Source: Bifidobacterium aquikefiri (GTDB lineage Bacteria > Actinomycetota > Actinomycetes > Actinomycetales > Bifidobacteriaceae). From it: a stretch of 64,000 nt of DNA. Position numbers and translations under genes: made by a program. The stretch covers positions 558,001-622,000 of the forward strand of contig NZ_MWXA01000005.1 of assembly GCF_002259795.1 (NCBI RefSeq). The letters run 5' to 3'. Of the stretch, positions 1 to 64,000 are shown one piece after another. Numbering within the stretch: position 1 is the first letter of the stretch; each line of letters starts with the position of its first letter. The notes beneath the pieces are model-generated. The model searched no databases, was not told the DNA's origin, and saw nothing but the letters and a program-made list of their open reading frames with translations.

Positions 1-2
1 AC

Positions 3-170
3 TTGCGCATGATCATCCCCGATAGTCATCGGTTTGAGACCACCATCACCTCACTCTTGTCCGAGCTTCGCGAATCTCACCTGCAGGGATCTCACCGCAG
101 CGAATCCCCGATCAGCGAAAGTAACCATGCGGCTCAGCCCCACACCAATACAAGTAAGGAATCCCAATGA
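3..170 (+). CDS. C-terminal end of a regulator, probably YtrA-type GntR (partial)
   Basis: The frame is open from the window edge and stops with TGA at 168-170, overlapping the ATG of the next gene (ATGA). The visible 55 residues begin LRMIIPDSHRFETTITSLLSELRES and end in a polar Ser/His/Asn-rich tail. No DNA-binding domain lies inside the window. The assignment rests on context: YtrA-subfamily GntR repressors usually sit directly upstream of, and translationally coupled to, an ABC-2 ATPase and its permease, which is the arrangement here. The family call is an inference; that a coding frame ends here is well supported by the 4-base stop/start overlap. Confidence 0.5.
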   Translation: MRMIIPDSHRFETTITSLLSELRESHLQGSHRSESPISESNHAAQPHTNTSKESQ

Positions 171-1072
171 TTGAGCTTCGATCAATTACCAAGGCATTTG
201 ATGCTCATACTGCCGTATCGGATATCAGCATTTCCGTGCCGACAGGTTCCATATATGGCCTGGTGGGAACCAACGGTTCTGGCAAAACTACATTGCTCAA
301 GATGCTTGCCGGAGTCTTGACCCAGGATAGCGGCACCATCGCCTATGACGGGCATCCAGTGTATGAGAATGCGGAAGTGAAGAGGCAGATTGCCTTCATT
401 CCTGATGACCTGACATATTTCAATAGATTCACACTGCACAGTGCCGGCACCTTGACCGCCGGCATCTATGCGCAATCATGGAGTCAGGAGCTCTTCGAGA
501 CCGCAATGCATCAATTCCATCTCGACCCGCACATGCAATTCTCGAAGATGTCCAAAGGTATGCGCAAGCAGGGCGTCTTCTGTCTGGTATTCGCGCGTCA
601 GCCTCGATATATGCTTCTTGACGAACCCATTGATGGTCTTGATCCCATCGTCCGCAAGAGCATTTGGGAACTTATCGTCGATGCCACAGCCGATAGGTCA
701 ATGACCGCCGTGATATCGTCGCATAATCTGCGCGAGCTCGAAGGTTACTGCGATCACGTCTGTGCGATCAAGGCAGGCAAGGTGGCCATCGAGCAGGACA
801 TCGAAGATCTGAAATCAGACATACACAAGCTACAGATCAGTTTCGGCCCTCAACGTCAGCCGTCGGCTGCAATGCTCGAGCCACTGCATATACTCCACGA
901 ATATGATCGCGGCTCCATCAACTATCTGATCGTTCGCAACAGCGATGAGGAGCTTGACCGCTTCGTGAACCGCACCCATCCGGTTATCTTCGATGAGATT
1001 CCACTGACTTTGGAAGAGATTTTCATGTATGAATTGAGAGAAGACAGCAATGACTACACCAGCAAGCACTGA
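167..1072 (+). CDS. ABC transporter ATP-binding protein (YtrB-like)
   Basis: Nucleotide-binding subunit of an ABC-2 type exporter. Walker A is GTNGSGKTT at about residues 34-42, the signature is a degenerate SKGMRKQ (about residue 128) instead of LSGGQ, Walker B is MLLDEP (about 148), and the switch His is in SSHN (about 183). At 301 aa it carries roughly 80 residues beyond a minimal ATPase, as is common in YtrB/CcmA-like proteins. The ATG at 167 overlaps the stop of the preceding gene, and the last 23 bases overlap the permease gene at 1050, so the three are probably co-transcribed and translationally coupled. The substrate cannot be told from sequence; YtrBC-like systems often respond to cell-wall stress. 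Confidence 0.85.
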   Translation: MIELRSITKAFDAHTAVSDISISVPTGSIYGLVGTNGSGKTTLLKMLAGVLTQDSGTIAYDGHPVYENAEVKRQIAFIPDDLTYFNRFTLHSAGTLTAGIYAQSWSQELFETAMHQFHLDPHMQFSKMSKGMRKQGVFCLVFARQPRYMLLDEPIDGLDPIVRKSIWELIVDATADRSMTAVISSHNLRELEGYCDHVCAIKAGKVAIEQDIEDLKSDIHKLQISFGPQRQPSAAMLEPLHILHEYDRGSINYLIVRNSDEELDRFVNRTHPVIFDEIPLTLEEIFMYELREDSNDYTSKH

Positions 1073-3050
1073 AACCTCCCCTACAACCGAGCAGGCTGCC
1101 AGTCGTCATGTTGCCCGCGGCAGAGGCACCGTCAATGCATCACGACAGTTCATATCAGCACCCCTACTGTGGCATGAGATCAAACGTCTGTGGGCACTTT
1201 CGCTCCTCGGCATTGCCGTATTGCTCATTTCCGGACCGATCGTCGTGCTGCTCACGCCGGAAGCGGGCAATGCCCAGCCCAGCATTCTTCGCATAACCAT
1301 TCAGGATGGCAATCCAGGATTCCTTGCGTATCAGATTCTCTCTCCGATGGTGTATGCCTTGGCGTTATTCACCTATCTGAATTCATCCGGGAGAGTGTCA
1401 ATCATGCATTCAATGCCGCTGACACGCGGAACCATCTTCCGAACGAACATTGTTTGCGGTGTGATCCTGCTCTATGTTCCCCATATCGTCGCCACCTTCT
1501 CGCTGCTGCCATTCATGCGCTTCTTCTTCAAGGGATTCATGAATTCCGGCCAGCTGAACCTTGACGGCCAGGGAGTCAACAATGCCAGCATGCTCCTTGC
1601 ACCCAACGATGCGGATTTACTCCGATGGTTTATCATCACCTCGATCATCATGCTCTTTATCTTTGCCACATCGGTTCTTGGCTCGATGCTGACCGGCAAT
1701 CTTGGCATTGGCATACTCATGATTGCCTTCATCAATGTGATAGTTCCCGTTGTATATACGCTGACCTTGCTGATTCTGAGTCTCTTCCTGTATGGTTTTA
1801 CCTTCGAATCCCTCAATGGCGCCGCATGGATGCACCCCTTGCTTGATCTGGCCATGAATGGCGACCGCATTTCACTCGCGCATATCATCACATTCATCGC
1901 AATCAGCGCCGCCTTGCTCACGATCGCCATGGTGCTGTATCGCCGCATGAAGTCGGAGCATGCAGGCAATAATGTAATGTTCGGGGGTGCTCAGACGATC
2001 ACCACAGTGATGGTGACCTTTGTCGGATCATGTCTGGCGGGCGGGATCCTGCAGAGCTTGCAAACCGGCAATATCAATGCACTGGCAAACCATACGATGT
2101 TTTTCCTCGGGGTGGCGATCGCCTCACCGGTCATCTTCATCATCACCACCATGGTGGTGAAAGGAACCATCAAGATCTTTTCCTTGAAAAGTCTCAAGCG
2201 CTTCGGAGCGTTCGTCGTCATCATGGCGATCTATTGCTCCTTCACCACATGGGACATCACTGGATACACACGACGCATTCCACGCGCCAGCAACGTGTCG
2301 TCGGTGAGCCTACCCAACGAATATCTCAACATGCTGCCCTATGCCGCCAGCTATGACTGGGGTTCAATACGCTTGCGCAATAGACAGTCAATTCAGCATG
2401 TACGTGCCCTGCATCAGGAAATCGTTGAACGCGCGAAAGATCCCAGGTATGCTGCGCTGCTCGAATCTTCAGATGCCGATGGCAATGGCTCGTCTGGAAC
2501 TGGATACACAGCGAAGGAATGCGTCAACTGCTTTGCGAGCACAGTGCAGACCATCAACATCGAATACGCTCTCAGTAACGCAGCCCGACTATCGAGAAGC
2601 TATTCGTTCTATGGACGATATCTATTGAACAGCCCTGCCTACGCGCGCCTTATCAATGACTCCGGGTATCGAAAGGCAACCAGCATCGCACAGATTGGCT
2701 ACAGCAGAATCGAATCGGCATCATCAAGCACTGCCGAAGGTCCAGACATCACCATTGGAGCAGGGCATGTCAACCTGAACGCCACCGATGCCCAGACCCT
2801 GGCAAAGCTGATGGACGAGGACTATCAATCGCTGCCACCTACGGATCCAGCTTCTCTCGTCGTTGACTATTCCTCGGACGGTGCACTGAAGAACAAGGAT
2901 CTGCTGCTCGGCGTGAACTTCAATCTGCACACCACCAACAGCACAGGCTACGAGCCATCGAGCTTCTATTACGGCATTACGAGGCATTACACCCGAACCA
3001 TACAGTGGCTCAAGGCCAAAGGCTTGTATAACAAGGCAGTCACTGACTAA
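1050..3050 (+). CDS. ABC-2 type permease, YtrC/YtrD-like
   Basis: 666-residue integral membrane partner of the upstream ATPase, starting inside its 3' end. Hydrophobic segments group in the N-terminal two-thirds (for example around residues 45-65, 90-110, 130-150, 190-240, 270-290, 320-340, 355-375 and 390-400), followed by a roughly 250-residue C-terminal soluble region that would lie outside or between membranes. That large polar C-terminal region is typical of YtrC-like permeases. The ATG at 1050 is internal to the ATPase frame, so coupling is likely. Substrate unknown. Confidence 0.75.
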   Translation: MTTPASTETSPTTEQAASRHVARGRGTVNASRQFISAPLLWHEIKRLWALSLLGIAVLLISGPIVVLLTPEAGNAQPSILRITIQDGNPGFLAYQILSPMVYALALFTYLNSSGRVSIMHSMPLTRGTIFRTNIVCGVILLYVPHIVATFSLLPFMRFFFKGFMNSGQLNLDGQGVNNASMLLAPNDADLLRWFIITSIIMLFIFATSVLGSMLTGNLGIGILMIAFINVIVPVVYTLTLLILSLFLYGFTFESLNGAAWMHPLLDLAMNGDRISLAHIITFIAISAALLTIAMVLYRRMKSEHAGNNVMFGGAQTITTVMVTFVGSCLAGGILQSLQTGNINALANHTMFFLGVAIASPVIFIITTMVVKGTIKIFSLKSLKRFGAFVVIMAIYCSFTTWDITGYTRRIPRASNVSSVSLPNEYLNMLPYAASYDWGSIRLRNRQSIQHVRALHQEIVERAKDPRYAALLESSDADGNGSSGTGYTAKECVNCFASTVQTINIEYALSNAARLSRSYSFYGRYLLNSPAYARLINDSGYRKATSIAQIGYSRIESASSSTAEGPDITIGAGHVNLNATDAQTLAKLMDEDYQSLPPTDPASLVVDYSSDGALKNKDLLLGVNFNLHTTNSTGYEPSSFYYGITRHYTRTIQWLKAKGLYNKAVTD

Positions 3051-3064
3051 TATGTCGCCCAAAC

Positions 3065-4762
3065 TTGGGCTACTCTGGATTGAAGGACGATGCTTTCCAT
3101 GCATTGCTTTCAGACTGGGTGAGGAACATGAGAGACGATGATTACGCTGCGAAAATGAGCGAGCTCATCGAACTCATGCGCATAATCGGCAACGATACCC
3201 AGCAATGCGAGGTGAAGGAGAGCAGGCGCAAGCTCTCTTCATCGATTACCGACACACTTTCCGCCTTTTCGAACGGCACAGGCGGCTATATCATCCTTGG
3301 TCTTTCGGAGAAAGCGGGTTTTACGCCCGTAGAAGGCTTCAACGCGCGTTCAATGCAGGAGGCCTTGAGTCAGGCATGTGAAAAGATGACACCGGTAGTT
3401 CGCCCGATCATCATGACCTGCCCTTTTGAGGGCAGCAATCTCGTCTTCGCGCAGATCGACGAGATGCTGCCGCGAGATAAACCGTGCTACACCACAGCTC
3501 TGGGTGCATATAACGGCTCGTTCATTCGTACTGGCGACGGTGATCGACGCATGACCGGCTACGAGGTCGAGCGTCTGATGGAAGAGCATGCACAGCCGAC
3601 ATATGATGCTCGGGTCATTGCAGAAGCGAGCATAGATGACTTGAACCCTGCACTGGTACATGGTCTTATCGAGCGGCAGCGCGAACTGCACCCAAAGGTT
3701 TTTGCAGCCAGCAATGATATCGACATACTGCGGGCGCTGCGCGTGCTGGACTTTGCGCCAGAGATCAGTGCCGACGAATCAAACCCTTCCCTCACTCATC
3801 ACAGTACATCTGGCACTGATCTTGATTCGGATCAGGGCGGTACGCGCGTGAGCGAACTGACCATGCAGCAGAGCGAGAACCTGCAGCATGCATTGCATGC
3901 CATTGATGCAGACTTTGCGACGCTGCACCCAACATTGGCCGGTTTGCTTGCTCTCGGACGGTATCCGCAACAGTACTTTCCTCGCCTCAACGTGACGATT
4001 GCGGTATTTCCTGGTACCAGCAGAGCCGAAGTCTTCTCTGGTGACGGGCACCTCGTTACCGCCGAAAGCATTACCGGACCCATTCCCATCATCATCGACG
4101 ATGCCGTCGAATCCTTGGTGTCATGGACCGCAGGGCCACCACGCGAAACCCACGATGCCCAGCAGACTCCCGATTATCCACGACCCGTTCTACGCGAGGC
4201 AATTGCCAATGCGATGATGCACCGGGACTATGCACCTGTGGCACAAGGCACGCAAGTTCGCGTGGACGTGTTTACCAATCGCATTGAAATCACCAATCCG
4301 GGTGGATTATTCGGTTCCGTCACGCACAGCACGCTCGGCAATCCGATCATGCCCTCGACCAGGAATCAGTTCCTCGTCTCCATTCTCGAATCGACTCCTT
4401 ACCCGGACGGTGGCTATGTCATCGAAAACGGCGGTTCAGGCTATCAACAGATAGCAGCGACGCTTCGCAACGAAGGCATGGAACCCGCAGACATTGATCA
4501 CACCATTGATGCCTTCAGAGTGACGATTACCCGTCGCGGGGCATTCGAAAACAGCGCTGAACGCAATATTGCCCAGCGCATCGTCCAACTACTTGAGGAT
4601 AGACCATCTGCCAGTGTTCGTGACATCATGTTTGATCTGCATCTTTCTCCGATTTCCGTGGCATCGGGACTACGCTCGCTGCTCAACAAGGGTCTCGTCG
4701 AATCCATCACCACACAGCCGCATCCGCAGAAACAATACCGACTCCTTCGGGGAGCCTTATGA
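3065..4762 (+). CDS. AlbA_2 / HATPase_c domain putative transcriptional regulator (COG2865-like)
   Basis: The N-terminal half has a Schlafen AlbA_2 (divergent AAA_4) domain: EVKESRRKL, then SAFSNGTGGYIILGLSE, then NGSFIRTGDGDRRMTGYEV. The C-terminal half has the HATPase-like REAIANAMMHRDY, FTNRIEITNPGGL and a Gly-rich ENGGSGYQQI motif, then a winged-helix-like tail (about residues 495-560). This is the COG2865 architecture, annotated as a predicted transcriptional regulator or ATP-binding protein; its biochemical role is not settled. The longest frame starts at a TTG (3065), 15 bases after the permease stop; an in-frame ATG at 3128 preceded by GAGGA is an equally good start and keeps the whole AlbA_2 domain. 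It may be the last gene of the upstream operon. Confidence 0.75.
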   Translation: MGYSGLKDDAFHALLSDWVRNMRDDDYAAKMSELIELMRIIGNDTQQCEVKESRRKLSSSITDTLSAFSNGTGGYIILGLSEKAGFTPVEGFNARSMQEALSQACEKMTPVVRPIIMTCPFEGSNLVFAQIDEMLPRDKPCYTTALGAYNGSFIRTGDGDRRMTGYEVERLMEEHAQPTYDARVIAEASIDDLNPALVHGLIERQRELHPKVFAASNDIDILRALRVLDFAPEISADESNPSLTHHSTSGTDLDSDQGGTRVSELTMQQSENLQHALHAIDADFATLHPTLAGLLALGRYPQQYFPRLNVTIAVFPGTSRAEVFSGDGHLVTAESITGPIPIIIDDAVESLVSWTAGPPRETHDAQQTPDYPRPVLREAIANAMMHRDYAPVAQGTQVRVDVFTNRIEITNPGGLFGSVTHSTLGNPIMPSTRNQFLVSILESTPYPDGGYVIENGGSGYQQIAATLRNEGMEPADIDHTIDAFRVTITRRGAFENSAERNIAQRIVQLLEDRPSASVRDIMFDLHLSPISVASGLRSLLNKGLVESITTQPHPQKQYRLLRGAL

Positions 4763-4835
4763 TGAGGCACTTCCTGCAAGGCCACGTTGCAGATCGTACC
4801 TTGCCCAATCCTTTGGATGGAGCTGGTAACACTCT

Positions 4836-5468
4836 ATGAGCGAATACGAACATGTTGAGCATGGCTTTGGTCCCGTATGGGATGAAGAATCACAGCTTCT
4901 GATTCTCGGTTCAATGCCAAGCCCCAAATCTCGCGCAGCGGGATTCTATTACATGCACCCGCAGAATCGTTTCTGGCGAGTGCTTGAGGCCCTCTATCCC
5001 CCATGTGGCAGCGACATCGGTGGAGAAGCAGACATCAATCGATGCACCTCGCATGGTATACGAAACAGCGGCGGGTTGCATGACGAATCGATAGCATCGA
5101 AACAAGCCTTGCTGCATCACTACCACATAGCATTGTGGGACGTTCTCGAATCCTGCGATATCAAAGGCGCGAGTGATGCCAGCATTCGCAATCCCGTTGC
5201 GAATGACCTTGCAGGCATTATCCTACAATCGAATATCCATGCGATATATACAACCGGCACAAGGGCGGCACAACTTTTCAGGCGATATTGTTCTCACACT
5301 CTCGAAGCCTCCAGAATCTGCGTTCCGATGACAGCCTTGCCTTCAACGAGTTCAGCCAATGCCTCCATGTCCTTGGACAGACTGATCGAAGCCTACCAAT
5401 GCATCACAGCCGTCACAGAACCGACTTCAAGAAGGCCTGGAAACGCGTCGTCTGAGGATTGTCGATGA
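4836..5468 (+). CDS. DNA-deoxyinosine glycosylase (uracil-DNA glycosylase superfamily)
   Basis: Predicted base-excision enzyme removing hypoxanthine (deaminated adenine) from DNA. The N-terminus [21 protein letters not shown] followed by [13 protein letters not shown] is the recognisable active-site region of the hypoxanthine-DNA glycosylase branch of the UDG superfamily, and [24 protein letters not shown] is also typical. Length (210 aa) is slightly above usual. ATG 4836 is preceded by GGAGCTGG. The last 56 bases overlap the 3' end of the convergent ABC ATPase gene, so the polar C-terminal tail may be a recent read-through extension. Confidence 0.85.
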
Positions 5469-6192
5469 TCTCAGGACCACCGTGTTCAACAACGACCCCT
5501 TCGTCCAGAAAGATAATCTGATCGGCAACTTCTCGTGCGAATCCCATTTCGTGGGTAACCACCACCATGGTCATGCCCTCTTCGGCAACCTGCCGCATCA
5601 CGCTCAAGACTTCACCGACGAGTTCAGGATCAAGCGCAGAGGTTGGCTCATCGAACAGCATGATGTTGGGATGCATGGCCAGGGCGCGTGCAATGGCCAC
5701 ACGTTGCTGCTGACCGCCAGAAAGTTGCGAAGGATAATAGTCCAATCGATCGGCAAGACCGACACGGGTCAATTGCCTGATTGCCTCGTCTCGCGCATCA
5801 GCCTTGGAACGATGAGCAACATGAATTGGAGCCTCCATCACATTGTCGATGGCAGTTTTATGCGGGAACAGGTTGAAGCGCTGAAATACCATGCCGATCT
5901 TTGCACGCTGCTCCGCAATGGCCTTATCATCGAGCTCCTGCAAGGTCGCATCCGCGCCGGTTCCTATGCGCCGATATCCAATCAAATCGCCATGCACCAA
6001 TATGTCTCCGGCAGTTCGCGTCTCCAACTGATTGATCATGCGCAGCAGGGTTGACTTTCCTGAGCCGGAAGGTCCGAGAATCGCAGTAACACTACCCCGT
6101 GGAATATCTATGTCGATTCCCTTGAGCACATGCAACGAGCCAAAAGCCTTGTGTACGCCCCTGATTTCGATTTCAGCCGTATCGCCGCTCAT
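5413..6192 (-). CDS. Polar amino-acid ABC transporter ATP-binding protein (GlnQ-like)
   Basis: 259-residue ATPase of an importer for polar or charged amino acids. Walker [10 protein letters not shown] (about residues 40-48), Q-loop [12 protein letters not shown], signature LSGGQQQR, Walker [15 protein letters not shown], and the switch His in VVTHEMGFA are all intact. It is third in a minus-strand cluster with the solute-binding protein (7259-8206) and permease (6189-7160); its ATG overlaps the permease stop (ATGA). An extra stretch ([21 protein letters not shown]) between Walker A and the Q-loop is common in actinobacterial members. Exact substrate not determinable. Confidence 0.95.
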
Positions 6193-7160
6193 GCGTTGAG
6201 ACCTCCCATTTTAACCTTGTTCATTCTCGCTGCCTCCATGGCACTTTCACCGGTGGGATGGTCGATTGCCGCAGATTTCCCGGCGTGCGAGAGAGAACTC
6301 TTGTCGAATCCCTTGCCAAAATGCTTTTCCAACTGAGCCTGCAGGATCATCAGAATGGTCGTGATTACCAAGTACCAGATACTGGCAACCAAGAGGAGCG
6401 GAATTGGTTTGTAGATGCGGCTGGCAATGGCGTTGGTCGCAAACTGAAGCTCGAGATTGAAAGGAACGGCCAGAACCAAGGATGTGGTCTTCAGCATTCC
6501 AATGGTCTCATTGCCGGTCGGTGGCACGATGATGCGCATTGCCTGAGGAAGGATGATTCTTCGCATGATCAGAGAACGTCTCATACCGAGTGCCTGCGCA
6601 GCCTCGGTCTGACCATCATCAACCGCCTCGATGCCTGCACGAACGATTTCGGACAGATAGGCAGCCTCGTTGAGTCCAAGGCCAAGCACTGCAGCGACGC
6701 TGGCTGTTACGACACTTTTGGTGTCAATGCTCCAGAATTCTGGACCGAATGGGACACCCACCGCGAGACGTGGAATCAGCACGGCGAACAGGCCCCAGAA
6801 GATCAGCTGCGTATACACAGGTGTTCCACGGAAGAACCAGATGAAGTACCAGCTCACCCAACGCAGCACAGGATTTGACGATTTACGCATAACGGCGAGG
6901 ATGATTGCCAGAACCGTGGCAATGATCATCGAGTAGAGGGTGAGTTTCAAGGTCCAGCCGATGCCGCTCAGAACGTTCTCGTTGAAGAGATACATCCATA
7001 CCGTTGGCCAGTCAAAGTTTGGGTTGGTAACAATGCCATGCGCAAGCATCAGTGCAAAGATCAGAACGACGATTGCTGCTACGACAGGTCCCGGCTTTCG
7101 TACGGGCCTGGCGTGAATCTCGCCTGGTATACCCAACTCAGAATCTTCTCGACTCTTCAT
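6189..7160 (-). CDS. Polar amino-acid ABC transporter permease (His/Glu/Gln/Arg family)
   Basis: 323-residue membrane subunit of the amino-acid importer. After a cytoplasmic N-terminal extension of about 28 residues there is a first membrane helix ([19 protein letters not shown]), then the conserved core with [21 protein letters not shown] and the EAA-type loop [22 protein letters not shown] that contacts the ATPase. The C-terminal extension after [10 protein letters not shown] is polar. It is separated from the solute-binding gene by 98 bases containing a short hairpin and overlaps the ATPase gene by 4 bases. A single permease gene implies a homodimeric channel. Confidence 0.93.
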
Positions 7161-7202
7161 TCACTTCTCCTCTAACGTGATTATGCTCGTCAAATCTTCA
7201 AG

Positions 7203-7227
7203 GAACACTCCTCATAAACCAGTGTTC
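7203..7227 (-). terminator. Intercistronic hairpin between solute-binding and permease genes
   Basis: GAACACT (7203-7209) and AGTGTTC (7221-7227) form a 7-bp stem with an 11-base loop. It lies between the stop of the highly expressed type of gene (binding protein) and the start of the permease. A partial terminator or mRNA-stabilising stem is the usual way such operons make more binding protein than permease. There is no T-run, so the role is inferred. Confidence 0.35.
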
Positions 7228-7258
7228 ACATCAGACTTGGAAGCTCATGCACCAGGCA

Positions 7259-8206
7259 TCAGTCGGAAGTGGCAGGATTGATTTCTGCCTTGGATATGGC
7301 CCCGTCCTGTGCCCCCCAATGTGAAAGTATCTTAGTATACATTCCGTCATCCATCAGCTTTTGCATCGCTTTTTGAACAGCGTCAGCCATTGCCGTGTCG
7401 CCTTTCTTGACTGCGACGCCCTGCGGAGCGATGCCGACATCGTTGCCCAGAGTCTGCAGCTGATCGCCAGTCTGACGGATCGCATAGCCTGCAACCGGGC
7501 TATCAACGTAGAGCACGTCGACCTTGCCGGTCACCAGTGCAGTGGTGACATCCGTCTGCTGCTTGTACGAGAGTACGTTGACTGCCTTCTTGCCATCGGC
7601 AACGCACTTCTTGCTTGTAGCATCGATGTCTTCCTCTTCGGTCGTGGAAGTCTGCACTGAAAGATTGACACCACACAGATTGTTGGCATCGATCTTCTGG
7701 GGGTTCCCCTTCTTTACCGCATATGACATCCCAGCCTTGAAGTATGAGACGAAGTCAACGGCTTTCATGCGTTCGTTGGTGATGGTGAAGCTTGAAATGC
7801 CAATATCGTATTTGCTGCCGATGCTTGGAATGATTGAATCGAAGGTTGCGGTTTCAGGATTGGACTTCAGTCCCAGTACCCGTGAGAGAGCATTGAGCAG
7901 ATCGACATCATAACCGATAGGTGTCTTGCCATCCGAATCAAGGAATTCCGCAGGTGCATATGACGTATCCATGCCGACGGTCAAGGTCCCACTCTTCGCA
8001 ACGCTCGCGGGAAGCAGCGCTGCAATGGCATCATCCTTCTGCACTGAGCTCACATCATAGGGACGAATATCCGCCGCAGACGAAGAAGCGGTTCCTGAAC
8101 TTGCACTCTCGCTCGAATCAGTTGTGCCGCAAGCCGCAACGGCAGCCAACAGGGCCACACTCACGGTTGCCGAAATGGCAGCCTTGATGCTCGTTGAAAT
8201 TTTCAA
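7259..8206 (-). CDS. Amino-acid ABC transporter substrate-binding lipoprotein
   Basis: 315-residue extracytoplasmic solute-binding protein of family 3. A signal peptide ends in the lipobox AVAAC with the lipidated Cys at residue 26, followed by a Ser/Thr-rich linker. The mature domain shows the family pattern: GTLTVGMDTSYAPAEFLDSDG, IGYDVDLLNALSRVLGL, SFTITNERMKAVDFVSYF and SVQTSTTEEEDI. It is the first gene of the importer cluster and would be tethered to the outer face of the membrane. Ligand is probably a polar amino acid; the sequence alone does not say which. Confidence 0.93.
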   Translation of the reverse strand: MKISTSIKAAISATVSVALLAAVAACGTTDSSESASSGTASSSAADIRPYDVSSVQKDDAIAALLPASVAKSGTLTVGMDTSYAPAEFLDSDGKTPIGYDVDLLNALSRVLGLKSNPETATFDSIIPSIGSKYDIGISSFTITNERMKAVDFVSYFKAGMSYAVKKGNPQKIDANNLCGVNLSVQTSTTEEEDIDATSKKCVADGKKAVNVLSYKQQTDVTTALVTGKVDVLYVDSPVAGYAIRQTGDQLQTLGNDVGIAPQGVAVKKGDTAMADAVQKAMQKLMDDGMYTKILSHWGAQDGAISKAEINPATSD

Positions 8207-8341
8207 TGCTCTCTCCCTCTAGATGAGACCAAACTTATGGTACGCATAACCATACAGCCTCAATACAATGCCTTATGTCACAATTCGGTTACATCACCGA
8301 CATCGGGCACCTGTACAGCATTGCGTTCGGATGAAATACGC

Positions 8342-8444
8342 GCTCATTGTGAACTCATCAAAGTATCAAAGCCAAATATTCGCGAAACATCGACCATTTT
8401 CAAGCATTTTGACGTATGTATACTCCAAGGAGTTCACAATGAGC
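8342..8444. repeat. Inverted-repeat element, subfamily A (copy A1)
   Basis: Arms at 8342-8366 and 8420-8444 match in GCTCATTGTGAACT and AGTAT, with six unmatched bases between those blocks. The 53-bp core (8367-8419) has no resemblance to the cores of the other copies. It begins 7 bases beyond the smpB stop codon and sits between that 3' end and the divergent binding-protein gene. No transposase is encoded. Copies A2 (24711) and A3 (32088) share the same arms and the same core length. Confidence 0.8.
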
Positions 8445-8451
8445 AGAAAGT

Positions 8452-8928
8452 TCAGCCCTGCCTGTTCTTGTACCGCATCATTCGTTGCGCCTCGCGCTTG
8501 TCCTGAGCCTCACGAAGGCTTTGACGCTTGTCATATTCACGCTTGCCACGGGCTAGGGCGATCTCTACCTTTACCCTGCCATCCTTGAAATAGATGCTTA
8601 AGGGGATGATCGTATACCCTTTTGCCTCGGTCTGGCGAGACATCTTGGCAATCTCGCGAGTGTGAAGCAGCAGCTTACGCTTGCGCTTTGGGGCATGGTT
8701 ATTCCATGTTCCATTGAGATATTCTGGAATGTTGGCATTCTCGAGCCACATTTCACCGCGGCGGTCGATGCTCACAAACGATTCCGCAAGTGATGCACGT
8801 CCCTCGCGCAGCGACTTGACCTCGGTACCCGTCAACGCCACACCGGCCTCAATGTGATCCTCTATCTCATAATCGTGTCGTGCACGACGATTGGTGGCGA
8901 CCGTCGAAGTCCCCTCTTCCTTTGACAT
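8452..8928 (-). CDS. smpB: SsrA-binding protein SmpB
   Basis: Binds tmRNA and brings it to stalled ribosomes for trans-translation. The family core is clear: NRRARHDYEIEDHIEAGVALTGTEVKS, NIPEYLNGTWNNHAPKRKRKLLLH, AKGYTIIPLSIYFK and the C-terminal basic tail KREYDKRQSLREAQDKREAQR. I chose the ATG at 8928 (158 aa) because it is preceded by AAGAAGGG at good distance; the longer frame from 8967 adds 13 unconserved residues. It lies downstream of the CHAP hydrolase and ftsEX genes, an order common in actinobacteria. Confidence 0.96.
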   Translation of the reverse strand: MSKEEGTSTVATNRRARHDYEIEDHIEAGVALTGTEVKSLREGRASLAESFVSIDRRGEMWLENANIPEYLNGTWNNHAPKRKRKLLLHTREIAKMSRQTEAKGYTIIPLSIYFKDGRVKVEIALARGKREYDKRQSLREAQDKREAQRMMRYKNRQG

Positions 8929-8982
8929 AGTGCCCTTCTTTAATAGCGTATTGTCACGCTTCAGCACATGTCTGAAGCGATT

Positions 8983-10449
8983 TCAGTATTGAATGTATTG
9001 GAATCTGCTTGGGCTGGAAACGATCTCCGAATAGGGGAACGTTGAGAAGCCAGTTCCACCTTCTGAAATCAGAATCGTACCATCGGAATTCACTCGTTCA
9101 ACAACGGCCACATGCCCATAGGCCGCACTCGCATTCCACGTGGTGACGCGCTGCCCTGGTGCCACAACCATGACTGCTCCGACATGAGGCGTGTTGTTCA
9201 CCAAATACCCCAGACTCCGAGCCGTTGCAGCCCAGGAACCGCCATTGCCCATATATGACCCAACGGGAAGTCCTAACTGAGTTCGACGAAGATATGCCCA
9301 AAGGGTGCATTGCCTTGACGGATATGCCCCTGAACCGACGCTCGACCTTCCAGTGCTATGTCCATAGCAGTATGTCGCCGTGGAGCCGCAACTTCCCGGA
9401 ACGGCATAGCTCATGCCACTTGCACCTGATGATGCTGCTGAACCTGTGCTTGATGATGAACCAGAGCTCGATGATGAACCGGAACTCGATCCTGAAGAAC
9501 TCGATGAAGACTGAGATCCTGATGATCCTGAAGACGATGAAGTTCTGCCTGTGGAAACCTGCTGAGCCCCTCCAGAACTTGCAGATGCCTGTGCCGCTGC
9601 AGCCGCAACCTGCTGATTATAGGAATCGATCTGGGACTTGATCGTAACGATGTCGGCAGCCTGCTTGGCAGAAGCCGAAGTCAGCTGGCCCTTCTGTGCT
9701 TCCAGACTGGTGCGTTGTGCTGTACCTTCATCACGCAGCTTCTGCAGTGAGGCCTGCTTCGCCTGAGCCTCAGACACGGCCTTCTGCGCTGATGCTGACT
9801 GCTGGTCAGCTTGCGTTTTCAACGTCGCAATTTCCTGTTCGATCGACTCAAGCCGCTGCTTACGATTCATGGAAGTATTCAGTGTGGTAGCCGCTGAGTC
9901 CGCTGCCTGGCTCTCTGTTCGGGTAACAGCGACATTTGCCTGCATCGAATCCACAAACTGCTGGGTGGTCTTGGAATTGGTCACGACATCCATGACCTGA
10001 GAGGTACTTGAACCGTGGAAACTATCACGAGCCAACTGGGCCACTGCCTCTTTGGCATCATCGTAATTGGCACCGGTCTGCGCGATCTTCTTCTCTAGAT
10101 CCGTCTTATCGGCTTGTGCCGCATTGAGCCTGTCTTGGGCTGCACTCGCCTGATCCTTCGCCTGCTGCGCAGCATCCTGGGCAGCATTCGCGGCTGTTTG
10201 GGCTGCTGGAATCTGGTTGGATGTCAGATCGTTCAGTTCCAAAATCTTGTTTTGCAAATCAGTGCTCACTCCGGCAAGCTGAGCCTTGAGCTGATTGTTG
10301 GTTTCAACCGCCTGCTGATATTGAGAATAGCTCGGAACCGCTTCGGCAGTGGAGACCGCAGTACTCACACTCGCCACACCGATGGTCATGAACATGGCAA
10401 AACTCATTGCAGCGCACACCAAAGCGCGTCGTCCTCGCGTTGCACCCAT
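8983..10449 (-). CDS. Secreted CHAP-domain cell-wall hydrolase with coiled coil (PcsB-like, FtsEX partner)
   Basis: 488-residue exported peptidoglycan hydrolase. A signal peptide (about 1-37, ending near TAEAV) leads into a long coiled-coil region (about 40-285, Gln/Ala-rich heptads), a Ser/Gly-rich linker (about 300-345) and a C-terminal CHAP domain with the catalytic Cys in RQCTLWAYL and His in YGHVAVVERV. This coiled-coil plus CHAP layout is that of PcsB-type amidase/endopeptidases activated by FtsEX, and the gene is immediately downstream of ftsX (107-bp gap), which supports a role in septum splitting under FtsEX control. Confidence 0.9.
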   Translation of the reverse strand: MGATRGRRALVCAAMSFAMFMTIGVASVSTAVSTAEAVPSYSQYQQAVETNNQLKAQLAGVSTDLQNKILELNDLTSNQIPAAQTAANAAQDAAQQAKDQASAAQDRLNAAQADKTDLEKKIAQTGANYDDAKEAVAQLARDSFHGSSTSQVMDVVTNSKTTQQFVDSMQANVAVTRTESQAADSAATTLNTSMNRKQRLESIEQEIATLKTQADQQSASAQKAVSEAQAKQASLQKLRDEGTAQRTSLEAQKGQLTSASAKQAADIVTIKSQIDSYNQQVAAAAAQASASSGGAQQVSTGRTSSSSGSSGSQSSSSSSGSSSGSSSSSGSSSSTGSAASSGASGMSYAVPGSCGSTATYCYGHSTGRSSVGSGAYPSRQCTLWAYLRRTQLGLPVGSYMGNGGSWAATARSLGYLVNNTPHVGAVMVVAPGQRVTTWNASAAYGHVAVVERVNSDGTILISEGGTGFSTFPYSEIVSSPSRFQYIQY

Positions 10450-10556
10450 TACATCAACCTTTCAACTACTTCGTGTGTGACATTGTAGCGTGTCAAACTC
10501 ATAATCACAGCATCCATCACATAATTTTGAACAATTCGATCAATATTGCCCGCTCC

Positions 10557-11480
10557 TTATGCCTTCAAATACCTTCTGAGCGAAACGGCAGATGCAAGCG
10601 CTGAAAGGATTATTGCCCCCACAATAAGGAACGGTGCCGTGACCAGTACATTGCTTTGCCTGATGAAGGGCATCCACGTGATGGACTTCGCAAGCCAGTT
10701 CGTGATGAAGGTATCAACAACGAGACTCAACGTGCCAACGGCAAGCAGCGAGCCGATGATCGAAGCCACAGAACCCTCAAGAATGAACGGTAATCGAATC
10801 GTCCAGTTAGATGCACCAACATAGCGCATGATTTCGGTTTCGCTACGTCGAGAGGCTGCAGACATACGAATCGTGGTTCCCGTGAGCATGATTGCGACGA
10901 CAACCATCACACCTGCAAGCACCACCGTGACCTCCGTCGCCTTGTTCAGAGCATTGAACACGGGATCGAAAATCTGCCGCTGATCCTCAACCTGCTCAAT
11001 GCCGGTTCTGCCGGTGAGAACCTCGGATACTTCCTGATACTTTTGTGGGTCGGTAAGCTTCAAGCGTAACGAATCCTGCATGTCTGCAGCGGTCAGGGTT
11101 CGACCTTGATACACACCATTAGGATATTGCTTCAGGAATGTGTCTTTGTAGAATTGTTGCTTGCTCACATAGGTGATTTTCGCAACATCATTCGAAAGCT
11201 CATTGTTGATGGTGTCTTCTATGTTGACAATCTCGTCCTGAGTTGGCGATTTGCCGGATGCGCATGACGCGGCCTGACTCGTGCCATCAGGACATAGCCA
11301 AACAACCACTTCGACCTTGTCGTACCAATCCCCCTTTGCCTTCGTGATCTGTGCCTGCATCAGCACTGCCGCACCGATGAAAAGGAATGAAATGAAAGTC
11401 ACGAGCGTGACCGAAAGAATCATGGAACCGTTTCGCTTGAGACTTGTCCAAGTTTCAGAGAGAATGAAACGCAATCTCAT
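10557..11480 (-). CDS. ftsX: Cell division protein FtsX
   Basis: 307-residue permease-like subunit of FtsEX, which transmits ATP hydrolysis to a periplasmic or extracellular hydrolase. Four membrane helices are visible: about 21-45, then after the roughly 130-residue extracellular loop, helices near residues 180-200, 225-250 and 270-295. The extracellular loop contains [13 protein letters not shown] and [30 protein letters not shown], as in actinobacterial FtsX. The start ATG overlaps the ftsE stop (ATGA), so production is coupled. Confidence 0.95.
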
Positions 11481-13027
11481 TGTTTGGCCTCCTCATGACC
11501 ATCTGCTGATGGCGGCGTTGGCTGTGATGCTGAAGGGGATGATTGCCGCTTGGAATTATGCTCCTTGACCTGCCCTGGCTCGTGGGAAGCAGCCTTTGGC
11601 GGTGTCGGAGGCTTATTGGCTGCAGCCTTGACATCTTCGGCCGTTATGCCTTTGCCCCACGTCAGAGTATTCTCAACAGGTGCGAAAGCCTTGCCATACC
11701 GACCGGTTTTGCCTGAATGCACCGATTTGGCCAAGCGCGCAATGCCTTCATTGGCCGTGTCCTCATACTGAGACGCATTGAAAGCATCTCTGGCAGGTGC
11801 ATGTGAATTCGTTCGAGTCCCGTTGGTGACATGCTCGTCTGATAGTGAAGTCCCAGGACGTGCTTCTGTCGGAAATTCATCGTGAGCATCCTTATGGTGC
11901 TCCACCGCTTCGGATTCAGTCTTGGCAGGCGGCTGTGGCAGCGTCGATGAAGCTGATGATGGCGGTACAGATGGCGCCGGCGACGAAACACCTGAGGAGT
12001 TCTGTTCCACCTTGCCCTGCTCAGCCGAGCCCTGTTCGGCCGCTTCCCCATGTTCAGTGTGGGAGGAGCCCTTGGATCCAGTGCCGTTATCTGCGGATCT
12101 GCGCGACGCTTCGTGTCCCTCATCTGCATCGTTCACGGCTTTGCTCTCAACGAGAGTGTTCTTGAATCTATCCATATCATGCGCATTGGCAGTTGAAGAT
12201 TCCATCGATGACGGGACTGCGGAGACCAGAGGCTGAGAGATGGCCCCGCTCTCTGCGCTCTGGGCGACATTCACCGCCGCCCCTCGCTTCAAAGCCTGAT
12301 GTGCCTTGGCGGCGACATCGGCATCAGGGAAGAACTTTGCAGAATCATACGAGCCATTACGTTCATCACGCACGATTTTCCCAGAATGCAGTTCGACGAC
12401 GCGTTTGCGCATGGAGTTCACGATTTCCTCGTTATGTGTTGCCATAACGACGGTTGTTCCAGTGCGATTGATGGCATCAAGAACTTCCATGATGCCCAGA
12501 GATGTGGTCGGATCAAGGTTTCCAGTCGGCTCGTCCGCAAGAAGAATCTGGGGATGATTCACATATGCTCGTGCGATGGCGACGCGCTGCGCCTCGCCGC
12601 CAGAAAGTTCGTGAGGAAAGTTATTCTCCTTGCCGATCAGGCCGACGGTCTTCAAGACCTGCGGCACGAGCGAACGTATTGTCGAGCGCCGAGTCCCAAT
12701 CACCTCAAGCGCAAACGCAACGTTCTGCCATACGGTCTTATTTGTCAGCAGCTTGTAGTCCTGAAAAACGAATCCCAAAGAACGACGATATTGTGGGACT
12801 CTGCGATTGCTCAGCCTGCGAAGATCATTGCCGGCAACCCTGATTTCGCCATCGGTCGCGAGCTCCTCATGGAGCAGAAGGCTCAGCAGTGTCGACTTTC
12901 CAGAACCGGATGCCCCTACAAGAAAGACGAAGTTGCCACGCTCAATCTCAAGATCCACGTCGTCCAAAGCAGGGCGAGTGCCCTTCGGATAGATTTTGGT
13001 TACATGCTTCATTGAAATAAGCGCCAT
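11477..13027 (-). CDS. ftsE: Cell division ATP-binding protein FtsE with a very long C-terminal extension
   Basis: Residues 1-230 are a complete FtsE ATPase: Walker [11 protein letters not shown]-loop FVFQDYKLL, signature [19 protein letters not shown], Walker [14 protein letters not shown] and the switch His in MATHNEEIV. Ordinary FtsE stops here. This protein continues for about 285 residues of Ser/Pro/Glu/Lys/His-rich, low-complexity sequence with no predicted fold, apart from a less biased patch at about 420-465 ([21 protein letters not shown], then [20 protein letters not shown]). The frame is uninterrupted and overlaps ftsX, so the extension is real. It is cytoplasmic and may dock to other divisome parts. 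Confidence 0.95.
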
Positions 13028-13033
13028 CAGAAA

Positions 13034-14176
13034 CTACTCCTTATTCTCTTCCGCTTTCTCCTCAGCAGCCTCGCGCCGCTGCTGATGTCTCCAACGAATT
13101 CCGGCATCGATGAAGGCATCAATGTCACCATCGAAAACACCCTGGGTGTCAGACGTCTCATACCCAGTGCGAAGATCCTTCACCATCTGATATGGATGCA
13201 AGACATACGAGCGCATCTGGTCGCCCCAGCTGGCCTTGATGTCACCGGCAAGCTCCTTCTTCTTCCTGGCCTCTTCCTCGTGGCGAAGCACGAGCAGACG
13301 CGACTGCAGCACGGCCATTGCAGCTGCCCGGTTCTGTATCTGGCTGCGCTCATCCTGCATCGTCACGACGATGTTCGTCGGCAAATGCGTGATGCGCACG
13401 GCGGAGTACGTGGTATTCACACCCTGGCCGCCAGGTCCCGACGAGCAGTATGTATCCACGCGAATATCGGAATCCGGCACGTCGATATGGTCTGTCGCCT
13501 CAACGAGTGGAATTACCTCTACTGCTGCAAAACTTGTCTGACGACGCCCCTGATTGTCGAATGGAGAAATGCGAACGAGACGATGCGTGCCACCCTCGAC
13601 CGAAAGCCTTCCATATGCGTATGCAGCGTTAACCTGGAACGTGGCAGACTTGATGCCCGCCTCCTCTGCATATGAGGTGTCCATGATCTGGGTCTTGAAT
13701 CCGTGACGCTCAGCCCAACGCAAGTACATGCGCATGAGCATCTGTGCCCAGTCTGCTGCGTCGACACCGCCAGCACCAGAACGAATCGTCACGACTGCAG
13801 CACGAGCATCGTACTCGCCGTCGAGCAAGGTCTGGATTGCCATATCCGAGAGATCTTTTTGCAGTTGTTCGGCATCGCGCTGAGCCTCATCAAGAGTGTC
13901 TCTATCCTCTTCCTCCTGCGCCATCTCCAACAGTGTCTCGACATCTTCCAAGCGCTGCCTTGCGGATTGAAGATGGCGCAACTGCGTCTGTGCAACGGAA
14001 AGTGCACTGGTCACCTGCTGGGCATGATCCTGATCATCCCAGAGTCCGGGAGCACTCGCCTGCTGTTCCAGTTCATGTATCTTGCTTTTCAGCACGCCAG
14101 GATCGACTGCCTTGGCAATCGACTCATAGGTAGAGCGAGCCTGCTCTATTGTTTGATTAACATCAAATTCTGCCAT
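13034..14176 (-). CDS. prfB: Peptide chain release factor 2
   Basis: Reads UGA and UAA stop codons. The GGQ loop is intact ([24 protein letters not shown]), and the tripeptide anticodon-like region and coiled-coil N-terminal domain are present. Candidate starts are ATGs at 14176 and 14179, both preceded by GGTAGGGTGG; the GTG at 14185 is less likely. The frame is continuous, so there is no programmed +1 frameshift of the E. coli kind. Seven bases separate its stop from the ftsE start, so prfB-ftsE-ftsX-hydrolase-smpB probably form one transcription unit. Confidence 0.96.
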
Positions 14177-14277
14177 CATTACCACCCTACCGGCATCAAC
14201 CGGCTATGTTCCCTTTGCTTACACTGATTTCACATCAGTATCCATCATTGATGAACTACCTGCTCCATTGGGAAAGG

Positions 14278-14409
14278 TCAAAGCCCTGAGATGACAGCTG
14301 GAATGACAAGTGAGGCGAACATAGCCACAGCGAGTACGGCAACAACAATGCGGGTAATCATCTTCCGCCTGTTCTGCGCGTTTCTGTGTTCCTTTTGGTC
14401 ATTGCTCAT
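14278..14409 (-). CDS. Small single-pass membrane protein, function unknown
   Basis: 43 codons beginning MSNDQKEHRNAQNRRKMITR and ending in one hydrophobic helix (IVVAVLAVAMFASLVIPAVI) and SGL. The basic N-terminus and single helix suggest an inner-membrane protein with the N-terminus inside. A longer frame upstream to 14646 is Cys/Pro-rich and overlaps dapD, so I reject it. No clear ribosome-binding site precedes ATG 14409; a leaderless transcript is possible. It lies upstream of prfB in the same direction. I do not recognise the family. Confidence 0.5.
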   Translation of the reverse strand: MSNDQKEHRNAQNRRKMITRIVVAVLAVAMFASLVIPAVISGL

Positions 14410-14564
14410 ATACACACATGGTACACAAACACTCCCCCGAGATGGATATGCACAGTAGATGCACACAAGACAGCTATCTTGGGTGGGCTTTATTCTGGGG
14501 ACAGAGTCGCTGGGCTCAACACTGGGCTGCTTGCCGATAGGCGTCGCACACAAAGGAGAAACCA

Positions 14565-15554
14565 ATGGAATCAAGTCGTACTGCATGGGGTTGGGGTTTG
14601 GCGAGCATAAGTGCCGCTGGTGACACCTTGGATGTATGGTATCCAAAACTCGAAATCGGCAAGGTGCCGGAACTCTCCGAACGAGAGGATCATGGCTTCG
14701 GCAGTCTTGTCCATCATGAAGCCGATCTTCGTGGAGTACGCAGAATTCCTGTGTTTACGGTCAGCAGACTTGACAATCCCATCGAAGATGCGGCGGATGC
14801 CTATCTGCGACTGCATCTCTTGAGTATGCGACTTGCCAAGCCCAACACCCTGAACCTCGACGGCATCTTTGGAGCACTCACCAATGTGGTGTGGACCAAC
14901 TATGGACCATTTGCCGTTTCGGACTATGGGCAGCGCAAGATGGACGTCATTCAGGCCGCTTCCAAAGGTGGCCAGGGACCTGTTCCCGATGTGAATGTGC
15001 TTTCCATTGATAAGTTCCCACGCATGGTCGATTACGTGGTGCCGACTGGAGTGCGCATCGGCAACGCCGACCGCATACGTCTTGGCGCCTATCTTTCTGA
15101 GGGAACGACGGTCATGCACGAAGGTTTTGTCAATTACAACGCAGGAACGCTGGGAACTTCCATGGTTGAAGGTCGCATCTCACAGGGCGTGGTCGTTGGT
15201 GATGGGTCCGACATCGGTGGTGGATCTTCGATTATGGGAACGCTCTCGGGCGGTGGGAGGCACCGCGTGACCATTGGCGAGCATTCTCTTCTTGGAGCGA
15301 ATGCCGGCATCGGCATTTCTCTCGGGGATCAGTGCGTCGTCGAAGCTGGACTGTATGTAACAGCCGGAACGAAGGTGACACTCCATGACAAGGCAAAGAT
15401 CGCTGCCGGTAAGCCACTTGATGTAGTCAAAGGTGCCGAGCTGAGCGGCAGGGACCACATACTCTTCATGCGCAACTCCGTGAGTGGAGCAGTAGAGGCG
15501 AGAAGCCGGGTACAGGGTATCGAATTGAACGCTCAGCTGCATTCTAACGGATGA
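14565..15554 (+). CDS. dapD: 2,3,4,5-tetrahydropyridine-2,6-dicarboxylate N-succinyltransferase
   Basis: Catalyses succinylation of tetrahydrodipicolinate in lysine and meso-DAP synthesis. The 329-residue length and opening (ATAWGWGLA-type: [23 protein letters not shown]) are those of actinobacterial DapD. The C-terminal half shows left-handed beta-helix hexapeptide repeats ([42 protein letters not shown]). ATG 14565 follows AAAGGAG at ideal spacing. It is monocistronic here: inverted-repeat element B1 lies between it and convergent gltA. Confidence 0.95.
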
Positions 15555-15580
15555 TTTTTCGATTGTTCAGTGCCTTTTCT

Positions 15581-15700
15581 CGAGATTTCGAGTTTTGTGG
15601 CAATTCCCAAGTATAAATAGCCATTTCCTTGATCTTCTGGTCATATTTCACCGAAGAACAGGGGTTAAACCTGGGAATTGCCACAAAACTCGAAATCTCG
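15581..15700. repeat. Inverted-repeat element, subfamily B (copy B1, perfect 29-bp arms)
   Basis: Arms at 15581-15609 and 15672-15700 are perfect reverse complements over 29 bp, containing CGAGTTTTGTGGCAATT. The left arm runs straight into AGTAT (15610-15614). The core is not conserved with other copies. It occupies the gap between the convergent 3' ends of dapD and gltA and could double as a bidirectional terminator, though it has no T-run and a loop of about 62 bases. Confidence 0.85.
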
Positions 15701-15729
15701 TTGAGCAATGAGCCATTCGTTGGGGCAAA

Positions 15730-17019
15730 TCAGCGTTGTTCGATGGGAATATACTCGCGTTCCGGCTCTCCGGTATAGACCTGCCGTGGACGACCGATCT
15801 TGGTCATCGGATCCTTCAGAAGTTCTCGATATTGGGCAATCCATCCTGGAATTCGACCAAGTGCAAACAGTGTGGTGAACATTTCCGAATCGAAACCGAT
15901 GGCTTTATACAGCAATCCCGTGTAGAAGTCGACGTTGGGATACAGATGGCGAGAAACGAAGTAGTCGTCATGCAAGGCAATGTCCTCAAGCTCGGTGGCG
16001 ACATCAAAAAGCTCGCGATCCTCGCTCTGCGGATTGAACGATCGCTCATTCATGATGCGCGTCAGCCATTGCTTGGCAATCTTGGCACGGGGATCGAATG
16101 ACTTGTAGACGCGGTGTCCAAGGCCCGAAATGCGCCGACCTTCGGCTTTAGCGTCCTCAACGAACTGCTTCACGCACTTGCCGGAATTCTTGATGACCTC
16201 CAGCTGTTTCAGCACCGCTTCATTCGCACCTCCGTGCAATGGGCCCGAAAGTGCATTGATTCCGGCGGCAACTGCGGAATAGAGATTCGCGTGTGCGGAG
16301 GCAGCGATTCGAACCACGGAAGTCGAACAGTTCTGTTCATGATCAGCGTGAATGATCAGCAGCTTGTCCAAAGCCTCCACCATCAGTTGATCCGATTCGA
16401 ATGGCTGATATGGCACGGCAAAGCTCATACGAAGAAAATCGTCGACATATCCACGCGTGATGTCTGGATAGAGCAAAGGCTCATTGCGACGACGCCGATG
16501 TATCAGCGAGACTATCGTGCGCACCTTGGCCATGATGATTGCTGCAGCCGCATCGAGCTGATCATCGTCATTGATATCGCAGGTATCTGGGCAGAATGTT
16601 GCCAATGCATTGACTGACGAGGCGAGTACACTCATGGGGTGCGCATTGCGCGGGAACGAGCCAAGCAGTGTACGAAAATCCTCGCCGACCATCGTATGTT
16701 TCAAAACACCGTCGCGGTACTGCTCATACTCCGACCGTGAGGGCAAGGATCCTTTCTGCAGCAGCCATGCGACTTCGAGAAAGTTGGAATGTTCGCACAG
16801 CTGTTCGATGGGATAGCCACGATATCTGAGAATCGAGCGGTTGCCATCGATGAAGGTGATCTTCGATTCGCATTGGGCAGTGGTAAGAAAACCTGGATCG
16901 AGCGTGACCCATCCATCGTTTCTCAATGTGGAAACGACAATCCCGTCTGGGCCACAGGTGGCCTTGACAACGGGAAGTTTGAATGAATCGGAATCAACAT
17001 CCAAATTCGCAATGGTCAT
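15730..17019 (-). CDS. gltA: Citrate synthase
   Basis: Condenses oxaloacetate and acetyl-CoA; in organisms with an incomplete TCA cycle it feeds glutamate synthesis. Conserved features: ITFIDGNRSILRYRGYPIEQL, the His-containing HADHEQNCSTSVVR, the GPLHGGANEAV motif, GLGHRVYKSFDPRA with catalytic His, and FYTGLLYKAIGF. I set the start at ATG 17019 (429 aa, MTIANLDVDS) because GGAGG precedes it; the frame upstream to 17121 lacks homology. Type II (hexameric, bacterial) enzyme by length. The roughly 260 bp upstream (17020-17279) hold its promoter and no gene. Confidence 0.95.
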   Translation of the reverse strand: MTIANLDVDSDSFKLPVVKATCGPDGIVVSTLRNDGWVTLDPGFLTTAQCESKITFIDGNRSILRYRGYPIEQLCEHSNFLEVAWLLQKGSLPSRSEYEQYRDGVLKHTMVGEDFRTLLGSFPRNAHPMSVLASSVNALATFCPDTCDINDDDQLDAAAAIIMAKVRTIVSLIHRRRRNEPLLYPDITRGYVDDFLRMSFAVPYQPFESDQLMVEALDKLLIIHADHEQNCSTSVVRIAASAHANLYSAVAAGINALSGPLHGGANEAVLKQLEVIKNSGKCVKQFVEDAKAEGRRISGLGHRVYKSFDPRAKIAKQWLTRIMNERSFNPQSEDRELFDVATELEDIALHDDYFVSRHLYPNVDFYTGLLYKAIGFDSEMFTTLFALGRIPGWIAQYRELLKDPMTKIGRPRQVYTGEPEREYIPIEQR

Positions 17020-17279
17020 AATGAGCCTCCAGCTTCTCGTGCGTATCTTCTTCGAAGAGATACGGTCGCGGGCGATATTTAGCGAATAGTTCGTCACGCA
17101 TAGCTGTGCGCTACTGAACACGACATTTTACCAGAACGATTGTTACATCTATGAACTGGCATCTCAAAACGCATTCCGCAGCGCACGGGAAACCGCTGGT
17201 TTACCATCACGAGATATGCTGCCCTGCCACACGCTGCATGGTTCTCAGGCCGAACCCGTGAATGCCGGTCTATCTCGAA

Positions 17280-18089
17280 CTATCGTGCCTTGTCTGGAAT
17301 TGCTGCATCGTCCTCATCACGGCGGGTGAGGATGATTGGACCGTCGTCGGTAATCGCGATCGTGTGCTCGGTATGGGCTCCACGAGAGCCGTCAGCGGAA
17401 CGAAGGGTCCATCCATCACGCTGATCCTGAACGATTTCATCCGTGGTCCTGAGGAACCATGGTTCAATGGCAATCACCAGACCCGAACGGAGCTTGTACC
17501 CGTGGTGAGCCTTGCCATCATTGGCAACATGCGGATCACCATGCATGATATGCCCCACACCGTGGCCGCCGAATTCAAGATTGACCGTATAACCCTGTTC
17601 GTGCGCAACATCCCCGATTGCTGCAGATACATCACCCAGACGATTGCCGGGTACAGCCTGCGAAATGCCGGCGCGCAAGGCATCGATGGTTGTCTTGATC
17701 AGGCGTAGATCCTCTGGATCCTTCTTTTCTCCGACGATGAAGCTGATTGCGGAGTCTCCTACCCATCCATCGACCGTGATGGCGAGATCAAGGGACAGGA
17801 GGTCACCATTCTTCAGTGTGTAGTCATACGGAACGCCATGCAGCACAGCGTCATTGACTGAAGCACATATATAATGTGCAAAAGGTCCTGTTCCAAAGTC
17901 AGGCGCATAATCGACGTAGCACGATACGGCACCTTTGCGTTCTTCGATGCGGCGACGAACATAATCGTCGATTTCCAACAGGTTCGTTCCGGGATGTGTG
18001 TTTTCGCGCAGATTCTTGAGAATGTCGCCTACGAATTTCCCAGCTGGCCTCATGGCCTTGATCTCATCTGGTGTCTTCAGTTCTATCAC
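17280..18089 (-). CDS. map: Methionine aminopeptidase, type I
   Basis: Removes the initiator methionine from new proteins. Metal ligands are recognisable in SLDLAITVDGWVGDSAISF (two Asp), GHGVGHIMHGDPHV (His), and IEPWFL and HTEHTIAI (two Glu). I prefer the GTG at 18089 (VIELKTPDEIKAMRPAGKF), where homology begins and GAGAAAG lies upstream. An open extension to a TTG at 18224 would add 45 residues with no family resemblance. It is divergent from the M13 peptidase gene. Confidence 0.93.
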   Translation of the reverse strand: MIELKTPDEIKAMRPAGKFVGDILKNLRENTHPGTNLLEIDDYVRRRIEERKGAVSCYVDYAPDFGTGPFAHYICASVNDAVLHGVPYDYTLKNGDLLSLDLAITVDGWVGDSAISFIVGEKKDPEDLRLIKTTIDALRAGISQAVPGNRLGDVSAAIGDVAHEQGYTVNLEFGGHGVGHIMHGDPHVANDGKAHHGYKLRSGLVIAIEPWFLRTTDEIVQDQRDGWTLRSADGSRGAHTEHTIAITDDGPIILTRRDEDDAAIPDKAR

Positions 18090-18287
18090 TTGATAATCTT
18101 TCTCAATAGTCGGATGGTATATATCGTACCTCGCCCCTTGCCCATCATAATCGTATGCACGCGAATGCCGGCTATGCAATAAGCCTGCCGATGCCGGATT
18201 CGAATAAGTCAAATCTCCAATCAATCAGCCAAAAATCAGCATTGCTGAACTATGTCATTGTCACCTTGCGTGGCTACGCTTTTGCAT

Positions 18288-20369
18288 ATGACACACGATT
18301 TACAGTCAGGGATTGACCCGACATCATTTTCCTCAATAGTCAAGCCGACCCAGGATCTTTTCCGCTTCGTAAACGGACCTTGGGTAGATACCTATACACT
18401 TCCTCCAGACCGTCCGGCATATGGCTCCTTCGCAGTTCTGGCAGAGAACGCAGAACAGCAGATTCGTGACATTCTGGAGGATGAATCCAAACTGGCACCA
18501 AAATCCACCATCATCTATAACAGCTTCCTTGATACCGAGGCGATCGAACGGGCAGGAATCAAGCCAATCGCAGCCGACTTGGGCGTTATCGAAGACGCGG
18601 CCGACAAGTCCGAACTCACCAAGGTATTGGGCTCACTGAATCCAACCGGAGGCCCGGATCTGTTAGACATTGCCGTCTATGGCGATCCTGGTGATGCCGG
18701 ACGCAACATCATTCACATCGCCCAAGGCGGACTGGGACTTCCAGACGAGGCCTATTATCGCGAGGAGCGCTATGCGGCAATTCGTGAAGCCTACAAGGAC
18801 ATGGTCGCCAAACTCCTGCATCTCGCGCAGCAGGAAGCACCGATGAGCGATGCTCAGGACAAAGCTGCCGCATTCCTTGCCTTTGAAACGCATCTCGCAG
18901 CACATCATTGGGACAATGTGGAAACCCGCGACGAAGATAAGACATATAATCCAACCTCCTACGACGAGTTGAGTTCAGCACTCGATTCCTTTGACATCGA
19001 TACATGGGTCTCAGCATGGCAGTTCGCATACAATGCCACCTTTACCGCGACTGATCAGCCCATAGATATGAAGGCTGCCCTGGCTCATACCATCGTGCAT
19101 GAACCCAGCTTCCTTACCGGTCTCAATGATCTGTGGAGCCGCACAGAGCTCAGCGATCTCAAGCTCTGGGCGAGAGTTCATACACTTATCGCATGGGCGA
19201 CTTTCATGAATCGGGACTTCGAACAGACAAAGTTCGACTTCTACGGCAAGACCCTTTCCGGAACGACACAGATGCGCGACCGGTGGAAGCGCGGCGTTGC
19301 ACTTGTCAACTCCACCTGCGGAGAAGAGGCGGGACGCGAATACGTTCAACGGCACTTCCCGCAAAGCAGCAAGAGGCAGATGGAGAAATTGGTCAGTAAT
19401 CTGATCAAGGCATACGAATCCTCCATTGCCGCGAGCGAATGGCTTGGCGAAGACACCAAGAAGAAGGCACTCGACAAGATGGCCAAATTCTCGCCAAAAA
19501 TTGGATTTACCAACCATTGGCGTGACTACACGGCACTTAAGGTCGGCGACGACCGTGGCCTCATTGCAAACTTACGCATTGCCAACGCCTATGAGACTGG
19601 CTACCAGATTTCCAAGGCCGGCAAGCCTGTCGATAAAGACGAATGGCTCATGAATCCACAGACTGTGAATGCCTACTACGAGCCAACGCTCAACGTGATC
19701 GTGTTCCCAGCGGCAATTTTGCAGCCGCCATTCTTCGATCCGAATGCAGATGATGCTGCCAACTATGGCGGTATCGGAGCAGTCATCGGACATGAAATCG
19801 GGCATGGATTCGACGATCAGGGCAGCAAGTATGATGGCAACGGCCAACTGCACGACTGGTGGACTGAGAGCGACCGCAGCAACTTCGAAAAGCGCACCAA
19901 GGCACTGATCGATGAATACAATGCATTCGTTCCACAGCAGCTAGCCGACAAATATGTCGAAACACCGGACAAGGCTCCGCATGTCAATGGCGCACTCACC
20001 ATTGGTGAAAACATTGGCGATCTTGGCGGCGTCAACATCTCACTCAAAGCATATGCATTCGCATTGGACGAGAAGCAAGGTAAGCCACGCGACGCAAGCC
20101 CTGAAGGCATCCAGGAAGCACTTGACTCCGCTCCTGAGATCGATGGCTTCACCGGACTGCAACGGTTCTTCCTGTCCTATGCCACCATCTGGCGCACCAA
20201 GATGCGCGACGAACTCGCAGAACAATATCTGCAGATCGATCCACACTCCCCTGCAGAATTCAGAACGAATGGCATTGTGAGCAACGTCGATCTGTTCTAC
20301 AAGGCCTTTGGCGTAAAGGCAGGAGACGGCATGTGGATTGAGCCGGAGCAGCGCGTACGCATTTGGTGA
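18288..20369 (+). CDS. pepO: M13-family zinc endopeptidase (PepO-like)
   Basis: Neprilysin-family metalloendopeptidase, intracellular here (no signal peptide). The zinc site VIGHEIGHGFDDQGSKYDGNG and the third ligand motif ENIGDLGGV are intact, as are NAYYEP and the C-terminal FRTNGIVSNVDLFYKAF. Length of about 693 aa is normal. The frame extends upstream to ATG 18252, but the residues before MTHDLQSGIDP look unconserved, so I place the start at 18288; no good ribosome-binding site precedes either. Likely substrates are short peptides for amino-acid supply. Confidence 0.93.
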   Translation: MTHDLQSGIDPTSFSSIVKPTQDLFRFVNGPWVDTYTLPPDRPAYGSFAVLAENAEQQIRDILEDESKLAPKSTIIYNSFLDTEAIERAGIKPIAADLGVIEDAADKSELTKVLGSLNPTGGPDLLDIAVYGDPGDAGRNIIHIAQGGLGLPDEAYYREERYAAIREAYKDMVAKLLHLAQQEAPMSDAQDKAAAFLAFETHLAAHHWDNVETRDEDKTYNPTSYDELSSALDSFDIDTWVSAWQFAYNATFTATDQPIDMKAALAHTIVHEPSFLTGLNDLWSRTELSDLKLWARVHTLIAWATFMNRDFEQTKFDFYGKTLSGTTQMRDRWKRGVALVNSTCGEEAGREYVQRHFPQSSKRQMEKLVSNLIKAYESSIAASEWLGEDTKKKALDKMAKFSPKIGFTNHWRDYTALKVGDDRGLIANLRIANAYETGYQISKAGKPVDKDEWLMNPQTVNAYYEPTLNVIVFPAAILQPPFFDPNADDAANYGGIGAVIGHEIGHGFDDQGSKYDGNGQLHDWWTESDRSNFEKRTKALIDEYNAFVPQQLADKYVETPDKAPHVNGALTIGENIGDLGGVNISLKAYAFALDEKQGKPRDASPEGIQEALDSAPEIDGFTGLQRFFLSYATIWRTKMRDELAEQYLQIDPHSPAEFRTNGIVSNVDLFYKAFGVKAGDGMWIEPEQRVRIW

Positions 20370-20433
20370 TGAGCTGAGTAGTGCTTGGTCTTAAGCACAT
20401 GCTTACTGCTTTGTGTGAGTCACGCGCGGGTGT

Positions 20434-20475
20434 TCGGGGTGTGTTTTCTGCGTTACCACAGAAAACACACCCCGA
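20434..20475. terminator. Perfect 17-bp hairpin between convergent pepO and ssb
   Basis: TCGGGGTGTGTTTTCTG (20434-20450) is exactly complementary to 20459-20475, with an 8-base loop. It lies between two convergent 3' ends, the place for a shared bidirectional terminator. There is no T-run on either side, which is tolerated in actinobacteria. Confidence 0.6.
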
Positions 20476-20496
20476 CCCATTTCAGGCCCTCATGAT

Positions 20497-21048
20497 TCAT
20501 GCATGCTGAAGAGATTGCGTTGCCGTAGCAGAAACGTTAGTCGGTTGAGACTCGAATGGGCGATAGTTTGTCTTACGCCCAGATGCCTGTATCGGAGTTT
20601 GGTTCGTTGCGATGCTGACAACCTTGTGAACATCAGGATGTGCATCCTTATGGTGACGCTCACTTGGCAGAGCAATAGAGGCTTTCTTCCGGGTGAACGA
20701 GCTCACCCCCAGGCCGAGATGATGGCCGATGCACGACGCTTCGATAATCACTGCTGATTGATGATCTCCATTTCTGTCGGTCCATTCCTCCGTTTCCAGC
20801 ACCCCGCTGACAACCACCGGCTGACCTTTATGAATGGATTGCAGTACGTTTGCAGCCAATGTCTTATATGCCTTCACTGTCATCCATGTCGTGGCACGCT
20901 CCTCCCACTGGTTTCTTCGTACATGGAAGTAGCCACGCGTTGAAGCCAGGCGGAATGTGCAGACCGGGTTGCTTTCCTCTCGGCCAATACGCAGCGGCTC
21001 AGTGGCTACGAATCCCGTGATTGTGATCGTTCCTTGCTGTGATGCCAT
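20497..21048 (-). CDS. ssb: Single-stranded DNA-binding protein (secondary SSB)
   Basis: 183 residues. The N-terminal OB fold is recognisable: ITITGFVATEPLRIGREESNPVCTFRLASTRGY, then WMTVKAYKTLAANVLQSIHKGQPVVVSGVLETEEW and IEASCIGHHLGLG. The C-terminal 60 residues are polar and do not end in the acidic DDDIPF-type tip that recruits partner proteins. The gene is not beside rpsF/rpsR, so it is probably the accessory SsbB-type paralogue rather than the replicative SSB. Confidence 0.85.
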   Translation of the reverse strand: MASQQGTITITGFVATEPLRIGREESNPVCTFRLASTRGYFHVRRNQWEERATTWMTVKAYKTLAANVLQSIHKGQPVVVSGVLETEEWTDRNGDHQSAVIIEASCIGHHLGLGVSSFTRKKASIALPSERHHKDAHPDVHKVVSIATNQTPIQASGRKTNYRPFESQPTNVSATATQSLQHA

Positions 21049-21171
21049 GATGATTCCTTCCTCAACATTGTCATGGGCGTGAGAACTGCCCTTTCGTTAT
21101 CTTTCGCAGCTAACCAACTGCGGTGAGATAACTATGCCAATATTGCAGCGAGGAATACACCAGATATTCGA

Positions 21172-21232
21172 ATGTGGTCGAATGTGCTTGAACCCGAACA
21201 TCCTGGGGAATTCAAGCACCATTCGACCACAT
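21172..21232. repeat. Long hairpin between proS and ssb
   Basis: ATGTGGTCGAATG plus TGCTTGAA (21172-21192) pairs with 21211-21232 except for one bulged base, giving a stem of about 21 bp and an 18-base loop. The left arm also contains TCGAATGTG twice in tandem. It is 58 bases past the proS stop and could terminate proS, but has no T-run. It is unlike the A/B elements. Confidence 0.6.
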
Positions 21233-21289
21233 AGAGCAACGCTGCATCGAAGTCGTGCATTGTGTTGCGCGTCTGGGGCGGAACACCGA

Positions 21290-23104
21290 TTAGATGAGCT
21301 CTGCCACCCGATCAGCAATCGTCTGTGCCGCTTGAGATACGGGCACCGATTGCGAATGTGAACCATCGCGGTCACGAATTTCAATCGTGCCATTGGCTGC
21401 GGTGTCTCTACCAGCGATAGCGACGATCGGCACGCCAAGCAATTCACTGTCCTTGAACTTCACGCCCGGAGAAACCTTCGCGCGATCATCGAACAGAGTC
21501 TCAATCCCCCGCTGTTCGAGTTCGTCAACCAGCTGTTCTGCTGCCTCGAATACCTTGGAATCCTTGCCTGTGGCCAACACATGCACCTGAGCCGGAGCGA
21601 CCGCAACTGGCCACGCCAGACCCTTATCATCGTGATGACTTTCGGCAATGCACGCAAGCACACGTGATACGCCGATGCCGTAGCAGCCCATCCATACTGG
21701 AACTGCCTTGCCATTCTCGTTCAGCACCTTCAAATCCAGAGCCTTGGAGTACTTCAGTCCCAGTTGGAACACCTGACCGATTTCGACACCGCGTTCGAAG
21801 CTCAACGGGCCCGATCCATCCGGACTCATGTCTCCATGACGCACTTCAACGGCTTCGACGCTTCCATTGGCTTCGAAATCCCGCCCATATACGGCATTGA
21901 ACACATGTGTTCCCTCGTGATCTGCTCCCGTCACCCAAGCAGTTCCGCGAGCAACGTGATGGTCAAGAAGATAGGTGATCGGTTCATCGATTCCGGCATG
22001 TTCAGCTTGCGGACCAAGCACCTTCGGTCCGATGTAGCCCTTGACCAATTCCGGATGCTTCCTCAGGTCGTCTGGCGAAGCCTCTTCGATTTCTGAAGGA
22101 GCAAACTGGGCTTCAAGACGCTTCATGTCGACCTGGCGATCTCCTGGAACACCAATCGCAACCAATTCACGCCAAGGCTTGTCATGATCCTTGTCTTCGG
22201 CATGCTTTACAACGATTATCACATTCTTGAGGGTATCGGCGGCTGTCCATGCACGCCCATCTTCGCGCGGATGCAGGGCATTTGCCTGGCTTACCAGCGA
22301 ATCAATCGTGGTGGAATCCGGTGTTTTCAACGCTTTCATCGAAGGAGTTGCAGAAAAATCAACGTCTTGCATAGCAGGTGTTGTCAGTGCCTCCACATTC
22401 CAAGCCTTACCCGAGGGGGCCTGTGCAAAGGTGTCTTCACCGATGGCGAGCGGAGCAAGAAACTCCTCGGACTCCGAGCCTCCCATAGGACCGGAAACAG
22501 CATGAACAATCACATACTTCACACCGAGTCGGTTGAAAATACGCTGGTAGGCGTTACGCTCATCGTTGTAACAGGTCTTGAGTCCATCCTCGTCAATCGT
22601 GAATGAATACCCATCCTTCATGATGAATTCGCGACCGCGAATCAGACCGGCACGCGGACGGAATTCGTCACGATACTTCGTCTGAATCTGATACAGATTC
22701 ACTGGCAGATCCTTGTAGGACGAATACATGTCCTTGACCAGAAGCGTGAACATTTCCTCATGCGTGGGGGCAAGAAGATAGTCTGCCTCGTGACGATCCT
22801 TCAATCTGAAAATATTGTCGCCGTATTCTTCCCAGCGATGGGTGGCTTCATATGGCGCCTTTGGCAGCAATGCCGGAAAATGCACTTCCTGAGCATGTAT
22901 GGAACTCATTTCCTCACGGATGATTGCCTCGACCTTGGCGAGAACACGCAAACCGAGCGGCAGCCAGACATATATGCCTGGCGAAGTCTTACGAATATAC
23001 CCTGCACGAACCAGCAGCTTGGCCGAATCGACATCGGCATCTGCAGGGTCTTCTCGCAGGGTACGAAGAAACAGTGATGACATGCGAAGTGCTTGAGAAC
23101 TCAT
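21290..23104 (-). CDS. proS: Prolyl-tRNA synthetase (bacterial type, with editing domain)
   Basis: Charges tRNA-Pro. Class II motifs are visible (motif 2: [27 protein letters not shown]; motif 3: [16 protein letters not shown]). An insertion at about residues 225-390 corresponds to the YbaK-like editing domain that hydrolyses misacylated Ala-tRNA-Pro, and the C-terminus is an anticodon-binding domain. ATG 23104 ([15 protein letters not shown]) is preferred over the upstream TTG 23113. Long hairpin at 21172 lies downstream. Confidence 0.96.
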
Positions 23105-23184
23105 GAATCCCAAGGGTATTCATATTGAGGGACATAGCTTTCAGGCACTCGACACTTAAAGACGAATGCTCACTGGAACACGAG

Positions 23185-24630
23185 CTAGAAGAGAGCACTC
23201 TGTGAAAAACCATCCGCGGATTCTTCCGCGGATTCCTCTGACAAGTCGTCGTCAAACTCGTCAATGGCCGGCCTTGCCGTGAATGATTGCGCACCCTCAC
23301 CCGCCAATCTGGCCGAAGCAGCCTTTGAATCCTGACGAAGTGCAGAATCGAGCGAAACCGCTTCCGGCGAAACAAGGAACGCATGCTCGTTGATGCCTCG
23401 CAGATACAAGCCATCCAAGGCCTCGACTCGGGACAAGGCAACATATCCCATGCCTGGAGCAAAGGTACGTCGCAGATCCATGACTGCCCTATCAAGCGTC
23501 ATACCCTGGGACTTATGAATCGTAATCGCCCAGGCGCATCGCAGTGGTACCTGATTGACAGATGCGAGCACAGTCTCACCATCCATCATTTCCCATGATG
23601 CCGGTTTCATGGTGACGGTATTGCCGTTCTCGAATTGAACAATGGGCCATCCACCCTTGTTCTCCTGTGCGAAGCCCTTGATTGTACCGATCGAGCCGTT
23701 CACATATTGCCGGTCTGGATCGTTTCTCAGTGCCATGACGTTCGCTCCGGCTTTCAAGACCAGATGCTCGGGGGCCAGCATGTTCTTCTTCAATCGTTCA
23801 ACCAACTGAGCTGGCCCAGCGGATTCTGCATGGAACTCGTGAGCGTCAAGCATGATCTGAGCAAGGCGCATGTCGTTCAAGGCATCAGCCTGCCGATTCA
23901 CCGGGAACAGATTCACCGCGACCTCAGATGTCGCCGGCACCTTGCCCAATCTGTTGGCGAGCACGTCATGGTCTTCCTGGCTCACCGAGCCGTCGCGGAT
24001 ATCGGTCAGCACCGTAAGCAGTTGGCCATCATCCTGCCTATGCTGCTCGGTCAAATAGCAAATGATGGGGTTCAAGGCAGGCCAGACCAGAGAATCGGTG
24101 ACAAAGCCGTCGGGATCCTTGCCGAGACGTGCGTACTCCTGACGTGATGAGAGCAACAGCTCGTCGGGCATCATCATGTCTGCATCACGGTGCGAACGCG
24201 TGACCGGCGGGAGCTGGAAGAAGTCACCTGAGAGAACAACCTGCAGACCCCCGAAAGGCTCGGGATTGTTTCGCAGTGCCCTACACACCTGATCCACCAT
24301 GTCGAATAGCCAAGCGTGCATCATCGAAACCTCATCGATGACCAGCACGTCCGTTGCCTCAATCCTGCGCTTGCGCCGACTGCGGATTCGCTTCAGCAAC
24401 TCCGACGTCAGAAACTTGGAAACCCCTACACCGCTCCACGAGTGAATGGTCTGCCCATTGATATGCGTCGAAGCAATGCCTGTTGAGGCAGTCACTGCCA
24501 CCGAGGCACCCTCTGCGCGCTTTCGACTGATGAACTCATTGAGTACAAAGGTCTTGCCGGCACCGGGCGCTCCGGTGATGAACGCATTCGCACCCGCATT
24601 CAAGATAGCTAAAGCCTCTTTTTGAAACAT
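23185..24630 (-). CDS. PIF1-like superfamily 1 helicase / AAA ATPase
   Basis: Predicted 5'-3' DNA helicase. Walker A GAPGAGKTF at about residues 20-28, motif TASTGIAST, Walker B VLVIDEVSMMHAWL, motif III GLQVVLSGDFFQLPPV, and the C-terminal AITIHKSQGMTLDRAVMDL with GYVALSRV, are the PIF1/RecD-like series in order. 481 residues. The last 70 residues are acidic and unconserved. No RecBC partners are adjacent; PIF1-like proteins of this type act on G-quadruplex or stalled-fork DNA in studied organisms, but the role here is unknown. Confidence 0.9.
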   Translation of the reverse strand: MFQKEALAILNAGANAFITGAPGAGKTFVLNEFISRKRAEGASVAVTASTGIASTHINGQTIHSWSGVGVSKFLTSELLKRIRSRRKRRIEATDVLVIDEVSMMHAWLFDMVDQVCRALRNNPEPFGGLQVVLSGDFFQLPPVTRSHRDADMMMPDELLLSSRQEYARLGKDPDGFVTDSLVWPALNPIICYLTEQHRQDDGQLLTVLTDIRDGSVSQEDHDVLANRLGKVPATSEVAVNLFPVNRQADALNDMRLAQIMLDAHEFHAESAGPAQLVERLKKNMLAPEHLVLKAGANVMALRNDPDRQYVNGSIGTIKGFAQENKGGWPIVQFENGNTVTMKPASWEMMDGETVLASVNQVPLRCAWAITIHKSQGMTLDRAVMDLRRTFAPGMGYVALSRVEALDGLYLRGINEHAFLVSPEAVSLDSALRQDSKAASARLAGEGAQSFTARPAIDEFDDDLSEESAEESADGFSQSALF

Positions 24631-24710
24631 ATCCTCACCATCTCACACGCGATTGATGCCATGTTGAACCTCCACCAGGTCTTGTTGAAGGGAATCATCG
24701 ATATTTTCTA

Positions 24711-24811
24711 TTCATTGTGAACTATGTAGAGTATCAAACCAGAAAAACGTCAGTGGCCCAAGGCTATTTTGGGAAAAAATCAAGTTTGTACTTCAAGAAG
24801 TTCACAATGAA
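24711..24811. repeat. Inverted-repeat element, subfamily A (copy A2)
   Basis: Arms 24711-24734 and 24788-24811 share TTCATTGTGAACT and AGTAT/GTACT blocks. The core (24735-24787) is again exactly 53 bp and unrelated to the A1 and A3 cores. It lies 29 bases beyond the orn stop and upstream of the PIF1-like gene. Confidence 0.8.
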
Positions 24812-24840
24812 CGCAATCCGTCTCGTACTATTCCAAAAAA

Positions 24841-25542
24841 TCAGTAATCGAGCTTTTCCGGGGTGGCAATATCCTCCACGGGAGCGCCTTGTTCCTCGAA
24901 TGTGCGCAGGAGACTGGTGCTTTCAATTTCCTCAGCACCGGCCTTTGCCTCCGTTTCGCTGGCCCCGGGGGTAGGTGTGAAGAACATCTTGCGATAGTAT
25001 CGCAGCTCATCCATAGACTCGATGATATCCGCCAGGGCACGGTGGCCACCGTGCTTCGCAGGTTTATTGAGGTATACATTCGGATACCAGCGGCGTGAGA
25101 GCTCCTTTACGGTGCTCACATCGATCACACGATAGTGCAGCAGATCCATCAGATTCGGCATGAACCGGTCAAGGAATTTCTTATCGGAACCGACCGAATT
25201 CCCCGCAAGGTGAGCCTTGCCATGTTTGGGCAGGAAAGGCTTGACATAGTCAATGACCTGTTGCTGGGCCTCGGCAAGAGGCAAGCCCCGCTTCATTTCC
25301 TCAATGAGACCTGACGATGTATGCATATGACGTACGAAGCTGTTCATCTGTGCGAGTGCGGCATCCGAAGGCTTGATAACCAGATCGATGCCTTCGTCAA
25401 GTACATTCATGTCGAAATCGGTAGGAACAACCGACACCTCGCAAAGCTCGTCATGGAAGATGTCAAGACCGGTCATCTCGCAGTCTATCCATATCATTCG
25501 CGATTCTTCTGAGCTGAAGGTCATATCGTCCTTGCTCCCCAT
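24841..25542 (-). CDS. orn: Oligoribonuclease
   Basis: DEDDh-family 3'-5' exonuclease that degrades 2-5 nt RNA. Active-site motifs: [11 protein letters not shown], the middle Asp in [17 protein letters not shown], and the final [15 protein letters not shown] is also conserved. ATG 25542 follows AAAGGTGG, so it is preferred to the GTG at 25551. The C-terminus has about 30 extra residues (from [12 protein letters not shown]). It is in tandem with guaB but separated by the guaB terminator. Confidence 0.95.
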
Positions 25543-25633
25543 AACTTCCACCTTTCGTTCCCGTCGGCCTCGAATGCCGAACTCTTTAGGTTATCCCGCA
25601 ATGGGGACGAAACCCGGTTGATCAGGGTGCATG

Positions 25634-25669
25634 AAAAATCCCGGATGAGCAAGGGTGCTCATCCGGGAT
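25634..25669 (-). terminator. Rho-independent terminator of guaB
   Basis: A perfect 14-bp stem (25638-25651 with 25656-25669, loop AGGG) is followed on the minus strand by TTTTT (25634-25638), 25 bases beyond the guaB stop. This is the clearest intrinsic terminator in the window. Confidence 0.9.
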
Positions 25670-25693
25670 GATCTCAGCGATGGGAAGCAGATA

Positions 25694-28481
<2,788 letters not shown>

Positions 28482-28485
<4 letters not shown>

Positions 28486-29186
28486 GCGCTGGTTTCCGAC
28501 GTGTTCGACTCATGTGGCCGAGAGCCATTCGGCGTGCGGTGCATGCTCTGACTGGCATGGATGATGTCGCGCAGTTGCGATTCGGGAATCACTCCCGCTC
28601 GCAGGATTGCGATGCCATCGGCGTCGTTCTTGGACGTTGTCACAACCGTACTTGCCACTGGACCAGGGGTCGTACCGGCATCAAGATACAGAGCAACGCT
28701 ATCGCCCAGTTGCGCCTGTGCTTCCTGAGCGCTCTGCGCACTGTCATGACCTGAGATATTCGCGCTCGATGCAGCCAAGGGTCCAGTTGCTGCAAGAATG
28801 CGACGAGTACTATCCGCGTCAGGAACACGAACTGCCTGAGTTCGGGCCGTGACTTCGAGCTTGATTGTCTGCAACTGCGTATCTGCGCTCGCTATGCAGA
28901 TCGGCGAAAATGCCCCTGGAAGCAACGATGCCGAAAGCACATCAAGTGGGTATGGAAGTCTCAGATCCAATTTCCCGATCTCGTCTGTATCTGCAAGAAG
29001 CACCTGCAACGATTTGGTACGTGGACGTTGCTTGGCCTCGAACAAGGCATCAATGGCGATGTCATTGAAAGGATCACATGCAATGCCGTATACCGTATCT
29101 GTTGGCATCACAATCAACTTGCCCTCATGAATGTATTGGGCAGCCAATGCCAAGGAATCCTCGTCGATTAAACGAATCTCACTCAT
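28482..29186 (-). CDS. tsaC: L-threonylcarbamoyladenylate synthase (TsaC/Sua5/YrdC family)
   Basis: Makes threonylcarbamoyl-AMP for the t6A37 modification of ANN-decoding tRNAs. The YrdC fold motifs are clear: MPTDTVYGIACDPFN, the KxR motif AKQRPRTKSLQVLL, and TGPLAASSANISG. 234 residues; the C-terminal 30 are polar and not conserved. It overlaps the WecA/TagO-like gene by 4 bases. Unusually, a 293-bp gap separates it from prmC. Confidence 0.93.
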
Positions 29187-29358
29187 TTACCCGTATCATC
29201 TCGCTTTGTCTGTATTTGGAAAGCTCTTGCACGCCATGCATGCCGACATCGTTTTGGGAAATGTCCGCACACGGTCTATGTTCAGTCTACAATGCCGATT
29301 CTCACGGATGCATCTCTCATCTGCTTCTGTTTTTTGTGTTTTTTAGTCTTGTCCGTTT

Positions 29359-29456
29359 TTTTGTTGCCTGCATTTGAAAAACTCGGCGTATGGGCACCGT
29401 CATTTCAACGTTGTTGAGCTGCAATACACGCAACATTCCTAAAATAGGCAACAAAA
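29359..29456. repeat. Decayed inverted-repeat element, subfamily B (copy B2)
   Basis: TTTTGTTGCCT (29359-29369) is exactly complementary to AGGCAACAAAA (29446-29456). These match the arms of copy B4, and when aligned on them the AGTAT positions fall about 54 bp apart, but AGTAT itself has mutated. It occupies the 293-bp gap (29187-29479) between prmC and tsaC, which holds no gene. Confidence 0.55.
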
Positions 29457-29479
29457 TTAATGGTTCCCCGAAAATTCCT

Positions 29480-30487
29480 TCACTTTTGACTCGTATTTGC
29501 TTGCGACTGCCGTGAAGCAATCAAGAAACGGTCACGATGTGTGAGATCCTGTTCAGTTTGTGCGTTTCTATATCCTTGTGCCAATGCGTAGTTTCGCAAG
29601 GCCGCGCCTTGCGAGATGTCGTGCTCCATAACCAGCACTCCTCCAACCTTCAGCAGTGTGGCTGCCCTGTCGATGATGCGTTTGGGGAATCGCAGGCCGT
29701 CAGGCGAACCGCCGTATAAGGCTTGCTGCGGTTCCCAATCACGGACTTCGGGTTGAGCCGGGATTTCTCGCTCTGGAATGTACGGCGGATTACAGATAAT
29801 CACATCGCAGTACCCATCAAGCGATTGCAGAGTCTGAACGCTGGTGGCATCGCCTTCGATAAGCTCCAGGGAACTGCCGATCTCATCGATCCGTGCTTGA
29901 TTTTTCTGAATATTCTTTCGAGTCCACTCAATTGTCCGTTCAGATTGTTCAACCGCATAGACGCGGGCGTGCGGCACTTCCGTCGCCACGCTCACAGCGA
30001 TGGCACCCGAACCGGAGCAGAGATCGACCATCACCGGCCGGCCTATCTTCTGCCGTTGCAACCAGTCGAGTGCAGCCTGAACCACAAGCTCGGTCTCTTG
30101 CCGTGGAATGAACACGCCTGTGCCCACAAGCACGTCCAGGAATCTGAATCGTGCATGACCGACGATGTATTGCAATGGTTCGCGTCTGATTCTTCGTTGC
30201 AGCAGCTTGGCAAACAAATCCAAGGCATCGCCTGCCTGTTGCGGCAGGGAAAGCTCGTCGGAGCCATTCCAGCGGGTAAAGGCGCTCTCAAAGCTGGAAC
30301 CGAGAATCATCGCCGTGCGAATATCATTCACGCTGACGCTCAAGCCGAAAGACGCCGCGAACGCAAGCAACACCATGGAATCATGTTGTGGCGAATCAAT
30401 CCCGCATGATTTCAGCGCTTCAGTTGCGTCTCGAACGATATCTTCAACAGACTTCCCCAAGCCCAGGCCATGCTCCGCTTGATGCAC
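29480..30487 (-). CDS. prmC: Release factor glutamine methyltransferase (PrmC/HemK)
   Basis: N5-methylates the Gln of the GGQ motif in RF1 and RF2. The SAM-binding motif VDLCSGSGAIAVSVA and the catalytic IICNPPYIPERE are present; the N-terminal helical domain (about 1-95) is typical. Start is a GTG at 30487, 11 bases after the prfA stop, so prfA and prmC are coupled. An extra stretch (SVNDIRTAMILGSSFESAFTRW) lengthens the protein to 335 residues. Confidence 0.93.
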   Translation of the reverse strand: MHQAEHGLGLGKSVEDIVRDATEALKSCGIDSPQHDSMVLLAFAASFGLSVSVNDIRTAMILGSSFESAFTRWNGSDELSLPQQAGDALDLFAKLLQRRIRREPLQYIVGHARFRFLDVLVGTGVFIPRQETELVVQAALDWLQRQKIGRPVMVDLCSGSGAIAVSVATEVPHARVYAVEQSERTIEWTRKNIQKNQARIDEIGSSLELIEGDATSVQTLQSLDGYCDVIICNPPYIPEREIPAQPEVRDWEPQQALYGGSPDGLRFPKRIIDRAATLLKVGGVLVMEHDISQGAALRNYALAQGYRNAQTEQDLTHRDRFLIASRQSQANTSQK

Positions 30488-30498
30488 GATCTCGCAAC

Positions 30499-31593
30499 TT
30501 ACTTCTGTTGCGCGGCGAGACGGTCGGCTTCGTCGGTCTGCATGTCGGAATCGATGACTGCCTGCAAATCTCCGTCTAACACTTGATCCAGGTTGTAGGC
30601 CTTGTAATTCGTTCGATGATCGACAATGCGATTCTCGGGAAAATTATATGTACGGATGCGTTCAGAGCGATCCATGGAACGAACCTGGGAATGGCGCATG
30701 TCTGCGGCCTCCTCGGCTTCCTGCTCATGCTTCATCGCGAGAAGACGCGATTTCAGGACGCGCAGCGCCGCCTGCCTGTTCTGTATTTGAGATTTTTCGT
30801 CCTGCATGCTCACCACAATGCCGGTTGGAATGTGAGTCATGCGCACCGCAGAATAGGTGGTGTTTACCGACTGACCCCCTGGGCCCGAACTCATGAATAT
30901 GTCGATCTTCAAATCCTTGGGATCAACTTCAATCTCATCGTCATCCTCGTCAGCTTCAGGGAAGACAATCACTCCGGCTGCGGATGTCTGAATACGACCC
31001 TGAGACTCAGTAACGGGGACACGCTGAACGCGGTGAACGCCGCCCTCGTATTTCATACTTGCCCATACACCGTCCACAGGCGATTGCACCGACTTGGCGC
31101 GCAAGGCAATCTGAACGTCTTTCATTCCGCCAAGCTCGGTGGAATTCTCACTCATCAGCTCGGTCTTCCAACCACGCTTTTCTGCATAGCGCGTATACAT
31201 GCGTAGCAGGTCTCCAGCAAACAGCGCGGCTTCCTCGCCACCAGTGCCCGCCTTGATCTCCATGATCACATCGCGCGAATCATCAGGATCACGCGGAATC
31301 AGAGCATTGCGCAGCTTTTCTTCAACTCCAGGCAACTGTGATTCAAGGCGTTTGGCCTCCGCCTGGAAGTCTGCATCTTCATCCGCCATCTCTTTGGCGG
31401 CCTCATAGTCGTCCCGCACGCGTGCATATTGCTGATATGCACTCACAATCAGACCAAGCTCAGAATGACGACGCCCAAGTTTGCGCATCTTGTCTGGATT
31501 CGATGCCACCTCCGGCTGACTCATCTGCCGCTCAATGTCGCGATATTCCTCAAGTGCCGTGAGGGCTGCTGGGAATTGCTCATCGGATGCCAT
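30499..31593 (-). CDS. prfA: Peptide chain release factor 1
   Basis: Reads UAA and UAG. GGQ loop [24 protein letters not shown] and the RF1 C-terminus ([27 protein letters not shown]) are intact. ATG 31593 ([11 protein letters not shown]) is preceded by GAGAGGGA; the GTG at 31608 is part of that Shine-Dalgarno region and is unlikely. It follows rpmE, and precedes prmC, the enzyme that methylates it. Confidence 0.96.
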
Positions 31594-31671
31594 TGAATCC
31601 CTCTCCACCTATCATTGTCTTGCCTATCAATCGTATGCAAGCCCATACATACTGCGCAACGCAGCTATACA

Positions 31672-31725
31672 ACAAAAAAGCCAACCCTTTTCCGGGCATC
31701 GCAAAGGAAAACCCAGTGAAAGGAT
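31672..31725 (-). terminator. Intrinsic terminator downstream of rpmE
   Basis: On the minus strand, GCCAATCCTTT pairs with AAAAGGGTTGGC (allowing a G-U pair), followed by TTTTTTG. The stem closes a loop of about 30 bases and begins 15-20 bases past the rpmE stop. It would make rpmE largely its own transcript, with reduced read-through into prfA. Confidence 0.7.
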
Positions 31726-31739
31726 TGGCGTCAATAACG

Positions 31740-31952
31740 CTACTTGTTCTTCTTGCCGTAACGAGCTTCGAAACGAGCGACACGACCACCGGTGTCGAGA
31801 ATCTTCTGCTTGCCGGTATAGAACGGGTGGCACTTCGCGCACACATCAACGGTCATATGATCGCTTTTCTCAGTCGAGCGTGTGATGAAATGGTTGCCAC
31901 ACGAACATGTGACTTCCACCGCATGATATTCGGGATGAATTCCCTGCTTCAT
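31740..31952 (-). CDS. rpmE: 50S ribosomal protein L31 (zinc-binding type)
   Basis: 70 residues with the opening [10 protein letters not shown] and two Cys pairs (CSCG and CAKC), so this is the C+ zinc-binding form, normally used when zinc is sufficient. [25 protein letters not shown] is the conserved C-terminal part. AGGAG lies 8 bases before ATG 31952. It heads the translation block. Confidence 0.97.
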
Positions 31953-32087
31953 ATTGACTCCTAGAGTTCAAGGCACCGGGTCGCCATGCCCCTATGACAG
32001 ACGTGAACCGGAACTGTTGAGATTATACGCCATAACCTCAACCGAGCATACTCACTCTCAGCATATTGACGACATTTCGATAACTTC

Positions 32088-32196
32088 GCTGCTCATTGTG
32101 AACTTCTCGAAGTATAAAACTCAATTATCCCTGTTCTATTCCCTCATCCGTACCAAATTTCATCGTTTATACTTTGGTAAGTTCACAATGAGCAGC
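32088..32196. repeat. Inverted-repeat element, subfamily A (copy A3)
   Basis: The longest subfamily A copy: arms 32088-32118 and 32166-32196 match over 31 bp with three or four mismatches, running from GCTGCTCATTGTGAACTT to AGTATAAA. Measured between the AGTAT and ATACT blocks the core is 53 bp. It lies 45 bases past the tesB stop, upstream of rpmE. Confidence 0.85.
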
Positions 32197-32241
32197 CTAG
32201 ACCTTAAAAAGTGACCTGGATCATTGTCGAAATCGGCGAAT

Positions 32242-33156
32242 TCATTTTTGTGGCGTGTCTGGAACGCGAATCATTGCTTCCTGGGCAATGGCCGCGACGA
32301 GAGAACCATCCTGCGAATACACCTTGGCAAAGCTCAGACCACGGCCATGCGCCGCTGTGGGTGTGTCTTGCACATAGAGATGCCAGGCGTTGATATCCAC
32401 ATTGCGATACCACCACATTGAATGATCTATAGAAGCATAGGAAATACCGGGTGTGACCAGACTCAGACCCGCACGGCGCAATACCGGCTCCATCATGACC
32501 TGATCGCATCCAAGTGCAAGCATGGCGCGATGCATGACCTGAGAAATGTTGACCTTCCCATCTGCCTTCATCCATACCATCTGTTTGCCTGAATCTTCGT
32601 CAACCGCCTGCTTGTCGGCACCCATAAGCAGCGTTGCATTGACATGTCGAATGTCAAATGGAGATTTGGTTGCATAGAAATTGGCGAATGGTGACTGCTC
32701 TGCATAGGGTGTCATCAAATCCTTCGCGCTGGTAAGCGATTCCGGATCAGGCACGTCGCTGGGCATCGAATCGGCAAATTCCACACCACGCTGATTCGGT
32801 TCCTGGAAGCTTGAAATTGAAGTCAGGATCGAACCCTGAGCCTGCGTGGCGTTGACGCGTCTGGAAGAGAAAGACTTTCCATCGCGCAGATTTTCAACAT
32901 CGAAGAGTATATCCTGACGAATGTCGCCGGCAGAGACAAAGTAGCCATGAATCGAGTGAGGCAGGCGACCCTCCGGCACCGTTTTGGATGCCGCAACCAC
33001 CGCCTGTGCGATAACCTGACCCCCATAGACACGCCCTGTAGGAAAATACATACTCTCGCCGTTGACATATGTATGGTTCCGGTACTCCGAAGGTTCTCCC
33101 AGACTCAGCACCCTTACCAAATCATCAAGTGGTGTGGCGGATTTAGTTGAAGCCAT
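32242..33156 (-). CDS. tesB: Acyl-CoA thioesterase II (TesB-like)
   Basis: Double hot-dog thioesterase hydrolysing acyl-CoA to free fatty acid and CoA. Motifs: VYGGQVIAQAVVAASKTVPEGR and SIHGYFVSAGD in the first half; GISYASIDHSMWWYR with the active-site Asp, and GLSFAKVYSQDGSLVAAIAQEAMIR in the second. 304 residues, normal length. It stands alone between rpmE and ettA; downstream element A3 may act as its terminator. Confidence 0.93.
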   Translation of the reverse strand: MASTKSATPLDDLVRVLSLGEPSEYRNHTYVNGESMYFPTGRVYGGQVIAQAVVAASKTVPEGRLPHSIHGYFVSAGDIRQDILFDVENLRDGKSFSSRRVNATQAQGSILTSISSFQEPNQRGVEFADSMPSDVPDPESLTSAKDLMTPYAEQSPFANFYATKSPFDIRHVNATLLMGADKQAVDEDSGKQMVWMKADGKVNISQVMHRAMLALGCDQVMMEPVLRRAGLSLVTPGISYASIDHSMWWYRNVDINAWHLYVQDTPTAAHGRGLSFAKVYSQDGSLVAAIAQEAMIRVPDTPQK

Positions 33157-33279
33157 CCTCTCCCCCTTTTACGTTCATGGCACACTCTACCTGCAACGTT
33201 ATGACACGATGCTTGAATTTTCCGTTTATTCTGTTGAAGTCTAACCATGGCAAGTAAATAACTGCATATGTTATGTAAC

Positions 33280-33380
33280 GAACAGGTTCAGAAGATGAAC
33301 AGCGCGTGACGAAGAAAGCGCACGCCGAGCCTGACACATCCCCATGAACCACAAGTGTCAGGCTCTGACTGAACCTGTTC
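33280..33380 (-). terminator. Nested double hairpin immediately after ettA
   Basis: Outer arms GAACAGGTTCAG (33280-33291) and its complement (33369-33380) enclose inner arms GAGCCTGACAC (33327-33337) and its complement (33355-33365). The outer arm abuts the ettA stop codon. There is no T-run; the nested form suggests a strong RNA structure acting as terminator or 3' protector. Confidence 0.55.
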
Positions 33381-35057
33381 TCAACGCGTAAGCTTGCGAT
33401 GCAGACGGTGAGGCTTCGATGCCTCTTCTCCAAGACGCGCAACCTTGTTCTCCTGATATGCCTGGAAGTTGCCTTCGAACCAATACCAGTTGCCTGGATC
33501 GTCGTCGTTGCCTTCCCACGCCAGAATATGAGTGGAGATGCGGTCCAGGAACCAACGATCGTGCGAAATGACCACAGCGCATCCGGGAAATGCGAGCAAG
33601 GCATTTTCAAGACTTTCAAGGGTTTCTACGTCCAGATCGTTGGTGGGCTCGTCAAGCAGCAGTAGATTGCCGCCCTGTTTCAAGGTAAGGGCCAGATTCA
33701 AACGGTTACGCTCTCCACCTGAAAGTACCCCGGCAGGCTTCTGCTGATCGGGACCTTTGAATCCGAAGCTTGCGACATAGGCTCTCGTTGGCACTTCAAC
33801 CCCGCCGACTTCCATAAAGTCAAGTCCGCCGGATACCACCTGCCAGAGATTCTTGTCAGGATCAATGCCCTCGCGATTCTGATCGACATAAGAAATCTTG
33901 ACGGTGTCGCCGATATCCAATGATCCGCTCGTGAGAGGTTCAAGACCGACAATCGTCTTGAACAGCGTGGATTTTCCGACACCGTTTGGACCAATCACAC
34001 CGACAATGCCGTTTCGAGGCAGAGTGAAGCTCAGATCGTCAATCAGCACGCGATCCCCGAAAGCCTTGTGAATATGCTCTGCCTCAAGCACCTTTGAACC
34101 CAGACGCGGACCCGGTGGAATCTGAATCTCCGAGAAGTCGAGTTTCTTGTTATTGCGTGCCTCGGTCTCCATCTGTTCATAGCGTTCCAAACGAGCCTTG
34201 TTCTTCGCCTGACGCGCCTTAGGAGAGCTGCGCACCCAGTCCAATTCGGAATTGAGCCGACGCGAAAGCTTGGCATCCTTGGCGCCCTGAACTTCCAGAC
34301 GCTTGGCCTTGGTCTCCAGATACGTCGAATAGTTGCCCTTGTACGGATAGAGATGGCCGCGGTCAACCTCGCATATCCATTCGGCAACGTTATTGAGGAA
34401 GTACCGATCGTGGGTGACGGCAAGTACTGCGCCCTTGTATGTATGAAGGAAGTTTTCGAGCCACAGGATTGATTCAGCATCCAAATGGTTGGTGGGCTCA
34501 TCGAGCAGGAGCAGATCCGGCGCTTCCAGCAGCAGCTTGCATAGTGCCACTCGTCGACGCTCGCCTCCAGAAAGCACGGTAACCGGAGTGTCTGAATCAG
34601 GGCATTGCAAAGCATCCATGGCCTGGTCGAGCTGGCTGTCCAGATCCCAGGCATCTGCGGCATCGATCTCTTCCTGGAGCTTGCCCATCTCTGCCATCAA
34701 CGCATCAAAATCGGCGTCCGGCTTGGCCATTTCCTCGCCAATCTCATTGAATCGACGAATCTTTGCCTTGATTCCTCCGAAGGCCATCTCAATGTTTTCG
34801 CCAACAGTCTTATCCTCATCGAGCGGTGGCTCCTGCTGCAAAATCCCAACGGTGTAGCCAGGGGTGAGCTGGGCCTCTCCGTTGGAAACCGTATCCAGAC
34901 CTGCCATGATCTTGAGCAGCGTAGATTTTCCCATGCCGTTCGGTCCCACAACGCCGATCTTGGCGCCAGGAATGAAACTGAGCGTGACATCGTCAAGGAT
35001 GACGCGCTCTCCAAAAGCTTTTCGTGCCTTAATCATTTGGTAGATGAACTCTGCCAT
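33381..35057 (-). CDS. ettA: Energy-dependent translational throttle protein EttA (ABC-F)
   Basis: Ribosome-bound ABC-F protein that gates translation by ADP/ATP ratio. Two complete ATPase domains: Walker A GPNGMGKST and GPNGVGKST, signatures LSGGERRR and LSGGERNR, Walker B LLLLDEPTNHLD and LLLLDEPTNDLD. The interdomain linker (SPKARQAKNKARLERYEQM) and the arm insertion between about residues 95-145 are EttA-like; length 558 matches EttA rather than antibiotic-resistance ABC-F proteins. No membrane domain. Confidence 0.95.
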   Translation of the reverse strand: MAEFIYQMIKARKAFGERVILDDVTLSFIPGAKIGVVGPNGMGKSTLLKIMAGLDTVSNGEAQLTPGYTVGILQQEPPLDEDKTVGENIEMAFGGIKAKIRRFNEIGEEMAKPDADFDALMAEMGKLQEEIDAADAWDLDSQLDQAMDALQCPDSDTPVTVLSGGERRRVALCKLLLEAPDLLLLDEPTNHLDAESILWLENFLHTYKGAVLAVTHDRYFLNNVAEWICEVDRGHLYPYKGNYSTYLETKAKRLEVQGAKDAKLSRRLNSELDWVRSSPKARQAKNKARLERYEQMETEARNNKKLDFSEIQIPPGPRLGSKVLEAEHIHKAFGDRVLIDDLSFTLPRNGIVGVIGPNGVGKSTLFKTIVGLEPLTSGSLDIGDTVKISYVDQNREGIDPDKNLWQVVSGGLDFMEVGGVEVPTRAYVASFGFKGPDQQKPAGVLSGGERNRLNLALTLKQGGNLLLLDEPTNDLDVETLESLENALLAFPGCAVVISHDRWFLDRISTHILAWEGNDDDPGNWYWFEGNFQAYQENKVARLGEEASKPHRLHRKLTR

Positions 35058-35509
35058 GTGTTATCTTTCCATCTTTCTTGCCGGTGTTACCTGCCAGCGT
35101 AGCGTGCCAGTGCTGAGCGTAACTCTAACCCATCGAAGCCGAAATGCGAGGCTCAACCAATTTCTGCCTATTCCAACGATTTCGAAGCTTCTTCTCATGC
35201 CGACATCAATCCTACAATCACTCCCAGATGGGGAGCTTCTCGAGTTTTGCGGCAAATGAACAGTTGTTAGGCTCAGTTTGCCGCATGATGGTGGTCACAT
35301 GCACAGGAAAACCAGGTCTTATACTGCGCAATTGCCGCAAAACTCGGGAATCTCGATTATCCTGCGCTCAGGCGTGCACACGCCGTTGTGCAAACACGCG
35401 GTAAAGTAATCCTCGGTGTTCCCGCCCGAATGCGCAGGTCAAGGAATGCTGTGAATGCCCTTCTGCATCCACATCAGCAGTGCGCACAATGCAATTGGAG
35501 ACGATCCTC
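35058..35509. other. Long intergenic region between divergent ettA and ykoE-like genes
   Basis: 452 bases without a gene. It contains element B3 (35241-35346) and a short inverted repeat GGCGTG-CA-CACGCC at 35371-35384. I looked for a TPP riboswitch upstream of the ECF gene and could not find its conserved core. Confidence 0.6.
35241..35346. repeat. Inverted-repeat element, subfamily B (copy B3)
   Basis: CGAGTTTTGCGGCAA (35241-35255) is exactly complementary to 35332-35346. The arms carry GCGG/CCGC where B1 has GTGG/CCAC, a compensatory change. ATACT (35321-35325) is intact on the right and degenerate (AGTTG) on the left; the core is about 54 bp. Unlike other copies it lies between divergent genes, so it cannot simply be a terminator. 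Confidence 0.75.
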
Positions 35510-36130
35510 ATGACAAATATCACACAACATACACGCAATCATTATACTTGGAGACCGGCGGACATTGCGGTCGCGGCATCGGTTGGCGTTGCATCAGGCT
35601 TGGTTTTTTGGGGATTCAACTATGTCTCCGCCTGGCTGTTCCCTCTGATGCGAACGATTTTGCCAGGAACGGGAAGTCTGTTCCATGCAATCTGGTATTT
35701 CTCCGGCCCATTGGCCTTGCTGATCATTCGCAAACCGGGCGCTGCGGTCTTTGTGAATCTTGTCGGCAGCGCAGTTGAGATGCTTCTTGGCAATCAGTTC
35801 TCAGTGAGCTTCGTCTTCGTATCAGCCATATTTCAGGCATTGTTCTCTGAACTCGCCTTTGCGATCTTTCTCTACAAACGCTGGACGCTCAGCATCAGCA
35901 TGCTGTCGGGTCTGCTGACCGCCATTGAATATGGTCTCTATCTGTTGTTCTTCCAATATCAGGGTGTGGCTTTCTTCAGCGCATACGGCATCACCCATAT
36001 GATTTGCGAGATGATCGGAGGCATTCTGATTGGCGGTGTAATGAGTTGGTACCTCTTTGTTGCCATAGCCAAGACCGGTGCCTTGGATAAGTTCGCATCC
36101 GGCCGTTCAATCAAAGCCAAAGTTGAATAG
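35510..36130 (+). CDS. ykoE: ECF transporter S component, YkoE family (thiamine precursor uptake)
   Basis: Substrate-binding membrane subunit of an energy-coupling factor transporter. Six hydrophobic segments and the family-typical IRKPGAAVFVNLVGSAVEMLLGNQ indicate YkoE, which in studied bacteria imports the HMP moiety of thiamine. ATG 35510 (MTNITQHTR) follows GGAGACG; the frame opens at 35480. No ATPase or T component (YkoC/YkoD) is adjacent, so it must share energising subunits encoded elsewhere. Confidence 0.8.
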   Translation: MTNITQHTRNHYTWRPADIAVAASVGVASGLVFWGFNYVSAWLFPLMRTILPGTGSLFHAIWYFSGPLALLIIRKPGAAVFVNLVGSAVEMLLGNQFSVSFVFVSAIFQALFSELAFAIFLYKRWTLSISMLSGLLTAIEYGLYLLFFQYQGVAFFSAYGITHMICEMIGGILIGGVMSWYLFVAIAKTGALDKFASGRSIKAKVE

Positions 36131-36170
36131 ACTGAATAGACTGAATAGGCCCGCCCACACATGCCAAGCC

Positions 36171-36194
36171 TGATGAACCCGGGTTGGTTCATCA
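36171..36194. terminator. Hairpin between ykoE-like gene and amino-acid permease
   Basis: TGATGAACC (36171-36179) pairs with GGTTCATCA (36186-36194), 9 bp, loop of 6 bases, 41 bases after the ykoE stop and between convergent genes. Just upstream the sequence GACTGAATA is repeated in tandem. Confidence 0.5.
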
Positions 36195-36272
36195 AGGTTA
36201 CATTGGGCAACTGATGTTTCCTGTCAAAGGTCGATTCAGCAGTAGCCTCACCTTTCATCCTAAAGTGCTGAT

Positions 36273-37676
36273 TCAGCTCAGTTTATGAGTCTGACTCAGC
36301 ACTTCATGTGGCTTCGCAGATTTCGGTCCGCGATAGAGCATCACGCTGGGCACAGTCAGCATCGCCACGACGATTGCAGCTATCACCGGATAAAGCCATC
36401 GCGGAATGCCAGTCTGCCCAGCTGCAGGAACGAATGTCATTACAAACGCACTCACGCATGCGATGATGCCCATGACCGCCATCGCATACAGCGCCGGGGC
36501 ACGATACCCGTTGTTGCCAGTTTTATGTTTACGCCGGAGATTGATGCTTGCAGCAAACATCAGCATGTACATCATCACATAGAGTGCCACGGCCATGCCG
36601 ATCAGGAGCGAAAACACCATCGAGACGCTCGAGGGAAATATCACATAAAGACATGCGAGAATCGTGACGATCACTCCCATGCTCAGCAGAATGCCCGACT
36701 GTGCTCCACTTCGATTTGTGGTTTTGAAATAGTCTGGCAGACAACCATCCTGGGCTGCGTTGTATAGACCACGAGAAGGACCTGAGATCCAGCTGACTAT
36801 GGAGGCGACGGCACCAAACACAATCGCCAGTCCCATGACACTACCCATGAAACCAAGGTGGAAGCTCTGGAACATCATCTGGAAGGCGACGACAGTGCCG
36901 TTTGAAAGGTTGACGTTGCTAGGCAGCACCATGGCCAGAATCAGGGTGGGTATGATGAAAATCGCGAGTGCGCTGATGAACGCAATCCCTATGACTCGCG
37001 TATATTTCCTGGGCTCTTCCATCTGCTGTGCATGTACGGCATTGACCTCCATGCCGCCGAATGCGAGCACATTCTGAACCACCAGAGCAATGCCGGCAAT
37101 ATTGGTGAAATTGGGAATGGGAGAGCTCGCCGTCAGCGTCGAAGATATATGCTGACCCGTGAGCAGCCACGCCGCTCCGAGAATGAGCAACAGGCACGCA
37201 GGGATAATGGTTCCGATCAGCCCTGCAGTTGAGGCGACACGGGCGAAAAGATTGCCGCCCTTGAGCGTGAGCCAGATTGCCCACCAGAACACGACGATGA
37301 TAACCGCCGTGACATACAGTCCAGAATTCGATAGACCTTCCAGACCACATGCTGAAGCCAGCGCTCCAGCGACAAAGGCAAGCTGGGCCGGATACCACAC
37401 CACATTATGGATCCACTGCATCCATATTGCGGTAAATCCCCAGCGCTGTCCGAGTCCTTCCTTTACCCACTGATAGACGCCACCTTGATAAGTGCTGCCC
37501 AATTCGGCGGAAACCAGCGCCGTTGGCACAAAGAACATCACGGCCGGAATCAGATACAGGACAATCGACTGCCATCCGAGCACCGCCATTGCAGGCAGCC
37601 CACGCAAACCTGCGATCGTGATGATGGTCATAATGGACATTTGCGATACTGAAATCAACGTCTTATCGGATTTCAC
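36273..37676 (-). CDS. APC-family amino-acid permease (GadC/YjeM-like)
   Basis: About 467 residues with 12 predicted membrane helices, starting ISVSQMSIMTIITIAGLRGLPAMA. The motif VLAFGGMEVNAVHAQQMEEPRKY in the middle is typical of the glutamate/GABA antiporter-like branch of the APC superfamily, as is WISGPSRGLYNAAQDGCLPDYF. I place the start at GTG 37676 (VKSDKTLISV), preceded by GGGGAAAGAGA; the frame is open for 40 more codons without homology. No decarboxylase gene is nearby, so substrate and mode (antiport or symport) are open. Confidence 0.85.
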   Translation of the reverse strand: MKSDKTLISVSQMSIMTIITIAGLRGLPAMAVLGWQSIVLYLIPAVMFFVPTALVSAELGSTYQGGVYQWVKEGLGQRWGFTAIWMQWIHNVVWYPAQLAFVAGALASACGLEGLSNSGLYVTAVIIVVFWWAIWLTLKGGNLFARVASTAGLIGTIIPACLLLILGAAWLLTGQHISSTLTASSPIPNFTNIAGIALVVQNVLAFGGMEVNAVHAQQMEEPRKYTRVIGIAFISALAIFIIPTLILAMVLPSNVNLSNGTVVAFQMMFQSFHLGFMGSVMGLAIVFGAVASIVSWISGPSRGLYNAAQDGCLPDYFKTTNRSGAQSGILLSMGVIVTILACLYVIFPSSVSMVFSLLIGMAVALYVMMYMLMFAASINLRRKHKTGNNGYRAPALYAMAVMGIIACVSAFVMTFVPAAGQTGIPRWLYPVIAAIVVAMLTVPSVMLYRGPKSAKPHEVLSQTHKLS

Positions 37677-37902
37677 CAGCGGTCTCTTTCCCCAATTGAG
37701 TGTGTCTGCACATTGTCTGCCTGACAAAGGAGCGACTGCAACAGATCTGCCATACAACAATGACCTGTGCACACGGTACTCGGGGGAATGTATCAACCAG
37801 ATAACAATTCCAGCAAAATCTATGCACTTCGCTCAGGCGACAGTGCGCTGAACCACGGACTCCTTCTCAATCAGACTGCATTCGATCTGCGCATGCTGGA
37901 CA

Positions 37903-38492
37903 TCAAGTCTCGGCAGCGATCGAATCATTGAGGCCAATGTAGGCAATACGTTTGCACCCAGCGCGGATCAATCTCTCAGCCACGTCCCTGCCAAAGCGAA
38001 GCTCATCGGAAACCACGGATGGCAGATTCTCGAGTTTGTCGGTCGTATCGACCAGCACGAGAGGAACGTCGCGCAGCACCTCGGGTATGGATGTCGGCTG
38101 ATTGAACATGCAGGCATAGAGAAATCCATCGACGCCTTACTGCTGAAGTTTTTCGATTTCCTCGCGCTCCGATTCCTTCTCACCGTTGGTATTGACGGTG
38201 AGAAGGGTATATCCGAATATTCTTGCAGCATCCTGCGCTCGAGTATCAGACGTCCGGCAAAGGGGGTGGTCGCAATTTCATCGATGATGAAGCCAAGGAT
38301 GCGCGTCTTGTTCGTCCTCATGCTGCTTGCTATGCGATTGGGCCGATACCCGAGTTCCTTCGCCGTTGCACGAATTCTGCTTGCTATTTCGGGCTTGATC
38401 CTTCCCATGTCCCGGTTATTGAGCACAAGTGACACCGAAGAGATGGATACACCAGTTTTCCTGGCAATCTCCTTCATGGTGACACTTGCCAT
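37903..38492 (-). pseudogene. LacI-family transcriptional repressor, inactivated
   Basis: The N-terminus is an intact LacI DNA-binding domain (MASVTMKEIARKTGVSISSVS, then NRIASSMRTNKTRILGFIIDE). Around 38240-38250 the frame breaks: CTC-GAGCGCAG reads LILERR, whereas a one-base insertion restores LIL-GAQDAARIFGYTLLTV. The restored frame then meets an in-frame TAA near 38136 (KLQQ*GVDGFLYA) and continues MFNQPTSIPEVLRDVPLVLVD to a stop at 37903 after GLNDSIAAET. Roughly the last 150 residues of the effector domain are missing. Three independent lesions mark a dead gene. It lies beside the GH32 gene it probably once controlled. Confidence 0.85.
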
Positions 38493-38847
38493 ATTTCTTC
38501 CTCTGTTCCTGCTCTGCACATGTTCTTCGGGTCCCAACCGAACCAACCGATATATCCTGAAACGTTTGGCATGAAACCAATGAACGCATGATTTCACTTT
38601 CGTGTCAGACGTTATATGTCTCTTGTGCAAAGGGTGTCATCATAGACCAAACGCTTCGATTTCCAACGATTCTACGCGTTCACCAACTTTGCTGAATCGA
38701 CGATTCGAGACATTCTTTCGGCAATGCCATCGAAGTCAATTGTATTGGTCACCATCATCCCGCAACCTTCGAGATCGAAGCTGTCTTCGCCCCAAGCCTT
38801 TGTGCTTGAACCAGTACGTTGGTGTCAATGCCGCGCCATCCATCCAA
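38493..38847. other. Intergenic region between GH32 gene and LacI pseudogene
   Basis: 355 bases without a convincing gene. It holds the old promoter region of the LacI gene, including a LacI-type operator candidate at 38558-38571. Confidence 0.5.
38558..38571. promoter_or_regulatory. Candidate LacI-family operator upstream of the LacI pseudogene
   Basis: TGAAACGTTTGGCA has the central AACGTT core typical of LacI-family sites and lies 66 bases upstream of the pseudogene start, an autoregulatory position. Differs from the operator pair at 41359. Confidence 0.35.
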
Positions 38848-40989
38848 TCAGTTCCAGATGCCGCGCAGTTCTCGAAGCTCCACCTTTGCTTCGCCGTCAA
38901 GCAAACCACTTAGTCGAGCAGAGAACGTTCCAGTGCGACCATCGCACGCGCTCAGAACCGATGCGGCAGCCTCGCCCTTGTTGAGGAAGATCTCAGCTAT
39001 ACCCCGGTCATAGAAAATCTCGATGGTCCTGACCTCGCTGATACCCGAGCTGAGATGCAAGTCGTCCGTTGGTGAACCGTATGTGACGATTCTGGTGACT
39101 CCATCACTCTTGACAAGATGAAGCGAACCCTTGTCAGTCTCGGATGCGAGCGTTATGTCAAAGCCGGAATCATCAGGAACCTCGACCTTGGCATAGTATG
39201 CATTGCCCAGAATGCTCTGCTCGCTGACTTCAGACCCGTTATCAGGATGCAGTTGCACCGTCGATTCAAACAGGACATCTCCAAGCAGCTCGTCAAAGAC
39301 CTCACTTATGGGGTAACTGGTAAGCCTGCCGTCACGCATGTGCAGCTCCCGTGGAAGCGTCATCGCACCATTGGCACGGTGCTCACCTTCCTTGCGGACG
39401 CCAAACCAGTCGGCAAGCCAGCCGATGGCTATGCGCCGCCCAGCATCATCGGCAAAGGATTGCACGGCATAGAAGCTCGTACCGAAATCACACAGACCGC
39501 TGAGCTGAGCCGTGAAGCGAGGAAGCTCGGTTTCGTCCGCTCCACCATCGACTCGTTCAACCGCATCGACTGTCTCAGACGCACTTTCAAGCTTCCCGGA
39601 ATACCATACGACTGGCTGAAAACGACCACCACCATCGCGATATTTCATCAAGGCCGCAACGGCGACATCATGGCCTTCAAGCGGGAAGCAGTCGGGACAT
39701 TCATAGGTGAATGCCTCTGGATGCTCCGTATCGGCAAACATGGCGCCGACATACTTCCACGAAGCGGCATCATCGAGCATGGTATGGTTGTCAGCCACGA
39801 ATCCGGCCAGAACGGGCACCCGCGTCAGATCCGCATCGTTGGCATCAGCCTCGTCGGTCGCATTCAACGCAAACCATCCATGCCTATAATCACGCCTTGG
39901 TTCCCACAGGTAGGAATAATGCTGCTCCGCCACACCGCGTCTGGGAAGATTCGAAGCCACTGTCATCAAGGTTTTCGATCCTGGCAACCCATGTCTGGCA
40001 TCGAATCGCCATTCGACCTTCGGATCTCGGAAGTCTCTTCCAAGCTCGGTATCTCTCCTGCCATTGAGCGGTCGCTCTATGAGCGTACGCTCCTGCTCAA
40101 TTCGTATGCCGTCATAACTCACACAAGTCGTCTGATATTCGACCAAGGATTCGGGATTCCCGTCTCGCTCGATATGCCGTGTAAGGAAGAAACGAATCGC
40201 ATGGGCGTCATCGCCAGCACATGGTCTGCCCTGAGCGTCTATTGGCATCGCACTACCAGAGAAGGCCCCACCAGAGAAGTGCTCCGATTCGTCCAGCTCG
40301 GTCTGCGGGAAGAGCACCACTGGCAGATGCACCCAGTGAATCAGGTCTCTGCTTACGGCATGACCCCAATGCATATTGTCCCATTCCCAGCCATACGGAT
40401 TGAGTTGATAGAACAGGTGATATCGGCCCTGAAAGCGACATAGGGCGTTGGGATCGTTCATCCACCGTTCGAATGGCTCAACATGAATCGTGGCTCTTCC
40501 GTGACGCTCATAGAAGCTGCCCAGATCGGTGATCGGCTCGATTTGCAACGCCTGCCATAGATCAGCATCGCCATCGCGATCCCTTTGCCGAGCGATGTGT
40601 TGCCCCGGTCCCTGAGTGGCTTCAAGGTCGCCCTTGCCATCCAAACTGGTCTCGCTTGTTCCCTCGTCAGACATGGCCAGGAATCTGATGCCCCTGTCGA
40701 TCAGCTGCTCACCCCCGGAAAGATATGCCATCGAAATGCGGGCATTACTGATGGCGAGGGTGTACGAAACATCGCTTTCCACATCAAGCACCATATGCTC
40801 TCTGCGACAATCGCCAGGCAGGAACTCACACCTGCAGACGCCGCTGTCTTCACATTCCAACCTCACGCCCGCTTCGTCACCTTGGCGGTGACGTTCAACG
40901 AACAGTTCCAGACGCGTATATGGTCCACTGGAAAAAACACAAGTGCCTGCAATCTCAGTCATAGGCACCGACCGTGCTATCGAACTCAT
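38848..40989 (-). CDS. Glycoside hydrolase family 32 beta-fructosidase (sucrose/fructan hydrolase)
   Basis: Intracellular (no signal peptide) hydrolase of terminal beta-fructosyl bonds. The GH32 catalytic triad is clear: nucleophile in FERWMNDPNA (about 183), transition-state stabiliser in DFRDPKVEW (about 334), acid/base in TYECPDCFPLEG (about 434), followed by the C-terminal beta-sandwich. 713 residues is longer than the usual 480-530 because of about 170 N-terminal residues that look like an additional beta-rich domain. ATG 40989 follows GGAGGAACGATC and overlaps the stop of a degraded upstream ORF. Likely substrate sucrose or short fructo-oligosaccharides. Confidence 0.93.
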   Translation of the reverse strand: MSSIARSVPMTEIAGTCVFSSGPYTRLELFVERHRQGDEAGVRLECEDSGVCRCEFLPGDCRREHMVLDVESDVSYTLAISNARISMAYLSGGEQLIDRGIRFLAMSDEGTSETSLDGKGDLEATQGPGQHIARQRDRDGDADLWQALQIEPITDLGSFYERHGRATIHVEPFERWMNDPNALCRFQGRYHLFYQLNPYGWEWDNMHWGHAVSRDLIHWVHLPVVLFPQTELDESEHFSGGAFSGSAMPIDAQGRPCAGDDAHAIRFFLTRHIERDGNPESLVEYQTTCVSYDGIRIEQERTLIERPLNGRRDTELGRDFRDPKVEWRFDARHGLPGSKTLMTVASNLPRRGVAEQHYSYLWEPRRDYRHGWFALNATDEADANDADLTRVPVLAGFVADNHTMLDDAASWKYVGAMFADTEHPEAFTYECPDCFPLEGHDVAVAALMKYRDGGGRFQPVVWYSGKLESASETVDAVERVDGGADETELPRFTAQLSGLCDFGTSFYAVQSFADDAGRRIAIGWLADWFGVRKEGEHRANGAMTLPRELHMRDGRLTSYPISEVFDELLGDVLFESTVQLHPDNGSEVSEQSILGNAYYAKVEVPDDSGFDITLASETDKGSLHLVKSDGVTRIVTYGSPTDDLHLSSGISEVRTIEIFYDRGIAEIFLNKGEAAASVLSACDGRTGTFSARLSGLLDGEAKVELRELRGIWN

Positions 40990-41217
40990 CGTGATCGTTC
41001 CTCCGTGTTGTTATTGGGCTTTGCAGCGCCGAGTGATGTGCCATGAACGACCAGTACGCCAAGCCACGTATACCAGACCCATACCGTAAGCGTGAAAAGC
41101 TCTGCCGTTATCAGGCTGCAAAGAGGTCGGGCGATGACCAGGCTGCTTTGGCGGTCTTGCCGCCGCTGCAGCAGATATAAAAGCGAGTATCCGTTGCCGA
41201 GCACTTCGTCGTGCCAT
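40986..41217 (-). pseudogene. Degraded small ORF upstream of the GH32 gene
   Basis: A well-placed AAAGGA precedes ATG 41217 (MARRSARQRILAFISAAAA), but that frame ends at 41011. A second minus frame over the same DNA encodes a plausible membrane helix (CSLITAELFTLTVWVWYTWLGVLVV) and ends with TGA at 40986, overlapping the GH32 start codon in the manner of a coupled upstream gene. Joining the two needs a frameshift near 41150. This could be the remnant of a transporter gene once co-transcribed with the hydrolase. I do not recognise the family. Confidence 0.3.
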
Positions 41218-41358
41218 GATCTTGTTCCTTTCATCCATGCTTCATCGTTTGTCGCATCGCCTTCTTCAATGCAACAAGCCCCCCCTACACCCCCGAGACC
41301 CGTAACCTTCATGGATCCCGATAGCATCTATGCTGGGATGCATGTTTCACCATAGTAC

Positions 41359-41386
41359 GTCAATCGTTTTACGTCAAACGATTGAC
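41359..41386. promoter_or_regulatory. LacI-type operator pair upstream of the GH32 operon
   Basis: GTCAATCGTTT (41359-41369) is a perfect 11-bp inverted repeat with AAACGATTGAC (41376-41386) across a 6-base spacer. Each half with the spacer also resembles a single 14-bp LacI site (GTCAAACGATTGAC). It lies between the minus-strand GH32 operon and the plus-strand glycerate kinase gene and could control either. Confidence 0.6.
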
Positions 41387-41556
41387 ACTATCGCTGTGTT
41401 GCCCCGGCATTTCATCGAAATCATGCCACATCACACCCTGCATTCACACGAAACGATGATGAATCTGCACCATCAAGCCATCGCTTCGCAGGCGGATAGG
41501 CAGTTACAATAAAGTCTGAACTGTGCTCGTATTTATTCAGGAATCGAAGGAAACAC

Positions 41557-42735
41557 ATGCGATATCTGCTTGCACCGGACTCATTCAAGGAAGCCGTCGA
41601 TGCCGTTGCCGTGGCCAAGGCCATGAGGCGTGGCGTTCTTGCAGGCGATGGTGCTGCAGAGACACGAATGCTGCCACTCTCTGACGGCGGAGAAGGCCTT
41701 GCCCTTGCCCTGGTGAGCGCAACGCATGGCATGCTCCGTCACGCGAGAGTCCATGATGCGTTGGGATACCCAATCGAAGCACAGTATGGATTCCTTGGGC
41801 ATGACAATCCCTTCGGGAACGTACGAACCGCAGTCATTGAGTTGGCAGCTGCCAGCGGTATCGAGAGGATACCGAAAGCACGCAGAGACCCGATGTCTGC
41901 ATCGAGTTTCGGCACCGGAGAACTCATCATGGCCGCAATCAATGCGGGAGCGCAAAGAATAATTCTTGGGCTTGGGGGCAGTGCCTCGACTGATGGTGGA
42001 GCAGGGATCGCAACCGCTTGTGGATACAGATTCCTTGACAAGCATGGCAAGCCTCTTGAGCAGGGCGGAGGCAGCCTCAGTCAACTGCATGCCATCGATG
42101 CCGGCCATCTCAATAGCACGGCTGCGAGCATCCCCATAGTCATCGCGAGTGATGTGACCAATCCACTGACTGGGCTTCACGGCGCTGCCCGAGTATTTGC
42201 CCCGCAGAAAGGCGCAAATGCGATGCAGGTTGACAAGCTTGACTCGGGATTGGCACAATTCTCCGCATGCATCGCATCATTCAATGGAGAAGACGTACGC
42301 GGCATTGCGGGAGCAGGAGCTGCCGGTGGCTCAGGTGCTGGCCTCCTAGGGCTCTTCAATGCGACCATCCAATCAGGCATAGCGCTTGTGCTCGATCTCG
42401 TCAATGGCCGTGAAGCATGCCAATGGGCTGATCTCGTCATCACTGGCGAAGGCTCGATCGACGCACAAACCCCGTATGGCAAGGTTCCCAGTGGTATAGC
42501 AAAGTTGGCGCAGACCGAGGGCAAACCTTGCATCGCAATCGGCGGTCGAATCAAGCTCGACACGGATGATAGGAAACGACTGCGCGATCAGGGAATTGTC
42601 GCAACCTTCGGCATCACACCGGGTCCTGCAGATTTCGAGTCATTGCTCGCAACAACCGAAGAGAACGTGGAAACAACCTGCGCCTCGATTGCATCGTTGC
42701 TCAAGACGCACCTGTGTGGGGCCTCAGGGGCTTGA
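41557..42735 (+). CDS. glxK: Glycerate kinase, class I (GlxK/GarK)
   Basis: Phosphorylates glycerate, feeding lower glycolysis. Family motifs: LLAPDSFKEAVDAVAVAKAM, LPLSDGGEGL, SSFGTGELIMAAINAGAQRIILGLGGSASTDGGAG, and GEGSIDAQTPYGKVPSGIAKLA. 392 residues, slightly long. ATG 41557 follows AAGGAAAC. The last six codons and the stop lie within the 3' end of the convergent tRNA gene, so the final residues (CGASGA) are dictated by tRNA sequence. Confidence 0.94.
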   Translation: MRYLLAPDSFKEAVDAVAVAKAMRRGVLAGDGAAETRMLPLSDGGEGLALALVSATHGMLRHARVHDALGYPIEAQYGFLGHDNPFGNVRTAVIELAAASGIERIPKARRDPMSASSFGTGELIMAAINAGAQRIILGLGGSASTDGGAGIATACGYRFLDKHGKPLEQGGGSLSQLHAIDAGHLNSTAASIPIVIASDVTNPLTGLHGAARVFAPQKGANAMQVDKLDSGLAQFSACIASFNGEDVRGIAGAGAAGGSGAGLLGLFNATIQSGIALVLDLVNGREACQWADLVITGEGSIDAQTPYGKVPSGIAKLAQTEGKPCIAIGGRIKLDTDDRKRLRDQGIVATFGITPGPADFESLLATTEENVETTCASIASLLKTHLCGASGA

Positions 42736-42790
42736 ACCCTGGACCGAACGATTATGAGTCGTTTGCTCTAACCGACTGAGCTAAGGCCCC
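42717..42790 (-). tRNA. tRNA with CAU anticodon (tRNA-Met, or tRNA-Ile2)
   Basis: The minus strand folds as a complete 74-nt cloverleaf: acceptor GGGGCCT/AGGCCCC, D stem GCTC/GAGC, anticodon stem AACGA/TCGTT with loop CTCATAA (anticodon CAT), T stem CAGGG/CCCTG with loop TTCAAGC, discriminator A. CCA is not encoded. It lacks initiator features (no C1-A72 type mismatch), so it is elongator Met or the lysidine-modified Ile isoacceptor; sequence alone does not decide. The 3' end overlaps glxK by 19 bases. Confidence 0.93.
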
Positions 42791-42949
42791 GCTGTGCCAA
42801 ATGCAAGTCTGCACTTGGCAACTTGCCTATACTACCAAAAACAAAGGAACTTTGATACCAGCAATGTCGTGAGCAGCAATACCCTCAGTCACACTGCTAC
42901 GAATAGAAAATCAGGAATGCCCTGACGATGTCTTGTGATTGTGCCGACC

Positions 42950-43489
42950 TCAGTGCCGATGCATCTTGGTAAAGGCTTTATTTGCGGGCGATTGCGCGAG
43001 CTTGCGCTTCCGCTTCGCCTCTATTGCCTTCGGGTGTTCCGGCCCCTCTCGAGGAGGCAGCTGGCACAGCCACTCACTCACCATGCCAACAATCATGTCG
43101 AGAATGGATACGACGGTGCAGATCGCACATTCGATGATCACCGTTCTGAAGTACGGAGCTTCAGCATGGGAAAGACTCATAATCAGTTGCATGCCGTACC
43201 AACCAGCCAAAGCCGCCCCAGCCAAGGCCAGTGCCTTGGAGATGACAAGGGTATTCACTGCACGAATTGGATCAAGATCGTCGCGGTCACCTTTGACATA
43301 GAGATGGACTTGATACGCCTCATAGAACACATATGCACCCAAAGCCACCAACAGCACCGGCACGACCCACGGTGCACCCATGAGAGAGAACTGGCTTGCC
43401 TGTGTCAATGCTGACATGGCGAACCCAGCGGCAGCTCCAACAATCACCGCTACAAGGTAATACCACCACGGCGTGCGTCTCGCCTTCAT
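42950..43489 (-). CDS. DUF3180 membrane protein
   Basis: 179 residues from ATG 43489 (MKARRTPWWYYLVAVIVGAAAG), which overlaps the stop of the folate gene by 4 bases. Four hydrophobic segments: about 9-32, 38-58, 86-105 and 118-140, then a basic tail. DUF3180 proteins are actinobacterial and habitually follow the folate genes; their function is unknown. Confidence 0.8.
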   Translation of the reverse strand: MKARRTPWWYYLVAVIVGAAAGFAMSALTQASQFSLMGAPWVVPVLLVALGAYVFYEAYQVHLYVKGDRDDLDPIRAVNTLVISKALALAGAALAGWYGMQLIMSLSHAEAPYFRTVIIECAICTVVSILDMIVGMVSEWLCQLPPREGPEHPKAIEAKRKRKLAQSPANKAFTKMHRH

Positions 43490-44607
43490 ACGGCACCTCC
43501 AAGAATCCACGTATCAGAAACCTTGATAATATTCTCTCGATTTGGTGCATCTCTCAACAGGCTCTCAAGCATCGTCGCCGTATCGACGGCATCCGGCTGT
43601 TGGATGGTTGCGTTCAGATCATTCCACGGAGCAAGTATTTCAGCATGGCTTGCAACGCTCGGCAGTACCGAACGCTGCTCCGCTTCTTTCTCGTGATGCC
43701 GTGAGCGCAAATCCAGCAGTGTCGCTCTCAAACACCGTGATTGATGCGATGAATCATCTCTCATCTCAGTGTATTGATTGTCTGAAGACTGATGCGCGTG
43801 TTCCAAAAGTGTCAGCGACGAGTGGATGTCGGCATTGTTCAATGACGTTTCTATCATCACGACAGCATTGAATGAGTCGTTATCGGTGATGGAGCCGCAT
43901 TGATACAGCGGAGAAATTCCGACAACCTGGTTGCCGGGAACGCTATCAATGGCGACGACTGCGGCTCGTAGCGTCGCCTGGGCATCTGCCGCCTGATCAT
44001 TGACGGTTGACGTTTGCAGGGCTATCAGGGCTTCACGGGTTTCAGGCTGGCTTGTCTCGGTTGATTGTGCAGATGCTTCCTGTTGGTCTGCATGGGCCGA
44101 TGCTGCTACGTGTGATGCCTGCGTATGGTGGGCATCCGATTGAGCAGCGAGGGAGTTTGAGCGTTTCGAGGTCAGTTTTTCGCCGAACTGTTCGTGATGC
44201 TCAGCTGCACAACGAATGGTGACGGAAACGTCATCGACATGAACTCCACGGATGCTTCGGGCCCGGTGAGCGGTGACTTCCACTTCGTGTATGAGATGGG
44301 AGAGCAACACGGCGTGTGCAACGTCATATGCGAGTGTTTCGAGTAGTCCACGTTCATCGCGTTCGATTACTGAGGCCACTCGATGCGCCAGCTGTTCATA
44401 ATCTACGGTTTGTGTGATATCCGATGATCTGCCTGCCTGCTGAAAGTCACATTGCATGACAAGATCGACGCTCACAGTGCTCTGACGATGACGAAGACCG
44501 GCATCGCTGTGGAACAAGTCATGGTTGTCATTCGCAGCAGACATTTCGTCTGTGGAATTCTTGCCATGCCGTTCCGGTCTGATACCGGTGAGCTTCATCA
44601 CATCCAT
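43486..44607 (-). CDS. FolB-FolK fusion (dihydroneopterin aldolase / HPPK), probably inactive
   Basis: Residues 1-130 align with FolB: MKLTGIRPERHG, ITQTVDYEQLAHRVASVIE, GLLETLAYDVAHAVL and VTAHRARSIRGVHVDDVSVTIR. The usual HHGVxxFERxxGQ loop is replaced by a longer unrelated stretch, and the catalytic Lys of the VHKPxAP motif is Arg. Residues 190-374 align with HPPK (VVGISPLYQCG, DSFNAVVMIETSL), but the GSNLGDR start motif is gone and the metal-binding LDLD is LDLR. Both halves lack residues needed for catalysis in known enzymes, yet the frame is open. Starts are ATG 44607 or 44598, right after ftsH. Confidence 0.75.
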   Translation of the reverse strand: MDVMKLTGIRPERHGKNSTDEMSAANDNHDLFHSDAGLRHRQSTVSVDLVMQCDFQQAGRSSDITQTVDYEQLAHRVASVIERDERGLLETLAYDVAHAVLLSHLIHEVEVTAHRARSIRGVHVDDVSVTIRCAAEHHEQFGEKLTSKRSNSLAAQSDAHHTQASHVAASAHADQQEASAQSTETSQPETREALIALQTSTVNDQAADAQATLRAAVVAIDSVPGNQVVGISPLYQCGSITDNDSFNAVVMIETSLNNADIHSSLTLLEHAHQSSDNQYTEMRDDSSHQSRCLRATLLDLRSRHHEKEAEQRSVLPSVASHAEILAPWNDLNATIQQPDAVDTATMLESLLRDAPNRENIIKVSDTWILGGAV

Positions 44608-44620
44608 CAATGATTACCGT

Positions 44621-46711
44621 TCACTCGCCTGTTTTCATGCCAATGCCACGTTTGAGTGACTCTGGAATTTCAACGGGTGGAATGTTTGAATCCGGGCGTG
44701 AGCTGTCCGAAAGCCAGACTTGACGTACCGGAGCCTTGACGATGGCCGAGAACACCTGCTTCAGCTCGCGCTCGTTCAGTGTCTCCTTGACCAGGAGTTG
44801 ACGCACGAGTTCATCGAGAATATGACGATTCTGGTTGATGATGTCCCATGCTTCGGAGTGTGCGCGCTCAACAAGCTTGCGCACTTCGTCGTCAATGATC
44901 TGAGCTGTCTCGTTCGAGTACTTGCGGGGCTGCAGACCATCCATGACGGTTGTCTGGTCGTCGTCATCATCGGCCCACTTGATGGCTCCAAGCTTTGCCG
45001 AGAATCCGAATTCCACAACCATCTTGCGGGCGATCTTCGTTGCCTTTTCGATATCGTTCGACGCGCCGGTCGTTGGATCGTGGAATACAATCTCCTCTGC
45101 CGTTCTTCCACCCATGGCGTATGCCATTTGATCGAGCAGCTCGTTACGTGATTGAGAGTAGCGATCCTCGGTTGGCATGACTGCCGTATACCCAAGTGCG
45201 CGGCCACGAGGAAGAATCGTGACCTTGGTGACTGGATCAGTATTGTGCAACGCCGCAGCCACCAATGCATGCCCGCCCTCGTGGTACGCCGTATTGCGCA
45301 GCTCGTTCAGGGCCATGCCCTTGGACTGACGTCGCGGTCCTGCCTGAACGCGATCGATGGCCTCGTCTATGGCGCGATTATCGATCAGCTGAGCATTTGA
45401 ACGCGCGGTAAGCAATGCAGCTTCGTTGAGGACGTTTGCCAGATCGGCACCGGTGAAGCCCGGAGTGCGTACTGCCACGATGTGCAGATCCACATCCGGC
45501 ACAAAAGGCTTGCCTTTGGCATGAACCTTCAGGATAGCCTCGCGGCCTTCCAGATCAGGAGCTTCGACACCCACCTGGCGGTCGAAACGACCTGGACGCA
45601 GCAGCGCGGGATCGAGCACATCCGGACGGTTGGTTGCCGCGATGATAATCAGATTCGTATCGTTGTTGAATCCATCCATCTCGACGAGCAACTGATTCAA
45701 TGTCTGCTCACGCTCGTCATGACCGCCGCCCATTCCTGAGCCACGACGACGACCTACGGCATCGATTTCATCAATGAAGATGATTGCCGGAGCGTTTTTC
45801 TTTGCTTCGTCAAACAGATCGCGAACGCGGGAAGCGCCAAGGCCTACGAACATTTCAACGAAGTCGGATCCAGCCATCGAATAGAATGGAACGCCCGCCT
45901 CGCCAGCAATCGCTCGTGCAAGAAGGGTCTTTCCTGTTCCTGGAGGACCGTACAGCAATACTCCTCGTGGAATTCTTGCCCCCAGAGCCTTGTATTTCGA
46001 TGGATCCTTGAGGAAGTCCTTGATTTCTTCAACCTCTTCAACGGCTGATTGTTCACCTGCAACATCTGAGAACTTTGTCTTCGGCGTCTCGCCATCCAGC
46101 AGACGACCAGCGTTCTTCTTGCCACCCATACCGAACAAGCCGCCACCTGACGATTGCATTCGGCTCATGAAGAACCAGAACAACCCAAGAATGATCAGCA
46201 ACGGCAGCATTGAGGTGATGAGATAGCTCAGAATGCTTGTCTGTGGAACAGTCGAGTTGTATCCCTTGGAAAGGCTGCTGTCCTCAACGGCCTTCACCAC
46301 CTGACCACCTTGTGCAAAGACATAGTAGAACTGAACGCTCTTGCCATAGTTTCGCATCCGGCCGTTACTAGGGTCTTTCTTGGTGAAATCGCTCTTCAAC
46401 TCAAGGGTGACGAGCTGTTTGGTTTCGGTGATTTCAGCATAATTTGCCTTGTTATCACGCAAAAGAGCGAGCCCATCCTTGGTATAGATGGTCTGCGTTC
46501 CATTCATGGAGAACAGTTGGAAGGCTGCAATGGCAAGCATTGCCAACACTACAATCCACACCCACGGCATCTGCCAGAACGGACGCTTGCCGCTCGATCC
46601 CGCATTGGGATCGTCCTGAGACTGATTGTTGAATGGGTTCATGCCGTTATTTGGCCTGTTGCCATTATTGCCTACTGGTGGGCGCCTTTGAGGACCCTGA
46701 GGATAGCTCAT
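44621..46711 (-). CDS. ftsH: ATP-dependent zinc metalloprotease FtsH
   Basis: Membrane-anchored AAA+ protease for quality control of membrane and regulatory proteins. Two N-terminal helices (about 50-70 and 165-188) flank an extracytoplasmic domain. Walker A GPPGTGKT, Walker [37 protein letters not shown], and the zinc site [11 protein letters not shown] are intact. 696 residues. Its ATG overlaps the hpt stop by 4 bases, so tilS-hpt-ftsH are coupled. Confidence 0.97.
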
Positions 46712-47280
46712 ACCTGTTCTCCTTGATACACCTCTGGTTTGAGGACTGCGATGGAATCCAAATTCCTATATTTCTCTCCGAAGTCCAAGCCAAATCCAAC
46801 TACGAATTCATCAGGAATGTCGTACCCACGGTACTTTACGTCAACTTCGACCTCGCGACGCGATGGCTTCTCCAAAAGCGCGAAAACTTCTACGGAAGCT
46901 GCGCCTCTGCGCTTCAAATCACCGATAAGCCATTTCAGTGTGTGCCCGGAATCAACAATATCTTCAACGATAAGTACATCTCGACCGGTAATGTCCGTAC
47001 TCAAATCCTGTCGAATGGTGATCGTCCCAGTTGATTTGGTGCCCAGGCCATAGGAAGAAAGGCTCATGAAATCCATCTCGACCGGGATGCTCAGCGCCTG
47101 AGAAAAAGCGGTGAGCGTGTTGACTGCCCCCTTCAACACAGCGACGAGCAGCAGGGATTTCCCCTGATAATCCTTGCTTACCCGCGCTGCCACCTCTTCA
47201 ATTTTGGATTCAATTTGCTCTTTCGAGACCAGTTCATGGTCAATATCGGATTTAATATCAGCGATTTGCATGTCCACCAT
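46708..47280 (-). CDS. hpt: Hypoxanthine phosphoribosyltransferase
   Basis: Salvages hypoxanthine and guanine to IMP and GMP. The PRPP-binding motif [17 protein letters not shown], plus [20 protein letters not shown] and [21 protein letters not shown], identify it. Start is probably ATG 47280 ([10 protein letters not shown]) or 47271; both overlap the 3' end of tilS, and longer starts have no homology. About 190 residues. The tilS-hpt-ftsH order is widely conserved. Confidence 0.94.
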
Positions 47281-48358
47281 CTTTGCATAGATGAATGACG
47301 TTATCCTGACGATTTGCTGAGAATCCAAGCGGAAGATTCACGCCACCCTGACCATGCCAGTGCACGATGAGCTGATCTACGGCCTCGATGTGGCGGCTGG
47401 AAACAGGGATTCCCATTCGATTCATCGCAATGACGATCACTCGTCTGCGCAGGGCGACATGCTGCTTCTCCAACTCCATGACATCGAGATCCAGCGTTTC
47501 CTGATTGCGCTCGTGCGATTCCTCAAGGATAGACGCCGCTGCCAAAGCCTTTCCCTGCGCGTCCAGACATTGCGCATCCTCGCTCGCCTGTTTCGTATTG
47601 CCAGCCAGAAGTGCAGCCACATCGCTTCCAACGAATTCATCGAGGAATGGCATCAGATCGTGGCGAATCCGGGAGCGAAGAGGATACTCAACGGGTAACC
47701 GCTGCAAGGTATCCATATCATCGCCATTCGTCGGATCATCCCACCATTCGATACCTGCGTCCTTGCAAATCTGCGTTGTGTCGCAACGACGCAAATTCAG
47801 CAGTGGACGCAGGAATGGGACATCAATCTTGGTCGAGACCGCGGGCATCCCCGCAATTGCCTGAGTACCGGCCGATCGCAGCAGACCCATGATAACCGTT
47901 TCGGCCTGATCATCCAGGGTATGCGCCAGCAACACAGCCGCTGCCTCCGTCTGCTTCGCATACTCGATGATGGCCGCATAACGCACCTCGCGAGCATCAG
48001 CTTCTTCTCCCGCGCCCGTCTTGCGGACCGTCACCGATCTGACGGCCACCGGACTCAAGCCCATGGAAAGGCACTGATCGGAAGCATGCTGCGCAACGAT
48101 ATCTGCATGCTCCTGCATGTTGTGATTGATCAGAATCGCCCCGCACCGCAGTCCCAGCATGGGGCAGACAATCGATGCACCATATGCGAGAGCGAGCGAA
48201 TCTCTCCCTCCCGAACATGCGACGAGGATGAGTGGCGCATCTTCAGCTGCCGCATGAAGACCATGCTGCGAAAAAATCTTGGATTGTCTATGAAACCCTT
48301 GCGATTCCAGTGATTTTCGCAGTTCACCAATCATTCGCTTCATGATTGCGGAATACAT
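47258..48358 (-). CDS. tilS: tRNA(Ile)-lysidine synthase
   Basis: Converts C34 of the CAU-anticodon tRNA-Ile to lysidine. The PP-loop motif ACSGGRDSLALA and the family pattern HNMQEHADIVAQHASDQC and LAHTLDDQAETVIMGLLRSAG are present, and the C-terminal half has the substrate-binding helical region. ATG 48358 (MYSAIMKRMIGELRK) is chosen since GGAGATGG precedes it; the upstream frame to 48472 enters a repeat element. 366 residues. Confidence 0.93.
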   Translation of the reverse strand: MYSAIMKRMIGELRKSLESQGFHRQSKIFSQHGLHAAAEDAPLILVACSGGRDSLALAYGASIVCPMLGLRCGAILINHNMQEHADIVAQHASDQCLSMGLSPVAVRSVTVRKTGAGEEADAREVRYAAIIEYAKQTEAAAVLLAHTLDDQAETVIMGLLRSAGTQAIAGMPAVSTKIDVPFLRPLLNLRRCDTTQICKDAGIEWWDDPTNGDDMDTLQRLPVEYPLRSRIRHDLMPFLDEFVGSDVAALLAGNTKQASEDAQCLDAQGKALAAASILEESHERNQETLDLDVMELEKQHVALRRRVIVIAMNRMGIPVSSRHIEAVDQLIVHWHGQGGVNLPLGFSANRQDNVIHLCKDGGHANR

Positions 48359-48435
48359 GAATCCATCTCCAACTCTTGCGGCGGATTCCCGAACGGTCTC
48401 GTTCTCAATGAAATGCGACCGGGAAACACCTGGAT

Positions 48436-48542
48436 TTCGAGTTTTGTTGCCTTTTTTCAGTATAAAGGTCAAGAATCGTTGAAAAATCGTTAAGGAAGGC
48501 CAAGAATGACCCCGTTCTTCTGAAAAGGCAACAAAACTCGAA
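48436..48542. repeat. Inverted-repeat element, subfamily B (copy B4)
   Basis: TTCGAGTTTTGTTGCCTTTT (48436-48455) is perfectly complementary to 48523-48542. AGTAT is at 48459-48463. Compared with B1, the arms have GTTG/CAAC for GTGG/CCAC, again compensated on both sides. Core about 51 bp, unrelated to the others. It lies between dacB and tilS, both on the minus strand. Confidence 0.85.
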
Positions 48543-48589
48543 TGTGTGAGGTGTCGTCCGTCGAAAGAGCGGGGAATCGAAGTAAAAAG

Positions 48590-50047
48590 TCACAATTTCG
48601 GCAATGCGGCAACGAATGCGTTCACGGCTTGCTCTGCGGACCACATGTTGTCACCATTGTTGATGATCACCGCGAAGGTGAGAGCACCACCATGGATTCT
48701 GGAAACATTTCCGGCCATTGCACTCACAGTTGAGAGCGTTCCTGTCTTGACACGAACCAGACCATTCATGGAATCGTCGGCGCTTCGACTTTTCGCCGTG
48801 CCAACGACACCAACGACAGAAAGCCCGTCGGCCTCCGCAACGGCAGAACCCCTGACAAGAAGCTTCTCCTGCACATCGGTCAAAGTGTTGACCGTCACCA
48901 TGGAACCCGGACTCAAACCCGAGCTGTCAGCCATGTGCAGACCGCTGGTGTCAATTGCGTCCTTCTTCAAGACAGATTGTGTGGCTGCCGTCGCTCCGGC
49001 AGTCGAATTGGCCTGATCCAGCTTCAATGCGAGCAGACGACCAAATAATTCTGCTTCAGTATTATCTGAATTACGGAGCATATACGCCATTATCTCGCTT
49101 AACTTTGCCGAGCTGACCGACGCTATAGGCGATGAGTTCGCTGGCGCATCCCCACTCGTGGCAGCACCATCAACCTTAATTCCTGCGGATGAAAGACTTG
49201 AGATGAAAGTCTTTGCAGTGTCCGCTGCCGTGGTCGTGGATCGGGTCGGATACACCTCGTCATTGTCTGGATTCGACGGCTTTGCCGTGCCGCTCCACTG
49301 CTTGCCTCCATCAACGGCCATGGAAGAGATGGGCGTGAAATAGCGCCATTCCGCATCATTTTGCTGTATTCCCGCAGGCATTCGTTCCGAACCGAACAGT
49401 GAATCATCGTATTTCAAAGTGACCTGCGATATTCCGCGCTGATGCAAAGCCTGCATGGTTCGAGACGCGAGCGTGGCCAACCCTGCTCGACCGTTGACAT
49501 GAGCGGTGTCGTTCTGCCCCGCCCCCAGCAACATGTCGCCACTGCCCTGCAATATCAGCTGGGGCGTGCCACCCTTCGGCTGTACGAGATAGACCTTCGT
49601 GTCCAGTGTTGAGCCCATATCCAAAGTCGATGCGGCAGCGAATGCCGTCAGCGTCTTCAGCGTCGAGGCCGGCTCGCGTGCGGTCGTTGCATTGAGTTGG
49701 GCGATTGTTGAACCTGATGAGTCACGAATGACCGCCGAAATATCGGAACCGACACCCTCGGCATTCTTCAAGGTGTTCACCAGATCCGAAGCCTGCTTGG
49801 AATTGATCGGCGTACCGGATTCAAGCTTGCCATCAAGCGTCGCAGCTGCATACGCCGTGCGAGTCTGAGGAGCTGAATAATGCGAGAAGGATGAATTGGT
49901 CAAGACTCCAGGAACCAGTCCAAAGATATCTCCGACGATATATGCCGCGGCGATCACGATGGTGATAAGGGCAGTCAACGTGATTCGCCATGCCGAGCGT
50001 CGTGGGTGCACTTGGGCTACAGAGCTACTCGTGCTGTGACCTAACAC
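48590..50047 (-). CDS. dacB: D-alanyl-D-alanine carboxypeptidase/endopeptidase (PBP4, family S13)
   Basis: Low-molecular-weight penicillin-binding protein that trims peptidoglycan peptides. An N-terminal membrane anchor (about 20-45) is followed by the S13 motifs: SxxK in PASTLKTL, SxN in LRNSDNTEAELF, and KTG in VRVKTGTLS. 485 residues. The order dacB-tilS-hpt-ftsH is standard in actinobacteria, though here element B4 is inserted between dacB and tilS. Confidence 0.93.
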   Translation of the reverse strand: MLGHSTSSSVAQVHPRRSAWRITLTALITIVIAAAYIVGDIFGLVPGVLTNSSFSHYSAPQTRTAYAAATLDGKLESGTPINSKQASDLVNTLKNAEGVGSDISAVIRDSSGSTIAQLNATTAREPASTLKTLTAFAAASTLDMGSTLDTKVYLVQPKGGTPQLILQGSGDMLLGAGQNDTAHVNGRAGLATLASRTMQALHQRGISQVTLKYDDSLFGSERMPAGIQQNDAEWRYFTPISSMAVDGGKQWSGTAKPSNPDNDEVYPTRSTTTAADTAKTFISSLSSAGIKVDGAATSGDAPANSSPIASVSSAKLSEIMAYMLRNSDNTEAELFGRLLALKLDQANSTAGATAATQSVLKKDAIDTSGLHMADSSGLSPGSMVTVNTLTDVQEKLLVRGSAVAEADGLSVVGVVGTAKSRSADDSMNGLVRVKTGTLSTVSAMAGNVSRIHGGALTFAVIINNGDNMWSAEQAVNAFVAALPKL

Positions 50048-50096
50048 CTAACCTCAATTCGTCTCGTGACCTGACCGCTTGTTCGACCATCATGAA

Positions 50097-51725
50097 TTAT
50101 CGTTGCAATTGCGCAAAATGTGTGAGGGTCGCGACAATCTTCAACTGACGTGCATCCATGATCCTACCCCCCAAGGCTACGCCCAACCATAAAATAAGCA
50201 CTCCATTGACCAATGCCACAGGAATGGCAATCCACAGATATGTCATTCCAGACAGCACGAGCAGCACAATGACCACGATGACTGTGGGGATCATCACCAC
50301 CCCTGAAGCAAGCATCGGAATGAATGGAAGAAATCCCTGAGACACAGCACGGCCTTGAGGCGAAGAGAACGGTTTCGCCAAGCTTGCAACGGGATACATG
50401 AACATGCATGAACACACTTCAGCAACACCTAGGCTCGCCAGATACACACCCACCCCGCACAGAGTGCACACCATTCCAATCGTGACAAACTGCCCACCAC
50501 GAAGGTTGTACACGACAAGGCTCGCGATGCCAATCACGGCAAGATATACACATCCCAAAACCGCCAATACGCGCACACGACCGATGCGATCGTCAATGCC
50601 GCGAACGCCTATCTGCACGTGCATCGTCATACCCATGCCATCGTATGCCAATCCGTTCGATTCCGGCATCATCATGAACAGCGCCGACATCAGCGGTGCC
50701 ATGAAGACCATTTCCGGCAGGCTGGCCGATTGAATCGCAAACAATCCAAGAAAGATGACCGGCATAAGCAGCACCATTGCCTGTCGGGGATCGCGCAGCA
50801 GGTATGTCAGGTAGCGCGCCGAGATCGCACCGGAAACGGAATCGGGCATCCATGAGAAGGATCCGACCCCCTTGCGCAGAACCACCTTCTCGGCAGCACC
50901 GGCTACCAACCGTTCATGCCGCATCAACCACGTCGAAGCCATGAAGCAGAGAACCCAAGTGAGCAATAGAATCGCGATTCGCACGACGAAGAACAGCCAG
51001 TTTCCCGCCAATGCGTCGAAGGGCAGTTGAAATGCAGCCCCGAATGGAGTCCAAGAGAGGAACGTCGCGACACTCAAAAAGACGCTCAGCCTCAACTGCT
51101 CAATGCCAAAGGAATTGATGACGATGTTCGGACCATTGGCGACAAGGATGAAGATCAGAATGATCATGATATAGAGGATGCTCTGGCTGCGCTTCGACTG
51201 CAGCAGACTCGTCGCCGCCGACATGATGAGCTTGGAGACACTGATTATTGTAATCATGATGAACGGCGCTGCGAGAAGGGCTGTGAGCACCATGGGCGCA
51301 CCATATGAGCGATACATCAGTGGAATCAGCAGGCACGCCACAAGCCCTGTGATTCCAGGGATGCCACATAGACCAGAAAGCGTAAGCCCGAATTGCAGCA
51401 CGCGGTCACGTATCCCGAAAAGCGCGAATCGATCGGCACTCAGCGTCGATCCCTGGCCGAAAAGCATCAGTTGTAGAATCGACGTCAACAGGAAAGCAAA
51501 CGTTCCGCCGACAATCATCACCGTATTCATGATGGGCAATGGATTCGCCGCAGCATTGCGCTCGACCAGCGTCCCAATCTCCCACGCTCCCCTGGCAACA
51601 CCGACGACGCAGCCGATGGCGAAGATAAGGCCAATGATGAAGCCGATCGTCTGCCACGAGGACTTTCTCAAATACGCCCACGTCAATGACCAGCGGAGTC
51701 TCACTATCAGTATTGCAGTAAGCAT
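50097..51725 (-). CDS. ABC-2 type exporter permease, large
   Basis: 542 residues with about 12 hydrophobic segments and no recognisable soluble domain. It follows an ABC ATPase gene (51807-52763) on the same strand with an 81-base gap, so the two are taken as a pair. The loop MRHERLVAGAAEKVVLRKGVGSFSWMPDSVSGAISARYLTYLLRDPRQ in the middle is the kind of cytoplasmic coupling region seen in such permeases. Substrate unknown. Evidence for the transporter role is context plus topology. Confidence 0.75.
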   Translation of the reverse strand: MLTAILIVRLRWSLTWAYLRKSSWQTIGFIIGLIFAIGCVVGVARGAWEIGTLVERNAAANPLPIMNTVMIVGGTFAFLLTSILQLMLFGQGSTLSADRFALFGIRDRVLQFGLTLSGLCGIPGITGLVACLLIPLMYRSYGAPMVLTALLAAPFIMITIISVSKLIMSAATSLLQSKRSQSILYIMIILIFILVANGPNIVINSFGIEQLRLSVFLSVATFLSWTPFGAAFQLPFDALAGNWLFFVVRIAILLLTWVLCFMASTWLMRHERLVAGAAEKVVLRKGVGSFSWMPDSVSGAISARYLTYLLRDPRQAMVLLMPVIFLGLFAIQSASLPEMVFMAPLMSALFMMMPESNGLAYDGMGMTMHVQIGVRGIDDRIGRVRVLAVLGCVYLAVIGIASLVVYNLRGGQFVTIGMVCTLCGVGVYLASLGVAEVCSCMFMYPVASLAKPFSSPQGRAVSQGFLPFIPMLASGVVMIPTVIVVIVLLVLSGMTYLWIAIPVALVNGVLILWLGVALGGRIMDARQLKIVATLTHFAQLQR

Positions 51726-51806
51726 ATGAATCCACTTCCCTCATTCACACTTGTTTCCATGTTCTGAGCAATGCACCGAAGGGGACAATGACCAGAACTC
51801 ACGCTG

Positions 51807-52763
51807 TCATCCGGCCACCGATTCGCTGCCGCCACCCTGCAGCCAGGCAATATGGGCGGCCTGATGCCTTCCACCGACCAGCTGCAGAAAACGATCCTCA
51901 AGATCCTCCCCGGCAGCAACTTGGGCTATCGTGCCATCAGCCTTGACCTGCCCGTTGGCAATCACAGCCACATGCGTGCACATTTTCTCGACCAGCGCCA
52001 TGACATGCGAGGAGATGATCACCGTGCCACCCGTCTGAGCGTATTCAACCAGAATGTCTTTCAGGTTTGCGCTCGACACCGGATCGACCGACTCAAAGGG
52101 TTCATCCAGAACAAGCACCCGCGGGCTGTGGATCATGGCAGAGGCGAGGCAGATCTTCTTCATCATTCCCGAGGAATATTCTGCGACCATAAGGTTCCTG
52201 GCATTTTCCAGATCGAATGCAAGCAGCAGATCGTCAGCTCGTTGCTGTGACTCTGCACGCTTCATGCCTCGAAGCATGCCCGAATACAGGAGCAGTTGCA
52301 AGCCGGTAAGTCTGTCAAAGATCTGGGAAGGCTGAGGCATCACGCCTATCATGCGCTTCACCTCGCTGGTATGCAGCCACACATCCTTGCCCAGCACCAT
52401 CGCAACGCCCGCATCGGGCACGAGCATGCCGGTGGCCATATTGAGCGTTGTGGTTTTCCCTGCGCCATTCGGTCCGACGATTCCGTAGAAGGAACCTACG
52501 GGAATATCGAGTGAAAGACCATTCACCGCAATCTTGTCACCATAGAATTTCGCCAGTCCACGAATCGACATCGCCGCGCCCGCGTTGGGAGTGGGATATT
52601 TAATGCCGTCTCGCTGGACAGGAGAATTTTCCAGAACTCTTGAATCCCGTGGATATTCTTCTTGTGAATATCCATCTGCCGGCCCACGATATGATTCAGC
52701 ACTGCCGGATGACTGTTTGCCTTGGATTGGTTTGGGATCTGCACCGCCGGGTGTTTCAATCAT
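51807..52763 (-). CDS. ABC transporter ATP-binding protein with polar N-terminal extension
   Basis: 318 residues. The first 64 are polar and Ser/Pro/Gly-rich; the ATPase begins MSIRGLAKFYGDKIAVNGLSLDIP. Walker A GPNGAGKTT, a degenerate signature YSSGMMKK, Walker B VLVLDEPFESVDP and switch His SSHV are present. The degenerate signature and length fit CcmA/ABC-2 exporter ATPases. ATG 52763 is 32 bases after the GT2 gene; its Shine-Dalgarno is poorly spaced, so an internal start (52571) is possible. Confidence 0.85.
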   Translation of the reverse strand: MIETPGGADPKPIQGKQSSGSAESYRGPADGYSQEEYPRDSRVLENSPVQRDGIKYPTPNAGAAMSIRGLAKFYGDKIAVNGLSLDIPVGSFYGIVGPNGAGKTTTLNMATGMLVPDAGVAMVLGKDVWLHTSEVKRMIGVMPQPSQIFDRLTGLQLLLYSGMLRGMKRAESQQRADDLLLAFDLENARNLMVAEYSSGMMKKICLASAMIHSPRVLVLDEPFESVDPVSSANLKDILVEYAQTGGTVIISSHVMALVEKMCTHVAVIANGQVKADGTIAQVAAGEDLEDRFLQLVGGRHQAAHIAWLQGGGSESVAG

Positions 52764-52795
52764 GCTCCAAGCATAACACTGGGCAAAAAGCCCAT

Positions 52796-54073
52796 CTATT
52801 GCGCCTGCTGCATCTTATGCACCTCGTCATGCTCATGACCGTCATGCTCATGACCGTGATGCTCGATTGGCTTCCACTCCGGCTTCGAGAAGATGGCCTG
52901 GAAGGAAATTGGAATGTAGCTGAGCATATAGACGGGAAAACTCAGGCAATACGCGAATAGTTCCTTGTTCGAAGCACCAATGCGATTGCGCTCTGCAATG
53001 ATTGTCATCGCCGCAAGTGCCATCATCGAAAACATGCTCAAGACTATGCCAGACAAGTAGCCTGATATCGTGCCGAGCTGCGTCGACAGCGTGGTGAAGC
53101 CGCAAGCGACGAAAATCATCGATAGCACAACGCGCAGCACACCAAAGGCAGTGAACGGACATATAAGCAGGGTCAGATCAACGGCGGAGAAGTCCCTCTC
53201 CTGAATCGCACGGCGCATCAGACTTGGTCCGTAATAGCGGAAGACCTCGAGGAATCCCTTACTCCAACGCACGCGCTGGCGCCAACTCTGCTTGAATGTT
53301 ACAGGCTGTTCGTCATAGAGGATTGCCGTACCGCAATAGCCAATCCTGTCTCCATGCAGAATCGAATCCATTGTGAATTCAAGATCTTCAGTCAGCAGGT
53401 GGAATTTCCAACCATTGTTTCGCTCCATGATCTCCTTGGAGAACATAAATCCTGTACCGCCAACATGGCAGCTGGATCCGAAGACCATGCGCGAGGAATT
53501 CAGGAAGCGCGATTCACGAATGAACCAGAGTGCAGAGCCCGAGGAGACCCAATTCTCTGAAAAATTCACGGAATTTCGGTAACTGGTCAAGATCTTGAAG
53601 CCCGATTGGAAGGCCTTGTTCATTTCTTCGATATAGCGTTTGTGGAGAAGGTTATCCGCATCAAACACGAAATATGCGTCATAGATCTGACTCATCTGTG
53701 ATTGATTGATCTGGTTCAGTAGAAAGGTCAGGGCATACCCTTTGCCGATCTGGTTGAGGTCGTGGCGTTCCACAACATGGCAGCCCATACTACGTGCCAA
53801 TCCAGCGGTGTCATCGGTGCAGTTGTCAGCGACGAGCCAAATATCGATCAGATCGATTGGATACGACTGGGCATGAATCGAACGAATCAGATTGCCGACA
53901 ACCAGTTCTTCGTTTCTGGCGGAAATCAGTACTGCGTAATGGTTGTCCATTGGCACATCCTTGAACGTGACTGGTTTTGACACGAAGGAGGTGAGGATGC
54001 ACACTGCCTGATAAATGATGCTGACGATTCCAAGAATCCATAGCAGCCAGTCCAACACACCAAGAATTGCCAT
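52796..54073 (-). CDS. Membrane glycosyltransferase family 2 (BcsA/NodC-like) with His-rich tail
   Basis: Processive-type GT2 with one N-terminal and three C-terminal membrane helices. Catalytic motifs: ISARNEELVVGNLIRSI, VADNCTDDT, FVFDADNLLHKRYIEEM (DAD), LTEDLEFTMDSI (acceptor Asp) and QRVRWSKGF (QxxRW). It would build or extend a polysaccharide or glycolipid at the membrane. ATG 54073 overlaps the stop of the AI-2E family gene; GTG 54082 is an alternative. The C-terminus ends in an unusual HHGHEHDGHEHDEVHK tail. Confidence 0.9.
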   Translation of the reverse strand: MAILGVLDWLLWILGIVSIIYQAVCILTSFVSKPVTFKDVPMDNHYAVLISARNEELVVGNLIRSIHAQSYPIDLIDIWLVADNCTDDTAGLARSMGCHVVERHDLNQIGKGYALTFLLNQINQSQMSQIYDAYFVFDADNLLHKRYIEEMNKAFQSGFKILTSYRNSVNFSENWVSSGSALWFIRESRFLNSSRMVFGSSCHVGGTGFMFSKEIMERNNGWKFHLLTEDLEFTMDSILHGDRIGYCGTAILYDEQPVTFKQSWRQRVRWSKGFLEVFRYYGPSLMRRAIQERDFSAVDLTLLICPFTAFGVLRVVLSMIFVACGFTTLSTQLGTISGYLSGIVLSMFSMMALAAMTIIAERNRIGASNKELFAYCLSFPVYMLSYIPISFQAIFSKPEWKPIEHHGHEHDGHEHDEVHKMQQAQ

Positions 54074-55512
54074 CAATGCCACCTGTTCCGCGGATTACCG
54101 TCACTCGCCTGGTCTACATCATCCGGCAAGGTCTTCGTTTCTGTTGAGCCTGCGCTCAAAGGTGTATTCTTGGCTTTTTTCTGTGGAATTGCAATAGTTT
54201 CCGATGTGTCCAAATCCTGCATAGTCTGCTTGTACTGGTTCGCGTCCTGCAGATCGCTGGTGTCAGACTCACTGTGAATGCGGGAGCTGGAACCACGCGC
54301 CGCCCGCGGCATTCGCTCGGCGACCGGCCGAATGACATGCTCATTGAATGCCTCGGCCCCTGCAATGACCTTTGACTTCTTCACCGGCTTCGGATCGTTG
54401 AGCAATGGCGAATCAATCAATTCGTAATGCTTCGTGTAGGCCTTGAATATGGCTTGGAAGCTTGCAGCCACAGGCAGAGCGAGGAATGCGCCGAGGGCAC
54501 CAAATACTGCGCCAATTCCCAACACCGAAAGGAAAGCGACCGCCGGATTCAGATCCATCGTACGTTGAGAAACCTTCGGAGCAAAAATCAGATTTTCTAT
54601 CTGCTGATAGATGATGATGTATGCAAGAATCGCGAGCGCCTGGGTCAGTCCAACGCTTGCCCATGCGGCGACGATTGGCAGTGCTCCACCGATGTAGGTG
54701 CCGATGGTTGGTACGAACTGTGATACCAGCCCACAGAATAGGGAAAGCGGCAGCCAATATGGCACATGGAGAATGACGAGGAATATTGCCAGGCACCCGC
54801 TGTTGATGATTGCCAGGATGGTACGACTGAAGAGAAAGCTGGAGATTTGATCCTGGGCGACTGTCCATACCAGCACGAATTTACGTTGTGATTTAGGGCT
54901 CATCCATTGGCATACGCTGCGTCGCATCTTTGGACCAGATGCGGAGATATAGAAGGTGACGAGCAGCACGGTCAGAAGATTCAGCACAGCGCTCAGGAAG
55001 CTCATGGTTGTGGATATGGCCTGTCCGGCGAAGTCGCGTACCCATGACGTCTGTATGCTGCCAAGGATCTCGTTTCCAAGATCTCCGATTGCAGGCAGTT
55101 TCCAGGATGTCTTGCTCGAGATGGTATTGGCAAGATCTTCGTAATACTGTGGAATTCCTGAGATCATGGCGGTTGCCTGTTGCACGAAGAGGCTGCCGAA
55201 TGTTGTCATCAATGCGATGACCACGATGATGAACAGCACGATGGAGATGCCTGAGGCGGCTCCACGCCTCCAGCCATGGCGAATCATCATCTTGACCAAA
55301 GGCTCCAAGGCGAGGGCTATGAATATCGAGATGACTACATCGAGAACCAGGAACTCGATTTTTCCCCATGACTTATAGACGAACCAGGAAGCAAAGACAC
55401 CAATGGCTGTATAGAGCAGAGCTCGACCGTACCATTCGGGTGGTTTTCTGGGATCCCCTTTTGCGGGGAACACTGAGGCGAGATCAAATTGTTCGTTGTC
55501 TTTGGATGTCAT
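54073..55512 (-). CDS. AI-2E/PerM family transporter
   Basis: About 479 residues from ATG 55512 (MTSKDNEQF); upstream in-frame ATGs at 55521 and 55530 are alternatives. Seven or eight membrane helices and the family patterns SFLSAVLNLLTVLLVTFYISA, VPTIGTYIGGALPIVAAW and NLIFAPKVSQRTMDLNPAVAFLSVLGIG identify it. The last 110 residues are a polar cytoplasmic tail. Members include transporters of autoinducer-2 and sodium/proton antiporters; substrate not predictable. Coupled to the downstream GT2 gene by a 4-base overlap. Confidence 0.88.
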   Translation of the reverse strand: MTSKDNEQFDLASVFPAKGDPRKPPEWYGRALLYTAIGVFASWFVYKSWGKIEFLVLDVVISIFIALALEPLVKMMIRHGWRRGAASGISIVLFIIVVIALMTTFGSLFVQQATAMISGIPQYYEDLANTISSKTSWKLPAIGDLGNEILGSIQTSWVRDFAGQAISTTMSFLSAVLNLLTVLLVTFYISASGPKMRRSVCQWMSPKSQRKFVLVWTVAQDQISSFLFSRTILAIINSGCLAIFLVILHVPYWLPLSLFCGLVSQFVPTIGTYIGGALPIVAAWASVGLTQALAILAYIIIYQQIENLIFAPKVSQRTMDLNPAVAFLSVLGIGAVFGALGAFLALPVAASFQAIFKAYTKHYELIDSPLLNDPKPVKKSKVIAGAEAFNEHVIRPVAERMPRAARGSSSRIHSESDTSDLQDANQYKQTMQDLDTSETIAIPQKKAKNTPLSAGSTETKTLPDDVDQASDGNPRNRWH

Positions 55513-55618
55513 ATGTCCCATTATCCCCATTAAAATCGACAAGGATGGTTTCGCCGCACATGAATGCGTCTGAATTGCCTGAATGTTGCTGTATGGGCTT
55601 GCACGTATTGTGTTACCT

Positions 55619-56596
55619 ATGCTGACTGTTTCAATTGTCATCCCTGCATGGAACGAAGAAGAACGCATCGCTGACTGCTTGCAGAATGCTACGAGTCAAA
55701 CAGTGATGCCATATGAGGTTATCGTTGTAGACAATCGTTCCACCGATAACACCGTGATGGTCGTGAAGCAGTTCATTCATGAACATCCCGAGGCTCATGT
55801 GCGCCTCCTCCACCAAAACAGGGAACAAGGTCTTATCCCGACCCGCAATTGGGGTTTGAACCATGCAACAGGCGATGTACTTGGCCGTGTCGACGCCGAT
55901 TGCATGCTGAAGCCTGACTGGGTTGAGGTCGTTTCGGGTATCTTCACCGAAGATGACGATGCCATGGGCGCCACCGGCCCAGTGGTGTATTATGACATGC
56001 CCGGTCGCAGAATCGGTTTGAAGGGCGATAATCGTATCAGAAGAAACATCTACAAGGCGGATGGCGGTCATTATCTGTTGTTCGGATCGAATATGGCTCT
56101 GCGGGCAACCGCTTGGAAAGCGATCGCGAAAGAAGTGTGCCGCGATGAATCCGATGTGATGCACGAAGATGTCGATGTCTCGCTGCATCTGCTTGGCAAG
56201 GGTTTCGAGACCGTATATTCCCCGCGCATGATCGTTGGCATGAGCGCGCGCAGAATCGATACCTCGCTTTCGTCATTCAGACAGTATATGAAGCGCTTTC
56301 GCAATACCTTCGACGCCCACCCGCAGCATTGGCGCACCGAAAAGCCCGAGCATACGCTCTTTGCCCTGTATCCCATTCTGCGAACGTTCTACCCTGCCTA
56401 TCAGAAGTATCTTGGCCTTCGCGACATCAATCCTGCCGAACGCGTCTGGGTTCGTGAGCAGATGGACATGATGCAGCGCGATGAGGATGATGCGATTGCG
56501 GCAGCAACGTATGGCGAAAGTTTCGATGAAGGGATGCACACAACTCCAGCCAGCCATCGTGATGAGGAACGGCAGGAACTCAGCGTCGGTCGCTGA
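55619..56596 (+). CDS. Glycosyltransferase family 2 (soluble)
   Basis: 325 residues from ATG 55619 (MLTVSIVIPAWNEEERIADCL). GT2 features: VVDNRSTDNT, the DXD-like GRVDADCMLKPDWVEVV, and HEDVDVSLHLLGKGF. No membrane helix, unlike the GT2 at 52796. No Shine-Dalgarno precedes the ATG; TATTGT at 55607-55612 suggests a possible leaderless transcript. It is divergent from the AI-2E gene. Acceptor unknown; an envelope glycolipid is likely given the neighbours. Confidence 0.85.
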   Translation: MLTVSIVIPAWNEEERIADCLQNATSQTVMPYEVIVVDNRSTDNTVMVVKQFIHEHPEAHVRLLHQNREQGLIPTRNWGLNHATGDVLGRVDADCMLKPDWVEVVSGIFTEDDDAMGATGPVVYYDMPGRRIGLKGDNRIRRNIYKADGGHYLLFGSNMALRATAWKAIAKEVCRDESDVMHEDVDVSLHLLGKGFETVYSPRMIVGMSARRIDTSLSSFRQYMKRFRNTFDAHPQHWRTEKPEHTLFALYPILRTFYPAYQKYLGLRDINPAERVWVREQMDMMQRDEDDAIAAATYGESFDEGMHTTPASHRDEERQELSVGR

Positions 56597-56638
56597 CACT
56601 GCGTAACTGCTCGACACCAATCCCCTTCACTGACCGGA

Positions 56639-57517
56639 TCATGATTGTGATCTATGGTTCTTGATCGATTCAATGTCTGGGTTCGAATCAGGATCGCGTT
56701 CCCAATCAATGATTGTGCACAATTCCAACAGCAGTCGTTCAATGTCAAGGTCTGGGTCAATCAATCTCTGAACAAGCAGACCGTCGGTCACTGCATTGAA
56801 AATGCGGTTGAGATCACTTGGCTCGAGCTTCGAGCTGACGATGCCTCTCTTCTGCAATCGCTTGAGCATCGGAACCGAGATTGCCGATGAAATGTTCCTA
56901 CGTTCCAAAAAGTAGGCGTGAGCGGGATTGGCCTTGTCAGCGGCACGCACTGATATGTATGAGTAGAGTTCCACGAGTCCTGGAACCTGTGCCTTATGAG
57001 CCATGATGCGCACCAGCCGGGAGAGCACATCAACGTGTTCGCGTGACTGCGAAGGCATGAGCCTTAGCCGTGCATCGAGGAGTTTGCCTGCCCTTTCGGC
57101 CAGTTCAGACATTGAGCTTTCCGAACCTGAATGCTTGTGTTCGGACGACGCGGTCGCTGCTGAGACGGAATCGGTGCCTGAATCTTGAAGATTATCCTGA
57201 TCAGCCTCCGCTTCGGCTTTCTTGCATTCGGTCTCCGCATCAGAAGGTCGAATTGCACTGTTTTCAGTGTTCAGTCGGAACAATTCGTACAGTTCGTTCT
57301 TGTCGTTCTCACGCAGAATTTCGACGTACAGATCGTCCTTTGTTCCGAAATAGTGCAAGAGACCGGCTTCGGAAAGATTGACAGACTCGGCGAGCTCTCG
57401 AAGCTTTGTCGATTCAAACCCGTTCTCTGCAATGAGTTTTAACGCCTGGCTGAGAATTTCCTGGCGCTTGAGCACTCCCTTTGAATAAGATCCGCGTTTT
57501 TTCGTCATTCCAATCAT
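56639..57517 (-). CDS. TetR-family transcriptional regulator with acidic insertion
   Basis: 292 residues from ATG 57517 (MIGMTKKRG). The N-terminal helix-turn-helix is clear (RQEILSQALKLIAENGFESTKLRELAESVNLSEAGLLHYFGTKDDLY). Between it and the ligand domain lies about 55 residues of acidic, Ser-rich low-complexity sequence (ETECKKAEAEADQDNLQDSG and on), absent from ordinary TetR proteins of about 200 residues. It is divergent from the aldo/keto reductase gene and may control it. Confidence 0.88.
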   Translation of the reverse strand: MIGMTKKRGSYSKGVLKRQEILSQALKLIAENGFESTKLRELAESVNLSEAGLLHYFGTKDDLYVEILRENDKNELYELFRLNTENSAIRPSDAETECKKAEAEADQDNLQDSGTDSVSAATASSEHKHSGSESSMSELAERAGKLLDARLRLMPSQSREHVDVLSRLVRIMAHKAQVPGLVELYSYISVRAADKANPAHAYFLERRNISSAISVPMLKRLQKRGIVSSKLEPSDLNRIFNAVTDGLLVQRLIDPDLDIERLLLELCTIIDWERDPDSNPDIESIKNHRSQS

Positions 57518-57686
57518 TCTAGAGCAATAGGTAGAGCAGCACATCTGGATTGTTCAGATTTCATTCAAGCCTGAATCTATCTCTCAGCACAAAATTATTT
57601 CTCGAAATACTCATGCTTATTGTTGTTGGGACACATATACGAGTATGGAAAATCGTACATAATCGCCATATGAGAGGATTTCGACA

Positions 57687-58577
57687 GTGAACGAACAACA
57701 AGGCAAACAGCAAGAATCGACGCGTGACTTCATGAATCCACCGGACATTCCGGTCAGAAAATCACACAGCGGTTTAGAACTTCCTGCAATAGGATTCGGC
57801 ACATACAAGATCAATGGATTCGATGGAATTGAGTCCATCGAGTCTGCTCTGCGGGTGGGCTACCGGCTCATTGACAGTGCCTATAACTATGAGAACGAGG
57901 GAATCGTTGGTCGCGCAATCCGCGAGTCCGGCATTGCTCGTGAAGACATACAGGTCACCAGCAAACTCCCCGGCCGGCATCAGGATTACGACGGCGCACG
58001 CGTAACGATCGAAGAAAGTGTTGCGCGCATGGGCCTCGACTACATCGATCTGTATCTGATCCATTGGCCGAACCCATCCAAGGGAAAGTACACCGACGCA
58101 TGGCGAGCGCTTGTCGATGCTCAAAAGCAGGGAATCGTGAAGCATATTGGTGTGAGCAACTTCCTGCCTGGCCATATCGACATGCTCATTCATTCGACCG
58201 GCGTTGCTCCAGAGGTGAATCAGATCGAATTGCACCCCTACTTCCAGCAGACCGCGCAACGCGCCTATGACAAGACTCACGGGATCATTACCGAGGCATG
58301 GAGTCCTCTGGGCCGCGCCAATCAAATGCTCAAGGATACGACATTGACGGCCATTGCCAAGAAACATGGGATTTCTGTGGTACAGGCAATCCTCCGCTGG
58401 CACGTGCAGATTGGCGACGTTTGCATTCCCAAGTCCACGAACCCGGAACGTCAGCGTGCCAACATCGATTTGACCGGTTTCACCCTCGATGGTGATGACA
58501 TGATGAAGATTGCGGCTCTCGATAATCCAGAAGGACGTTCATTTGCTCAGAATCCACAGTGGTACGAGGAATTCTAG
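57687..58577 (+). CDS. Aldo/keto reductase
   Basis: NADPH-dependent carbonyl reductase of the AKR superfamily, 296 residues. The catalytic tetrad is visible: Asp and Tyr in LIDSAYNYENE, Lys in VTSKLPGR, His in YLIHWPNP; cofactor-binding IPKSTNPERQRANI is near the C-terminus. Close to 2,5-diketo-gluconate reductase-like members. Start is a GTG at 57687, preceded by AGAGGA. Natural substrate unknown. Confidence 0.92.
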   Translation: MNEQQGKQQESTRDFMNPPDIPVRKSHSGLELPAIGFGTYKINGFDGIESIESALRVGYRLIDSAYNYENEGIVGRAIRESGIAREDIQVTSKLPGRHQDYDGARVTIEESVARMGLDYIDLYLIHWPNPSKGKYTDAWRALVDAQKQGIVKHIGVSNFLPGHIDMLIHSTGVAPEVNQIELHPYFQQTAQRAYDKTHGIITEAWSPLGRANQMLKDTTLTAIAKKHGISVVQAILRWHVQIGDVCIPKSTNPERQRANIDLTGFTLDGDDMMKIAALDNPEGRSFAQNPQWYEEF

Positions 58578-58629
58578 AGTTCCATCTGCAAGATAAATGT
58601 CACATAGTCGCAATTTTTGGGCGGCAATG

Positions 58630-58734
58630 CGAGTTTTGTGGCAATTGCAAAGTATATGTTCCAATTTTCGGTGATTTTCCGACGGGATAATGCGAAAGAA
58701 CAACGTTGATGCTTTGCAATTGTCACAAAACTCG
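58630..58734. repeat. Inverted-repeat element, subfamily B (copy B5)
   Basis: Arms 58630-58652 and 58712-58734 match over 23 bp with one mismatch (CGAGTTTTGTGGCAATTGC and on). AGTAT at 58651-58655 and ATGCT at 58709-58713 bound a core of exactly 53 bp. It lies between the aldo/keto reductase and the carotenoid operon, with both flanking genes on the plus strand. Confidence 0.85.
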
Positions 58735-58850
58735 GGAATCTGACCTTTTCCCCTGTCTCTATGAGTGCTTTTGTAGTGATTTCTCGGTAGAGTCGTTATC
58801 AGCAAGGCTTTGCCAGCCCAATCAAGGGTGCAATAGTAGGGACGGGGAAC

Positions 58851-60410
58851 TTGGGGAAGAAAGTTGTGGTCGTAGGAGCCGGCATCGGTGGATTGTCGGC
58901 AGCCATTCGTTTGCAGCATGCGGGATATTCGGTTGAAATCTATGAGAAGCAAAGCATGCCCGGTGGCAAGATGCATCAGATTCATGAGCAGGGCTTTACT
59001 TTTGACGTTGGCCCAACGATCGTGATGATGCCCTCGATCTATCAGGATATATTCCGTCTCTGCGGCCGCAACCCAGATGACTACATTCCCATGACGCGTC
59101 TTGATCCGATGTATGAGGTCTTCTTCGAAGGTAGTCCGATGCGTCACTATGCGATCAACAACACTCTCCCTGATCTGATGAAGATGGTTGAGAGCAAGGG
59201 GCCCGAAAATGCCAAGGGTTTCCTTGACTATCTCAGCGTCATCCATACACGTTATCAGGTGGCGTATCAGCACTTCATCACAAGGCCTTTCCGTCATCGA
59301 CGTGATATGTACAACCCATACATGCTCGTTCAGGCGATGAAGCTCAAGACCTTCGACAGTGCCGATCACATGATGGCAAAGTTCATGTCCGACAAAGACC
59401 TGCAACGCATGCTGAGTTTTCAGACCCTATATATCGGTGTATCGCCTGCCAACGGCCCTTCGCTCTACAACATCATTCCGATGATTGAGCTGCTCTATGG
59501 TATCTGGTTCATCAAGGGTGGCATGCATACCATGGCCGAGCAGATGGCCAGACTGTTCGAAGAAATCGGCGGAAAAATCCACTACAACGCTGATGTTCAG
59601 AGCATAGTGACGTCCTCTGGCAGCAATCAGGGCAAGAGTCCGTCCACGCCCGATACCACCGGAAAGCCCGAGGTCAAGGGCATCGAGATTGATGGCAGGC
59701 TTGTCAAGTCTCCATACGTGGTTTGCAACGCCGACTTTCCTTACGCGATGAAGCATCTCATCGACAACCCCAAGGTGCGGGGAAAGTATTCACCGAAGAA
59801 GATCGACAAGATGGACTATTCATGCTCATGCCTGGTGTTCTATTGGGGGGTGAAGGGCACGTATGACAAGCTTTCGACACATAATTTCGTAATTTCGTCA
59901 CAGTACGACGAGAATCTGCGCAGTATCTTCGACGGCACCGAAATTCAACAGCCTTCGATATATCTGCATATTCCGACTCAGACCGATGCGAGCATGGCTC
60001 CAGACGGCATGTCCGCCTTCTATGCGCTGGTCCCTATCTCCGAGCTGGGAACGGCCCGGTACGAGTGGAACGAACAGACCGTGGAGCTCTATCGCAATAA
60101 GGTAATGGATGCACTCACACAACTCCTGGGACTCGAAAGACTCAAGGAAGACATTGTATTCGAAAAGGTGTTTACACCTCATGACTTCGCACACGAGTTC
60201 AATGCATATCGAGGTGCCACCTTCGGACTTCAGCCAACCCTGTTGCAGAGCAATCACTGGCGACCACAGGCAAAAGCCAAGCATTGCAAGGGATTATATT
60301 TCACAGGCAGCAGCACGCATCCAGGTGCAGGCGTGCCAATCGTGATGCAAAGCGGTAAAATCTGTGCGGAAGAACTGCGACGTGACGAGAAAGGCGACAC
60401 TTTTGAGTGA
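58851..60410 (+). CDS. crtN: CrtN-like 4,4'-diapophytoene (dehydrosqualene) desaturase
   Basis: FAD-dependent desaturase that introduces conjugated double bonds into a colourless C30 (or C40) precursor. The Rossmann motif VVGAGIGGLSAAIR, the CrtN-like FTFDVGPTIVMMPSIYQDIF, LSFQTLYIGVSPANGPSLYNII, IKGGMHTMAEQMARLF, MDYSCSCLVFYWGVK and the C-terminal GSSTHPGAGVPIVM are all present; overall it resembles Staphylococcus CrtN more than C40 CrtI as I recall them. 519 residues. Start is a TTG at 58851 following GGGGA. First gene of a three-gene overlapping operon. Confidence 0.88.
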   Translation: MGKKVVVVGAGIGGLSAAIRLQHAGYSVEIYEKQSMPGGKMHQIHEQGFTFDVGPTIVMMPSIYQDIFRLCGRNPDDYIPMTRLDPMYEVFFEGSPMRHYAINNTLPDLMKMVESKGPENAKGFLDYLSVIHTRYQVAYQHFITRPFRHRRDMYNPYMLVQAMKLKTFDSADHMMAKFMSDKDLQRMLSFQTLYIGVSPANGPSLYNIIPMIELLYGIWFIKGGMHTMAEQMARLFEEIGGKIHYNADVQSIVTSSGSNQGKSPSTPDTTGKPEVKGIEIDGRLVKSPYVVCNADFPYAMKHLIDNPKVRGKYSPKKIDKMDYSCSCLVFYWGVKGTYDKLSTHNFVISSQYDENLRSIFDGTEIQQPSIYLHIPTQTDASMAPDGMSAFYALVPISELGTARYEWNEQTVELYRNKVMDALTQLLGLERLKEDIVFEKVFTPHDFAHEFNAYRGATFGLQPTLLQSNHWRPQAKAKHCKGLYFTGSSTHPGAGVPIVMQSGKICAEELRRDEKGDTFE

Positions 60411-61494
60411 TGGCCAGGATGGCAGCCACGGCAATGCTGCGAGCGATACAAAAAAGCTAGTCACACCCGCTTTTTCCGAACCACATGACTCGCATTCCCC
60501 GTCAGTTTCACTGGAACAGTCGTTCAAGGCAGCTTGCTCGATCATGCAGACTGAGGCAGTGAGCTTTTATCAGGCATTCAGGGGACTGCCGGAAGATCGC
60601 TTCAAGGCAGTGGCAGCGGTCTACGCGTTCTGCCGCTACGCCGACGATCTCGTAGATGAGGGAGGCAGTGCCGCTCTTCCTCAGCTCGACGATCTGGAGG
60701 GTTCAGTTCGCTCGCTGTTTGAGCAGACACGATCCCGCGATACCCGAATCAGCACGGCCGACGACGCTTTCCACGACAATGATTCCAGACAGCAAAAGCC
60801 CAAGGCGACCATGGCACCCACGCTCCCGTGGTGGCCAGCATTTGTCGCCAGCATCCGCAGATTTGGGGTGCAGGAGCAAGGACTTCTGATGCAGATTCAA
60901 GGTCAGAGAATGGATGCGGACTTCCATGACATCGAGACCACTGCCGAACTCATCGAATATTCACGCCTGGTCGCAGGTTCGGTGGGTATTGTATTGGTTC
61001 CGATTCTCGTGAACGACATGAACGGCATTCACGATTTAGGCTTCATGCAGGCATGCGAGGAATTGGGCATAGCAATGCAGATCACCAATATTTTGCGTGA
61101 TGTCGGAGAGGATATCCGCAAACGCAATCGTGTCTACATTCCTCACGATCTACTTGAAGCCCATGGCATCACACGAAATCTTCTTAGCTCACTCGCTCAG
61201 GAGAATGTGAGTACGCAGCGTATCGTGATACCAGAGGCATTTGTGTCTCTCTGGGAGCGGCTTGCCACTCTTGCGGATCGGTATTACCTGCCGTATGAAC
61301 GTCATATCGACAGCTTCCACAAGTCAGCTCGCGTGCCCCTCATCACAGCGGCAAAGCTCTATCAGGCGATAGAACAGGCAGTTCGGGATCAATCGTATGA
61401 CTGCTTCACCAGGCGCTGCTATACCAGCAAGGCAACACGTCTCCGCATCGTTACACAAATACAGCTACGGGAGAAGGCACTATGGAAAATTTAG
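60403..61494 (+). CDS. crtM: CrtM/CrtB-like squalene/phytoene synthase
   Basis: Condenses two prenyl diphosphates (FPP to C30 dehydrosqualene, or GGPP to C40 phytoene). The two Asp-rich motifs are intact: CRYADDLVDE and NILRDVGEDIRKRNRVYIP, plus SRLVAGSVGIVLVPIL. A linker of about 40 residues (TRSRDTRISTADDAFHDNDS and on) is inserted after the first motif. The frame opens at GTG 60364; I prefer TTG 60403 (LSDGQDG), which follows AAAGG and overlaps the crtN stop by 8 bases. Chain length is inferred from the CrtN-like partner. Confidence 0.85.
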   Translation: MSDGQDGSHGNAASDTKKLVTPAFSEPHDSHSPSVSLEQSFKAACSIMQTEAVSFYQAFRGLPEDRFKAVAAVYAFCRYADDLVDEGGSAALPQLDDLEGSVRSLFEQTRSRDTRISTADDAFHDNDSRQQKPKATMAPTLPWWPAFVASIRRFGVQEQGLLMQIQGQRMDADFHDIETTAELIEYSRLVAGSVGIVLVPILVNDMNGIHDLGFMQACEELGIAMQITNILRDVGEDIRKRNRVYIPHDLLEAHGITRNLLSSLAQENVSTQRIVIPEAFVSLWERLATLADRYYLPYERHIDSFHKSARVPLITAAKLYQAIEQAVRDQSYDCFTRRCYTSKATRLRIVTQIQLREKALWKI

Positions 61495-62984
61495 TGAGTC
61501 TGGCCATTTCACTGGCATACATTCTGCTGGTTCTGGGCCTGGCAACTCTCGTTGCACATATTCAGGGGGGCCGCAGTGAATACTCCCGCAAACTTGTGCA
61601 TGTCATGGTTGGCAACTGGGTGTTCATCACACCTTTCTTCACATCGCTCTGGGCGGTTGCATTGGTGCCCTTAACCTTTATTGTTGTGAACGCGCTGAGC
61701 ATCCGCTTCCATTTCTTCAAGGCTATGGGACGAGAGCATGAAAATCTTGGCACGGTCTACTATGCGTTCAGCATGTTCGTTCTCAGTTCCGCTGCATTCC
61801 TGCTTGGCTGGAGAGAACTCGCGTTCATCGGTCTGCTCACCATGGCGTATGGCGATGGCTTCGCTTCGTTGGTCGGCAGGCGTTGGGGCAAGCATCATCC
61901 GTTCTCCTTTGCGCGGGAGAAATCACTTGAAGGCAGCGTGACCGTTGCCATTACTGCCTTTATCGTCTCGTTGGCATGCGTTGCACTGGTTCGGGAATTA
62001 CATGATGAAACAAAAACGATGAATCGCGCCTGGGAATTCGGCATGAGCGCATCCTTTGCCATCTTTGTGACAGAATCGGTACTTATCGCACTCGCCACAG
62101 CGATATTTGCCGCCTTCGTCGAACTCACGGGAAAGAACGGATGCGATAACCTCTCAGTCCCGATATGCACCGGTGTGTTCGCATCACTCCTGCTGCGTTA
62201 TGGATCTGTTGGCATGACTGTATATTTGCTGGTTGCATTAGGCATTCTGATCTATGCATATCAGAAATCGGCAATCACGGCAGATGGGATCGTTGCTGCC
62301 GAGCTTACTGCTGCCACGCTCTATGCCTTCTCTTCGATCTGGGTGGCTGCGAGCCTTCTGCTCTTTTTCATCGCTGGATCTCTCGTATCGAAGATCAGCA
62401 ACTCCACGAAGAAGCGTGGTGAATGTCGTCAGGGAGATGCGGGCGCAAGAAATTGGAAGCAGGTGCTGTGCAACTCGCTGCCGGCATGCGTTGCACTCTG
62501 GCTGGCACATTTCTCGCATAACACGAATACTGCTGCACTCATCTGCTTCAGCGTCTTTGCAGCTGCGTGCGCCGACACCTTCTCGTCCGAGATTGGCATG
62601 CTGAGCCGCGGCAAAGTGCTCAATCTGATCAACATGAGGCCAGTTCCCAATGGAACATCAGGCGGCGTGACATTGCTAGGCATTGCCGCAGGCATGGCGG
62701 GAAGCGCCCTGCTTGCCATTCCTAGCGCAGGTCAATATGGAATTCGTGGCTTCCTCTTCGTTCTCGTTCTTGGGTTCTTCGGAACTCTCATCGATAGCGC
62801 ATTGGGTTCGACCATCCAGCAACGTTTTGCTGACAAGCATGGCCAGCTTATGGATGCTCCAGCGTATCCAAGGCAGCGTGCAGTGGTGGGCATCGCGTAT
62901 GCCAGCAACAACGTAGTCAACATGCTCAGCCTTATTCTCATATGCATTTTCGCGTACTTCCTCAAAGGTCTCGTTGTCCCCTGA
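61482..62984 (+). CDS. VTE5-VTE6 fusion: prenyl alcohol kinase plus prenyl-phosphate kinase (DUF92)
   Basis: 500-residue polytopic membrane protein made of two families. Residues 1 to about 225 match the dolichol/phytol/farnesol kinase (SEC59/VTE5, COG0170) family: SEYSRKLVHVMVGNWVFI, AYGDGFASLVGRRWGKHHPF and AREKSLEGSVTVAITAF. Residues about 240-500 match DUF92/VTE6 (COG1836): CADTFSSEIGMLSRGKVLNL, PNGTSGGVTLLGIAAGMAGS, LIDSALGSTIQQ and YASNNVVNMLS. VTE5 uses CTP to make prenyl phosphate and VTE6 makes the diphosphate. It overlaps crtM by 13 bases, so it should supply that synthase with substrate. Confidence 0.85.
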   Translation: MENLVSLAISLAYILLVLGLATLVAHIQGGRSEYSRKLVHVMVGNWVFITPFFTSLWAVALVPLTFIVVNALSIRFHFFKAMGREHENLGTVYYAFSMFVLSSAAFLLGWRELAFIGLLTMAYGDGFASLVGRRWGKHHPFSFAREKSLEGSVTVAITAFIVSLACVALVRELHDETKTMNRAWEFGMSASFAIFVTESVLIALATAIFAAFVELTGKNGCDNLSVPICTGVFASLLLRYGSVGMTVYLLVALGILIYAYQKSAITADGIVAAELTAATLYAFSSIWVAASLLLFFIAGSLVSKISNSTKKRGECRQGDAGARNWKQVLCNSLPACVALWLAHFSHNTNTAALICFSVFAAACADTFSSEIGMLSRGKVLNLINMRPVPNGTSGGVTLLGIAAGMAGSALLAIPSAGQYGIRGFLFVLVLGFFGTLIDSALGSTIQQRFADKHGQLMDAPAYPRQRAVVGIAYASNNVVNMLSLILICIFAYFLKGLVVP

Positions 62985-63014
62985 TCTTTAAAAGAAATAT
63001 TCGTCAACCGCGCG

Positions 63015-64000
63015 TTACTCCATGGCGATGCTCAGCACGGAACCATCGGGTAGATGCACCTCGGCATGCGGATGGGGATCGAGTTGGAGGTCAACGCTGA
63101 GCGTTTCCCCGTGCTCTCCCGCGGATTCGTACACGTAACGGCGGTTTTCCAACAGCGTTGACTTGGTACGTGCCTGTGCCAGCCATGGGTTGGCCTTGCG
63201 CATCTCAATCAGGGAGCGATAGATGCCAAACATGCGCGATTGGGATTCGCTCAGCTCATTGAACGGCTGAGGCTTGGCGGGGAACGCCGGACGCACTGCA
63301 TCGTCGCCACCGGGACGATCCTCCTTCACTCCGGTCATGCCAAGCTCGTCACCGTAATAGATCGACGGCACTCCCCCAACGCTGAACTGCACCACACATG
63401 CCAGAGCTGCCTTGTCGATGCCAACCTGGCTGGCAATGCGAGTCACATCATGATTGCCAATGAAGGTTTGGGGAGTGAACACATCCATGAATCCGTCATG
63501 ACGTTGAAGACACCAGTCAAGTTCGAAGAAATTCCCATCCTTCAAGGAACTCCATATTGCCTTCCAAAGCTCATACTGCGTCAGAGAATCAAAACCGCTC
63601 TCGCGAATAACGGTTGGATAATCTGCCTGAATTACCTCGCCCATAAACCAGACCTTCGGGAATTTCGTACGTACTTCAGGCAAGACATGCTGCCAGAAGT
63701 GAGTCTGTGTTGTATAGGCAGCGTCAAGTCTCCATGCGCCGATTCCCTTGGCGAGCCAGAATTCCATGACGTCACGAACCAGCTGTGCCACGCGTGGCGA
63801 GTCATGATTCAATTCCGGCAACGAGGCATGTCCTTCGAACTTTGCATAGTCAGGGTTGCCCTGATCGCTGCGCCTGATCGTGAACATATCCTGATCGTCA
63901 TGGCCCGCCAGAGCATTGCGGAAAGCGGGAAATCCGGTACCCACATGATTGAAAACTCCATCGAGCATCACGGTGATGCCACGCTCTCGGCAAGCTCGCA
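63015..64000 (-). CDS. GH13 alpha-amylase family enzyme, neopullulanase/cyclomaltodextrinase-like (5' end outside window)
   Basis: The frame runs off the right edge; the visible part begins RACRERGITVMLDGVFNHVG. Catalytic residues are seen: nucleophile Asp in GIGAWRLDAAY, acid/base Glu in WFMGEVIQ, and Asp in TFIGNHDVTRIASQ. Region VII SIYYGDELGMTGVKEDRPGGDDAVRPAFP is GH13_20/21-like. The C-terminal beta-domain is short. Intracellular hydrolysis of malto-oligosaccharides or pullulan fragments is likely. Only 30 bases separate it from the convergent kinase gene. Confidence 0.88.
   Translation of the reverse strand, partial: RACRERGITVMLDGVFNHVGTGFPAFRNALAGHDDQDMFTIRRSDQGNPDYAKFEGHASLPELNHDSPRVAQLVRDVMEFWLAKGIGAWRLDAAYTTQTHFWQHVLPEVRTKFPKVWFMGEVIQADYPTVIRESGFDSLTQYELWKAIWSSLKDGNFFELDWCLQRHDGFMDVFTPQTFIGNHDVTRIASQVGIDKAALACVVQFSVGGVPSIYYGDELGMTGVKEDRPGGDDAVRPAFPAKPQPFNELSESQSRMFGIYRSLIEMRKANPWLAQARTKSTLLENRRYVYESAGEHGETLSVDLQLDPHPHAEVHLPDGSVLSIAME

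What the first reader, a model, noticed from the sequence alone, without database searches (positions are those of the whole stretch)
58851..62984. Carotenoid operon carrying its own prenyl-alcohol salvage enzyme (CrtN-CrtM-VTE5/VTE6 fusion)
Seen: three plus-strand genes overlapping by 8 and 13 bases; a CrtN-like desaturase, a CrtM-like synthase and a fused VTE5/VTE6-type membrane kinase. Known: VTE5 and FOLK family enzymes phosphorylate phytol or farnesol; VTE6 (DUF92) makes the diphosphate; CrtM joins two FPP. Inference: the cell turns free farnesol (or geranylgeraniol) directly into prenyl diphosphate and then into a carotenoid, bypassing or supplementing de novo FPP supply. No crtE/ispA gene is nearby. 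I know of no described system joining these three activities in one operon.
Basis: partly seen in the sequence, partly recalled or inferred. Interest (0 to 1): 0.88.

Follow-up and report, generated by a model that had tools for sequence, protein, structure and literature searches.

The report
Carotenoid operon with attached prenyl-alcohol kinase
A small gene cluster that should make a 30-carbon carotenoid also carries a fused pair of membrane kinases that probably turn free farnesol into that carotenoid's building block; the same partnership recurs in distant groups of bacteria, and its function still needs a bench test.

Summary
In detail: crtN (58851-60410), crtM (60403-61494) and a 500-aa membrane protein K (61482-62984) overlap by 8 and 13 bases. 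K's C-half is DUF92, the VTE6 family. Its N-half has no curated family hit but keeps the R-K-x-x-H clamp and paired aspartates of SEC59/VTE5-type kinases. The linkage is the real result: of 876 sampled genomes (one family, two other classes), 23 carry a CrtM-type synthase over the Pfam cut-off, and in all 23 K, fused or as two neighbouring genes, lies next to it. The reverse fails: K occurs without crtM. One holder matches Eubacterium limosum ATCC 8486 by exact genome length; its CrtM is reported to use FPP, not GGPP, so farnesol is likelier than geranylgeraniol. 'Bypass' is not needed: this genome has HMG-CoA reductase and two polyprenyl synthases outside the window. The SEC59-DUF92 fusion was noted in archaea in 2015. 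My searches found no paper tying it to carotenoids. No kinase activity is shown. A new variant of a known kind, worth a simple bench test.

The parts
58851..60410 (+). crtN: desaturase of the CrtI/CrtN family, predicted 4,4'-diapophytoene desaturase, TTG start
   Evidence: crtI_fam 450.7 bits over cut-off 238.1; 51% identical to the CrtN of G726, taken to be the E. limosum CrtN assayed in PMC11611032
60403..61494 (+). crtM: squalene/phytoene synthase family, predicted dehydrosqualene (4,4'-diapophytoene) synthase, TTG start
   Evidence: SQS_PSY 173 bits; aspartate motifs D81 D82 D85 and D233 D237 invariant in 17 aligned homologues; PDB hits
60403..60410 (+). 8-base overlap crtN/crtM
61482..62984 (+). 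K: fused two-domain membrane protein, predicted CTP-dependent prenol kinase (N-half) and prenyl-phosphate kinase (C-half)
   Evidence: DUF92; alignment of 23 homologues; 11 hydropathy segments over threshold
61482..61494 (+). 13-base overlap crtM/K
61482..62201 (+). K N-half (residues 1-240), SEC59/DGK1/VTE5-like by motif; no curated family hit
61587..61601 (+). R36-K37-x-x-H40 motif, same order and spacing as the charged clamp Arg29-Lys30-His33 of Plasmodium PolK
   Evidence: R36, K37, H40 invariant in 23 rows; clamp described in PMC10849223 (passage)
61854..61856 (+). Asp125 codon, first of two invariant aspartates of the N-half
62145..62147 (+). Asp222 codon, second invariant aspartate of the N-half
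62232..62939 (+). K C-half: DUF92 / COG1836 (VTE6 family)
   Evidence: PF01940 190 bits, residues 251-486
62574..62576 (+). Asp365 codon, invariant aspartate of the DUF92 half
62793..62795 (+). Asp438 codon, invariant aspartate of the DUF92 half

Best explanation
The operon is a C30 carotenoid module with a built-in supply line. K's N-half (SEC59/VTE5-like) phosphorylates a free prenyl alcohol, most likely farnesol, with CTP; its DUF92 half adds the second phosphate to give farnesyl diphosphate; CrtM joins two FPP to dehydrosqualene (4,4'-diapophytoene); CrtN desaturates it to a 4,4'-diaponeurosporene-type pigment. K supplements rather than replaces de novo FPP. Shown here: gene order, domains, motif conservation, selection and recurrent linkage. 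Shown in print for the E. limosum homologues, in E. coli: CrtM makes 4,4'-diapophytoene, and CrtN desaturates it (tested with the L. plantarum CrtM). Inferred: both kinase steps, the chain length used by K, and co-transcription.
For: Every genome with SQS_PSY over the cut-off in the three samples has K beside crtM: 4 of 4 (among 189), 6 of 6 (among 391), 13 of 13 (among 296); adjacency. In five clostridial genomes K is two neighbouring genes at the same place, so both activities, not the fusion as such, are kept with crtM. In G405 and G505 crtN is divergent while crtM and the two kinase genes stay together. K and crtM trees agree on the main groups. Residues of the kind proposed for catalysis are invariant in both halves in 23 rows. 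VTE6 (COG1836, equated with pfam01940 in PMC5898192) is a phytyl-phosphate kinase and VTE5/FOLK are prenol kinases in plants, with a preference for CTP (review PMC9782597, passages). K-like proteins occur in genomes where no SQS_PSY was found, which fits a role before CrtM rather than on the carotenoid.
Against: I found no activity, substrate or phenotype reported for any of these K proteins. E. limosum CrtM makes its C30 product in E. coli without K. E. limosum made no carotenoid under strict anaerobiosis. The genome can make FPP precursors itself. The N-half has no curated family hit and no structure could be predicted. No farnesol source or uptake route was identified. K-like proteins also occur where no crtM was found, so K is not specific to carotenoids. 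Not every synthase has K: two SQS_PSY genes of an Ignavibacteria MAG (G341) and a second copy in G338, at a contig end, have none in view.
Confidence: 0.6

Rival explanations
1. K recycles farnesol that the cell itself makes when phosphatases hydrolyse FPP, or handles other endogenous polyprenols; it sits with crtM because crtM is the main drain on FPP. No outside farnesol is involved.
For: The genome has its own isoprenoid genes; K-like proteins occur without crtM; archaeal DUF92 genes neighbour uppS (PMC5898192).
Against: The strict link to crtM (23 of 23) is not expected for a general recycling enzyme.
Confidence: 0.2
2. K has another acceptor: it phosphorylates phytol, geranylgeraniol or a longer prenol, and CrtM in some of these species joins C20 units, giving C40 hydrocarbons.
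For: VTE5/VTE6 in plants act on phytol and phytyl phosphate; CrtM of L. plantarum accepts GGPP; the window's CrtM is only 31% identical to the E. limosum one.
Against: E. limosum CrtM did not convert GGPP; the residue aligned with S. aureus F26 (position and chain-length role recalled, from no call) is Phe in all 17 aligned CrtM; the E. limosum crtE was judged non-functional for C40 carotenoids.
Confidence: 0.12
3. K acts after CrtM or CrtN, as a CTP-dependent transferase that phosphorylates or cytidylylates a carotenoid-derived alcohol or another membrane lipid.
For: K belongs by motif to the wider CTP-using cytidylyltransferase/dolichol-kinase superfamily (PMC5898192).
Against: I noticed no oxygenase that would make a carotenoid alcohol among the ORFs listed around eleven related operons (most of those ORFs were read by eye, not scanned); K-like proteins occur without crtM.
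Confidence: 0.05

Closest known systems
C30 carotenoid crtM/crtN genes (S. aureus, Lactiplantibacillus plantarum, Leuconostoc, Eubacterium limosum; PMC11611032)
   Different: The kinase genes beside the E. limosum crtM seem not to be discussed: the main text has no 'operon', 'kinase', 'downstream' or 'hypothetical'
Plant phytol/farnesol salvage: VTE5 or FOLK plus VTE6 (review PMC9782597)
   Same: Two successive CTP-preferring kinases, one SEC59/VTE5-like and one of COG1836, turning prenol into prenyl diphosphate (predicted here)
   Different: Here fused or adjacent and tied to a carotenoid synthase rather than to tocopherol; activity not shown
SEC59-like/DUF92 two-domain protein Mbar_A3310 of Methanosarcina barkeri (PMC5898192)
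   Same: Same domain order as described there; paired aspartates kept in both domains
   Different: Archaeal; the family's one conserved context given there is uppS, with no link to crtM in the section read. I did not align its sequence
Plasmodium prenol kinase PfPolK (PMC10849223)
   Same: R-K-x-x-H clamp with the same spacing; farnesol/geranylgeraniol phosphorylation with CTP shown
   Different: No diphosphate product was detected; no DUF92 half is mentioned in the passages read

Membership tests
DUF92 / COG1836 (VTE6 family) | Pfam PF01940 over its gathering score | tested here: met
   190 bits against 27.5, residues 251-486; the one match in the genome
DUF92 / COG1836 (VTE6 family) | NCBIfam TIGR00297 over its cut-off | tested here: not met
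   107 bits against 205.85
DUF92 / COG1836 (VTE6 family) | Two conserved aspartates proposed for metal binding (PMC5898192) | tested here: met
   D365 and D438 invariant in 23 rows; that these are the two residues meant in the paper is my reading
DUF92 / COG1836 (VTE6 family) | Prenyl-phosphate kinase activity with CTP | not testable with these tools
   No assay possible
SEC59/DGK1/VTE5 (COG0170) prenol kinases | Curated profile hit (Pfam or NCBIfam) | tested here: not met
   No relevant hit at E up to 10 for the N-half or the separate protein of G726; a distant relative in L043 reaches PF01148 at E 0.011, 16 bits, below its cut-off of 24
SEC59/DGK1/VTE5 (COG0170) prenol kinases | R-K-x-x-H charged clamp and paired aspartates | tested here: met
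   R36, K37, H40, D125, D222 invariant in 23 rows; clamp from PMC10849223. No named VTE5, FOLK or SEC59 sequence was available to align
SEC59/DGK1/VTE5 (COG0170) prenol kinases | Common fold with a known member | not testable with these tools
   Structure prediction switched off; no PDB sequence hit
SEC59/DGK1/VTE5 (COG0170) prenol kinases | CTP-dependent prenol kinase activity | not testable with these tools
   No assay possible
CrtM dehydrosqualene synthase | SQS_PSY domain with both aspartate-rich motifs | tested here: met
   173 bits; D81 D82 D85 and D233 D237 invariant in 17 rows
CrtM dehydrosqualene synthase | Uses FPP (C15), not GGPP | tested here: inconclusive
   Reported for E. limosum CrtM, only 31% identical
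CrtN desaturase | CrtI/CrtN family profile over cut-off | tested here: met
   TIGR02734 450.7 bits against 238.1

The most novel reading that the evidence does not exclude
The module's main job is to consume farnesol. Bacteria of largely anaerobic groups (inferred) take in toxic or signalling farnesol from hosts, plants or yeasts, K pyrophosphorylates it in one polypeptide (or a two-gene pair), and CrtM/CrtN lock it into C30 membrane lipids: a farnesol-to-hydrocarbon sink spread between distant lineages by transfer, with the carotenoid as the disposal form and the undesaturated C30 product as the usual one without oxygen.
Probability: 0.2. Interest if true: 0.82.

Novelty: new variant of a known kind. 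Interest (0 to 1): 0.62.

Why it matters
A 2022 review calls farnesol/geranylgeraniol salvage a missing pathway and says that only a few genes, in photosynthetic organisms, are unequivocally identified (PMC9782597). It may also help explain why an obligate anaerobe keeps C30 carotenoid genes, which the 2024 study found surprising.

Tried and rejected
Homology between K's two halves by profile comparison: not significant (hhalign P 0.16). Ignavibacteria MAG (L010/G341) as a second type of link: its DUF92 fragment lies on another contig than its two side-by-side SQS_PSY genes, so no link is seen. Plasmid homologues: none for the VTE5-like protein of G726, one DUF92-only hit for K. Compositional sign of recent transfer: none, operon GC 0.51-0.54 against 0.53 for the window. 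MEP pathway: no GcpE match in this genome, but HMG-CoA reductase present. Promoter and terminator scans: no more sites than in shuffles. Fisher tests ignore relatedness and are not relied on.

Counts dropped or qualified; of 149 genomes of the phylum 15 matched the K profile; besides the window's own and G330 the other 13 match one half or part, and the eight of their loci that were fetched (L014-L021) show no crtM; 25 of 391 matched; 9 have both halves, 6 of these beside crtM and 3 not (G562, G392, G603); the other 16 match one half or part; 14 of 296 matched; 13 counted, the 14th (G966) is a weak partial match. and 8/56 seem to use the same samples (same sizes and handles); that is inferred. 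In one search one genome (G651) had an SQS_PSY match below the cut-off and was not counted. G338 has K beside crtM but came in by another search and is not among the 23; its second SQS_PSY copy lies at a contig end with no K in view. G971, counted, has K cut by contig ends. L008 is a K 56% identical to the window's over the part held, after a MarR gene and with no crtM upstream; the contig ends inside K, and its genome had no SQS_PSY match. In one search the gaps of G874 and G809 were printed in the wrong order; I took -1 and 5 from the coordinates. The CrtM alignment used 17 of the 23 CrtM available; alignment A4 left out L041-L043 and L053-L055. dN/dS of K in the other class was 0.17-0.29.
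Full report
What is there. Three plus-strand genes, crtN 58851-60410, crtM 60403-61494 and K 61482-62984, overlap by 8 and 13 bases exactly as described. CrtN scores 450.7 bits against the CrtI-family model (cut-off 238.1), CrtM 173 bits against SQS_PSY (cut-off 26), and K's residues 251-486 score 190 bits against DUF92 (cut-off 27.5). The genome has one DUF92 match, K. The other class of the same phylum searched below I take to be Coriobacteriia, family Eggerthellaceae (inference).

It does keep E33, R36-K37-x-x-H40, D125, K147, E214 and D222 in all 23 aligned homologues (five rows are the joined proteins of split pairs). In 28 sequences that include distant stand-alone relatives the same residues are invariant except K37, which is at 90% or more. 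The R-K-x-x-H order and spacing match the charged clamp Arg29-Lys30-His33 proposed for the Plasmodium prenol kinase (PMC10849223, passages). The DUF92 half keeps D365 and D438. PMC5898192 (one section read whole) describes the same pairing in Methanosarcina barkeri: an N-terminal SEC59-like domain on a DUF92 protein, both with two conserved aspartates, and suggests a kinase step in isoprenoid synthesis for the family. The fusion architecture is therefore already noted; its place beside crtM is what I did not find in print.

Linkage. K matches in 4 of 189 genomes of its own family, and the same 4 are the only ones of 189 with SQS_PSY. In a sample of 391 genomes of the class of a Clostridia MAG, 6 have SQS_PSY over the cut-off; in 296 genomes of another class of the window's phylum, 13 do. 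All 23 have K next to crtM (in G971 K is cut by contig ends). In G405, G505, G637, G688 and G726 K is two separate genes side by side, VTE5-like then DUF92, at the same place after crtM. In G405 and G505 crtN is divergent, so there crtM stays with the kinase genes rather than with crtN. Spacing between crtM and the kinase gene is -16 to +33 bases in 22 of the 23 operons (which holds G338 in place of G971) and 69 in G853, where an earlier start would give 3. These genomes are not independent: in the trees they fall into one clade of the window's group, one clade of the other class and about four clostridial lineages. The link holds in each.

The link is one-way. K-like proteins without a neighbouring crtM exist: G562, G392 and G603 in the same clostridial sample; L008 (56% identical over the part held, after a MarR gene); and L009, two adjacent genes in a Bacilli MAG. 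L010 shows only a DUF92 fragment. G339 (L008) and G340 (L009) had no SQS_PSY match, nor, if the samples are the same, had G562, G392 and G603. K therefore seems to have a use outside carotenoid synthesis, which argues for a step before CrtM. Conversely, two SQS_PSY genes of the Ignavibacteria MAG G341 and a second copy in G338 have no K in view, so the rule is not universal.

Substrate. G726 holds a contig of 4,422,837 bases, the genome size printed for E. limosum ATCC 8486 (PMC5651825, passages). PMC11611032 (abstract and sections 2.1, 3.2, 3.5, 3.6 and 4 read) reports that E. limosum CrtM makes 4,4'-diapophytoene and does not convert GGPP, and that its CrtN makes 4,4'-diaponeurosporene when paired with the L. 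plantarum CrtM. G726 has one SQS_PSY match, so the assayed crtM should be the one beside the kinase genes. Farnesol is thus the best guess for K. The window's CrtM is 31% and its CrtN 51% identical to those of G726, so this is an extrapolation. The same paper's table has nine bifidobacterial strains with no crt gene entered.

Need for salvage. The genome has HMG-CoA reductase, no GcpE match, and two polyprenyl synthases outside the window, so K most likely supplements FPP supply. E. limosum CrtM works in E. coli without K. In relative G140 a polyprenyl synthase lies upstream of the operon.

History. K and CrtM trees both place the window's group with two Clostridia MAGs (G337, G338) away from the other 17 rows (100/100 support in both; unrooted, long branches flagged by the tool). 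This suggests transfer of the operon between these lineages. Base composition shows no recent import. The window and relatives G130 and G141 share flanking genes; the fourth holder, G140, does not within the 14 kb fetched. Both halves of K look to be under purifying selection, with synonymous change near saturation in the more distant pairs.

Literature. In the held library DUF92 with carotenoid found nothing. Searches combining crtM, phytol, farnesol and dolichol kinase, prenyl alcohol and operon (6 papers), C30 carotenoid, dehydrosqualene synthase and farnesol kinase, farnesol, C30 carotenoid and salvage, and prenol-kinase terms listed no title on such a system; only listings were seen. For Eggerthella with carotenoid or squalene 12 of 2,560 papers were listed, so that search proves nothing. 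Subscription papers are mostly not held. Absence from print is not proven.

Verdict. The mechanism, farnesol to FPP to C30 carotenoid, is the best reading at about 0.6, with both kinase steps inferred.

Noticed in passing
L085:3373-4470 (G140): A polyprenyl synthase gene lies upstream of crtN in one relative, with a reversed fragment of a second crtN (L085:4504-4806) between them.
   Followed up: partly
L076:9818-11050 and L077:10949-12181: In G405 and G505 the gene right after the divergent crtN encodes an M48 peptidase with a CAAX prenyl protease N-terminal domain (Pfam), an enzyme type linked to prenylated proteins.
   Followed up: partly
L077:7609-9203: Two transposase-like genes lie between crtM and the divergent crtN in G505 (by eye, not scanned).
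   Followed up: no
L079:3360-4872: crtN of G688 is in two overlapping frames, so broken or a sequencing error in this assembly.
   Followed up: no
L007:2431-2544: Only 38 residues of a crtN end are found before crtM-K in this MAG contig; truncation or misassembly.
   Followed up: no
L008:1619-2032: A MarR-family regulator gene precedes a close K relative that has no crtM upstream.
   Followed up: partly
L036:1-2145: A VTE5-like gene in G549 is followed by what looks like a DXS gene (by eye, not scanned), another possible tie to isoprenoid supply.
   Followed up: no
L041 and L043: Clostridial proteins of about 440 aa carry the VTE5-like domain followed by a second half without a DUF92 hit; L043 reaches PF01148 weakly.
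   Followed up: partly
window 56639-58577: A TetR-family regulator and an aldo-keto reductase gene precede the operon and keep their place in G130 and G141.
   Followed up: partly
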